Below, piece by piece: positions 1 to 36,512 of a stretch of 36,512 bases of DNA. Within the stretch, counting starts at the first letter, position 1. The number at the start of each line of letters is the position of its first letter. Below the pieces are notes generated by a model, which saw nothing but the letters and a program-made list of their open reading frames with translations, made no database searches and had not been told where the DNA came from. Source of the DNA: Candidatus Hydrogenedentota bacterium (GTDB taxonomy: Bacteria > Hydrogenedentota > Hydrogenedentia > Hydrogenedentales > JAJRTN01); NCBI GenBank assembly GCA_024278275.1, contig JAJRTN010000134.1, forward strand, positions 1 to 36,512, in the 5' to 3' direction. The translations under genes and the position numbers were made by a program.

Positions 1-4
1 CGCA

Positions 5-39
5 TTAAGTATAGCATATGTTATATACGCTATACTTAA
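5..39. repeat. Perfect 11-bp AT-rich inverted repeat
   Basis: TTAAGTATAGC (5-15) and GCTATACTTAA (29-39) are exact reverse complements separated by 13 bases. It is one of the few AT-rich stretches in the window. It lies upstream of the M4 protease reading frame and could be an operator or a recombinase-type site. Function is not known. Confidence 0.6.
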
Positions 40-50
40 AAGTCAAGAAG

Positions 51-71
51 AAAGCCCGGCAAAGCCGGGCA
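51..71. repeat. GC hairpin upstream of the protease
   Basis: GCCCGGC and GCCGGGC pair perfectly around an AAA loop. No T tract follows on the plus strand, so this is not a clear terminator for anything entering from the left. It stands between the AT-rich palindrome and the protease frame. Confidence 0.5.
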
Positions 72-168
72 GATGAAAGGGGTGGCAGTCTCTTGCGGCA
101 GAGGGTTAGCCTAAACTACACTTTGCAAACACCCTCTAAGGTATTTTGGGGCGCCGTCAGAGAACAGC

Positions 169-1623
169 GTGCGCTTGGCTGCGCCGGTTCCCCCCGGAGC
201 GCCTGAGGATGCTGCCCAAGCTTTTCTCGCGCACTATGCGGCCGCCTTCGGGATCTACAGTCCTAAAGTGGCTTTTTCCACCAAACGCATAAAGACCTCC
301 GGGCTGCGGACCTATGTCCACCTCCGCCAGGAATACGCCTCCATTCCCGTGTTCGGCGCGGAAACAATGGTCCAGCTTGACGACCAGAACGGTGTCCAGG
401 CGGTGATTAACGATATTTCCGTGAAAACCGCGCCCTTTGATGCGGGACAAATCCCTTTGAAGCCCACGGTTTACGCTCCCGATGCCGAAGCAAAGGCCCT
501 GGAAAATACTTATCTCCGGATAGCCGAGGAAGCCACAGCAGTGGGGACGGACCTTACGAAGGAGGAACTGTCCTTACTCCAAACCGGCCTCAACGTAGCG
601 TCACCGGGTGAACTCGTCATCTACGACCCGCCCGTCGTGGGGGAAGAAGGGGAACCAGCTTTGGCGTGGATGATGGACATCACCGCTCCCGAACCCTTTC
701 TCTTTGCGGAGAGAATGCTTTTCGATGCTCACACCGGTGACCTGCTGTTCGGCTATTCCCTGATCCATGATGCCAAGTATCGAGACGTGTGTGACTGCGA
801 CAACGCCTCGCTTTGCGTGGGTTTTCATCGCGTGGAAGACAGTCCTCCGCTGAACGAGCCGGATCAGGACAATGCCTACGACATCTTGGGCGCGGTGTAT
901 GACTTTTACAACGATGCCAATTTCGGCTTTCGAGACAGCTATGACGACAACGGAAGCTATATAATAGCCAAAGCAAGGTACTTCAATATCATCGTTTGTG
1001 GAAGCTTGTTCCCTCCCTGCGATAATGCTATGTGGACACTGAATGATCTACTCGTTATAGGTGATGGGCTCGCCGTCGATGACATTTTGGCACATGAGTT
1101 TACCCATGGCGTAACGAACTATGAGTCTGGGTTGGTATATGCCAACGAGTCCGGTGCGATCAACGAATCCTTGTCGGACGTTTTTGGCGAAATCTTCGAT
1201 CTGACCTATGGATCGGATCCCCCCGGTGACCGGTGGTTGATGGGAGAAGATAGCAGATTGGGTGCGTTGCGCGACATGGCGGACCCACCAAGCATGGAAA
1301 CGGTGTTCGGGCCTTACCCGGATCGCTACGATAGCCCAAACTTCTATACCGGGACGGAAGATAAGGGCGGAGTGCATATCAACAGCAGTGTTAACAACAA
1401 GCTTTGTTACTTGCTGGTGGACGGCGATACGTTTCGTGGTCGCACCATCGACGGAATGGGTATTGATCAAGTCGCCGCACTGTACTATGAGTGCCAGGTC
1501 AACCTGTTGGGCGAATCCTCCGACTACTATGATCTCCACGCGGCCCTTACACAGGCCGCCATCAACTTGTCGTGGACAACGACGGAAAAGAGCAACCTGG
1601 AGACAGCTTGCCGGGCCGTCTAA
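169..1623 (+). CDS. M4 family (thermolysin-type) zinc metalloprotease, no signal peptide seen
   Basis: Secreted neutral protease of peptidase family M4. Residues 1-100 look like the FTP/PepSY propeptide (a RQEYASIPVFGAE stretch near residue 55 fits the usual propeptide motif). The catalytic domain follows. Zinc motif H309-E310-F-T-H313 and third ligand E333 have exactly the spacing seen in thermolysin, and H403 in GGVHINS matches the proton-donor His. The start is a GTG with no good Shine-Dalgarno; the frame is open back to a TAA at 112-114 and contains no ATG. No hydrophobic signal sequence is encoded, which is odd for a family that is exported and self-processed, so the 5' end may be lost. 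The TAA at 1621-1623 is followed in the same frame by another 127-codon ORF, so the 3' end may also be interrupted. Family assignment is very secure; whether the gene is functional is doubtful. Confidence 0.9.
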   Translation: MRLAAPVPPGAPEDAAQAFLAHYAAAFGIYSPKVAFSTKRIKTSGLRTYVHLRQEYASIPVFGAETMVQLDDQNGVQAVINDISVKTAPFDAGQIPLKPTVYAPDAEAKALENTYLRIAEEATAVGTDLTKEELSLLQTGLNVASPGELVIYDPPVVGEEGEPALAWMMDITAPEPFLFAERMLFDAHTGDLLFGYSLIHDAKYRDVCDCDNASLCVGFHRVEDSPPLNEPDQDNAYDILGAVYDFYNDANFGFRDSYDDNGSYIIAKARYFNIIVCGSLFPPCDNAMWTLNDLLVIGDGLAVDDILAHEFTHGVTNYESGLVYANESGAINESLSDVFGEIFDLTYGSDPPGDRWLMGEDSRLGALRDMADPPSMETVFGPYPDRYDSPNFYTGTEDKGGVHINSSVNNKLCYLLVDGDTFRGRTIDGMGIDQVAALYYECQVNLLGESSDYYDLHAALTQAAINLSWTTTEKSNLETACRAV

Positions 1624-1641
1624 ATCGTTCCTACCCACGCC

Positions 1642-2025
1642 ATGGTCGTTCGGAATGCAAACGGCGAAACCTTGGTCGAGTTTACGGGATTGGGCGACGT
1701 GATCATGCACGGCGGGCAAGTATATACGCAACAGAACATTACGCCGAGCACTCAGGTGTCGGAGTTCATCATCGGGAACTCGTCCGAATGCCTCCTGTTG
1801 GTCAATTCCCAGACGGGAGACCTCTACATTTCGGGGCGCCTCTACCCTGGCAGGAATACCGGCTCGTTACTTTACCCAGGTACAATGTTCAGGTTCTTGC
1901 ATTTCGATGGGACAACCGGAGGTTTTCTCAACCCCCAACAGTATGATAATTGGCTTCTGGACTTCTGGAATCCCATACTTGCGGGATCCTTGGTGCTCCA
2001 CGGCCAAGTTGTCTCTTTACCGTGA
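1642..2025 (+). CDS. Small beta-repeat protein, possibly severed C-terminal domain of the M4 protease
   Basis: 127 residues in the same frame as the upstream protease, separated from it only by TAA and six sense codons (IVPTHA). It has two copies of a degenerate repeat: VVRNANGE...GDVIMHG near residues 2-24 and FIIGNSSE...GDLYISG near residues 42-65. Each reads as a short V/I-x-N-x-x-G/S strand followed by a G-D-hydrophobic strand. Similar N-x-x-G...G-[ND]-L-x-[LI]-x-G repeats occur in large secreted proteins, which is family-level knowledge rather than a match I could test. There is no signal peptide and no convincing Shine-Dalgarno before ATG 1642, so independent translation looks unlikely. 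A C-terminal appendage of the protease cut off by a nonsense codon is the better explanation. Confidence 0.5.
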   Translation: MVVRNANGETLVEFTGLGDVIMHGGQVYTQQNITPSTQVSEFIIGNSSECLLLVNSQTGDLYISGRLYPGRNTGSLLYPGTMFRFLHFDGTTGGFLNPQQYDNWLLDFWNPILAGSLVLHGQVVSLP

Positions 2026-2103
2026 ACATTCATTGCGTTTGCGACGCTCTGTTTCAGCCAGGGGGAGCAAAACTGGAAGGGTCGACCCAAAAGGATTGAA
2101 ACC

Positions 2104-2262
2104 ATGAAAAAGCATATTAAAAACCTTTCGCGTGCGCCAGTTGCGGCGCCAAAATCAGCTCAGCAAATTGTTATGCCCGACCCTGTTAAGTGTGACCGAT
2201 ATGAACGGCTCTTGGGTTTTGACTTATGCAATTGGTTTCACGGCAAGATCATTGTTGATTAA
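2104..2262 (+). CDS. Small hypothetical protein, 52 aa
   Basis: ATG at 2104 is preceded by AAAAGGA (2089-2095) with an 8-base spacer, the best ribosome-binding site on the plus strand in this part of the window. The product begins MKKHIKNLSRAP, is basic at the N-terminus, has two cysteines and three aromatic residues near the end, and closes with KIIVD. No membrane segment, signal peptide or family is recognised. The N-terminus, with the strong Shine-Dalgarno, could be the start of a longer gene whose remainder has decayed, since the region behind it is filled with repeats. It lies 78 bases after the beta-repeat ORF on the same strand. Confidence 0.4.
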   Translation: MKKHIKNLSRAPVAAPKSAQQIVMPDPVKCDRYERLLGFDLCNWFHGKIIVD

Positions 2263-2310
2263 ACCCCAATGTTGCATAACGTCACGAGTAGCCGTTCCTC
2301 CCGCCCCAAA

Positions 2311-2397
2311 CCGTCATCCCCGCGAATGCGGGGCTCCATCACCTATCCACAGATTTCGTTCCATGGTCGTGGATTCCCGCGTTCGCGGGAATGACGG
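2311..2397. repeat. Dispersed palindromic element, full copy (left and right halves)
   Basis: Left half CCGTCATCCCCGCGAATGCG (2311-2330) and right half CCCGCGTTCGCGGGAATGACGG (2376-2397, 22 bases in total) form an imperfect long inverted repeat. Each half also contains its own small hairpin. Related copies lie at 3733-3768 (left half only) and 29076-29154 (both halves). This resembles the widespread REP/nemis-type intergenic repeats. Confidence 0.7.
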
Positions 2398-2452
2398 TGG
2401 GGGTGCCGGGGGTCTTGCGTTGCCGTTGCGGACCCGTCAAAAGAGAAGCCCC

Positions 2453-2493
2453 CCGTGAACGGCTGCGATTAAACAAGATGTAACCGTTCACGG
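2453..2493. repeat. CCGTGAACGG inverted repeat
   Basis: CCGTGAACGG (2453-2462) and CCGTTCACGG (2484-2493) are perfect complements with 21 bases between. A diverged direct copy of the left arm and spacer (GTGAACGGTTACGACAAGAT) starts at 2777, and another CCGTTCACGG lies at 3605-3614. They form a small dispersed repeat family. Confidence 0.55.
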
Positions 2494-2533
2494 CGTCTTT
2501 GAGGCGCGTTTCGATGGACCATCTCTTATGTGG

Positions 2534-2691
2534 CACAGCCGCCCTCGGCTGTGGAACCCGCAAGGGTTCCATCTCTGTTCCTGCGGCTATTGTGCCGTCT
2601 CCAAGCAACAAACCTTAAGCTCAGGTAAGTCTTTAGGTCCAAATCGGGGCCTGTCGGCCCCACAGCCCCCGGTTCGGGCCGAGTACGGCCC
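2534..2691. repeat. Cluster of four perfect hairpins with tetraloops
   Basis: CACAGCCG/CGGCTGTG (2534-2553), GGAACCC/GGGTTCC (2553-2570), GGGGCC/GGCCCC (2646-2661) and GGGCCG/CGGCCC (2676-2691). All have perfect 6-8 bp stems and 4-base loops, but stem sequences differ. None is followed by a T tract, so they are not ordinary terminators. Confidence 0.6.
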
Positions 2692-2904
2692 ACGGAGGAC
2701 GGCTGTACCACATAAGAGCGCATTGGTGTTTTTATGGTAACGACACAACACCCTTGAAATAGGGGCGTTCCTCGTCGTGAACGGTTACGACAAGATATAT
2801 GTGGACAGCTTCTTTCCTCTCCGCGTTCACCACCAGGGGCGGTGATTTCTCGTTCCCATGCGCCGCGTAGCTTTCCAAACGCCTTCGCGGGAGCCGTGGC
2901 GGGA

Positions 2905-3558
2905 TCAGCGGGCGTCATTCCGCCGCGCCGTAAGGAGGAACAGGGGATACTCCTTATCCTTTATCCCGGCGCGGTCGCGCTTGAGGGTGTGGACGGTGCG
3001 CGTCCGGCATACGGTGAAGCCCAGACCGGTCAACCCTTTCCCCAGGTCTTGGGGATCGAAGCCGGGATGGACCGGCCCCTGGTCCCCTTCATGAAACGTG
3101 CCGTCTTCCAGTTCCAGGTCCGCGATAACCAGCCAACCTCCCGGTGCGCACCACCGGGCAAACTGCTTCAGTTGGGCGTCCACGTCCACCACGTGATGGA
3201 GCACCATGCAGGTGAAGATGAGGTCGAATGCCGCCTCCCCAAAGTCGTCCGCGTCGTCGGAAAGGGCCCGGGGTTCGATGTTCCTGATGCCCGCCTCGCG
3301 AAGGCGCTCTTCCAGTACCGCCAACATGCCCGGCGACGTATCGGCCGCGGTGATGTGTCCCAGTTCGGGCGCCAGGGGAAGGGACACCAACCCCACGCCG
3401 CAGCCGAAATCCAGCGCACCCATCCCGGTGTTCAGGGGCAGATCCTCGGCGATGGCCTCCGCCAGGGTCCGGCCCAGGAGCACCCGCCGGGGCTTGTCGG
3501 CCCAAGTCCTTGCCTCCGCGTCGAAATGGGCGGTCGTGGGTTTATTGCTATTGCTCAT
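2905..3558 (-). CDS. Class I SAM-dependent methyltransferase
   Basis: Small-molecule methyltransferase of the UbiE/Methyltransf_11 type, 217 residues, which is normal for the fold. Motif I is ALDFGCGVGLVSLPLA near residues 48-63, followed by the acidic end of strand 2 in TAADTSPGML, and motif IV-like FDLIFTCMVLHHVVDVD near residues 110-126 with the L-H-H-V typical of these enzymes. A PGGWLVIADLE strand follows. The ATG at 3558 has AAGGAG upstream on the minus strand with about 8 bases of spacing, so the start is secure. No membrane or signal segment, so cytosolic. It stands alone between two repeat-filled spacers, and nothing nearby indicates its substrate. Confidence 0.85.
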   Translation of the reverse strand: MSNSNKPTTAHFDAEARTWADKPRRVLLGRTLAEAIAEDLPLNTGMGALDFGCGVGLVSLPLAPELGHITAADTSPGMLAVLEERLREAGIRNIEPRALSDDADDFGEAAFDLIFTCMVLHHVVDVDAQLKQFARWCAPGGWLVIADLELEDGTFHEGDQGPVHPGFDPQDLGKGLTGLGFTVCRTRTVHTLKRDRAGIKDKEYPLFLLTARRNDAR

Positions 3559-3675
3559 AACGTCTCACTCCTTCTATTCCAAACCGATGACAGCGTGCCG
3601 GTAGCCGTTCACGGGGCCCTCCTAACTCGGCCTGGCCGGAATCGTCTCCACGGAAAACCGCCGTGGTTCCGCAGG

Positions 3676-3731
3676 AAAGTAGAAGAGGCTTCCAGCCTCT
3701 TCAAAAAGCGGCTGGAAGCCGCTTCTACTTT
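3676..3731. repeat. 22-bp inverted repeat with GGCTTCCAGCC core
   Basis: Arms 3676-3697 and 3710-3731 pair over 22 bases with one mismatch. The core GGCTTCCAGCC/GGCTGGAAGCC is flanked by AAAGTAGAAG/CTTCTACTTT. It directly abuts the next repeat at 3733. Confidence 0.7.
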
Positions 3732-3732
3732 A

Positions 3733-3768
3733 CCGTCATCCCCGCGAAGGCGGGGCTCCATGATCATG
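3733..3768. repeat. Dispersed palindromic element, left half only
   Basis: CCGTCATCCCCGCGAAGGCG starts at 3733 and continues GGGCTCCATGATCATG. It matches the left half of the element at 2311 (CCCCGC-GAAG-GCGGGG hairpin). The right half is absent. A weaker copy of the same opening begins at 3944. Confidence 0.65.
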
Positions 3769-3770
3769 TA

Positions 3771-3823
3771 TCCGCAGATTGCGCAGATGAACGCAGATTC
3801 TCTCGTTCCCACGCAGGGCGTAG
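3771..3823. repeat. CGCAGAT words and TCTCGTTCCCACGC word
   Basis: Two CGCAGAT words (3773-3779 and 3782-3788) plus a third at 3792-3798 precede TCTCGTTCCCACGCAGGGCG at 3801-3820. The latter with its following TAG matches 2848-2870 at 19 of 23 positions. Both are intergenic words rather than coding. Confidence 0.5.
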
Positions 3824-3830
3824 CGGGTAG

Positions 3831-3934
3831 GGACAAGCTCCCGCTTGTCCGTTGACCGAAGCGGGCTGCGCTTTACCATGGAGCGCCCTGCTGGCGCGGG
3901 ACACGTGTCGCCAACAGGCATGCGGGAGCATGCC
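3831..3934. repeat. Two perfect tetraloop hairpins
   Basis: GGACAAGC-TCCC-GCTTGTCC (3831-3850) and GGCATGC-GGGA-GCATGCC (3917-3934) have the same design as the hairpins at 2534-2691: perfect stems of 7-8 bp and loops of exactly 4 bases. Confidence 0.6.
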
Positions 3935-3985
3935 CCTACCGTCCGTCATCCCCCGCGCAAGGGCCTGTCGATTTAGTCGTGAGCG

Positions 3986-4001
3986 CCTACCCATGGGTAG
4001 G
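3986..4001. repeat. 16-bp perfect palindrome
   Basis: CCTACCCATGGGTAGG is its own reverse complement. It lies about 65 bases beyond the stop of the sulfatase on the minus strand. No T tract follows on either strand, so a terminator role is unproven. Confidence 0.5.
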
Positions 4002-4067
4002 AATCTGTTCTTGGTTGTGTTCATTTCAGGTCCACAGGGGTGGGCGGATGTGTCCTGATTCCTCGCG

Positions 4068-5468
4068 TCAGTAGGGCCAGGTCTTCGCTTTCGGACGCTC
4101 CATGGCGATGAGGCGACGCAAGAGCAAGCGGCGCATCTCGGCGAGGTCGTCCTTGTAGGCCGGGTCCTCCGCCACGTTGTGGTATTCCATGGGGTCTTTC
4201 TCCAGGTCGAAAAGCATCTCCTTGCCGTCGGCCTCGGAGACGTAGCGGAAGCCGGGGGCACGGAGGGCCTTCCAACCGGTGTATTCGGTCAGGCCCAGCC
4301 CGTCGTCTTCGATGGTGTCGTGGGCGAGGCCGGGGGCCAGGCACGTTCCTTGCAGGCTACGCGGCACGGGCAGTCCCGCGCAGGTCAACACGGTGGGCGC
4401 CACGTCCACGTCCTCGACGATGCTGGTCACGGTTTGGCCGGGTGCTTCGATGCCCTCGGGATAGCGGATGATGAGGGGCACGCGGCTGATGCAGTCCGGT
4501 CCCCAGTGGCCCTTGCCGTAGCGCAGGTGTTCGCCGAGCCATTCGCCGTGGTCCGACGTGAAGACGACGACCGTGTTGCCGGCGATGCCCAGTTCATCGA
4601 GCTTGTCCAGGATACGGCCCACATGGTGATCCACCTCGGACACCATGGCGTAGTAGCCATGACAGACCGAGCGCAGTTCGTCGTCGGAAAAGTGGCCTTC
4701 CTTGCGCTGTGCGTCCAATTCCGGCGGAAAGGCGGGCAGGGGCATGTCGGCGGGATCGTAGAGGTCGAGACACCACTGCGGCGCAATCCACGGGGAATGG
4801 GGCGAGTAAAACCCGGAGAAGAGGAAGAAGGGGTCGTCGCGGTGCGCGTCGAGATAGTCCAGCGTCCGCTCCGCCACGAAAGCCGAATGGGTCACGTCGT
4901 CACGGCACGGATACACCTGGGCGCGGTTGGGGTTCCGCTCCTTCGGATGGACGATGGGATCGTCAAATTGCAGGAGCCGCTGCCAATACTCCGTGACCGG
5001 CGGCAGGCCCACGCTGATCTTATCCAGTTCTTCCGGGGCTTTGCGCCGCACCCACGCGCGGTAGTCATCCTCGTAGCAGCCCGGCTCATCGGAGATCTCC
5101 AGGTGGTCGAAGCCGTAGGCCGGATGCGGGTCGCGGTGATCACGGTTGGCGTGGGGCAGGAAATGGAGCTTGCCGATGCAGCCGGTGGCGTAGCCCTGCC
5201 GCTTGAGCAGGTGTTGAAGACACACCGTATCCTCGGGAACCGGGACCGCCATATGCTGCATGCCCAGGGTCGAGCAGTACTGTCCCGTGAGCAGGCTGAT
5301 GCGGCTGGGCATGCACACCGGGTTCTGGGCGATGCAGCAGTTGAAATTGACGCCCTCCCGCGCCAGGCGATCCAGGTTGGGCGTTTGAATGACCCCGTTC
5401 CCGTTCGCGCCCAGCGCGTCCCAGCGTTGCTGATCCGTGTGAATGATGAGAATGTTCGGTTTTTTCAC
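4068..5468 (-). CDS. Type I sulfatase (formylglycine-dependent)
   Basis: Hydrolyses sulfate esters, probably from sulfated sugars. Signature CMPSRISLLTG places the cysteine to be converted to formylglycine at Cys52; the second sulfatase signature GYATGCIGKLHF lies at residues 92-103. Calcium ligands D12-Q13 open the protein in HTDQQRWD, and FTSDHGEWLGEH near residue 300 supplies the other metal-binding residues. Length 466 is normal. There is no signal peptide, so the enzyme is predicted cytosolic, unlike most polysaccharide sulfatases. The start is GTG at 5468 with GGGGAG upstream. The stop of the URO-D-like gene lies 40 bases upstream on the same strand, so they are probably co-transcribed. 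A maturation enzyme (anSME or FGE) must be supplied from elsewhere. Confidence 0.93.
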   Translation of the reverse strand: MKKPNILIIHTDQQRWDALGANGNGVIQTPNLDRLAREGVNFNCCIAQNPVCMPSRISLLTGQYCSTLGMQHMAVPVPEDTVCLQHLLKRQGYATGCIGKLHFLPHANRDHRDPHPAYGFDHLEISDEPGCYEDDYRAWVRRKAPEELDKISVGLPPVTEYWQRLLQFDDPIVHPKERNPNRAQVYPCRDDVTHSAFVAERTLDYLDAHRDDPFFLFSGFYSPHSPWIAPQWCLDLYDPADMPLPAFPPELDAQRKEGHFSDDELRSVCHGYYAMVSEVDHHVGRILDKLDELGIAGNTVVVFTSDHGEWLGEHLRYGKGHWGPDCISRVPLIIRYPEGIEAPGQTVTSIVEDVDVAPTVLTCAGLPVPRSLQGTCLAPGLAHDTIEDDGLGLTEYTGWKALRAPGFRYVSEADGKEMLFDLEKDPMEYHNVAEDPAYKDDLAEMRRLLLRRLIAMERPKAKTWPY

Positions 5469-5508
5469 GAGACAACTCCCCGGTCATGATAATTGCCCAC
5501 GCGCGCTT

Positions 5509-6618
5509 TTAGTATACGCACGTTTTCACGGCGTCCGCGAAGGCCTGGATGTTTTCGGGATTTCCCTCGAAAAAATGGTCCGACGGGCAGCAGATGAAGC
5601 CCGCGTGGTCCCGGGTCGCCTCAAAGAGGTCGAAGACCTGTTTCCGGGCGTTCTCGGGCGTGCCGTGCTCGAAGCCCTGGTTCTGGTCGAAACCGCCGAT
5701 GAAGAAGAGCTTGTCACCCACGCGGCGGCTCGCTTCCGCCAGGTCGCAGTCGCCGCCCATGGAGGGCGGCGTCATGGTCTCCAGGCCGTCGGCGCCGGTG
5801 CGGACCACGAGGTCGAGCATGGGCATGAGTCCGCCGCAGAGGTGGTAAACGATCTTCACGCTGGCGGCGTGGAGGGCCTCGTTCTGGCGCTGGTCGTAGG
5901 GCAGACAGAATTCCTCGAAGAGCGCCGGGCTGATGACGGTGGAGGAGCCCGCGCCGCCGCCCACCTCCACCATGTCCGCAGGGATGCCCTTCCACATCTC
6001 GGTGACGCGCAAGGTCTTGCGCACCATGCGTTCGAGCATGTGGTGGAGCACGTCGGGCCTGGTCATGGCCAGCATGATGGCCGGCTCCGTATCGCAGAGA
6101 ACGCACAGGCTCTGCCACGGGCTGCCCTGGCCGAAGCTGTAGGGGTGGGCGCGGATGATACCCTTCTCGCCCAGGCGGTCTTTCACGGCCTGAATGGGCG
6201 CGAAGTCCGCCGCAACCGGCAACGGCACGAACTCGTCCCACAGGGCGAAGTCCTCCTCCGTCTTGATGAGCGGCTCCGTTATCCACGGGGTGACGGGATT
6301 CTCCGCGCCCGCGGTCCGCAGCGTGCCCTTCGGCGTGGTGATGATTTCTTCCCACAGGTGGTTGCCGTCGCGGTCCGTGCCCAGGTCGCGGCGCTCAATC
6401 CGCCACTTCTCCTGGTCCCTGGGATCGTAGGCATAGGCGGGGGACACGTAGATAGCGTAATCCATGCCGAACTTCGCATAGGCCTGCCACCAGTCCATGC
6501 CGTCAAGCCAGGTGTCCAGGTAGTATTGCATCCAACCATGGACCTGACACGGAAGGCGGTCGGGCCGTTCGTTGTTCAAGGCGCAAAGCATGCGTTCCCG
6601 CGAGGTCATGGTGGCCAT
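5509..6618 (-). CDS. Uroporphyrinogen decarboxylase (URO-D) family protein, methyltransferase-like
   Basis: 369 residues of the URO-D superfamily, closest in style to the MtaA/CmuA cobalamin methyltransferases rather than to true HemE. The zinc-site motif HLCGG puts ligands at His259 and Cys261, with a further candidate Cys343 or Cys344 in FICCPSDH. The end pattern (CCPSDHFFEGNPENIQAF) is typical of this group. Likely acts in the cytosol moving a methyl group between a methylated substrate and a corrinoid; the substrate is not apparent. ATG at 6618 has a strong AAGGAGG with 8-base spacing. It is followed after 40 bases by the sulfatase gene and preceded by a broken ferredoxin gene, which suggests a former methyltransfer cassette. 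Confidence 0.9.
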   Translation of the reverse strand: MATMTSRERMLCALNNERPDRLPCQVHGWMQYYLDTWLDGMDWWQAYAKFGMDYAIYVSPAYAYDPRDQEKWRIERRDLGTDRDGNHLWEEIITTPKGTLRTAGAENPVTPWITEPLIKTEEDFALWDEFVPLPVAADFAPIQAVKDRLGEKGIIRAHPYSFGQGSPWQSLCVLCDTEPAIMLAMTRPDVLHHMLERMVRKTLRVTEMWKGIPADMVEVGGGAGSSTVISPALFEEFCLPYDQRQNEALHAASVKIVYHLCGGLMPMLDLVVRTGADGLETMTPPSMGGDCDLAEASRRVGDKLFFIGGFDQNQGFEHGTPENARKQVFDLFEATRDHAGFICCPSDHFFEGNPENIQAFADAVKTCVY

Positions 6619-6642
6619 GGTCGAATCCTCCTTGTTTTCCGC

Positions 6643-6813
6643 CTACCAGGAAGCCACGATGGTGTCCGAAACGACCTTGGCCTGACACGCCGGGCGTTCG
6701 TCGGATTCCAGAGCATGGCCTGCTCAGCTTCGTTCTTGGGCGCCAGGTTTTCCATGCCCTCTTCCAGGGACAGCACGCTGGCAACAACGCGGCACCGTTG
6801 GGAATCTTTTCTC
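6643..6813 (-). pseudogene. C-terminal remnant of a [2Fe-2S] ferredoxin, frameshifted
   Basis: Reading on the minus strand, one frame gives RCRVVASVLSLEEG then MENLAPKNEAEQAML. Shifting frame at about 6709 gives ESDERPACQAKVVSDTIV and then ASW before TAG at 6645-6643. Together these read like the end of a plant/bacterial-type [2Fe-2S] ferredoxin: a C-R-V after the cysteine cluster, the L-x-P-x-N-E-A-E helix, and the final R-x-ACQ cysteine motif. The N-terminal half with the other cysteines is missing; the readable part ends where a 31-bp inverted-repeat arm begins at 6814. It lies directly upstream of the URO-D gene on the same strand, where a ferredoxin partner would be expected. Recognition rests on motif memory, not a search. 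Confidence 0.6.
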
Positions 6814-7024
6814 TTTGGAGTGCGGCAGCTTGCTGCCGCTTTCATTATTGGCAGCTTGCTGCCCCATTTCCTGTGGGCCGTCATGCCATCCACATCCCTA
6901 TGAAACGGCCAAGGGCCGAGTCATGCGTTCCCGCACTTGCCTGGTCCGTGAAATCCTCGCGTTCAGATTCAAGAGGCGGCAAGCCGCCGGTATTGAAAGC
7001 GGCAGCAAGCTGCCGCACTCCAAA
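6814..7024. repeat. 211-bp element with perfect 31-bp inverted ends
   Basis: Left arm 6814-6844 and right arm 6994-7024 are exact reverse complements over 31 bases. Each arm contains its own GCGGCAGC-TT-GCTGCCGC type hairpin. Inside lie two more hairpins, GGCAGC-TT-GCTGCC (6850-6863) and GGCGGCAAGCCGCC (6975-6988). No ORF or transposase is present. It fills nearly all the space between the GH116 stop (7039) and the ferredoxin remnant. The structure is MITE-like or REP-like; no target-site duplication was identified. Confidence 0.7.
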
Positions 7025-7038
7025 TCACACCCTCCGGT

Positions 7039-9621
7039 CTACGTTTTAATGGTCAGCACCTTGCCCGGTTTGGGGTGCAGGGTCTTGGGCAGGGTGATGG
7101 AACCGAACTGGTCGCCGGGGGCCTTGCCGGTCTTCTTCCCGAAGGAGACCCTGGCCTCGCCCTTGCGGGCGAGTCGGGGCAGGTCGATACGGCTGACGGT
7201 CAGCTCGCCCTCCAGCACTTCGAGCCGCGCCGTGCGGCCCTTCTGCGCGTAAGTTCCCCACGCGCCGTCCAGCGCCCAGAAGCATCGGAAGTTGTCCTGC
7301 TCCACGCGCGGAGCGAAGCCGATGATGCCCGCGCCCTTATCGTAGCGGAAGCCGGAGAGGCCCAGCAGGAGACCATAGGCCGCCATGGCGCGGGCGTAGT
7401 GGTGACCGCACTCGAACTCGTCCCAGGGATTGCGGTTCTCGCCGTTGTGGCGTTCCCGCGCGGCCTGGACGATACGTATGCCCTCTTCGACCAAGCCCTC
7501 GGTGATACAGTGGCTCGCCACCTGGTACTCGATGCCGGTCCACACTTCGTCGGAGTAGACGAAGGGGATGGCGGGCCTCTCGCCCCGGGGCCAGGAACAC
7601 AGGAGCAGCCCGGCTTCGTCGCCGCAGGCATAGACGCGCTGGGCGTTGGCGTGATCGCCCAGGTCGCTCTTCCAGTTGTAGCGGAAGATGGACCGCAGGG
7701 TTTTCCGGATGAGCTTGGGGTCCACGAGGTGGCCCAGCCCGGCCACGGCGGCGACCCATTGTCCCAGCACCTGGTCGGAGAGGCAGCCCGAGCCGAACTG
7801 GTGGCGCACCACCTTTTCCGGGTCGTATAGCTGGACAAAATACTCGCCGTTGAAAAGGTGCTCTTCCATCCACGCGCGGCCCTTTTCATAGACCGCCCGG
7901 TATTCCCCGGCCGCCTCGTCATCGCCCAGGTGGGCCGCCATTTCCGCGCCCGCCGCGAGCCCGCCCAGGTAGAAGAAACCCATGAGCGGGTTGGGGCCGT
8001 GGAACTCGATATCGTAGGTGTTGTGCTGGATACCGGTCATGACCCCCTTCTTCTCGGGATCCCAATCCACCCAGGCGTATTCGAGACTACGCTTCACCCT
8101 CGGCCAGAGTTGGCGCAGCCAGCCGTCGTCCCCGGAGATTTTCCAGTCCCGGTAGGTCTTGATCACCCCGCCCATCTGCCCGTCGCCACAGGGCAGGAAA
8201 TCATTCGGGGGCGACCCGATGGGAAGCTGGATACGAAAGGCCATGCTTCCGTTGTCGCGCAGGTTATGGGTGTAATCCGCCGTGCGCATGGACCGTTCCA
8301 GCTCGGGAAAGAGGAAGGGCAGGGTCTGCTGGTAGTTCCAGACGTGGGTGCAGGATCCCTCGCAACAGCCCCAGCCCGGCGCGCATCCCTCGAAGGCGTA
8401 GAAGGTGCCGTCCGTGAGACGCAGGCAGGTGGCCGTTTTCAGGATGGCCATCTGGCTGGACACGGCGTCCAGCGCGGCGGGGGGCAGGGTGCTGGAAAAG
8501 AGGGCCTGGTGGAAGCGGGCCGTGCGGGCGTGGAGCCGCTCTTCTTCGGTATGGAGACATTCCGCCACCTGCACGGCGCTCTCGAACTGGGAGGCGTAGT
8601 AATTCTTCCACACCGGCTTGGCGGATGCTTTTTTCTCGCCACAACATCCTTCCGGGCCGCAGGAGCCCTCGTGCCAGTACTTCTCGTAGTTGGGGAAGTA
8701 CCAGGTGAGATAGAAGGTGACGGTTTTCGACGCGCCGGGTTTCAGCTTGACCTTCACGCCCACGGCGCCCGCCGTGCTTTGCCCTTCGTCGGAAGGCCCG
8801 TAGTCCTGGTCCGGCAATTCGCCGGTGGCGGAGAAGGCGTCCCAAAGCCGGTGGAAGGGCGTGAACCACCCTTCGCGGCTCCAATACTTCATGAGGGTCA
8901 CGTTCTTTTGCGGCGTGGTGAGGGCCACCTGGCCGAAACGGGGGTGATCCCCGGCCCATTTCTCCGAGATGAACTCCAGGCCCCGAAGGTTCCCGGTTTC
9001 AATGGGACGGTTCACGTTCCCCCCGAGCCCCTGCTCCACGTCGCCCGCGGACGCACTGTTCTCCGCCGACACCACCGTGCCCACCGGGTTGAACAGGCTC
9101 CACGCGAGGGTGGCGTCCACGGGGTTTTTCGTGCGGTTCTTCAGGGTGTACTTCAAAATGGCCGCGGGAAAGCCCGAAGCGTCGGCATCGCCGGGGATGA
9201 AGGGATTGTAGGCCTCCAGCGAAAGTTTCACGGGCATCTTCCGCGACTTGAAGTCGATCCAGGCAAAGGGATACTCACCGCGAAAGGTGCAGGAATCCAT
9301 GTGGGGAAAGCCTTCGCCATTGGAATGGGGGTCGCCCAGGCCGTTGCCCACGAAAGGGGGCAGCGCGGGGCCCTGCGCCACCCGGCACACGGGCTCCTTG
9401 CCCTTTTCCCGGGCATAGAGCAGCGGGAAGGTGAAGGGCAGGTTTTCCCCCACGTTGGGCCGGTTGAAGATTTCCCAGTCCTTCAGGCCGCCCAACCCCG
9501 AAAGGCCCACGGAACCCGTGCCGATGCCGCCGAGAGGGAAGGAAATCTGGGAGAGTTGTTTCCCGGTGAAGGTCCGCTGTGGGCCAGGTTCAAGGAGGCC
9601 GCGCCTGTTTTTTTTGCTCAT
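7039..9621 (-). CDS. GH116 (GBA2-type) beta-glucosidase/glucosylceramidase
   Basis: 860 residues from the ATG at 9621 (MSKKNRR), chosen because the family-typical ISFPLGGIGTGS motif follows soon after and AAGG lies 10 bases upstream. The frame is open 41 codons further, but those codons only translate a GTCCAC repeat. The N-terminal beta-sandwich domain covers roughly residues 25-350 and the alpha/alpha-6 catalytic domain follows. E539 in NTYDIEFHG is the expected nucleophile and D691 in SDEVWTG the acid/base. Their separation of 152 residues equals that of E441 and D593 in the structurally known bacterial GH116. A cysteine-rich insert (CGPEGCC) near residue 320 is unusual. There is no signal peptide, so it is predicted cytosolic. 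It lies 123 bases after asnB and probably shares its transcript. Confidence 0.92.
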   Translation of the reverse strand: MSKKNRRGLLEPGPQRTFTGKQLSQISFPLGGIGTGSVGLSGLGGLKDWEIFNRPNVGENLPFTFPLLYAREKGKEPVCRVAQGPALPPFVGNGLGDPHSNGEGFPHMDSCTFRGEYPFAWIDFKSRKMPVKLSLEAYNPFIPGDADASGFPAAILKYTLKNRTKNPVDATLAWSLFNPVGTVVSAENSASAGDVEQGLGGNVNRPIETGNLRGLEFISEKWAGDHPRFGQVALTTPQKNVTLMKYWSREGWFTPFHRLWDAFSATGELPDQDYGPSDEGQSTAGAVGVKVKLKPGASKTVTFYLTWYFPNYEKYWHEGSCGPEGCCGEKKASAKPVWKNYYASQFESAVQVAECLHTEEERLHARTARFHQALFSSTLPPAALDAVSSQMAILKTATCLRLTDGTFYAFEGCAPGWGCCEGSCTHVWNYQQTLPFLFPELERSMRTADYTHNLRDNGSMAFRIQLPIGSPPNDFLPCGDGQMGGVIKTYRDWKISGDDGWLRQLWPRVKRSLEYAWVDWDPEKKGVMTGIQHNTYDIEFHGPNPLMGFFYLGGLAAGAEMAAHLGDDEAAGEYRAVYEKGRAWMEEHLFNGEYFVQLYDPEKVVRHQFGSGCLSDQVLGQWVAAVAGLGHLVDPKLIRKTLRSIFRYNWKSDLGDHANAQRVYACGDEAGLLLCSWPRGERPAIPFVYSDEVWTGIEYQVASHCITEGLVEEGIRIVQAARERHNGENRNPWDEFECGHHYARAMAAYGLLLGLSGFRYDKGAGIIGFAPRVEQDNFRCFWALDGAWGTYAQKGRTARLEVLEGELTVSRIDLPRLARKGEARVSFGKKTGKAPGDQFGSITLPKTLHPKPGKVLTIKT

Positions 9622-9704
9622 GGGAGATTTGCCTTCAAGGTTGTGAGTTCCGCCTATGGTAAACCGGCAGGGCGGTGATTTCCAGCAAGCAAGAGGTCGT
9701 GGAA

Positions 9705-9747
9705 GTGGACCGTCCACTGGGTCCACCGCGTCCACTATGTCCACTTA
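9705..9747. repeat. Tandem 9-bp GTCCAC repeat, four units
   Basis: GTCCACTGG, GTCCACCGC, GTCCACTAT and GTCCACTTA run without gap from 9712 to 9747, the last unit supplying the stop of asnB. AGTGGAC-C-GTCCACT (9705-9719) also forms a hairpin. Two units of the same 9-mer occur at 16508-16525, at the other end of the polysaccharide operon. Confidence 0.65.
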
Positions 9748-11604
9748 ATCCTCCAGGGAGCGCAGCCAGTGCTCCAGCACCAACAGCGCCCAGAGGCGAT
9801 GGCCGAAATTCTCCTTCCCGGACCGGTGGCGGTGCAGGTATGAGCGCAGCGCATGGGCTTGCAGGCAGGCCGTGCATCGGGCGTCCGGGGCGAGGACGGT
9901 TTCCTCGTACATCGCGCCGAGGGATTCGCGGAACCAGCGGTCGATGGGGATGGAAAAGCCCCGTTTGCGCTGGGTCAGCAATGCCGGGGGCAGGGTGTCG
10001 CGCATGGCGTGCTTCGCCACGATCTTCGACACGCCTCCGGCATACTTCAGGGCGAAGGGCACCGTGGCGGCGAACTCGACGAGGCGGTGGTCCAGCAGGG
10101 GCACCCGCGCTTCGAGACCGTGGGCCATGCTCATGCGATCCACCTTGGCGAGGATGTCGTCGGGCAGGTACATCACCGTGTCGAGGTAGAGCATGCGGTC
10201 ATCGTCGGAAAGTTCCCGGGCCGCCGCGCAATGCTCCCCGTAACGGTCGCGACCGTCCGCGACCGTGAAGTCCGGCGTGTAAAGGGCACGCCGTTCGGCG
10301 GCTGTGAAACAAGTCAGCCGACGGCGGAAACTTTCGTCGGCCGTAAGGAAGGCGTCCGCGCTGAAGCGGCGCAGCTTGCCGGTTCGGGGCGTGGCGGGAA
10401 GAAGTCGAAGCCCCGCGTCCAGGGAGCGCCGCAAGAGGCCGGGGACCCGCCGGTATGCCGCCACGCGGTGGTTCATGTGCAGCCAGGTGTAGCCCGCGAA
10501 CAGCTCGTCGCCGCCGTCGCCGGACAGGGTCACGGTCACCTGGTCGCGGGCGAGGCGCGACACGAGCCACATGGGCAGGGCCGAGGAATCGGCGAAGGGT
10601 TCGCCGAAGTGGCGGGCCAATGGGGGGAGCAGGTCCGCCATGTCGGGCGTGAGCACGGCTTCCGTGTGGTCCGTGCCGAGGTGCCGCGCCGCCAGGCGGG
10701 CGTAGGCCAGTTCATCCGCTTCGGCGTCGTCGAAACCGATGCTGAAGGTCTTGACGGGGCGGACGGACTGGTCCGCGAGGGCCGCGGTGACGGAGCTGGA
10801 GTCGAGGCCGCCGCTGAGGAAGGCGCCCAGGGGCACATCGCTCCGCATCCGGAGCCGCACGGCATCCCAAAGCAGTTCCCGGTATGTATCGGCCGCGGTG
10901 TCGAGGGTCCATTCTTCATCCACGGCATATTGCGGACGCCAGTAGGACGCGATTTCGAGACGCCCCCGGTGGAAGCGAAGCTTTTCGCCGGGACCCAGCT
11001 TGAACACGTGCCTGAAGATGGTTCGGGGCGCGGGAATATAGAGGTAGGCGAGGTAGTCGTCCAGGGCGTTCGCGTCGATGCCGCCATCGGCGAAACCGCT
11101 TTTGCGCAGGGCCGTCAATTCCGAGGCGAAGGCGAAGCAGCCGTCGCGCAGGGTGTGGAAAAACGGCTTGATGCCCAGCCGATCCCGCGCGGCGAAAAGA
11201 AGACCCGTCTCCCGGTCGTGGATGGCGAAGGCGAACATGCCGTTCAGCCGCGCCGGCATGTCCTCGCCCCACGCCGCGTAGGCCGCGAGAAGCACCTCCG
11301 TATCACATTGGGTGTGGAAGGATAGGCCCCGGCCCTCCAGTTCTTTTCGCAGTTCAAGGAAGTTGTAGACCTCGCCGTTGTAAACAATGACATAGCGTCC
11401 ATCGGGGCTGATCATGGGCTGGTGGCCGGCGGGGGTGGGGTCGAGCACGCCCAGGCGACGATGGCCGAGGCCGACAGGGCCTTCGTGCCACAGCCCCGCG
11501 TCATCCGGCCCGCGGTGGGCCAGGGCGTCGCCCATGGCGGCCAGCCGGGCCGGGTCCACCCAACGGTCCACGTCCGTGTGGATTATCCCGCAGATGCCAC
11601 ACAC
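9745..11604 (-). CDS. asnB: Asparagine synthase (glutamine-hydrolysing), EPS-cluster type amidotransferase
   Basis: 619 residues. It starts MCGICGI, so Cys2 is the N-terminal nucleophile of a class II glutamine amidotransferase domain (about 1-210, with HRGPDD and HRRLGVLD). The synthetase domain carries the ATP PP-loop SGGLDSSSV near residue 270 and the GDGGDELFAGY loop. In exosortase and other EPS clusters, proteins of this class are thought to amidate a sugar or peptide component rather than make free asparagine. Its position as the last gene of a glycosyltransferase operon supports that reading. The start is GTG at 11604, three bases after the TAA of the preceding glycosyltransferase, so translation is probably coupled. 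The TAA stop lies in the terminal GTCCAC repeat. Confidence 0.93.
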   Translation of the reverse strand: MCGICGIIHTDVDRWVDPARLAAMGDALAHRGPDDAGLWHEGPVGLGHRRLGVLDPTPAGHQPMISPDGRYVIVYNGEVYNFLELRKELEGRGLSFHTQCDTEVLLAAYAAWGEDMPARLNGMFAFAIHDRETGLLFAARDRLGIKPFFHTLRDGCFAFASELTALRKSGFADGGIDANALDDYLAYLYIPAPRTIFRHVFKLGPGEKLRFHRGRLEIASYWRPQYAVDEEWTLDTAADTYRELLWDAVRLRMRSDVPLGAFLSGGLDSSSVTAALADQSVRPVKTFSIGFDDAEADELAYARLAARHLGTDHTEAVLTPDMADLLPPLARHFGEPFADSSALPMWLVSRLARDQVTVTLSGDGGDELFAGYTWLHMNHRVAAYRRVPGLLRRSLDAGLRLLPATPRTGKLRRFSADAFLTADESFRRRLTCFTAAERRALYTPDFTVADGRDRYGEHCAAARELSDDDRMLYLDTVMYLPDDILAKVDRMSMAHGLEARVPLLDHRLVEFAATVPFALKYAGGVSKIVAKHAMRDTLPPALLTQRKRGFSIPIDRWFRESLGAMYEETVLAPDARCTACLQAHALRSYLHRHRSGKENFGHRLWALLVLEHWLRSLED

Positions 11605-11607
11605 GGG

Positions 11608-12738
11608 TTACGGCCCCTGTCCGAGTTTTTTTCGCAGCAATTCGTGGTACAACTGCCGGTGTTCCCGCAACATGCGGTCCATGGTGAGGTGTTGCTCGAT
11701 CCATGCGCCCGCGGCCTCTCCGAGCCGGGCACGCAGGGGCGCGTCGTCCAGAAGGCGGGTGATGGCGGCGGCGAAATCTCCGGGGTCGCGTGAATCGACG
11801 AGCAGCCCTGTTTCTTCATGGCGGATCAGTTCCACCACGCCGCCCACCATGGCCGACACCACGGGGGTGCGGGCGGCCATGGCCTCCATGATGGCGTTTG
11901 GGAAGCCTTCCACCTTCGAGGTGAGTACGAACATATCCATCGCCCCGAGCAGATCGGCCACCTCGCCCACCGTGCTCATGCGCGCGAAACGGTCATGCCC
12001 GAACCGTCGCCCCATGTGTCGGCGGATGCTTTCGCACAGGGGGCCGGTCCCCACGAGGAGAAAGTATACCTTGGGGTGACGTTTGACGAGGTGCTCCGCC
12101 ATGTCCAGGAACAGGCGATGGTCCTTCACCGGCGTGAAGTTGGCCACCATGCCCACCACCTGGGTGTCGAGGGGGATCTTGAAGCGCGCGCGCAGGGCCT
12201 TTTGATCCAGGGCGCTTCGGTATTGCGCCACGTCGATACCATTGTGAATGACCCGGTACCGGGCGGGATCCATGCCTTCCCGCTGCGCGGCGTATTCGGC
12301 CACGGCCCGGCTGTTGGCCACGATAGCGTCCACGAGGCGGTTGGCCCGGCGCTGCATCCAGAGATGGCGCCGCTTCTGCCAGACGGCCAGCTCGCGGCGG
12401 CTGGAAATGATTACCGGCACGCCGGCTCGGACGGCCGCCTGGTTGGCGTAGAGATCGAAGCCGGAGAGGAAGGTGTGGAGGATGTCGGGCCTGTGCCGCG
12501 ACAGTACGCGATAAAGCCGACGCCGCATGCGGAAGTCCCACGCCGTGGTGTAATCCAGCACGCGCACATAGGCCCCCGCCCGCCGCGCGTCACCGATGAG
12601 GGCGCCTTCGCTGCGCGTGCAGATTACGGTCAGTTCGAAGTCGTCCGACAACCCGCGCAGGAGATGCAGCAGTTGCCGTTCCGTGCCGCCCACGCGCATG
12701 GTGGGCACCACCCAGGCGATTCTGGCCCGCCGCTTCAT
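11608..12738 (-). CDS. Glycosyltransferase family 4
   Basis: 376 residues with the GT-B fold. The N-terminal domain opens WVVPTMRVGGTERQLLHLLRGL, the glycine-rich acceptor-side loop of GT4 enzymes. The C-terminal nucleotide-sugar domain contains VVGMVANFTPVKDH and the E-x7-E motif in EGFPNAIMEAMAARTPVV, where the two glutamates contact the donor. It transfers a hexose or similar sugar onto a growing lipid-linked chain at the inner face of the membrane. The ATG at 12738 overlaps the stop of the upstream glycosyltransferase in ATGA. No membrane helix is evident. The donor sugar cannot be told from sequence. Confidence 0.9.
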   Translation of the reverse strand: MKRRARIAWVVPTMRVGGTERQLLHLLRGLSDDFELTVICTRSEGALIGDARRAGAYVRVLDYTTAWDFRMRRRLYRVLSRHRPDILHTFLSGFDLYANQAAVRAGVPVIISSRRELAVWQKRRHLWMQRRANRLVDAIVANSRAVAEYAAQREGMDPARYRVIHNGIDVAQYRSALDQKALRARFKIPLDTQVVGMVANFTPVKDHRLFLDMAEHLVKRHPKVYFLLVGTGPLCESIRRHMGRRFGHDRFARMSTVGEVADLLGAMDMFVLTSKVEGFPNAIMEAMAARTPVVSAMVGGVVELIRHEETGLLVDSRDPGDFAAAITRLLDDAPLRARLGEAAGAWIEQHLTMDRMLREHRQLYHELLRKKLGQGP

Positions 12739-13823
12739 CGCAGGCCCTCCAGCAGGGACAGGAGCCGGGGCGCGGCTGCCTTGAGCGAATAGTCCCCCTC
12801 CACCGTGGCACGGCCCGCTTCGCCCAGGGACCGGCGCAACACGGGGTCGCGCAACCGTTCGAAGGCATCACGCCAGGCCGCCGGCTCGTCGGCGAAAAGG
12901 CCGTTTTCGCCATTCCGGATGATGTCGCGCACCGCGCCAAAGGGCGTGGCCACGCAGGGCACGCCACTGGCCATGTACAACAGGGCCTTGAGGGCGCACT
13001 TGCCCCGGGTCCAGGTATCTTTTCGCAGGGGCATGATCCCCACCGAAAACCGCCGCACTTCTTCCGCCTCCCTTTCATACGACCACGGCACACAGACTGC
13101 CGGGTCCCAGTGTACCTGCCCGGCATCGGCGCCCACCAGCACGGTTTCCGTGCCGGCCAGGCCCGCGAGCACCGGCCCGAGATCCGCCACCGCGGGGGTG
13201 GTGCTGGGCGTGCCGATCCAGCCCACGCGCAGGGGATTGACGCCGGCGGAGCAAGGCAAACGGGGAGGTGTGTCCGTATCCCGGGTCTCCCCGGGGGTGA
13301 AGCGGTCCGTATCGACCACCGTGGGGAAGAGCACGGCGGGCGCGCCGAGGGCTTTCATCTCGTCCACCAGCCACCGGTTCCCGGCCAACACCAGGTCCGC
13401 CCGCGTCGCGACCTTTTTGACCTGTTCCCGGTTTTCCACGATCCGCCCGGGAAGACCCAGCGGGTGGGGCGGCGACAAATGTACCGCGTCGTCCAGGTCG
13501 TAGACCAGCGGCGCGTCGATGCGGCGCAGCAGGGCCGTCATGCCCCGCACGTAGGCGCTCATGAGCGCCTTCTGCACAAACACCACGTCGTAGTGGCGCG
13601 CGCGAAGCAATTGGGTCACCCGCCCCCACGTCTCGCGAAGGTGGTAGGCCAGGGCCTCGCGGCGGTTGCGCGCGCCGTAAAGCCGCCGCCACGTCGGCGC
13701 GGGCATGGGCGGGCACACGTCACAGGTGACCCCGTGGGCGCGGAGATAGGGCAGGAACTGGGCCACCCGGTAGCGCGGGCTGGCCGCTGTGTCGGGGTAG
13801 AGCGTGAGAAAAAGCACCCGCAT
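12735..13823 (-). CDS. Glycosyltransferase (GT4-like)
   Basis: 362 residues from the ATG at 13823 (MRVLFLTLYPDTAASPRYR). The frame stays open another 120 codons upstream, but that portion is the shadow of the heptosyltransferase gene. The start sits one base after the TGA of that gene (TGACATG). The N-terminal domain has the S-P-R-Y-R start seen in bacterial glycosyltransferases that act on repeating units. YDLDDAVHLS, LRVGWIGTPS, GIMPLRKDTWTRGKCALKALLYMASGVPCVATP and NGENGLFA fit the GT-B C-terminal domain, with the K-C-A-x-K-A-L-L-Y-M-A-x-G-V-P-V/C-V stretch replacing the usual E-x7-E. The donor is unknown. It overlaps the next gene by 4 bases. Confidence 0.85.
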   Translation of the reverse strand: MRVLFLTLYPDTAASPRYRVAQFLPYLRAHGVTCDVCPPMPAPTWRRLYGARNRREALAYHLRETWGRVTQLLRARHYDVVFVQKALMSAYVRGMTALLRRIDAPLVYDLDDAVHLSPPHPLGLPGRIVENREQVKKVATRADLVLAGNRWLVDEMKALGAPAVLFPTVVDTDRFTPGETRDTDTPPRLPCSAGVNPLRVGWIGTPSTTPAVADLGPVLAGLAGTETVLVGADAGQVHWDPAVCVPWSYEREAEEVRRFSVGIMPLRKDTWTRGKCALKALLYMASGVPCVATPFGAVRDIIRNGENGLFADEPAAWRDAFERLRDPVLRRSLGEAGRATVEGDYSLKAAAPRLLSLLEGLR

Positions 13824-13824
13824 G

Positions 13825-14736
13825 TCAGCCCGCCTTCCCGAGTTGCGCCCGCGCCGCGTCGAGTACCGCGTCGACCCCGATGGCCTCCAGGCAGACCGCG
13901 TGGTCCAGGGGGCATTGGCCGGGTGAGGGCGCTTCCGGGCCGTGATTCCAGCAACCGGCGCAGTCGGCGGGACTACGCAGCGGGTGAAAGAGCGGCTGAT
14001 TCCGAACGTACCATTCGGGATCGGTGGGACCAAAGAGCGCGACCACGGGCGTACCCGCCGCGAGGGCCAGGTGCATGAGGCCCGAATCGCAGCAGACGAG
14101 CAGATCGGCGTGGTGGAGCACGCAGACCGCCTCGCGAATACCGGTGCGACCGGCAAGGTCCACATCGGCCTCCATGGATTCACCTTCCAGGCCCATCGCC
14201 ACGACGGTGTGCCCGGCCCGGCGAAGCCGCGCCGAGAGGGCGTTCCACCGGTCCAAGGGCCACCGTTTCGTGGGCCACGACGCGCCGCGGGCCAGGGCGA
14301 TGATGGGCCGCTTCAGCCCCGCCAGTTGGGGCGCGTCCCAGTTCGTGAACCGCAACGCGGGCGGCGCGTCGGGCGTGGGAACCCCCGCCCGCCGGGCGTA
14401 GCGCGCCGCGCGATAGACCGTCCTCGGCCCGTCGCGCAGGAAAATATAGCGGTCCACGCGAAGGGGGAGCGTTTTTTCTGCCGCGACGACGGGGTAGCCT
14501 TCATACAGTTCCGGAAAGTTCGTTAGCACATGAATGCCCACGCCGGGGTGATCGCGCGCCAAGGCGTCCAGGACCGGCAGCGCCATGATCTCGTCGCCCA
14601 GCCGCCACCGCAGTTCGACAAGCACCGTGCGCGGACGACGCAGCATGCCCCGAACGGTCCAGCGCAAGGCCCGTATGACACGCCGGAACACGCGCGCCAC
14701 GGAGCCGAAGCGATCCTCGTAGCGCGCGTCATCCAT
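13825..14736 (-). CDS. GT9 family glycosyltransferase (ADP-heptose:LPS heptosyltransferase type)
   Basis: 303 residues. VLVELRWRLGDEIMALPVLDALA near residues 38-60 is the classic GT9 N-terminal motif, and LVCCDSGLMHLALAAGTPVVALFGPTDPEWY near residues 213-243 is the nucleotide-sugar binding motif of heptosyltransferases. A cysteine-bearing tail (DCAGCWNHG...GQCPL) is also common in the family. It would add a heptose, or a related sugar, during surface-polysaccharide or LPS core synthesis. The ATG at 14736 lies inside the end of the preceding gene (8-base overlap), and its stop is one base before the next start. A GDP-heptose pathway at 30763-34227 makes a heptose donor plausible, although classical GT9 enzymes use ADP-heptose. 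Confidence 0.88.
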   Translation of the reverse strand: MDDARYEDRFGSVARVFRRVIRALRWTVRGMLRRPRTVLVELRWRLGDEIMALPVLDALARDHPGVGIHVLTNFPELYEGYPVVAAEKTLPLRVDRYIFLRDGPRTVYRAARYARRAGVPTPDAPPALRFTNWDAPQLAGLKRPIIALARGASWPTKRWPLDRWNALSARLRRAGHTVVAMGLEGESMEADVDLAGRTGIREAVCVLHHADLLVCCDSGLMHLALAAGTPVVALFGPTDPEWYVRNQPLFHPLRSPADCAGCWNHGPEAPSPGQCPLDHAVCLEAIGVDAVLDAARAQLGKAG

Positions 14737-15901
14737 GGCCGTTCAACAAGTCCGCGTAGAGCGACGACAGGGCCGCCGCATAGTCTTCCAGGCCGAAACG
14801 CTCCAGGGCGCGCGCCCGCCCCAGGCCGGCCAATTCCTCCCGCCGCCCCGGTTGCAGGATCAACGCCCGAAGCGCCTCGAAAAGAGAAACGAAATCGTTG
14901 GGCTGACAAAGGACGGCGGCCTCCCCCGCGATCTCGGGGATGGCACCCGAATGGGTCGATACCACGGGCACGCCGCAGGCCATGGCCTCGATGAGGGACA
15001 TGCCGAATTGCTCCTGCCACTCCGGCGTGGCGATGCTGGGCAACACGAAGGCGTCCGCGCTGCGGAAGACCTCGGGCATGCGGTCGTAGGGAAGGGCACC
15101 CGCGAAGCGGCAGGCCGCGCCGATACCCAGCCGCCGGACCAGTTGTTCCACCCGGTCCCGTCCGGGACCGGACCCCACCATGAGGAGGCGTACGCGGTGT
15201 TTGCACAACGCCGGATCATGCAGCAATTCCCGCAGGGCCAGCAGGAGAAAATCGATGCCTTTCCGGGGCAGCAGCCACCCCACGAAAAGGATGACGAAGT
15301 CCTCCTCTTCCAGCCCGAAGGCGGCGCGGTGGCCGGACCCGGGGGAAAAGCGTTCCGTGTCCACGCCCGGCGCGATCCGGACCACCCGCGCGGAATCCAC
15401 GCCCTCCAGGTCGAGCATGCGCCGCGACCGTTCGGTATGCACGATGAAACAATCGGCCGCCGTCGCGACCTTTTCCTTCATCGCCCGCCGCCGGGGATTG
15501 CGCTCCATGTTGAAGGGAATGTTGTCCCACACCATCACGCTGAGCGGCATGCCGTGCCGGCGCTTCGCTTCCAGCGCCTGGGCCGACCAGTCGGTGAAAA
15601 GCTCCCACGTCTGGACCAGGTCAAAGCCCCGCAGGCGGTCATGAAAAGGCAGAATTTTCGGTTCGCGGTGAAAACAGCGCGCGGCCAGCCGGTTCTTCAG
15701 ACGCGCCGGCCACGGCCCCGCCTGGGTGTCGAAGAAAATCGGCTCCGTGTTGAAGGCCGGCTGCGTGCCTTCCCGTTCCCGGAAATAACGCTGGATCTCC
15801 GAGTCCGCCCGGAAGGCCACCACCTCCGTGCCGTCCAGCATCTGGAAAGCCTTCAGGTGCCACGGATTGAAACGATTCCCCTTGAGCAGCGCCAGCTTCA
15901 C
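14729..15901 (-). CDS. Glycosyltransferase family 4
   Basis: 390 residues from a GTG at 15901 that overlaps the acyltransferase stop (GTGA). The protein then begins VKLALLKGNRFNPWHLKAFQML, a normal start for this type. The frame runs 63 codons further upstream, but that stretch is out-of-frame acyltransferase. The N-terminal domain includes DLVQTWELFTDWSAQAL and a VMVWDNIPFNMERNP loop. The C-terminal domain has VGWLLPRKGIDFLL, the donor-site E-x7-E in EQFGMSLIEAMACGVPVVST, and GEAAVLCQPND. Cytosolic or peripheral to the membrane. It is part of a run of coupled genes for surface-polysaccharide assembly. Sugar specificity cannot be read from the sequence. Confidence 0.9.
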   Translation of the reverse strand: MKLALLKGNRFNPWHLKAFQMLDGTEVVAFRADSEIQRYFREREGTQPAFNTEPIFFDTQAGPWPARLKNRLAARCFHREPKILPFHDRLRGFDLVQTWELFTDWSAQALEAKRRHGMPLSVMVWDNIPFNMERNPRRRAMKEKVATAADCFIVHTERSRRMLDLEGVDSARVVRIAPGVDTERFSPGSGHRAAFGLEEEDFVILFVGWLLPRKGIDFLLLALRELLHDPALCKHRVRLLMVGSGPGRDRVEQLVRRLGIGAACRFAGALPYDRMPEVFRSADAFVLPSIATPEWQEQFGMSLIEAMACGVPVVSTHSGAIPEIAGEAAVLCQPNDFVSLFEALRALILQPGRREELAGLGRARALERFGLEDYAAALSSLYADLLNGHG

Positions 15902-16485
15902 CGTTTTCCCGCTCCATCCTCGCCCCAGAAGTGTGCGACGAGCACCCGCCGTGCCGCCGCCCGGTCCTTCGGGATGTCGATGTGACGGGCCAGGCACTTC
16001 CCTTCGTATTCCTCCAGCGTGCAGATGACCCGGGCGGGCACGCCCGCCACCACCGTGTTGGGCGGCACGTCCTTCGTCACCACGCTGCACGCCCCCACGA
16101 TGCTGTTGGGACCGATGGTGACGTGGGGCAGAATGGTGGCCCCCACGCCGATCTGGCAGTTGTCCCTGATCTCGATGGGACCGAAGGCCGTGAGGGATTC
16201 GTACTTGTCCTGGAAAGGCCAGGTGAGATCATGGTTCACGAAGGTCACGTCGTTGGAAATACAGACATGGTCGTCAATGCGGATCAGGTAGGGCTCGCCG
16301 CCGAAGCGGGTGGTGTAGACGCGGCATCGTTCGCCAATCCGCACCCCCATGGCCCGCAACGTTCGGATCACGGTTTCCTGCGACCCGTAGCGCAGTTTCA
16401 GTTTTTGAATCAGTCTTCGCAAAACCATGGGGGCAGTGTAGCCGGGCGCGGCCGCGGCGGTCCAGTAAAAGAAGGGGATAGGCAT
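15898..16485 (-). CDS. Left-handed beta-helix acyltransferase (O-acetyltransferase type)
   Basis: 195 residues from the ATG at 16485, chosen because AAGGGGAG stands 5 bases upstream. A downstream ATG at 16428 (MVLRRLIQKLKLRYG) has no Shine-Dalgarno but would give a more usual family length of 176. Hexapeptide repeats run from about IRIDDHVCISNDVTF to IEIRDNCQIGVGATILPHVTIG and NSIVGACSVVTKDVPPNTVVAGVPARVI, the standard end of the maltose/galactoside acetyltransferase fold. VNHDLT carries the probable catalytic His. It likely O-acetylates a sugar of the exopolysaccharide. First gene of the tightly coupled operon; its GTGA stop overlaps the next start. Confidence 0.88.
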   Translation of the reverse strand: MPIPFFYWTAAAAPGYTAPMVLRRLIQKLKLRYGSQETVIRTLRAMGVRIGERCRVYTTRFGGEPYLIRIDDHVCISNDVTFVNHDLTWPFQDKYESLTAFGPIEIRDNCQIGVGATILPHVTIGPNSIVGACSVVTKDVPPNTVVAGVPARVICTLEEYEGKCLARHIDIPKDRAAARRVLVAHFWGEDGAGKR

Positions 16486-16507
16486 GGGACTCCCCTTCGT
16501 CCGTGGT

Positions 16508-16525
16508 GTCCACCAGGTCCACAAC
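16508..16525. repeat. GTCCAC 9-mer repeat, two units
   Basis: GTCCACCAG and GTCCACAAC lie just upstream of the acyltransferase start. They are the same repeat family as the four units at 9712-9747. Confidence 0.45.
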
Positions 16526-16589
16526 GAGGCATTGGCGAAATTACGGAGCAGGTGACGGCCTCGCTGAAAACCGTCTTTTCCCAAACGCC

Positions 16590-19500
16590 TTATCGAATAA
16601 TCGGATCGCCCCATAGCGCCCAGTCGCAGGTTTGCGTGCCGTCGGAATCGGTGATGAGGCTGATCACCACGGGTTTTCCCGCGAAACCGGAAAGGGGACA
16701 GGTGATTTCCTTCCAGGGCCCGGGGAGCACGGACTCACGGGCCAGTTCGATACCGTTCACCGTTACGATAAAGGTCACCTCCCCCAGGTCGGCGCCGTCG
16801 CGAAGACCCACGTAGCCGTGGAAGGTGCTGTCACCGGCGGGCAGCATCGCGGGGAAGTCGGCCCGGGTGCGTCCGAAATTGGGCGGATGGGCAAAAAGCG
16901 CCCGCCGTTCGACCCCGTCCACGGCGGCGGTGACCACCCGGATGCCCGCGTAGCGGGGGTTCTCGATGACGCCCCCCCCATCGGAGAGGATCGTCACGAT
17001 GGGCTTCGCGGCGACCAAATCCCAGGGCAGGCTCACCCTGGCGGGAAGGGTCTTGAGAAAACAGGTTGTGCCGGGGAAGTTCGCCTTCAGCGTGGTTTCG
17101 GCCTTTTCTCCGGCCAGGGTTTGCAGCCCACGCGCCCCCAGGGCATAACGCCACGGCCGCAAACCGCCCACCGCCATGGGGCCCGTGGCGTGCGCCGCGC
17201 GTTCGACACGGGGCGCGCGCCACCGCGCCCAGTCGAAGCTCGGGCTGCGCTTCGGTCCGGGGTCCACGGTCAGTTCCAGGGCCACCTTTTTCCCGGCGTA
17301 TTTTTCCAGGTCCAGGCGCAACGGCATGGGTGCCGATCCTGCCTGGTAAACAGACTCGCCATCCTCGTCGCCGTGGGAACGCACGTACACGCCAAAGACA
17401 ACGCCATCGCTCTTGCCTTCGCCCGTGGCGCGTTCGGCAAGGGCCACGGTGGCCGCGAAATGGGTGACATCCTCGGGCAGGTCCAGGTCAAACCGCGCAT
17501 ACGTAACGCCGGAGCCCCCGGTCCGCCACGGCGGGTGTGCCCGCAGCAGGTCATCCTCCGGCTCGAACTGGGCGCCATCCTCCGAGTCGGAATAGAGCGG
17601 TCCCGTCACTTCCTCGCCCCCGCCGTCAAAGCGGCGTGAACCACACGTCGCCCGGTCCATCATGGTGGCAAGGTTCAGGTTCATATTTCGTGCGGGCCGG
17701 GTCTGCACGAAAGCCAGTTCGGGGGTCTCGGCCACCGCCCCGACCGTAAAGCCCTCGGGCAGGCTCGCCACATGAAGCACGGAGGAATCCCGCGGTTCGT
17801 CGAAATAGGGATACCACCGGGTGGGTTCCAGGCCAATCAGTGCCGTTTCGTTGAAGCCGCGCCACCCCTCTATCGTGCCGGGCAGGGCGACGGAGGATAC
17901 GCCGAAAAGGGTCCGGCTTACCGTGGTGTCGCCGTACATCAAGCGTCCGTCCCGCATGTCGTAGACGGGTTTTCCCCCGGCGGTGCGGTAGGGGAAGGCC
18001 ACGCCCGCCGGCCACGGACCATCGAGGGCCGGGTCCACCCGTTCCCGCGTGAAGAACCGGGCTTCTTCGAGAAACTGGCGCGTGAAGCCCCGGGGCGTCT
18101 GCAATTCGGCCCGAACCGGTTTCAGGGTGGGGATGATGCCCCAGTTGCGGTAGGCCTCGTCCCAGGCGGAGTACATCTCGGGCGTCGAGGGAGCTGCGCA
18201 GCCGAGGTAGCCGTACAGGATGGTGAAGGGCCGCATAAGGTACGACGCGATGGGGTGGGCCATGCGCAAACGGGCCAGGTGATAGGTGCTGTCGTGATGG
18301 CTGAGCCCCCAGGCATGGCGCTGGGCGAAAGCCTCGTAGCGCATGGTGATTTCGTTCAGGCCCTCGCCGCTGAGGGCGACTTGGGGCAGGGCCTCACGCA
18401 ACTCCCGGTGCAGGGCCAACGCGCCCTCCGCCATGGTCATCCCGTCGATGAGTCCATTGTGGTCGTTGTAAATGGCCAGCGTCTGATCCAGATGGAGGGC
18501 GTCCACCTGGAGGTCCTCGCACAGCGCCACCATGCGCGCGATGAAAAGATCGCGCCAGGGCTTGTAGGCCGGGTTGATGTAGGCGAACTTGATGACCGGG
18601 TCGGCCCGCTCCCACAGCCACCATTCCTTCTTGTGATCGCCAAAGGGATTGCGCACCTGGTAGGGCGCGAATTGCGGGTAGACCGGGTTCAGCGGATCGA
18701 CGCCGAAATAGTTGACGTGCAGCATAATACGAAAACCCAACTCATGGGCGCGCTCGATGAAAGGCCGTACGTTGGGCGCGTACCGATCGTATTCCGGGTA
18801 GTTGCGATCATAGCCCGCCGCCCGCCACGAAGGGATATAGATCAGCGTCTGCGACGGGTCCACCCGCTTCGCCAGGATCTCCAGCGTATCCAAATCCTGG
18901 CCCATGATGACGCACACCCGCGTATCTTTCACCCACGCCGGCGTCTGTTTCTCCACGGGAACGGGGCGCATGTGCCTGACCGTCCAATCGCGGTAACGCC
19001 GGGCGGGCACACGCCAGTCGCCCGTGTACGTGCCGATGCGCCAAGGCAGGCTGGGCGTGCTGTTCTGCCTGTCGAAGGGCGCCTGGGGCATAACCATGAA
19101 GCCCAGCCGCCACCCCGTGTTACTCCGCTCGATGGACACCCGTTTGAAATGGCTTTTCGTGTCTTCCGCCCAAACATAAAACCCGCCTTCGGAGCCTTCG
19201 ACGATGATCAGCGAGTTGGTCCAGGTGATGGGATAATCGAATTTCCATGCCCGACCCGGGGAATCCTTCGTCAGCTTCATCCCTGACACGGCGGGCACGA
19301 TGATGTTCATCTCCAGGGGGATTTCGCCGACAAACCACTCCAGTCCCCACACGCCTTTCTTACGGGAAGTCAGTTCATGACGAAGCACCACCTCATGCTC
19401 CGACTCCCCGTAGCGCCCCACGACACGGGTTCCCTTTTCGCCCTCCGCCAGCACATAGCGCGCCGACAGGCCTTCGGCGGCCCCGTCGAAACGGGCCTCA

Positions 19501-19712
19501 TGATCCCCGTCCAGCCGGTGCAGCACGAGGCCGGTTTTCACCGCGCCCGGCCGTACGAGTTGGGTGCCTTCCTGGTCCCGAAGGCTGATCAACCCGCCAT
19601 CGCGGAGGCGGTAGGTCGCACCGCCAGCGGTTTGCGACAGATCGTATTGCGCCGAAGTGGCGGGGACGGCCAACAGGCCCATCAGAATGGCGGCAAACAG
19701 GTAACGGTGCAT
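16590..19712 (-). CDS. Large secreted glycoside-hydrolase-like protein (DUF6259 type)
   Basis: 1040 residues from the ATG at 19712, with GGGGGAG 8 bases upstream. An Sec signal peptide, MHRYLFAAILMGLLAVPATSA, is followed by QYDLS. The first part is a beta-rich domain. Residues of about 270-620 look like a TIM barrel: VCVIMGQDLDTLE, IYIPSWRAAGYDRN, GFRIMLHVNYFG, VDALHLDQTLAIYNDHNG and QVALSGEGLNE, whose Asp and Glu are candidate catalytic residues. The rest is beta-sandwich, with a jelly-roll-like segment (ARFDLDLPEDVTHFAATVAL) resembling NPCBM-type sugar-binding domains. It probably acts on glycans outside the cytoplasm. A TACAAT at 19766-19771 (minus strand) could be a -10 box. It lies 105 bases before the acyltransferase gene, so it may lead the operon or be separate. 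The DUF6259 call is from memory of family style. Confidence 0.75.
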   Translation of the reverse strand: MHRYLFAAILMGLLAVPATSAQYDLSQTAGGATYRLRDGGLISLRDQEGTQLVRPGAVKTGLVLHRLDGDHEARFDGAAEGLSARYVLAEGEKGTRVVGRYGESEHEVVLRHELTSRKKGVWGLEWFVGEIPLEMNIIVPAVSGMKLTKDSPGRAWKFDYPITWTNSLIIVEGSEGGFYVWAEDTKSHFKRVSIERSNTGWRLGFMVMPQAPFDRQNSTPSLPWRIGTYTGDWRVPARRYRDWTVRHMRPVPVEKQTPAWVKDTRVCVIMGQDLDTLEILAKRVDPSQTLIYIPSWRAAGYDRNYPEYDRYAPNVRPFIERAHELGFRIMLHVNYFGVDPLNPVYPQFAPYQVRNPFGDHKKEWWLWERADPVIKFAYINPAYKPWRDLFIARMVALCEDLQVDALHLDQTLAIYNDHNGLIDGMTMAEGALALHRELREALPQVALSGEGLNEITMRYEAFAQRHAWGLSHHDSTYHLARLRMAHPIASYLMRPFTILYGYLGCAAPSTPEMYSAWDEAYRNWGIIPTLKPVRAELQTPRGFTRQFLEEARFFTRERVDPALDGPWPAGVAFPYRTAGGKPVYDMRDGRLMYGDTTVSRTLFGVSSVALPGTIEGWRGFNETALIGLEPTRWYPYFDEPRDSSVLHVASLPEGFTVGAVAETPELAFVQTRPARNMNLNLATMMDRATCGSRRFDGGGEEVTGPLYSDSEDGAQFEPEDDLLRAHPPWRTGGSGVTYARFDLDLPEDVTHFAATVALAERATGEGKSDGVVFGVYVRSHGDEDGESVYQAGSAPMPLRLDLEKYAGKKVALELTVDPGPKRSPSFDWARWRAPRVERAAHATGPMAVGGLRPWRYALGARGLQTLAGEKAETTLKANFPGTTCFLKTLPARVSLPWDLVAAKPIVTILSDGGGVIENPRYAGIRVVTAAVDGVERRALFAHPPNFGRTRADFPAMLPAGDSTFHGYVGLRDGADLGEVTFIVTVNGIELARESVLPGPWKEITCPLSGFAGKPVVISLITDSDGTQTCDWALWGDPIIR

Positions 19713-19799
19713 GGGTGTCGCTCCCCCGCGTAATGCGGCGTGGGTGTGTCTTGGAAACCAAGGCCATTGTAGCGGGAAAAGGGCCACGGAGGGAAAAGC

Positions 19800-19825
19800 A
19801 ACGCCCCCCGGTCTCGGGGGGCGTT
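19800..19825 (-). terminator. Intrinsic terminator of the PEP-CTERM gene
   Basis: AACGCCCCCCG-GTCT-CGGGGGGCGTT is a perfect 11-bp stem with a 4-base loop. On the minus strand it is followed by GCTTTTCCC, a short T run. It starts 31 bases after the PEP-CTERM stop and separates that gene from the DUF6259-like gene. Confidence 0.8.
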
Positions 19826-19855
19826 GAAAGCAGCGGACCGTTCTATCGCGTTGAT

Positions 19856-20755
19856 CTAGCTTTGTTTGCGCGCGCGGCGCACGGCAAGCCCCACCATGCC
19901 CAGCCCCAGCAGGGTAAGGGTGGCGGGTTCGGGAACGGGGGGCCCTCCGGGCACGGTGGCCAAACCCCGAATGTCGACATAGGGTCCGTCATTGACGAGT
20001 GCTAAAACCCCCGTCAGGGGGTTAATCGTGTAGAGGTCGCCGATGGCCGCGCCATACAACGTCCCATCCTCGGCGAAGTTCAGCGCTTGAATGGGCGCTC
20101 CACTCGGATCGGAATTCACGGGCGAGGCCGCTCCCGTCAAACGGTCTATCGTCACAAGGCCTTGGCCCACGTCGAAACCCGTGTGGCTTACGTCCCAGCC
20201 GTAAAGTGTGTCATCCGGGGCGAATGCCAACCCCTGGATGCCACGAAGTCCTGTCCAGCCAATGGACGTTGCCAAGCCTGTGTTCACATCAATCGTGAAA
20301 AGGTAATCATAGCCGATCAAATTCGCCTCGTAGGCGCCCATGTCGATTACGGCATACAGGGTGTCGCTCGCATCGAAGGCCAAGCCGCGCACCCCGTTGA
20401 AGGCCCCCCAATTACCCACGGCGAAGGGGTCGCCAGGAGCAGGGGCAATCGCTCCAACAGGCGTGCCGGCCCCGGTGATTGGATCTATGGTCAGCATGGG
20501 CGCGGCGGGATCGAACGCGGACCCTCCCGCGCTGTAGACCGTTCCCGCGCTGTCCACAGCCATGGCGTTCTGTGAGCTCCAACCCGATGGACCAATGGAG
20601 GTATGCAGCCCAGTCACTTCGTCAATCTGCCAAACCATGCCCGACCAGTCGATACCGATGGTATCGGCTTGGGCGCTGCCCAGAACGAACGACAAGCCCA
20701 CGAAAACAAGCCCGGCCACGATCAACCTGTGTTTCAGTGTAGTTTTCCCTGTCAT
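19856..20755 (-). CDS. PEP-CTERM sorting-domain protein with beta-propeller-like repeats
   Basis: 299 residues from the ATG at 20755 (GGAGG 9 bases upstream). A signal peptide, TLKHRLIVAGLVFVGLSFVLGSAQA, is followed by four or five repeats of about 45-60 residues with the pattern G-L-A-F-x-x-D-D-T-L-Y-x...L-x-T-I-D-x-x-T-G (for example GLAFAPDDTLYG...LVTIDRLTG), which suggests a beta-propeller. The C-terminus is PVPEPATLTLLGLGMVGLAV followed by RRARKQS: the PEP motif, membrane helix and basic tail recognised by exosortases. It would be exported and processed at the outer surface, often together with exopolysaccharide. It has its own terminator (19800-19825) and a sigma-54 promoter (20881-20897), so it is regulated apart from its neighbours. 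An exosortase must be encoded elsewhere. Confidence 0.93.
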   Translation of the reverse strand: MTGKTTLKHRLIVAGLVFVGLSFVLGSAQADTIGIDWSGMVWQIDEVTGLHTSIGPSGWSSQNAMAVDSAGTVYSAGGSAFDPAAPMLTIDPITGAGTPVGAIAPAPGDPFAVGNWGAFNGVRGLAFDASDTLYAVIDMGAYEANLIGYDYLFTIDVNTGLATSIGWTGLRGIQGLAFAPDDTLYGWDVSHTGFDVGQGLVTIDRLTGAASPVNSDPSGAPIQALNFAEDGTLYGAAIGDLYTINPLTGVLALVNDGPYVDIRGLATVPGGPPVPEPATLTLLGLGMVGLAVRRARKQS

Positions 20756-20880
20756 GGCTTGCGTCCTCCCTGCGAGGCCCTCGACGGACACACGCATCCT
20801 TTCAGGTTTTTTAAAGAATCCACCACCATCGGTTCCCCGGTATGCGCGGCAACACGAATACAGCGCAATCGATGTAAAGT

Positions 20881-20897
20881 GAGCAAATCTCGTGCCA
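20881..20897 (-). promoter_or_regulatory. Sigma-54 (RpoN) promoter of the PEP-CTERM gene
   Basis: The minus strand reads TTGGCACGAGATTTGCT (20898-20882), agreeing at every fixed position with the sigma-54 consensus YTGGCACG-N4-TTGCW. GG at 20896-20895 and GC at 20884-20883 are separated by exactly 10 bases. The predicted start is near 20871, leaving a leader of about 116 bases before the ATG at 20755. Confidence 0.8.
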
Positions 20898-20935
20898 AAT
20901 GACTAAGAAATCGACATTATTGTTCATAAGATACT

Positions 20936-21016
20936 TTGATACAAGGACTTAGAGAAGATCTCGATCTGAGTATCAATACTTGATCCCTTGGAATGATCAA
21001 GCTTGATAGCCTTGAT
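20936..21016. promoter_or_regulatory. Candidate enhancer: clustered TTGAT/ATCAA half-sites
   Basis: Six TTGAT or ATCAA words lie within 81 bases, including two dyads: ATCAA-TAC-TTGAT (20972-20984) and ATCAAGCTTGAT (20996-21007). They are 65-145 bases upstream of the predicted sigma-54 start, where an enhancer-binding activator normally binds. This stretch is clearly AT-richer than its surroundings. No gene is seen in 20756-21166. Confidence 0.45.
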
Positions 21017-21166
21017 CGTCCAATGTTGCTCAATTATGACATATGTTTGACATTACGCCACAGCCCTTTTCAAACCAAAGCGTGAACCGGACACCATGAA
21101 ACGCACGGGCGTTACGGTCGGGCTGGATGGATGAACGGCCAGGCGCGTGGGGCGGGTTTGGACATA

Positions 21167-22669
21167 TCACCGGACCGTAATCCCCGCCACGTTGCCCACG
21201 GTTGTCAGGCGCGGGTCCTTCTCCGTCAATGGGCGGTCGTTGATGATCACGTCCTTGAAGACGATATCCTGGATGCGCCGCTCACCCGACTGGTCCATGA
21301 TCAGTATCTCCGGGTTTGCCACCCCCGAGGCGCGGATTTTCTCGAAGACCACCCCCTCGATGGCCGAGAAGGGGCGGTCGGGAAAGAAATGAACGCTTTC
21401 CTTCGGCTCCTTCACGTTGTACACCACGATCAGCGGACGCATGGAGGCGCAGCGTTCGACCGTGATGTTCTCGAACCGCACGTTTCGGACCGTGCCCCCC
21501 ATGGCGGGGTGGATGAAGATTGCGCCGCGCGAGGTGATGCCTTCGTAGGGGTTATAACGATAGGTGTAATGGAGCACCGTCATGTCACGCCAGGTGACAT
21601 CCGTCACGAGACCGTCGATTTCATGGCACACGCCCATGGTGGTGCCCGCGTCGCACCAGACCTGGCTCTTCTCTAAGACAATCCCGCGGCCTTTTGACTT
21701 CACTTCGTAACAATCGTCCGCGGTGTGAATGAAACAGTTCGTGACCGTGCAATCCCGGCAGGAGTGCAGGCAGATACCGTCGGAATTGGTGAAGTAGCCC
21801 AACACGCGCACCCGTTCCAGGAGGCTGTCGCGGCAGTCGTGCATCAGAAGGGTCCAACCGGTCGCACGGGTGAAGACAACGCCTTGCATCCGCAGGTTCT
21901 TCATCCGCGAACCCTGGAACAGGCCAAAACGCCGTCCCGCGGGCAAGCCGCGCTCGCCCGACACGATCCCGCGCCCCCGGATGGTGATGTTATCGCCGGT
22001 CGCCTGAATGGCCGTGGTGGCCGCGTAGTACGCCTCACCGGTGTAGTGCCGTTTCTTATGGGGAAGGCGAAGCCGGGCAGGGCAGGGTCGGAGAACCGCG
22101 CCGCCGGCGAGGTAGAGGGTCTGCCCCGCCTTCAACTCCAGGGCTTCCACGTCATGCACGCCCGGCCCGAAGTAACGAACTCCGGGATCGTCCTGGCGCG
22201 GAATATCGGTTTCGGGCCGGTTGGTGAAGAGGTGCAACACGCACAGGCCCGTGCCGTCCGGGTCCAGGGTCACGTCGCCCGGACGGTCCAGGGTGAACTC
22301 GACCGTGTTCCCGGCGATGCGCGGCTTGATGGCCAATGCCAGGGGCCGCACTTTCAGGCCGTCCAGGTTGTCGAGTAACCGTGACTTCAAGGTCGCCCGG
22401 ACAGTCACCGCGCCCTCGAAGTCAAAGATGGCATAGGCCTGGGGAGATACCTTCATTTTGAAGAGGCCTGGCGGAAAGCCCGTGTTCAGCCGGTAATCCC
22501 CGTGGCAAAAGACCTCGCGGCCCTCGACCTCCAGCCGCCAATCCTCCGACGCCGCGATGCCCTCCGGCGCGGGAAAGATCACCGCCCGGCCCTCGCGGCG
22601 GCTTGGGGGAGGCAGCGAGACCATGGCCGCCAGGGCCGCGCTTCTCTTGAGCATGTTTCTCCGGTTCAT
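21167..22669 (-). CDS. GH28-like right-handed beta-helix protein (polygalacturonase fold)
   Basis: 500 residues. The N-terminus MNRRNMLKRSAALAAMVSL has two Arg and a hydrophobic stretch, a Tat-like signal, so export is likely. A beta-sandwich domain covers about 40-165, and the parallel beta-helix follows. YFTNSDGICLHSC (N-x-D) and FIHTADDCYEVKS (D-D) match the first two catalytic motifs of GH28. The expected G-H-G is replaced by GTTMGVCHEID, and the R-I-K motif by SRGAIFIHP. Either the substrate differs from polygalacturonan or catalysis is altered. The ATG at 22669 has only a weak Shine-Dalgarno; a second ATG at 22654 is preceded by GGAG but would cut the twin-Arg motif. It lies 78 bases after the lipoprotein gene, so they are probably co-transcribed. 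Confidence 0.82.
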   Translation of the reverse strand: MNRRNMLKRSAALAAMVSLPPPSRREGRAVIFPAPEGIAASEDWRLEVEGREVFCHGDYRLNTGFPPGLFKMKVSPQAYAIFDFEGAVTVRATLKSRLLDNLDGLKVRPLALAIKPRIAGNTVEFTLDRPGDVTLDPDGTGLCVLHLFTNRPETDIPRQDDPGVRYFGPGVHDVEALELKAGQTLYLAGGAVLRPCPARLRLPHKKRHYTGEAYYAATTAIQATGDNITIRGRGIVSGERGLPAGRRFGLFQGSRMKNLRMQGVVFTRATGWTLLMHDCRDSLLERVRVLGYFTNSDGICLHSCRDCTVTNCFIHTADDCYEVKSKGRGIVLEKSQVWCDAGTTMGVCHEIDGLVTDVTWRDMTVLHYTYRYNPYEGITSRGAIFIHPAMGGTVRNVRFENITVERCASMRPLIVVYNVKEPKESVHFFPDRPFSAIEGVVFEKIRASGVANPEILIMDQSGERRIQDIVFKDVIINDRPLTEKDPRLTTVGNVAGITVR

Positions 22670-22747
22670 CCGTGGCGTTCCCCATGGCCTTTTCCACTCC
22701 GCAAGGATCCCATGTGCGCCGAAATAAACGCAAGTAGCCGGATCGGT

Positions 22748-23884
22748 TCATGGAACCCGCGGCAGCGCCAGCCAGCCATCCCAGGTGGCCAGCCCGGCAC
22801 GCGGCGTGGGGCCTTCATCGTAGAGACCGGTATCGCGCCAGATGGCGGCGAGGGGATTGCGGGCCAGCGCTCCGCGCCACAGGTCGTCGAAATCGGCCAC
22901 GCACCACCAGACAACGAAGGCCGCGTCCAGGGCCTGCGCAGCCTCGTTGAGGCGGGCCACGTACTGGTTCTGCCAGGCGTCGCATCCTTCAATGGACACG
23001 CCATAGCGCCAGATACGGAGGTTCTGCGCGAGCCAGGCGGTTTCGGTGATGCAGAGTTGCCTGTCTCCCGCGAGTTCCCGGCCCTGGGACAACCAGTTTT
23101 CGGGCAGACCGGCGGGATCGCCGTTCTGTCCATAGAAAATGTAGGGGTAGACGCTGAGGCCGAGAAGATCCGTGTAGGGAAGCAGGGCGGGCAACTCACG
23201 GCGGATGATGGCCATTTCCTCCGAGTCCGGGTGCTTGAGGGCAACGGACACAAGTACCGGCAAATCGGGATGTGCCGCCTTAATTGCGCCATAGACAGGC
23301 GTGGCGAAGGCCTTGAAGTGCTCAAAGCCCTCGGGATCATTCACCATCAATTCGCTCACCTCGATGGCATAGCAGAACCACATGGGCTGAAAGCGCTCGA
23401 TGAGATCCAGGGCGAAACGGGTGTAGGCCTCGATTACATTGGGGTCGTCGAAGGTACGCCCGGCCCACGCCTCGGGAAGGGGCTCGTTTTCCGAGTCGCC
23501 CCAGTTCCCCGCGAGGCCGTCTCGCTCCGTGTTCAGCGGGTTGAGCGACAGAAAAACAGGGGTGCCTTCCGGCGTGGCATCAAGCCGTCCCTGAATCTCA
23601 TTCCGCACATGCTCCGGCCACGGCACGCCGGTGAACGCCTCCTCCCAGGGAATCCCGCCGTCGATATGGTGGGAGATCATGTCGCCGTGGGCGGTGATCT
23701 TGGCATACACATCGGCCACGGCCGCGACCGAGGCGGCGTAGGGCCATGGCGTGAACCCCATGCGGAAACCGCGTGCCTCGACCGTGGGGGCAATGGGCAG
23801 AGCCGGTGGCTCCGGCGGATTCCCGCAAGCCACCAACAACAGCGCCACCAGGAACAACACAACCGTCCCGCGTTTTTTTCTCAT
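22748..23884 (-). CDS. Lipoprotein with glycosidase-like (clan GH-A style) barrel
   Basis: 378 residues from the ATG at 23884 (GGGAG 11 bases upstream; a GTG four codons earlier is the alternative). The N-terminus MRKKRGTVVLFLVALLLVAC is a lipoprotein signal with the lipidated Cys at 20. The rest resembles a TIM barrel of the GH53/GH5 kind: FRMGFTPWPYA, TPVFLSLNPLN, FQPMWFCYAIEVSEL with E175 or E178 as candidate acid/base, DLLGLSVYPYIFYG, and QLCITETAWL with E281 as candidate nucleophile. The last part (AFVVWWCVADFDDLW) looks like the final barrel strands. The normal Asn before the acid/base is missing. Predicted membrane-anchored, facing the periplasm or surface. It pairs with the GH28-like gene. 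The family is not certain. Confidence 0.72.
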   Translation of the reverse strand: MRKKRGTVVLFLVALLLVACGNPPEPPALPIAPTVEARGFRMGFTPWPYAASVAAVADVYAKITAHGDMISHHIDGGIPWEEAFTGVPWPEHVRNEIQGRLDATPEGTPVFLSLNPLNTERDGLAGNWGDSENEPLPEAWAGRTFDDPNVIEAYTRFALDLIERFQPMWFCYAIEVSELMVNDPEGFEHFKAFATPVYGAIKAAHPDLPVLVSVALKHPDSEEMAIIRRELPALLPYTDLLGLSVYPYIFYGQNGDPAGLPENWLSQGRELAGDRQLCITETAWLAQNLRIWRYGVSIEGCDAWQNQYVARLNEAAQALDAAFVVWWCVADFDDLWRGALARNPLAAIWRDTGLYDEGPTPRAGLATWDGWLALPRVP

Positions 23885-24164
23885 CGCTTCATGCACTCCC
23901 GTCGCGGTGTGTCGCTTGTCACGGTTTCATATCCATGTGCCTTTCTACCCTTGTGGCGAACACACGTTACACCTCATCGGGAATTCCCCATTTTGAAAAT
24001 GCTTCATTGGGTCCCGGCCACAATGGACTGGCTCTTGGTGCCGGTGGTACGATGACGCATCAACCTGATTGCAGGGGCTTCATCCCCGCGCCGGGATGGG
24101 ATTCAAGCAGCGGAAATGGCCGGGCGTGGTCGCCACGGCCCGAAAGTGAGTCCGTTTCGCAGCC

Positions 24165-25664
24165 GTGTTCAAGATGGCACACAGACGATACGCCGCCCTG
24201 CCCCTCTTTTTGACCGGGGTGTGTTTCGTGGTGCTGGCCCCCGTTTTCTGGATGATGACGGAATTGCCGCCGGGGCAGCACATCCCGCGGGCTTCGGAGA
24301 ACGCGGACCTGTACCAGCAGGTTTATCCCGACTACCATTATGGATTCGGGCGGCTGAGGGCGGGGGCTCTCCCCCTGTGGAATGAAAAGCAGCGCTGTGG
24401 AACACCCTTCCTCGCCGATCCCCGGCACGGCTTGTTCCAGCCGTTGAACGCGGTTTTTCTGCTCCTGCCCACGGAACGCGCCATGGCGGTGCATGCTTTC
24501 CTGGGCCTGTTCCTCATGGGGGCGTTATACGTGCTTTTCGCGCGCTCCCTGGACGCCCGGTATTCTTCCGCCCTGCTGGGCGGCGTTGTGTTCGCCTTCT
24601 CGGGGGCGAGCGCGGGCGCCATGTCCCATCCTTCGTTGGCCGGGACGCTGGCATGGACCCCGCTTCTTTTCTGGGGACTTCGGGAACATGTCCGCGAACG
24701 CCGCGCCGGGCCCGCGGTGGTGGCGGGGCTTGCTGCCGGGTTCATGCTTCTCGCGGGGGCTCTCCTCCTGGCGGGGGTGCTGCTGCTGTTGGCCACGGGA
24801 TATTTCATGCTCTCACTCCTCCGTCCGAGCGAAGCCTGGTCCGGGCTTTGGCGGCGTTTCCGGGGCGCGTTGATCGTCCCGGCGGTGGCGTCGGGGGTGA
24901 GTGCCGTACAATGGCTTCCCAGCCTGGCCTGGTGCCCGGCGCTTGATAATCCCTGGAGCGTGTTGACCGGGGTGTCGCCCGTGGCCGTCATGCCCACGCG
25001 ACTGGCCGACCTGCCCGCCATGCTGGTCGCCCCCCCGGCGATGCCGGTGCCCGCGTTGGCCCATTTCGGGGTGTTGGGGCTGGCATTCGTTCCGGCCGCG
25101 TGCCTGGTACGCCGGGGCTGGCTGGATGCAATCTACTTTCTCGTCACCGGCGCCGCCTGCCTCCTGCTCACGGCGGGAAGCGACTTCTGGGCGGGGGCCG
25201 CTCCCTTGCGGGCGGCGCTGGCCTACCCGGCGGGCTTTTCGCTGGCCGTTCTGGTAACGCTGGGAAGCGGGCGGGTGCTGGGCGCGGGAAAGGAGGCGGG
25301 TGGATTTCGCCACTGGACCGGTGTTCTCCTCTTCCTGCTTACCGCGACGGCTCTTCTCCTTTTCGGCAACAACACGGCGCGGGGCATCATGTTGATCCTC
25401 CTTGCCTTCTCCCTTCCCGTGGTCTTGCTCCGGTCACGCTGGTTGAGTTCGCTGATGGCTTTCGCCTTCGCGCTGTTGGCCTTTTTCGAACTCAACAACG
25501 CGGCCACGAACCATTATGAACATCCTTTCGAGGACGCGCCCGCCTGCTACACGCGCCATGCCGAAATCCTTGCCGTCGCCGATGAACAGGCCCTGGGCGG
25601 ACGTGTCGCCATAAGCACCCATCCCCGAAACCCGTCACTCATCGCGCAGGCGGGAATGTTGTAA
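24165..25664 (+). CDS. YfhO-like integral membrane protein, N-terminal part, interrupted by TAA
   Basis: 499 codons beginning at a GTG (24165); an ATG three codons later (24174) is equally possible, and neither has a clear Shine-Dalgarno. The product is very hydrophobic with about ten predicted membrane helices. The first loop (ENADLYQQVYPDYHYGFGRLRAG then ALPLWNEKQRCGTPFLADP) is characteristic of YfhO-like GT-C type proteins, thought to transfer sugars from polyprenyl carriers to surface polymers. The TAA at 25662-25664 is not a natural end: in the same frame the reading continues SLSCIGGYGPPRTSAERRWW...GLLNYMAARVLV, which matches the usual continuation of these proteins and runs on to 26420. 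It is transcribed away from the GH gene pair. Most likely a recently broken gene or a sequence error. Confidence 0.8.
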   Translation: MFKMAHRRYAALPLFLTGVCFVVLAPVFWMMTELPPGQHIPRASENADLYQQVYPDYHYGFGRLRAGALPLWNEKQRCGTPFLADPRHGLFQPLNAVFLLLPTERAMAVHAFLGLFLMGALYVLFARSLDARYSSALLGGVVFAFSGASAGAMSHPSLAGTLAWTPLLFWGLREHVRERRAGPAVVAGLAAGFMLLAGALLLAGVLLLLATGYFMLSLLRPSEAWSGLWRRFRGALIVPAVASGVSAVQWLPSLAWCPALDNPWSVLTGVSPVAVMPTRLADLPAMLVAPPAMPVPALAHFGVLGLAFVPAACLVRRGWLDAIYFLVTGAACLLLTAGSDFWAGAAPLRAALAYPAGFSLAVLVTLGSGRVLGAGKEAGGFRHWTGVLLFLLTATALLLFGNNTARGIMLILLAFSLPVVLLRSRWLSSLMAFAFALLAFFELNNAATNHYEHPFEDAPACYTRHAEILAVADEQALGGRVAISTHPRNPSLIAQAGML

Positions 25665-25796
25665 TCCCTGTCCTGTATCGGCGGCTACGGGCCGCCACGC
25701 ACCTCCGCGGAACGGCGTTGGTGGGACCAACTGTCGGGCAGCGGGCCGCCGGGACAACTGTCGGCGGACGCGGCGCAACCCGGTCTGCTGAACTAC

Positions 25797-26420
25797 ATGG
25801 CGGCCCGCGTCCTGGTGTGTGCCGATGGCGGGCCTTTAGGACCGGCCGGCTTCACGAAAAAGACCCTGCCTTTAAGGCCGCTGCGCTCGGGTAACGGCAT
25901 CGCGCTGCTTGCCAACGACCACGCCTTGCCGCGTGCCTACTGGGTGCCGGGGTGGCGGGTTGCCCGGGACATGGAAACCGCTCTTCGCCTGCTGGGGGAG
26001 GCCTCTTTCAACGGCGCGCGGGAGTGCGTGGTTTTTCCCGGCGGGGCCTCCTTCGAGCAATTGGCGACCCTGGTGCCCGACGCGGCCACGGCGGCGGGCC
26101 GCCCGGTGGACTGGGAATCCGTCGAGTGCGCCATCGAGGAGGACGCGCCGGAGCGGGTGGTGATCCACATGGCCTCGCCCCGCCCCGGCGTGACCGTGTT
26201 GTCCGACACCTTCGCCCCCGGATGGCGTGCTTTTCTTGATGGACGGCGCGTACCCATCCTGCGGGTCAACGGACTGTTCCGGGGTATTGCCACGCCCGCC
26301 GGGGCACACACGATTGTCTTCACGTACCGGCCCACGGCTTTCCTGGTGGGGTTGAGCCTAAGCCTCTTCACCCTGGCCCTGTTGGCGATTGCCGGCTTCG
26401 TTTCCCTGGCCCGGGGATAA
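25797..26420 (+). CDS. YfhO-like membrane protein, C-terminal part (same frame as upstream ORF)
   Basis: 207 codons from the first ATG, but the open frame actually starts at 25665, right after the TAA of the N-terminal part. It carries the C-terminal hallmarks of YfhO-like proteins: LPRAYWVPGWRV, VTVLSDTFAPGWRAFLDGRR, VNGLFRGIATPAGAHTIVFTYRP, and a final membrane helix (AFLVGLSLSLFTLALLAIAGFV) before a short basic end. There is no Shine-Dalgarno before 25797. It is best read as one gene with 24165-25664. If CAA or another sense codon stood at 25662, the whole would be about 751 residues, a normal length for the family. Confidence 0.75.
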   Translation: MAARVLVCADGGPLGPAGFTKKTLPLRPLRSGNGIALLANDHALPRAYWVPGWRVARDMETALRLLGEASFNGARECVVFPGGASFEQLATLVPDAATAAGRPVDWESVECAIEEDAPERVVIHMASPRPGVTVLSDTFAPGWRAFLDGRRVPILRVNGLFRGIATPAGAHTIVFTYRPTAFLVGLSLSLFTLALLAIAGFVSLARG

Positions 26421-26658
26421 TCCAACCAAGAATGGTTATCGTTCACGCTTGCGTTGGAAAGGGGTCCACCCCCGGGCACCGCGACGCGGAGCGCAGGCTG
26501 GGGACAGCTTCCCTCCCCAACCCGGATCAGCCGGAACCAGGCATCGCTTTCGCAAAAGCATATTATTGCATCGCGCAACGGTTCGTACCTCGCTACGCTC
26601 CCCGCAATGAGGAATTAGAAGGGCCGTGAACCGATAGGGCTGAAGGAAAGCCGGGGCG

Positions 26659-28836
26659 TCAGCACCGGGTGGCGTCATTGCTTTTTTCGTCTTGGGCCAT
26701 CAATTCCTGCAGGGCGGTGACGAGACCGGCGGATCGGTAGGGTTTCTGAAGGAAACCGGCAAAACCGGAGAGATCCGTCCGGCTGGCCAGGTCGTCGCGT
26801 CCGTAGCCGCTGGAAAGAAGCACGGGCAGGCCAGGCATGAGTGCGTCAATCTGCTTGCGGGTTTCGGTGGATTCAAGGCCGGGCATCTGGTGGTCGAGGA
26901 CCACGCAACCCACGTGATCCAGGCTCTGGGCAAGCACTTGGAGGGCATCGTCGCCGCTGGTGGCGGTGAGTACGGGGATGCCGAGCATTTCCAGGTATTC
27001 ACTGGCCACTTCCAGCACGGCGGTATCGTCATCGACGAGGAGCACGGCCCGTTCGCCATGCCAGGCGGGGGCGGGGGCTGTCCGGGCGACATCACTCAAC
27101 AGGGCGGGCAGCAGTATGCGGACGCACGTACCCTTGCCGGGGGTGCTTTCCAGGTCAATGACCCCCTGGTGACTGCGAACGGTTCCCTGGACGGCGGCCA
27201 GGCCCAGGCCCCGACCCGTGGAGTGGGTGGAAAAGAAAGGCTCAAAAGCCCTTTCGCGGGTTTCCCCATCCATGCCGATGCCTTCGTCCCGGACCGTTAT
27301 GGCCACATAGCGGCCGGCGGGCAGGGCGTCCCGCGGGGCATAGACGGCGAGTTCCCGGGCGGTCATGTCCACGGCGGATGTGTGAAGGGTTAACGTATTG
27401 CCCTGTTTGCTCATGGCTTCCGCGGCGTTGGTGACCAGGTTCATGATAACCTGTTTGAGTTGTTTCCCGTCACCCTCGACTTTGGGCAGGCCTTCGGCCA
27501 GATCCAGGCGAAGGTCGATCCGGTCGCCCGTGGCCGCCTTGATGAGATGTTTCATGCCGCGAATCAGGGCTGACAGGTCGATGGGTTGGACCGCCAGGGG
27601 GCCGCGGCCGCTGTAGTCCAACATTTCCCGTGTAAGCCGCGCGGCACGCTGAGCCGTGGCTTCGACCATGGCCAAACGTTCCGCCGCGGGCGAATCGGCC
27701 GGAACCTCGAGCATGGCCAGTTCCACGTTGCCCTGAAGACTCATGAAAAGGTTGTTGAATTCGTGGGCGATTCCGCCGGCCAGTACCCCCAGGCTTTCCA
27801 TTCGCTGGGCCTGTTGGGCACGCTCTTCCAGGGTGCGTCGTTCCTTTTCCTGGCGGCGGTGTTCCGTAATATCCATGCCCGAGACCAGCATTCCCGAGAT
27901 GGCGCCTTCGTCGTCGAGGAGTACCTGGTTGTGCCACAGGACCAGCCGCTCTTCACCGGACGCCGTGACCAGGGACTGCTCAAAGCGGCCGGTGGGCGCG
28001 CGCCCACCGGCAATGACGGCCCGAAAGCGATCCCACACCCTCTCCCGGTCCCGTTCGGGAAGAAGGGTTTCTGTAAATGGCCGTCCCTCCAGGCTCCCCT
28101 CGGGATAGCCCAGCAGCGCGTAACCGCTTCTATTGAGCAGCGTGATTTGCCCGTCCAAATCCAGTCGGGCAATGAGTTCACCCGCCACGTCAAGATACTG
28201 CTGCGCTTGGTCCCGTTCTTCCCGAACCGCCCGACGCGATTGGGTCAATTCGGCAACAGAATGGCTCAGGGCCCGGGTTTTTTCCGCCAGGTTACGCCGG
28301 TAGCGGTCCGCCTGAAACAGACAGAGGTAGAAGGTCAACACCAGGAGTGCCAAACCCATGTGGAGCATAAAGTTCAGGGCCTCGGCACGTAACGCGAAAT
28401 TGGGATCCAGCAGGGCAAACCTTTGCAACCAGGGCGGCGGATCCAACTGGTAGAGGACGTCAAAAGCCTGTGACAGCACGATAAAGGCCATGGCCGTCGC
28501 GGCCGTCAGGCTGATATACCACACGCGGTAAATGGCATGGGCCACGAGAAGCGGGGGAATACCGATGCACAGGGCCGCACCCAACGCCAACGACCCGGTC
28601 AGGGCCACATGAGGGCCGCCTTGCGCGTCCAGCCAAAAGTACGCGAGCAGGAACACTATCCCCGCGAGCGTGCTCAATAGGGCTCCCCAGGAAAGCATGG
28701 GGTGCGTTCGGCGCATTTCCTCGGTGGCGGACGTCACCGCAGCCTGTCTCCCCGGGCGTGCCGGAACCATAAAACGGGGCCCTATCCCCGTGCCCTTTGG
28801 CGTGCCACGCCGGTTATCAACGGTTCGTGCATACAT
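26659..28836 (-). CDS. Hybrid sensor histidine kinase with PAS and receiver domains
   Basis: 725 residues. Four membrane helices lie within about residues 50-172, then a short coiled coil (176-215), a PAS domain (about 212-325, ending in the PAC-like MDITEHRRQE), a dimerisation/phosphoacceptor domain with His358 in GGIAHEFNNLF, and an ATPase domain with N-box N466/N470, DEGIGM (517-522) and GRGLGLA (541-547). A receiver domain follows from about 597, with DDD at 602-604, phosphoacceptor Asp648 in VVLDHQMPG and Lys698. It senses a signal at or in the membrane and passes phosphate to its own receiver; no output domain follows, so an unlinked partner is needed. ATG 28836 is accepted because a sigma-70 promoter sits about 40 bases upstream; later ATGs lack better ribosome sites. 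The stop faces the YfhO-like gene tail to tail. Confidence 0.92.
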   Translation of the reverse strand: MYARTVDNRRGTPKGTGIGPRFMVPARPGRQAAVTSATEEMRRTHPMLSWGALLSTLAGIVFLLAYFWLDAQGGPHVALTGSLALGAALCIGIPPLLVAHAIYRVWYISLTAATAMAFIVLSQAFDVLYQLDPPPWLQRFALLDPNFALRAEALNFMLHMGLALLVLTFYLCLFQADRYRRNLAEKTRALSHSVAELTQSRRAVREERDQAQQYLDVAGELIARLDLDGQITLLNRSGYALLGYPEGSLEGRPFTETLLPERDRERVWDRFRAVIAGGRAPTGRFEQSLVTASGEERLVLWHNQVLLDDEGAISGMLVSGMDITEHRRQEKERRTLEERAQQAQRMESLGVLAGGIAHEFNNLFMSLQGNVELAMLEVPADSPAAERLAMVEATAQRAARLTREMLDYSGRGPLAVQPIDLSALIRGMKHLIKAATGDRIDLRLDLAEGLPKVEGDGKQLKQVIMNLVTNAAEAMSKQGNTLTLHTSAVDMTARELAVYAPRDALPAGRYVAITVRDEGIGMDGETRERAFEPFFSTHSTGRGLGLAAVQGTVRSHQGVIDLESTPGKGTCVRILLPALLSDVARTAPAPAWHGERAVLLVDDDTAVLEVASEYLEMLGIPVLTATSGDDALQVLAQSLDHVGCVVLDHQMPGLESTETRKQIDALMPGLPVLLSSGYGRDDLASRTDLSGFAGFLQKPYRSAGLVTALQELMAQDEKSNDATRC

Positions 28837-28881
28837 GGAATATCAAGGCCCAAAACCATAGAAAAGCAACCCATTATCACC

Positions 28882-28910
28882 ATTATACATGGCAAACAGC
28901 CTATCTGCAA
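28882..28910 (-). promoter_or_regulatory. Sigma-70 promoter of the histidine kinase gene
   Basis: On the minus strand TTGCAG (28910-28905) is separated by exactly 17 bases from a perfect TATAAT (28887-28882). The predicted start is near 28875, about 40 bases before the ATG at 28836. The region is AT-rich compared with its surroundings. Confidence 0.65.
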
Positions 28911-29075
28911 ACCATTATTTCTTGTTTTACGGCTTTTTTAGCCCGACAGTTCACCCATTTTGTCGTGAGCATGGGGCGCTTGGGTCGGGTCAAGGGCGTG
29001 GAGAGCAGGGGCAAGCGCCCAACCCGGCGCAGCCAAAAAGAGAAATCGCAATAACCGTCCGCGCCACGACCCACC

Positions 29076-29154
29076 GGCGCCCCCACGCAAGCGGGGATCC
29101 ATGATCGCCTCCCCCAACCTTTCCCGGGGATGCCCGTCTTCGCGGGAATGGCGG
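29076..29154. repeat. Dispersed palindromic element, third copy
   Basis: The left part CGCCCCCACGCAAGCGGGGA and the right part CCCGTCTTCGCGGGAATGGC are diverged versions of the two halves seen at 2311-2397. The middle ATCCATGATC is shared with the copy at 3733-3768. Confidence 0.55.
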
Positions 29155-29357
29155 AAGGGGGGGCGCATTGCATTGCCGGCGTGGATCCTGCGGAGAGGAA
29201 TTCATGGAACATACCCTCGTCCGCTCCCGGAAGTTCTTTCAACCCACGCTTACCGGCTTATTCGCCCCGCCTGTAAGCCCATGCCAACGCAGCAGGGGCG
29301 TATGCATTTTCGTTGCACAAAACCAACGTCAACGACATTTAAGTCCGCCCCTGCCGA

Positions 29358-29387
29358 TTGCGTCCGGGCGCGGTGGCTGACTATACT
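29358..29387 (+). promoter_or_regulatory. Possible sigma-70 promoter of the heptose/EPS gene set
   Basis: TTGCGT (29358-29363), an 18-base spacer and TATACT (29382-29387). The start would be near 29394, some 76 bases before the first ATG at 29470. The -35 match is only three of six. Confidence 0.35.
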
Positions 29388-29469
29388 TCGCCAGAGAGGG
29401 TACGAGCGGTGCCGGTGGCCATTTTGCTCCCATCGCGCCGGGTCGAGACACATGGATGGAGGAGCACGT

Positions 29470-30720
29470 ATGAAGCGATTGCCCGAGCGGCCAGGCCCGT
29501 CGTACATCGCCTATTTTTCGGCCTTTGGCGCGGGGGATGCGTGGGTGGTAAACGAGCTGCGCCGGGTGGAACAGGCGGGGATTCCCTTCACGTTGAATGC
29601 GCTACGCCGCCCACATCAGACTTTCTTCCGCTCGGCGTGGATGGAAAAGCTGTCGGCGAACACCCATTACCTGTATCCCGTCCGTGCGTGGGACGTGGCG
29701 ACGTCGCTGGCGCTGGGTCCGTTTCTTTTCGGCGCGCGCTTCTTCACCGCTTTCCTGAATACCGTCACCGGTCCGCGTGAGCATTTCCGGGCGCGTCTGG
29801 CTTCCCTGGCGCATTTCGCGATGGCGTGTACCTGGGCACGGCATGTTCGGCAAAATCCGCCGGCCCACATCCACTCCCAGTGGATTCACGCGAACGGCAC
29901 GGTGGCTATGTACGGGGCGTGGCTTCTTGATTGTAGTTTCAGCTTCACGGGACATGCGGCGGATCTTTTCCGGGAGCGTTGCGCTTTGTCCGACAAGATA
30001 AGGCGCGCGGAGTTCATCGTCTGTATTTCTGAATTCCACCGGCAATTCTACCTGGATGAGGGGGCGGACCCGGCCAATCTTTTCGTTGTGTATTGCGGTA
30101 TCGATCCCTCGGACTTCTCGCCACGCGCGGCGGATACTGCCGTGGGCGACCCGCCATTGATCGCCTCCTCGGGCCGTTTGGTGGATAAGAAAGGTTTTCA
30201 TATCCTGATCGATGCCTGCGCGTTGCTTCGTGACCGTGGCGAATCCTTCCGTTGCCGTATCGGCGGCAGCGGCCCCTTGGAGTCGGCGTTGCGCGACCAG
30301 GTCGCGGCCCTGGGCCTGGAGGATTTGGTCGAGGTTACGGGGGAGGCCATTTGCCAGGAGGACCTTCCGGCCTTCATGCACCGGGCCGATGTCTACTGTT
30401 TGCCCTGTGTCTGGGCGACCGACCGCGATGTGGACGGCCTGCCCCAGATGCTCATGGAAGCCATGGCCTGCGGCGTTCCCGTGGTTTCCACCCGGCTGGT
30501 CGGCATTCCGGACCTGATTATCGACGGGGAGACGGGATTGCTGGTCGAATCGGGCGACGCGAGGCAACTTGCGGACGCCTTGGCCCGCCTCTTCCATGAC
30601 GTGGCGTTGCGGACCGCTTTGTCGCGGGCCGGGCGAACCCATGTGACGGCCAAGTTTGACATCAACACCTGCCTTGCGCCATTGTTTGAACGTTTCCGGG
30701 AGAAGATTGGCAAGGCGTGA
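29470..30720 (+). CDS. Glycosyltransferase family 4
   Basis: 416 residues from the ATG at 29470, which has GGAGG 7 bases upstream. The frame is open 123 codons further, but those codons cross a repeat and the promoter region. The N-terminal domain includes PSYIAYFSAFGAGDAWVVNELRR and HIHSQWIHANGTVAMYGAWL. The C-terminal domain has ASSGRLVDKKGFHILIDACALL, IGGSGPLESAL and the E-x7-E region DGLPQMLMEAMACGVPVVST, followed by DGETGLLV. Retaining enzyme of the GT-B fold, acting at the cytoplasmic side of the membrane on a lipid-linked glycan. First gene of a six-gene plus-strand set whose next members make a heptose nucleotide, so the donor could be GDP-heptose. That link is inference from position. 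Confidence 0.9.
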   Translation: MKRLPERPGPSYIAYFSAFGAGDAWVVNELRRVEQAGIPFTLNALRRPHQTFFRSAWMEKLSANTHYLYPVRAWDVATSLALGPFLFGARFFTAFLNTVTGPREHFRARLASLAHFAMACTWARHVRQNPPAHIHSQWIHANGTVAMYGAWLLDCSFSFTGHAADLFRERCALSDKIRRAEFIVCISEFHRQFYLDEGADPANLFVVYCGIDPSDFSPRAADTAVGDPPLIASSGRLVDKKGFHILIDACALLRDRGESFRCRIGGSGPLESALRDQVAALGLEDLVEVTGEAICQEDLPAFMHRADVYCLPCVWATDRDVDGLPQMLMEAMACGVPVVSTRLVGIPDLIIDGETGLLVESGDARQLADALARLFHDVALRTALSRAGRTHVTAKFDINTCLAPLFERFREKIGKA

Positions 30721-30762
30721 CTGTCCTTCCAGTGATGTGACAGCCGTCATGCGAGGGCGAGC

Positions 30763-31740
30763 ATGGTTATCTCACAGACACCCTACCGGGTCAGCTTCGC
30801 GGGCGGAGGCACCGACTTGCCCGCCTTCTTCGAGCAGCAGTTCGGCGCGGTGCTCTCCGTGGCCCTCAACAAGCACATGTACGTCACCATCAGTCCACGC
30901 TTCGACCCTTCCACGCGTGTGGCCTATTCGAAGACCGAGGTGGCCGAAGAGGTATCAGACGTGCAGCACACCATCGCCCGGGAAGCGCTCCGAATGCTGG
31001 GGTTGGGACCGCACATCGAGATTACCACCATCGGTGACGTGCCCGCGGGTACGGGCTTGGGCTCCAGCAGCACCGTCGCGGTGGGTCTCCTCAATGCGCT
31101 TTATGCGTACAAGGGCCAGGTGTGCAGCCGCTCGAAACTGGCCAAGTTGTCCTGCGAGATCGAAGTGGATCGCCTCAGGAAGCCCATCGGCTACCAGGAC
31201 CAGTACGCCGCCGCTTTCGGGGGCATCAACTACATGCGGTTTAACCCGGATCACTCCGTGGAGGTGGAGCCCGTGCCCTGCCGGCACGAAGTGGCGGAGG
31301 AGTTGGAACGCCGAATACTGCTGTTCTATACCGCGCAACAGCGAAGCGCGGATGAAATACTGAAGAAACAGACCGAGGGTACGGCGGATCGCATGGAAGT
31401 GCTTTTGGCCATGCGTGATTTGGCCGATTCTATGCGCCACGTATTAAGCGGCGAGGGAGACTTGGACGAGTTTGCCCGTCTGTTGCATCAGGGCTGGGAA
31501 CTGAAGCGGTCGCTGGGCTTCGGGATTTCGAACCCACTGGTGGACGACTGGTACGGGAAAGCCTTGGCGGCGGGCGCGCAGGGCGGCAAACTGCTTGGCG
31601 CCGGCGGGGGCGGCTTCCTGTTGATCATGGCCCCCCCCGAACGCCACGAGGCCATTCGGCACGCGCTGGATCGCCCCCGGGAACTGGAATTCGGCCTGGA
31701 CCCCCTGGGGAGCCGGATTATCTTTATCAGTGAGCATTAG
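30763..31740 (+). CDS. hddA: GHMP kinase, D-glycero-alpha-D-manno-heptose 7-phosphate kinase
   Basis: 325 residues. It phosphorylates C1 of heptose 7-phosphate to the 1,7-bisphosphate, the second step toward GDP-D-glycero-alpha-D-manno-heptose. The N-terminal TPYRVSFAGGGTDLPAFF is the signature of this kinase group. The ATP loop PAGTGLGSSST lies at residues 94-104, and the C-terminal GGKLLGAGGGGFLLI is the third GHMP motif. ATG at 30763 with GAGGG 5 bases upstream. Next come an epimerase, a sugar nucleotidyltransferase and a GmhB-type phosphatase, which together fit the GDP-heptose route. A sedoheptulose 7-phosphate isomerase (gmhA) is not in the window. Family call is secure; substrate is supported by context. 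Confidence 0.87.
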   Translation: MVISQTPYRVSFAGGGTDLPAFFEQQFGAVLSVALNKHMYVTISPRFDPSTRVAYSKTEVAEEVSDVQHTIAREALRMLGLGPHIEITTIGDVPAGTGLGSSSTVAVGLLNALYAYKGQVCSRSKLAKLSCEIEVDRLRKPIGYQDQYAAAFGGINYMRFNPDHSVEVEPVPCRHEVAEELERRILLFYTAQQRSADEILKKQTEGTADRMEVLLAMRDLADSMRHVLSGEGDLDEFARLLHQGWELKRSLGFGISNPLVDDWYGKALAAGAQGGKLLGAGGGGFLLIMAPPERHEAIRHALDRPRELEFGLDPLGSRIIFISEH

Positions 31741-31806
31741 CCGCATGAGGAACGGTTGGGTTTCCTGCGTCATACCGGTTCATCTTCAATAAAGGGGACT
31801 TAAACG

Positions 31807-32928
31807 GTGAAAGTGCTTGTAACAGGCGGTGCGGGTTTCATCGGTTCCCATACCGTCGACGCCCTGCTGGCCACGGGCCATTCGGTCCGGGTGGTAGACA
31901 GCCTGGAAGAGCCCATCCACCCGGGAAACCGGATTCCGGCCTACCTCGACCGCCAAGCCGAATTCATCCGGGGCGACGTCCGAGACGCGGACCTCATGGC
32001 CAATGCGTTGAAGGGCTGTGATGCGGTCTATCATCTCGCCGCGTTCCAGGATTACCTTCCCACCTTCAGCCGGTTTTTCGATGTGAACGTGACGAGTACC
32101 GCGCTGATCTACGAGATAATTCTCCGGGATAAGCTCCCCGTGCGGAAGGTCATCGTGGCCAGCAGTCAGGCGGCGCTGGGTGAAGGACTCTACCACGATG
32201 CGGACGGAAAACCGGTGTTGCCCGACATCCGCGGCGACGAGCAACTGCGGCAAGGGATTTGGGAGTGCCAGCCCCCCGAGGGAACACGCGGTCCGCTCCA
32301 ATGGCAGCGGACGGATGAAACCGTGGCCAATCCGCAAAACCAGTACGGGATCAGTAAGATCGCGGAAGAATCCATAGCACTTCACCTTGGGAAACGCTAT
32401 GAAATACCGACGGTGGCCATGCGCTACTCGATTGTTCAAGGCCCCCGCCAGAGCTTCTACAACGCCTACAGTGGGGCGTGCCGAATCTTTTGTCTTTGCT
32501 TTCACACCGGCAGCACCCCCGTTATCTACGAAGACGGCCGGCAGATCCGGGACTTCGTGAATATTGCGGACGTGGTGGATGCCAATCTCCTTGTGCTGGA
32601 GGACAGCCGGGCGGACTATGAGATGTTCAATGTGGGCGGGGGCGATCCGATCACTGTCGCGCGCTTTTCTTCCGTGGTGGCGGAAATCTTCGGGGTCACG
32701 GATTTTGCACCCGTGGCCTCCGGCAAGTACCGTTTTGGTGATACCCGGCACATTTGCTCGGATATTTCAAAGCTTCAGGCCCTGGGGTGGAAACCCCGGC
32801 GAGGGGTCCACGAGAGTGTCAATGCCTATCGCGAGTGGCTTGACACCGCCGATTGCGCGGCCGAAATTCTCGAATACAGCAGTCGCCGGATGGCGGCCCT
32901 GGGTGTTGTCCGCGAGGTGCGGCCGTGA
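31807..32928 (+). CDS. NAD-dependent epimerase/dehydratase (extended SDR)
   Basis: 373 residues. The Rossmann motif TGGAGFIGS lies at residues 6-14, the active-site serine region VASSQAALG is near 117-125, and the catalytic pair is Tyr180 and Lys184 in YGISK. An insertion before the tyrosine (about 125-175, with WECQPPEGTRG) is larger than in GalE and was not matched to a known family. FVNIADVVDANLL and a final helix complete the fold. It probably modifies a nucleotide sugar, perhaps the GDP-heptose made by its neighbours or a UDP-sugar. Start GTG at 31807 with GGGG upstream. The stop overlaps the next start in GTGA, so translation is coupled to the nucleotidyltransferase. Confidence 0.85.
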   Translation: MKVLVTGGAGFIGSHTVDALLATGHSVRVVDSLEEPIHPGNRIPAYLDRQAEFIRGDVRDADLMANALKGCDAVYHLAAFQDYLPTFSRFFDVNVTSTALIYEIILRDKLPVRKVIVASSQAALGEGLYHDADGKPVLPDIRGDEQLRQGIWECQPPEGTRGPLQWQRTDETVANPQNQYGISKIAEESIALHLGKRYEIPTVAMRYSIVQGPRQSFYNAYSGACRIFCLCFHTGSTPVIYEDGRQIRDFVNIADVVDANLLVLEDSRADYEMFNVGGGDPITVARFSSVVAEIFGVTDFAPVASGKYRFGDTRHICSDISKLQALGWKPRRGVHESVNAYREWLDTADCAAEILEYSSRRMAALGVVREVRP

Positions 32929-33671
32929 GTTCGGCGGGGCCTTGCCAGGTAAAAGCCCTGCTGCTGGCCGGAGGCTTGGGTACACGCCTGCGTCCGCTGA
33001 CGGAGACCACGCCCAAGTGTCTCATCGACATTGGCGGAAAGGCGCTGCTCACCTACTGGATCGAGGCACTCCGGAAAGCGGGGGTCGTCGAGGCGGTCAT
33101 CAACAACCACCATCTTCCTGATCAGGTACGTACCTATATTGAACAGGTGAACGAAGAAAGCGCGTTGCGGTTACGTGAAAGCTATGAACCCCTATTGCTG
33201 GGATCGGCGGGCACCATCCACGCCAACCGGGATCTCGCCGATGGCGCGGACTGCGTACTGGTCATTTATGCAGACAATATCTCTGACATGAACCTTGCTT
33301 CACTGGTGACCTACCACCAGTCTCACGGCTTTCCCGTGACCATGGTGCTCTTTCATGCGCCCGACCCACGCCAGGCGGGTATCGCAACCCTTGATGCCAG
33401 CGGGACGGTCGTCGAGTTCGTCGAAAAACCGGAGGTGCCCACGAGTGATCTGGCCAACGCCGGGGTCTACGTGCTGAGCGCCGAAGCCTACCGGGAAGTG
33501 GCGGACATGGATGCTTTCGATATGGGCTTTGATGTACTTCCCCGTTTCGTGGGCCGCATGAAGGGTTGGCCCTGGGAGGGGTACCACCTTGACATTGGAA
33601 CGCACGAGGCGTTGAAGAAAGCCCGGGAGGATGTGGGCCGGGTGTTTACCCCGGAGGCCCGCCTTGGCTAA
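32925..33671 (+). CDS. hddC: Sugar-phosphate nucleotidyltransferase, HddC-like
   Basis: 248 residues from a GTG at 32925 overlapping the epimerase stop; the frame extends upstream only as a shadow of that gene. KALLLAGGLGTRLRPLTETTPK near residues 9-30 is the nucleotide-binding signature of the RmlA/HddC/ManC group. VLVIYADNISDMN carries the metal-binding Asp, VEFVEKP the sugar-phosphate Lys, and YHLDIGTHEAL the C-terminal motif. It lacks the C-terminal hexapeptide or PMI domains. With hddA and gmhB beside it the expected reaction is heptose 1-phosphate plus GTP to GDP-heptose, but the sequence alone would also allow glucose or mannose 1-phosphate. It overlaps gmhB by 8 bases. Confidence 0.8.
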   Translation: MSSAGPCQVKALLLAGGLGTRLRPLTETTPKCLIDIGGKALLTYWIEALRKAGVVEAVINNHHLPDQVRTYIEQVNEESALRLRESYEPLLLGSAGTIHANRDLADGADCVLVIYADNISDMNLASLVTYHQSHGFPVTMVLFHAPDPRQAGIATLDASGTVVEFVEKPEVPTSDLANAGVYVLSAEAYREVADMDAFDMGFDVLPRFVGRMKGWPWEGYHLDIGTHEALKKAREDVGRVFTPEARLG

Positions 33672-34227
33672 AGCCGTATTCATCGACCGGGACGGCACGC
33701 TCATCAAACTTGTGCATCACCTCACCCGTCCGGAGGAAGTGGCCCTCTTGCCCATGGCGGCCGAGGCCTTGAAGTTGCTTCACGGAGCCGGTTACCTTTG
33801 CGTGCTCATCACCAACCAGTCCGTCATAGGCCGGGGTAAACTCACCGAGGCGGGGTTGGAGCGGGTTCACGCCGAACTGTACAGGCAATTGACGAATGCC
33901 AACGCCACGTTGGACGGGGTATACTACTGCCCGGTCGCGCCCACGGTCCAGGATCCGTCCGTCATTGAACACCCCGACCGGAAGCCGGGCCCGGGAATGC
34001 TGCTGCGGGCGGCGGAGGACTTGGGGCTTGATTTGCCCGCATCGTGGATGGTGGGGGACAGTTTGAGCGACCTGTATGCGGGCCGAAACGCGGGCTGCCA
34101 TGCATCTATCCTGGTCAGGACGGGATATGGTGACCGGGTGGACAAGGAACAGGCGCCCGCCGATTTTATTGTGGATGATATCCTTGCCGCCGCGCGCCTC
34201 ATCGTTGGCGCGGCCGAGGCACTTTGA
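33664..34227 (+). CDS. gmhB: HAD phosphatase, D-glycero-D-manno-heptose 1,7-bisphosphate 7-phosphatase (GmhB type)
   Basis: 187 residues from a TTG at 33664. This start is chosen because GGAGG (33653-33657) lies 6 bases upstream and the catalytic motif follows at once: FIDRDGTLIK with Asp8 and Asp10. ITNQSVIGRG (motif II) and RKPGPGMLLRAAEDLGL (motif III) follow, then WMVGDSLSDLYAGRNAGC (motif IV). It removes the 7-phosphate of heptose 1,7-bisphosphate. The zinc loop typical of E. coli GmhB (C-P-H then C-x-C-R-K-P) is degenerate here: YYCPVAP keeps one Cys, and HPDRKP replaces the second pair, so zinc is probably not bound. It overlaps hddC by 8 bases. Confidence 0.85.
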   Translation: MAKAVFIDRDGTLIKLVHHLTRPEEVALLPMAAEALKLLHGAGYLCVLITNQSVIGRGKLTEAGLERVHAELYRQLTNANATLDGVYYCPVAPTVQDPSVIEHPDRKPGPGMLLRAAEDLGLDLPASWMVGDSLSDLYAGRNAGCHASILVRTGYGDRVDKEQAPADFIVDDILAAARLIVGAAEAL

Positions 34228-34256
34228 ACCCACGGGCTATTCAGGAGAAAAGCATC

Positions 34257-35240
34257 ATGAGAGTATTTGTTACCGGCGGCGCGGGCTATGTGGGCAGCGC
34301 GTGTCTCAGGCATCTTCTCGCCGAAGGACACGAGGCCATGGCCTACGACAATCTCATCCAGGGCCACGCGGCCGCGATCCCCGGCGACCGGCTCATCCAA
34401 GGGGATATCCTCAACCGGGAAGCCTTGGCCGAGGCCATCAACGGTTTTGCACCCGACGCCGTAATGCACTTTGCCGCCGCCACATGTGTAGGCGAGTCCG
34501 TGGAAGATCCCGATTTTCACTACCACAACAACATCGAAGGTACGCGCACGCTCCTGAATGCCATGCGCGAGACCGGCGTAAAGCGACTTCTCTTCTCCAG
34601 CACCTGCGCGACCTATGGCATGTCCCTCAAGTGCCCCATGAACGAGGATTCCCCCCAGGAACCCTTCAGCCCTTACGCCCGAACCAAGCTCACCGTGGAA
34701 TGGATGATTCGTGATTTCGCCGAGGCCTACGGACTGGGCTTCACCCTCCTCCGGTACTTCAACGCGGCCGGCGCCTCGCCCGACGGTGCGCACGGGGAAG
34801 CCCATGATCCCGAGAGCCATCTCATCCCCATCGTGCTTCAGGTGCCTAACGGACAGCGGGAATCGGTAACGGTTTTCGGGCGGGACTACCCCACCCCCGA
34901 CGGTACGTGCATCCGCGACTACATCCATGTCGATGATTTGGCATCCGCCCATCTTCTGGCCATCCAGGCGACAACGGCGGACACCAGGGAGGTCTTCAAC
35001 ATCGGCACGGGGACAGGTGCCTCGGTGATGGATGTGATTAGCGCCTGTGAAAAAGCCACGGGCAAGACCATCCCCCAGGTACTCGGCGTGAGACGGCCCG
35101 GCGACCCGCCCGCCCTCGTGGCGGATCCCGCCAAACTCAAGGGAGTCTTGGGCTGGGAACCACAGTATCCCACGATTGAATCCGTGGTGGAAACCGCCTG
35201 GGAATGGCACCGAAAGCATCCGCGCGGGTATCGGGAATAG
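34257..35240 (+). CDS. galE: UDP-glucose 4-epimerase
   Basis: 327 residues from the ATG at 34257, with AGGAG 9 bases upstream; an in-frame TTG 11 codons earlier (34224) overlaps gmhB and is less likely. The NAD-binding motif GGAGYVGS lies at residues 7-14, FSSTCATYG holds the active-site Ser/Thr (116), and the catalytic pair is Tyr140 and Lys144 in YARTK. RYFNAAGASPDG, HLIPIVLQ and DYPTPDGTCIRDYIHVDDLASAH are the classic GalE signatures. It interconverts UDP-glucose and UDP-galactose, or the N-acetyl forms, for polysaccharide synthesis. Last gene of the plus-strand set, converging with the GT2 gene after only 28 bases; no clear terminator lies between. Confidence 0.93.
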   Translation: MRVFVTGGAGYVGSACLRHLLAEGHEAMAYDNLIQGHAAAIPGDRLIQGDILNREALAEAINGFAPDAVMHFAAATCVGESVEDPDFHYHNNIEGTRTLLNAMRETGVKRLLFSSTCATYGMSLKCPMNEDSPQEPFSPYARTKLTVEWMIRDFAEAYGLGFTLLRYFNAAGASPDGAHGEAHDPESHLIPIVLQVPNGQRESVTVFGRDYPTPDGTCIRDYIHVDDLASAHLLAIQATTADTREVFNIGTGTGASVMDVISACEKATGKTIPQVLGVRRPGDPPALVADPAKLKGVLGWEPQYPTIESVVETAWEWHRKHPRGYRE

Positions 35241-35268
35241 CGGATGCACCGCGTCCTGAGAGTACGGA

Positions 35269-36315
35269 CTAATCTTCCTTGTACTCGATGATGAAACTCT
35301 TCTTCCCCAGGAGTCGATCCCGGTGAAACTTGCACTGTCCCAACATGTGGGGGAACTTGGCCGTCGTTACAAATAGCGCATAGATCCAGCTGTCTTCCCG
35401 GGACCGGTTTTTCTTCCGCATGCCCCGGTATAACCTGAAGGCGAGCAGCGGATAGATCCCGAGGGCGAGAAGGGACAGCCCAAAGGTGAAGGGCGCGGAA
35501 ACGATGATCAGGGCGGGAAGCACCAGGCCGTAGGCCCAACTGCTTCGCGTCTTCCGGTGTTCGGGGTTGCCTGGATCCCCCCGATGCTTCCAGGCGCATT
35601 CGGCGTAGCCGTGTCCGGCGCGGAAGGTGCGGCGCCACCACTGGCCGAAGTGCATCATGGCCGCGTCGTGCGTGGTGATTTGCTCATCTGTTCGGTAGAT
35701 CTTCCAACCCGCCCGCCGAAGGCGGAAGCAAAACTCCGGGTCTTCCCCGGCCATGAGTTCGGCGTCAAAACCACCCACGTCCCGGACCGCCTTGACGCGC
35801 ACCAGCATGTCTCCGCCCGTTGCTTCAATCTCTCCGGGCGTAAAGTTGTTCCATTCGATATCCGCCAAACGGTTGTAGATTGAGTTTTCGGGAAATCGCT
35901 CCCGGCGGCGGCCACCAATGGCGCCGGTGCCGGGCATTTCTTCCATCAAGCGCAAAGCATGGCCGATCCATCCTTTATGCACCTCGCAATCCCCGTCCAG
36001 GAAGAGGACAAAGTCCGTGTCCGGGTGCTCTTCCATCAGGCGTTCGAAGCCTTCATTACGTGCCCGGGAAACACGGAAAGGGGTTGACGGGTCGAGTTCC
36101 ACCACGGACACGCCAAGCGACCGGGCATATTCCACGCTCCCGTCGCTTGATCCGGAATCCACGTAGACTACCCGGTCCAGGTATTCGGAAAGTGATTGCA
36201 GACAGGTCCGGAAGCGTTCGCCTTCGTTCCTGGCCACGGTGACGATGCCCACCCGGGGATCGGGCGTATTCTGAGTGGTATTGCTGCCTGTGTTTGCTGT
36301 GTGTGTTTTACACAC
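35269..36315 (-). CDS. Glycosyltransferase family 2, membrane-associated
   Basis: 348 residues. RVGIVTVARNEGERFRTCLQSL is the GT2 opening, VVYVDSGSSDGSVEYAR the second strand, and FVLFLDGDCEVH contains the D-x-D that holds the divalent metal. Next come ATGGDMLVRVKAVRDVGGFD and MAGEDPEFCFRLRRAGWKI, whose E-D pair supplies the base. WWRRTFRAGHGYAE (Q-x-x-R-W-like) follows, then one or two membrane helices at about 268-298. It transfers a sugar at the cytoplasmic face, inverting configuration. GTG start at 36315 with GGGAG 11 bases upstream. Acceptor and donor cannot be read. It is convergent with galE, so it belongs to a different transcript, probably with the partial gene upstream. Confidence 0.9.
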   Translation of the reverse strand: MCKTHTANTGSNTTQNTPDPRVGIVTVARNEGERFRTCLQSLSEYLDRVVYVDSGSSDGSVEYARSLGVSVVELDPSTPFRVSRARNEGFERLMEEHPDTDFVLFLDGDCEVHKGWIGHALRLMEEMPGTGAIGGRRRERFPENSIYNRLADIEWNNFTPGEIEATGGDMLVRVKAVRDVGGFDAELMAGEDPEFCFRLRRAGWKIYRTDEQITTHDAAMMHFGQWWRRTFRAGHGYAECAWKHRGDPGNPEHRKTRSSWAYGLVLPALIIVSAPFTFGLSLLALGIYPLLAFRLYRGMRKKNRSREDSWIYALFVTTAKFPHMLGQCKFHRDRLLGKKSFIIEYKED

Positions 36316-36431
36316 GGTATGGTGCGCTCCCTGGGTCTGTTATCCAGGCACAACAGGCTTCGTCGTCAACGTGCCAGGGTCGATGAAACACGCCGTTTCT
36401 CATCCGATTGCCCGGGTCCCGGAGGCTTGTT

Positions 36432-36512
36432 TTACAGGGACGGATCTATTCGCCACTGGGGGTTTTCCCGTTCACGCAAAACCGTATCGAAGTTCGCGCA
36501 CGTGAGTTCGGA
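36432..36512 (-). CDS. C-terminal end of an unidentified gene, cut by the window edge
   Basis: The minus strand from the edge reads SELTCANFDTVLRERENPQW then RIDPSL and stops at TAA (36434-36432). The 26 residues have protein-like composition and GC-rich third positions. The family is not recognised. The GT2 gene begins 116 bases further on the same strand. Confidence 0.35.
   Translation of the reverse strand, partial: SELTCANFDTVLRERENPQWRIDPSL

Follow-up and report, generated by a model that had tools for sequence, protein, structure and literature searches.

A predicted sigma-54 regulon of PEP-CTERM genes and its candidate exosortase-linked activator in Candidatus Hydrogenedentota

The window, i.e. 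the whole stretch of 36,512 nucleotides analysed here, carries on its minus strand a gene for a PEP-CTERM protein that is provided with its own predicted promoter and terminator:

19799-19826, minus strand: intrinsic terminator of the PEP-CTERM gene, a 12-pair stem with 10 G-C pairs, then CTTTT
19856-20755, minus strand: PEP-CTERM protein gene (299 aa), with a signal peptide, a C-terminal sorting signal and a weak DUF4394 match
20882-20898, minus strand: putative sigma-54 -24/-12 promoter TTGGCACG-AGAT-TTGCT, a perfect match to the consensus, with GG at 20896-20895 and GC at 20884-20883

An earlier note, made from the DNA alone, had taken the gene to encode a PEP-CTERM protein, and the tail of the product indeed matches Pfam PF07589 above its cut-off (E 2e-7), in addition to the signal peptide. 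The ATG at 20755 is preceded by a good Shine-Dalgarno sequence, GGGAGGA, and the terminator stem is followed by CTTTTCCCTC. No homologue of the protein was found at E<=1e-8 in the 67 other genomes of the phylum. The neighbouring genes encode a large DUF6259/NPCBM protein (16590-19787, minus strand) and a GH28 (pectinase-family) protein (21167-22669, minus strand), flanks that may mark a polysaccharide-degradation neighbourhood. Further along, between glycosyltransferase and sugar-nucleotide genes, lies a hybrid histidine kinase with PAS, HisKA, HATPase and receiver domains (26659-28836, minus strand), for which there is no evidence of a link to the PEP-CTERM gene.

The minus strand from 20898 to 20882 reads TTGGCACGAGATTTGCT, which has no mismatch to the sigma-54 consensus, keeps the GG-N10-GC spacing and lies on the same strand as the PEP-CTERM gene, within one base of the position given in the earlier note. 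It is the sole site of this quality in the window, the runners-up carrying two mismatches. Transcription would be expected to start near 20871, which leaves a 5' UTR some 116 nt long. The RpoN that such a promoter calls for, and whose presence the earlier note had left to be looked up, is encoded in the genome (L007), with the Sigma54_AID, CBD and DBD domains all above cut-off. The 5.35 Mb genome was searched by sequence pattern and by protein family; it holds 13 copies of the core TGGCACGNNNNTTGCW and none of the reversed pattern used as a control. By inspection, these exact cores precede rpoN, flgB-like and flgF/G-like genes, two type IV pilin genes, two PEP-CTERM genes (one of them that of the window), a SpoIIE-like phosphatase, a receiver-less sigma-54 activator and some others. 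Judged by its sequence, the promoter in the window is real and functional-looking.

The genome encodes 17 PEP-CTERM genes, 11 of which are preceded, on their coding strand, by a GG-N10-GC site with two mismatches or fewer. These 11 sites, all upstream, are the only such matches in about 100,000 positions scanned over the PEP-CTERM loci; the background rate is about 0.02 per gene (per 300 nt), giving P ~2e-15 for 11 of 17. Weaker sites of this kind precede three further PEP-CTERM genes (L050, L056 and L057). The motif is thus enriched ahead of other PEP-CTERM genes, as the earlier note had expected. The note had also described the gene, which has its own terminator, as an isolated regulon member. 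The gene is not a lone case, since most PEP-CTERM genes of the genome share its promoter architecture.

Upstream of the promoter are a palindrome common to the regulon and two dyads of ATCAA/TTGAT half-sites, none of them assigned to a strand:

20972-20984: dyad ATCAA-TAC-TTGAT, not matching the regulon palindrome (PWM score -8.2)
20992-21011: possible secondary, weaker copy of the palindrome, containing the dyad ATCAAGCTTGAT at 20996-21007 (PWM score 8.3, third-best in the window)
21025-21044: predicted regulon-wide activator palindrome GTTGCTCA-ATTA-TGACATAT, on the coding strand ATATGTCA-TAAT-TGAGCAAC

Plain k-mer enrichment in the PEP-CTERM promoters returned fragments only, and the shared element came from an unbiased gapped-palindrome scan of the 230 nt upstream of 12 PEP-CTERM sigma-54 sites. 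TCA-N4-TGA is present in nine of these 12 promoters versus 0.68 expected (z 10.8, against a shuffle maximum of 6.95), and in only one of 11 other exact sigma-54 promoters, that of the receiver-less activator (L010). The full shared element is approximately ATTGTTCA-N4-TGAACAAT. With a PWM trained solely on the activator promoters of relatives, the palindrome at 21025-21044 scores 17.6 bits, the best in the 36.5 kb (next best 9.7), with p=0.0025 against shuffles, which is the floor of the test. It lies just beyond the ATCAA/TTGAT cluster, some 163 bp ahead of the expected start. Applied to the upstream regions of the 17 PEP-CTERM genes, the same PWM picks out the palindrome in 12 (p<=0.0075); four of the genes (L051, L053, L058 and L059) have no clear palindrome within 450 nt. 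The promoter of the activator itself also has it (p=0.0125), and the other ten sigma-54 promoters do not (all p>=0.3). Matches to TTGTTCANNNNTGACAA with at most one mismatch occur at six places genome-wide, five of them upstream of PEP-CTERM genes. We predict the palindrome at 21025-21044 to be the activator site of the window's sigma-54 promoter.

The earlier note had assigned that role to the ATCAA/TTGAT half-sites, of which there are six (20936, 20972, 20980, 20996, 21003 and 21012), two pairs forming dyads. Their clustering is non-random, as dinucleotide shuffles of 20900-21060 give 1.4 half-sites (P = 0.001) and 0.004 dyads where six and two are seen. However, the genome has no more than five copies of ATCAA-N2/3-TTGAT, two in this cluster and three within open reading frames, and therefore the dyads cannot be the enhancer of the regulon; they are unique to the window's gene, found at no other PEP-CTERM promoter, and were rejected in that role in favour of the common palindrome. 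A weak second copy of the palindrome may reside at 20992-21011, while the dyad at 20972-20984 is perhaps the site of a bending protein or second regulator between enhancer and promoter. In a broader version of this idea, which is possible but tentative, the whole cluster would serve a second protein (IHF/HU bending or a repressor) that acts at this gene alone, on top of the common switch. This reading is consistent with the excess of half-sites, with the location of the cluster in the DNA of 30-38% GC that separates the palindrome from the -24 element, and with one site (20971-20983) being one mismatch from the IHF consensus; yet the IHF match is only a near one, and the phylum holds no orthologue of the gene in which conservation of the cluster could be followed.

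The receiver-less activator whose promoter carries both an exact sigma-54 site and the palindrome is the first gene of a minus-strand run on contig C125, the contig that also encodes the exosortase (C125:4128-4886; PF09721 E 8e-64, 8TM_EpsH over cut-off). In order, the run comprises the activator, a polysaccharide export protein, a chain-length/tyrosine kinase, a WecG glycosyltransferase, a TPR protein, the exosortase, EpsI and a second TPR protein. The activator, of 345 aa, resembles receiver-less activators of the PspF type in having a short N-terminus, an AAA+ domain with GAFTGA, a Fis-type HTH and no receiver domain, but it scores 248 bits with the PspF model, whose cut-off is 443, and its context is exosortase rather than phage-shock genes. 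Similarly, the cluster has the content of XrtA-type exosortase/EPS clusters (exosortase, EpsI, polysaccharide export protein, tyrosine kinase, glycosyltransferase and TPR protein), although the exosortase falls below the XrtA cut-off (191 versus 208 bits), and the PrsT-like TPR proteins below that of PrsT.

Homologues of the activator at 52-64% identity come from Ca. Hydrogenedentota genomes, which bears out the earlier impression of a phylum distant from Proteobacteria; three of these homologues are filed under other organism names, which are probably wrong. On all sufficiently long contigs with an intact cluster, the activator orthologue stands first in the same set of exosortase-cluster genes. 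The palindrome core is found upstream of the orthologue in 14 of 18 cases, most of the 14 having a sigma-54-like site too. Nothing from the exosortase cluster lies within 10 kb of the more distant homologues (42-48% identity, from Zixibacteria and elsewhere), with the exception of one polysaccharide-export match in L169. Across 68 Hydrogenedentota genomes, with orthologues defined as activator matches above 300 bits, 30 genomes have both the activator and PEP-CTERM proteins, 31 have neither, one has the activator only and six have PEP-CTERM proteins only, four of these six genomes being at most 84% complete. Fisher's test gives P 3e-12 for the co-occurrence, a value that overstates independence because the genomes share ancestry. 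With matrices trained on the window's genome, both elements (each p<=0.05) are found in 15 of 24 PEP-CTERM genes of activator-bearing relatives, an approximate count as automatic start calling misread L194, L197, L198, L199 and L209, of which L194 and L199 read better separately. The two PEP-CTERM genes examined from activator-lacking genomes (L187 and L199) have neither a sigma-54 site nor the palindrome.

The promoters, the palindrome, the synteny and the co-occurrence are read from sequence, and in our view the region in the window is very probably an enhancer-dependent promoter belonging to a genome-wide, exosortase-linked sigma-54 PEP-CTERM regulon run by the C125 activator. We infer that the palindrome is bound by this activator, which would occupy ATTGTTCA-N4-TGAACAAT about 110-170 bp (in one gene more than 200 bp) upstream of the start of PEP-CTERM genes and of its own gene. 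From there it would loop to the -24/-12 site and drive RpoN-RNA polymerase into the open complex. The activator promoter carries the same two elements, and the activator would therefore be made together with the exosortase substrates, probably along with the products of the downstream polysaccharide-export, tyrosine-kinase, glycosyltransferase, TPR, exosortase and EpsI genes. This model has the exosortase cluster presumably transcribed as a single unit and the activator positively autoregulated. Lacking a receiver domain, the activator is probably regulated, by analogy with PspF, through a partner protein, or else through its own level in the cell.

Some control must lie above an activator without a receiver, and the genome encodes about 20 other sigma-54 activators, one of which could be the true binder. 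The palindrome in the promoter of the C125 activator would also be explained if another activator, of the response-regulator type, controlled both the PEP-CTERM genes and the C125 activator in a cascade, and in some relatives (G028 and G004) a second activator does lie close to the C125 orthologue. Nevertheless, we consider such a cascade unlikely. The C125 activator is the only one that is tied to the exosortase cluster and tracks the presence of PEP-CTERM proteins over the 68 genomes, and motif inspection of the loci of seven relatives revealed no kinase motif and no conserved gene upstream of it, whether a sensor kinase such as PrsK (TIGR02916) or a second activator.

In Proteobacteria, and in no other group that the 2006 survey covered, a sigma-54 motif and an upstream motif before PEP-CTERM genes have been described, tied to PrsK/PrsR/PrsT (Haft et al. 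2006, PMC1569441), and RpoN dependence and the transcript start were later demonstrated for Aquincola pepA (PMC9850573). The Hydrogenedentota regulon appears to work like the PrsR regulon without being a member of it. In both, numerous single PEP-CTERM genes have -24/-12 sigma-54 promoters with a further element of 17 bp upstream as the enhancer, and a Fis-family activator is tied to exopolysaccharide/exosortase genes, with a TPR protein nearby. On the other hand, the Hydrogenedentota activator lacks a receiver domain and is not PrsR, its own gene is preceded by enhancer and sigma-54 site, the palindrome is TTGTTCA-N4-TGACAA where the proteobacterial motif ends in TTTACA, and the gap between enhancer and promoter is mostly 70-125 nt versus about 63 in the PrsK/PrsR regulon.

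It was from the proteobacterial precedent that the earlier note proposed a PrsK/PrsR-type activator. The shared logic of sigma-54 promoter, upstream enhancer and PEP-CTERM target (PMC1569441, PMC9850573), together with the non-random ATCAA/TTGAT dyads, speaks for a two-component system of this kind acting through the dyads. However, the best activator in the genome reaches 410 bits with the PrsR model (TIGR02915), whose cut-off is 502.6, none of the 68 Hydrogenedentota genomes encodes a protein over that cut-off, and PrsR was rejected as the activator; with the C125 activator itself, the NtrC and NifA models outscore the PrsR model. The dyads are confined to a single PEP-CTERM gene, and the palindrome common to the others is a different sequence. 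TTTACA, the part of the 17-nt proteobacterial motif 1 that was compared, shows no enrichment as a shared element (four seen where 2.2 are expected, P 0.18). We therefore regard the PrsK/PrsR explanation as highly improbable. A consensus match alone is weak evidence, but given the 13 genomic cores against none in the control and the 11 of 17 PEP-CTERM genes against 0.02 expected per gene, the idea that the perfect -24/-12 string is a chance match can practically be dismissed.

It is likely that the Hydrogenedentota evolved, independently of PrsK/PrsR, a sigma-54 PEP-CTERM regulon under an exosortase-cluster-linked, receiver-less and autoregulated activator with an operator of its own. If this is true, sigma-54 control of exosortase substrates arose at least twice, and the reappearance of this logic under another activator points to sigma-54 coupling of surface-protein supply to the sorting and polysaccharide machinery as a repeated solution. 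Searches of open-access journal literature found nothing on sigma-54 in Hydrogenedentota or on such a regulon, and by this measure the set of sigma-54 switches on most PEP-CTERM genes of the genome is previously unreported. For an uncultured phylum to which the PrsK/PrsR model cannot be carried over, it provides a defined operator together with a candidate activator and a list of target genes for exosortase substrates, and the palindrome is a means of finding exosortase-regulon genes from DNA alone.

Exact sigma-54 promoters are also found outside the PEP-CTERM genes. The promoter of rpoN itself (L007, G000:C84:40615) suggests autoregulation, and others precede flagellar rod genes resembling flgB/flgC and flgF/flgG (L001, G000:C3:57825; L011, G000:C136:8973). 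Another is that of L003 (G000:C31:8136), whose product resembles SpoIIE-type phosphatases, a possible link between sigma-54 and partner-switch signalling. The two type IV pilin genes with exact sites (L012, G000:C143:65459; L013, G000:C154:53438) have a different upstream palindrome (GTGACAAAAAATGTCAC; TGACGCTTTTTGTCA), which suggests a second, separate sigma-54 regulon.
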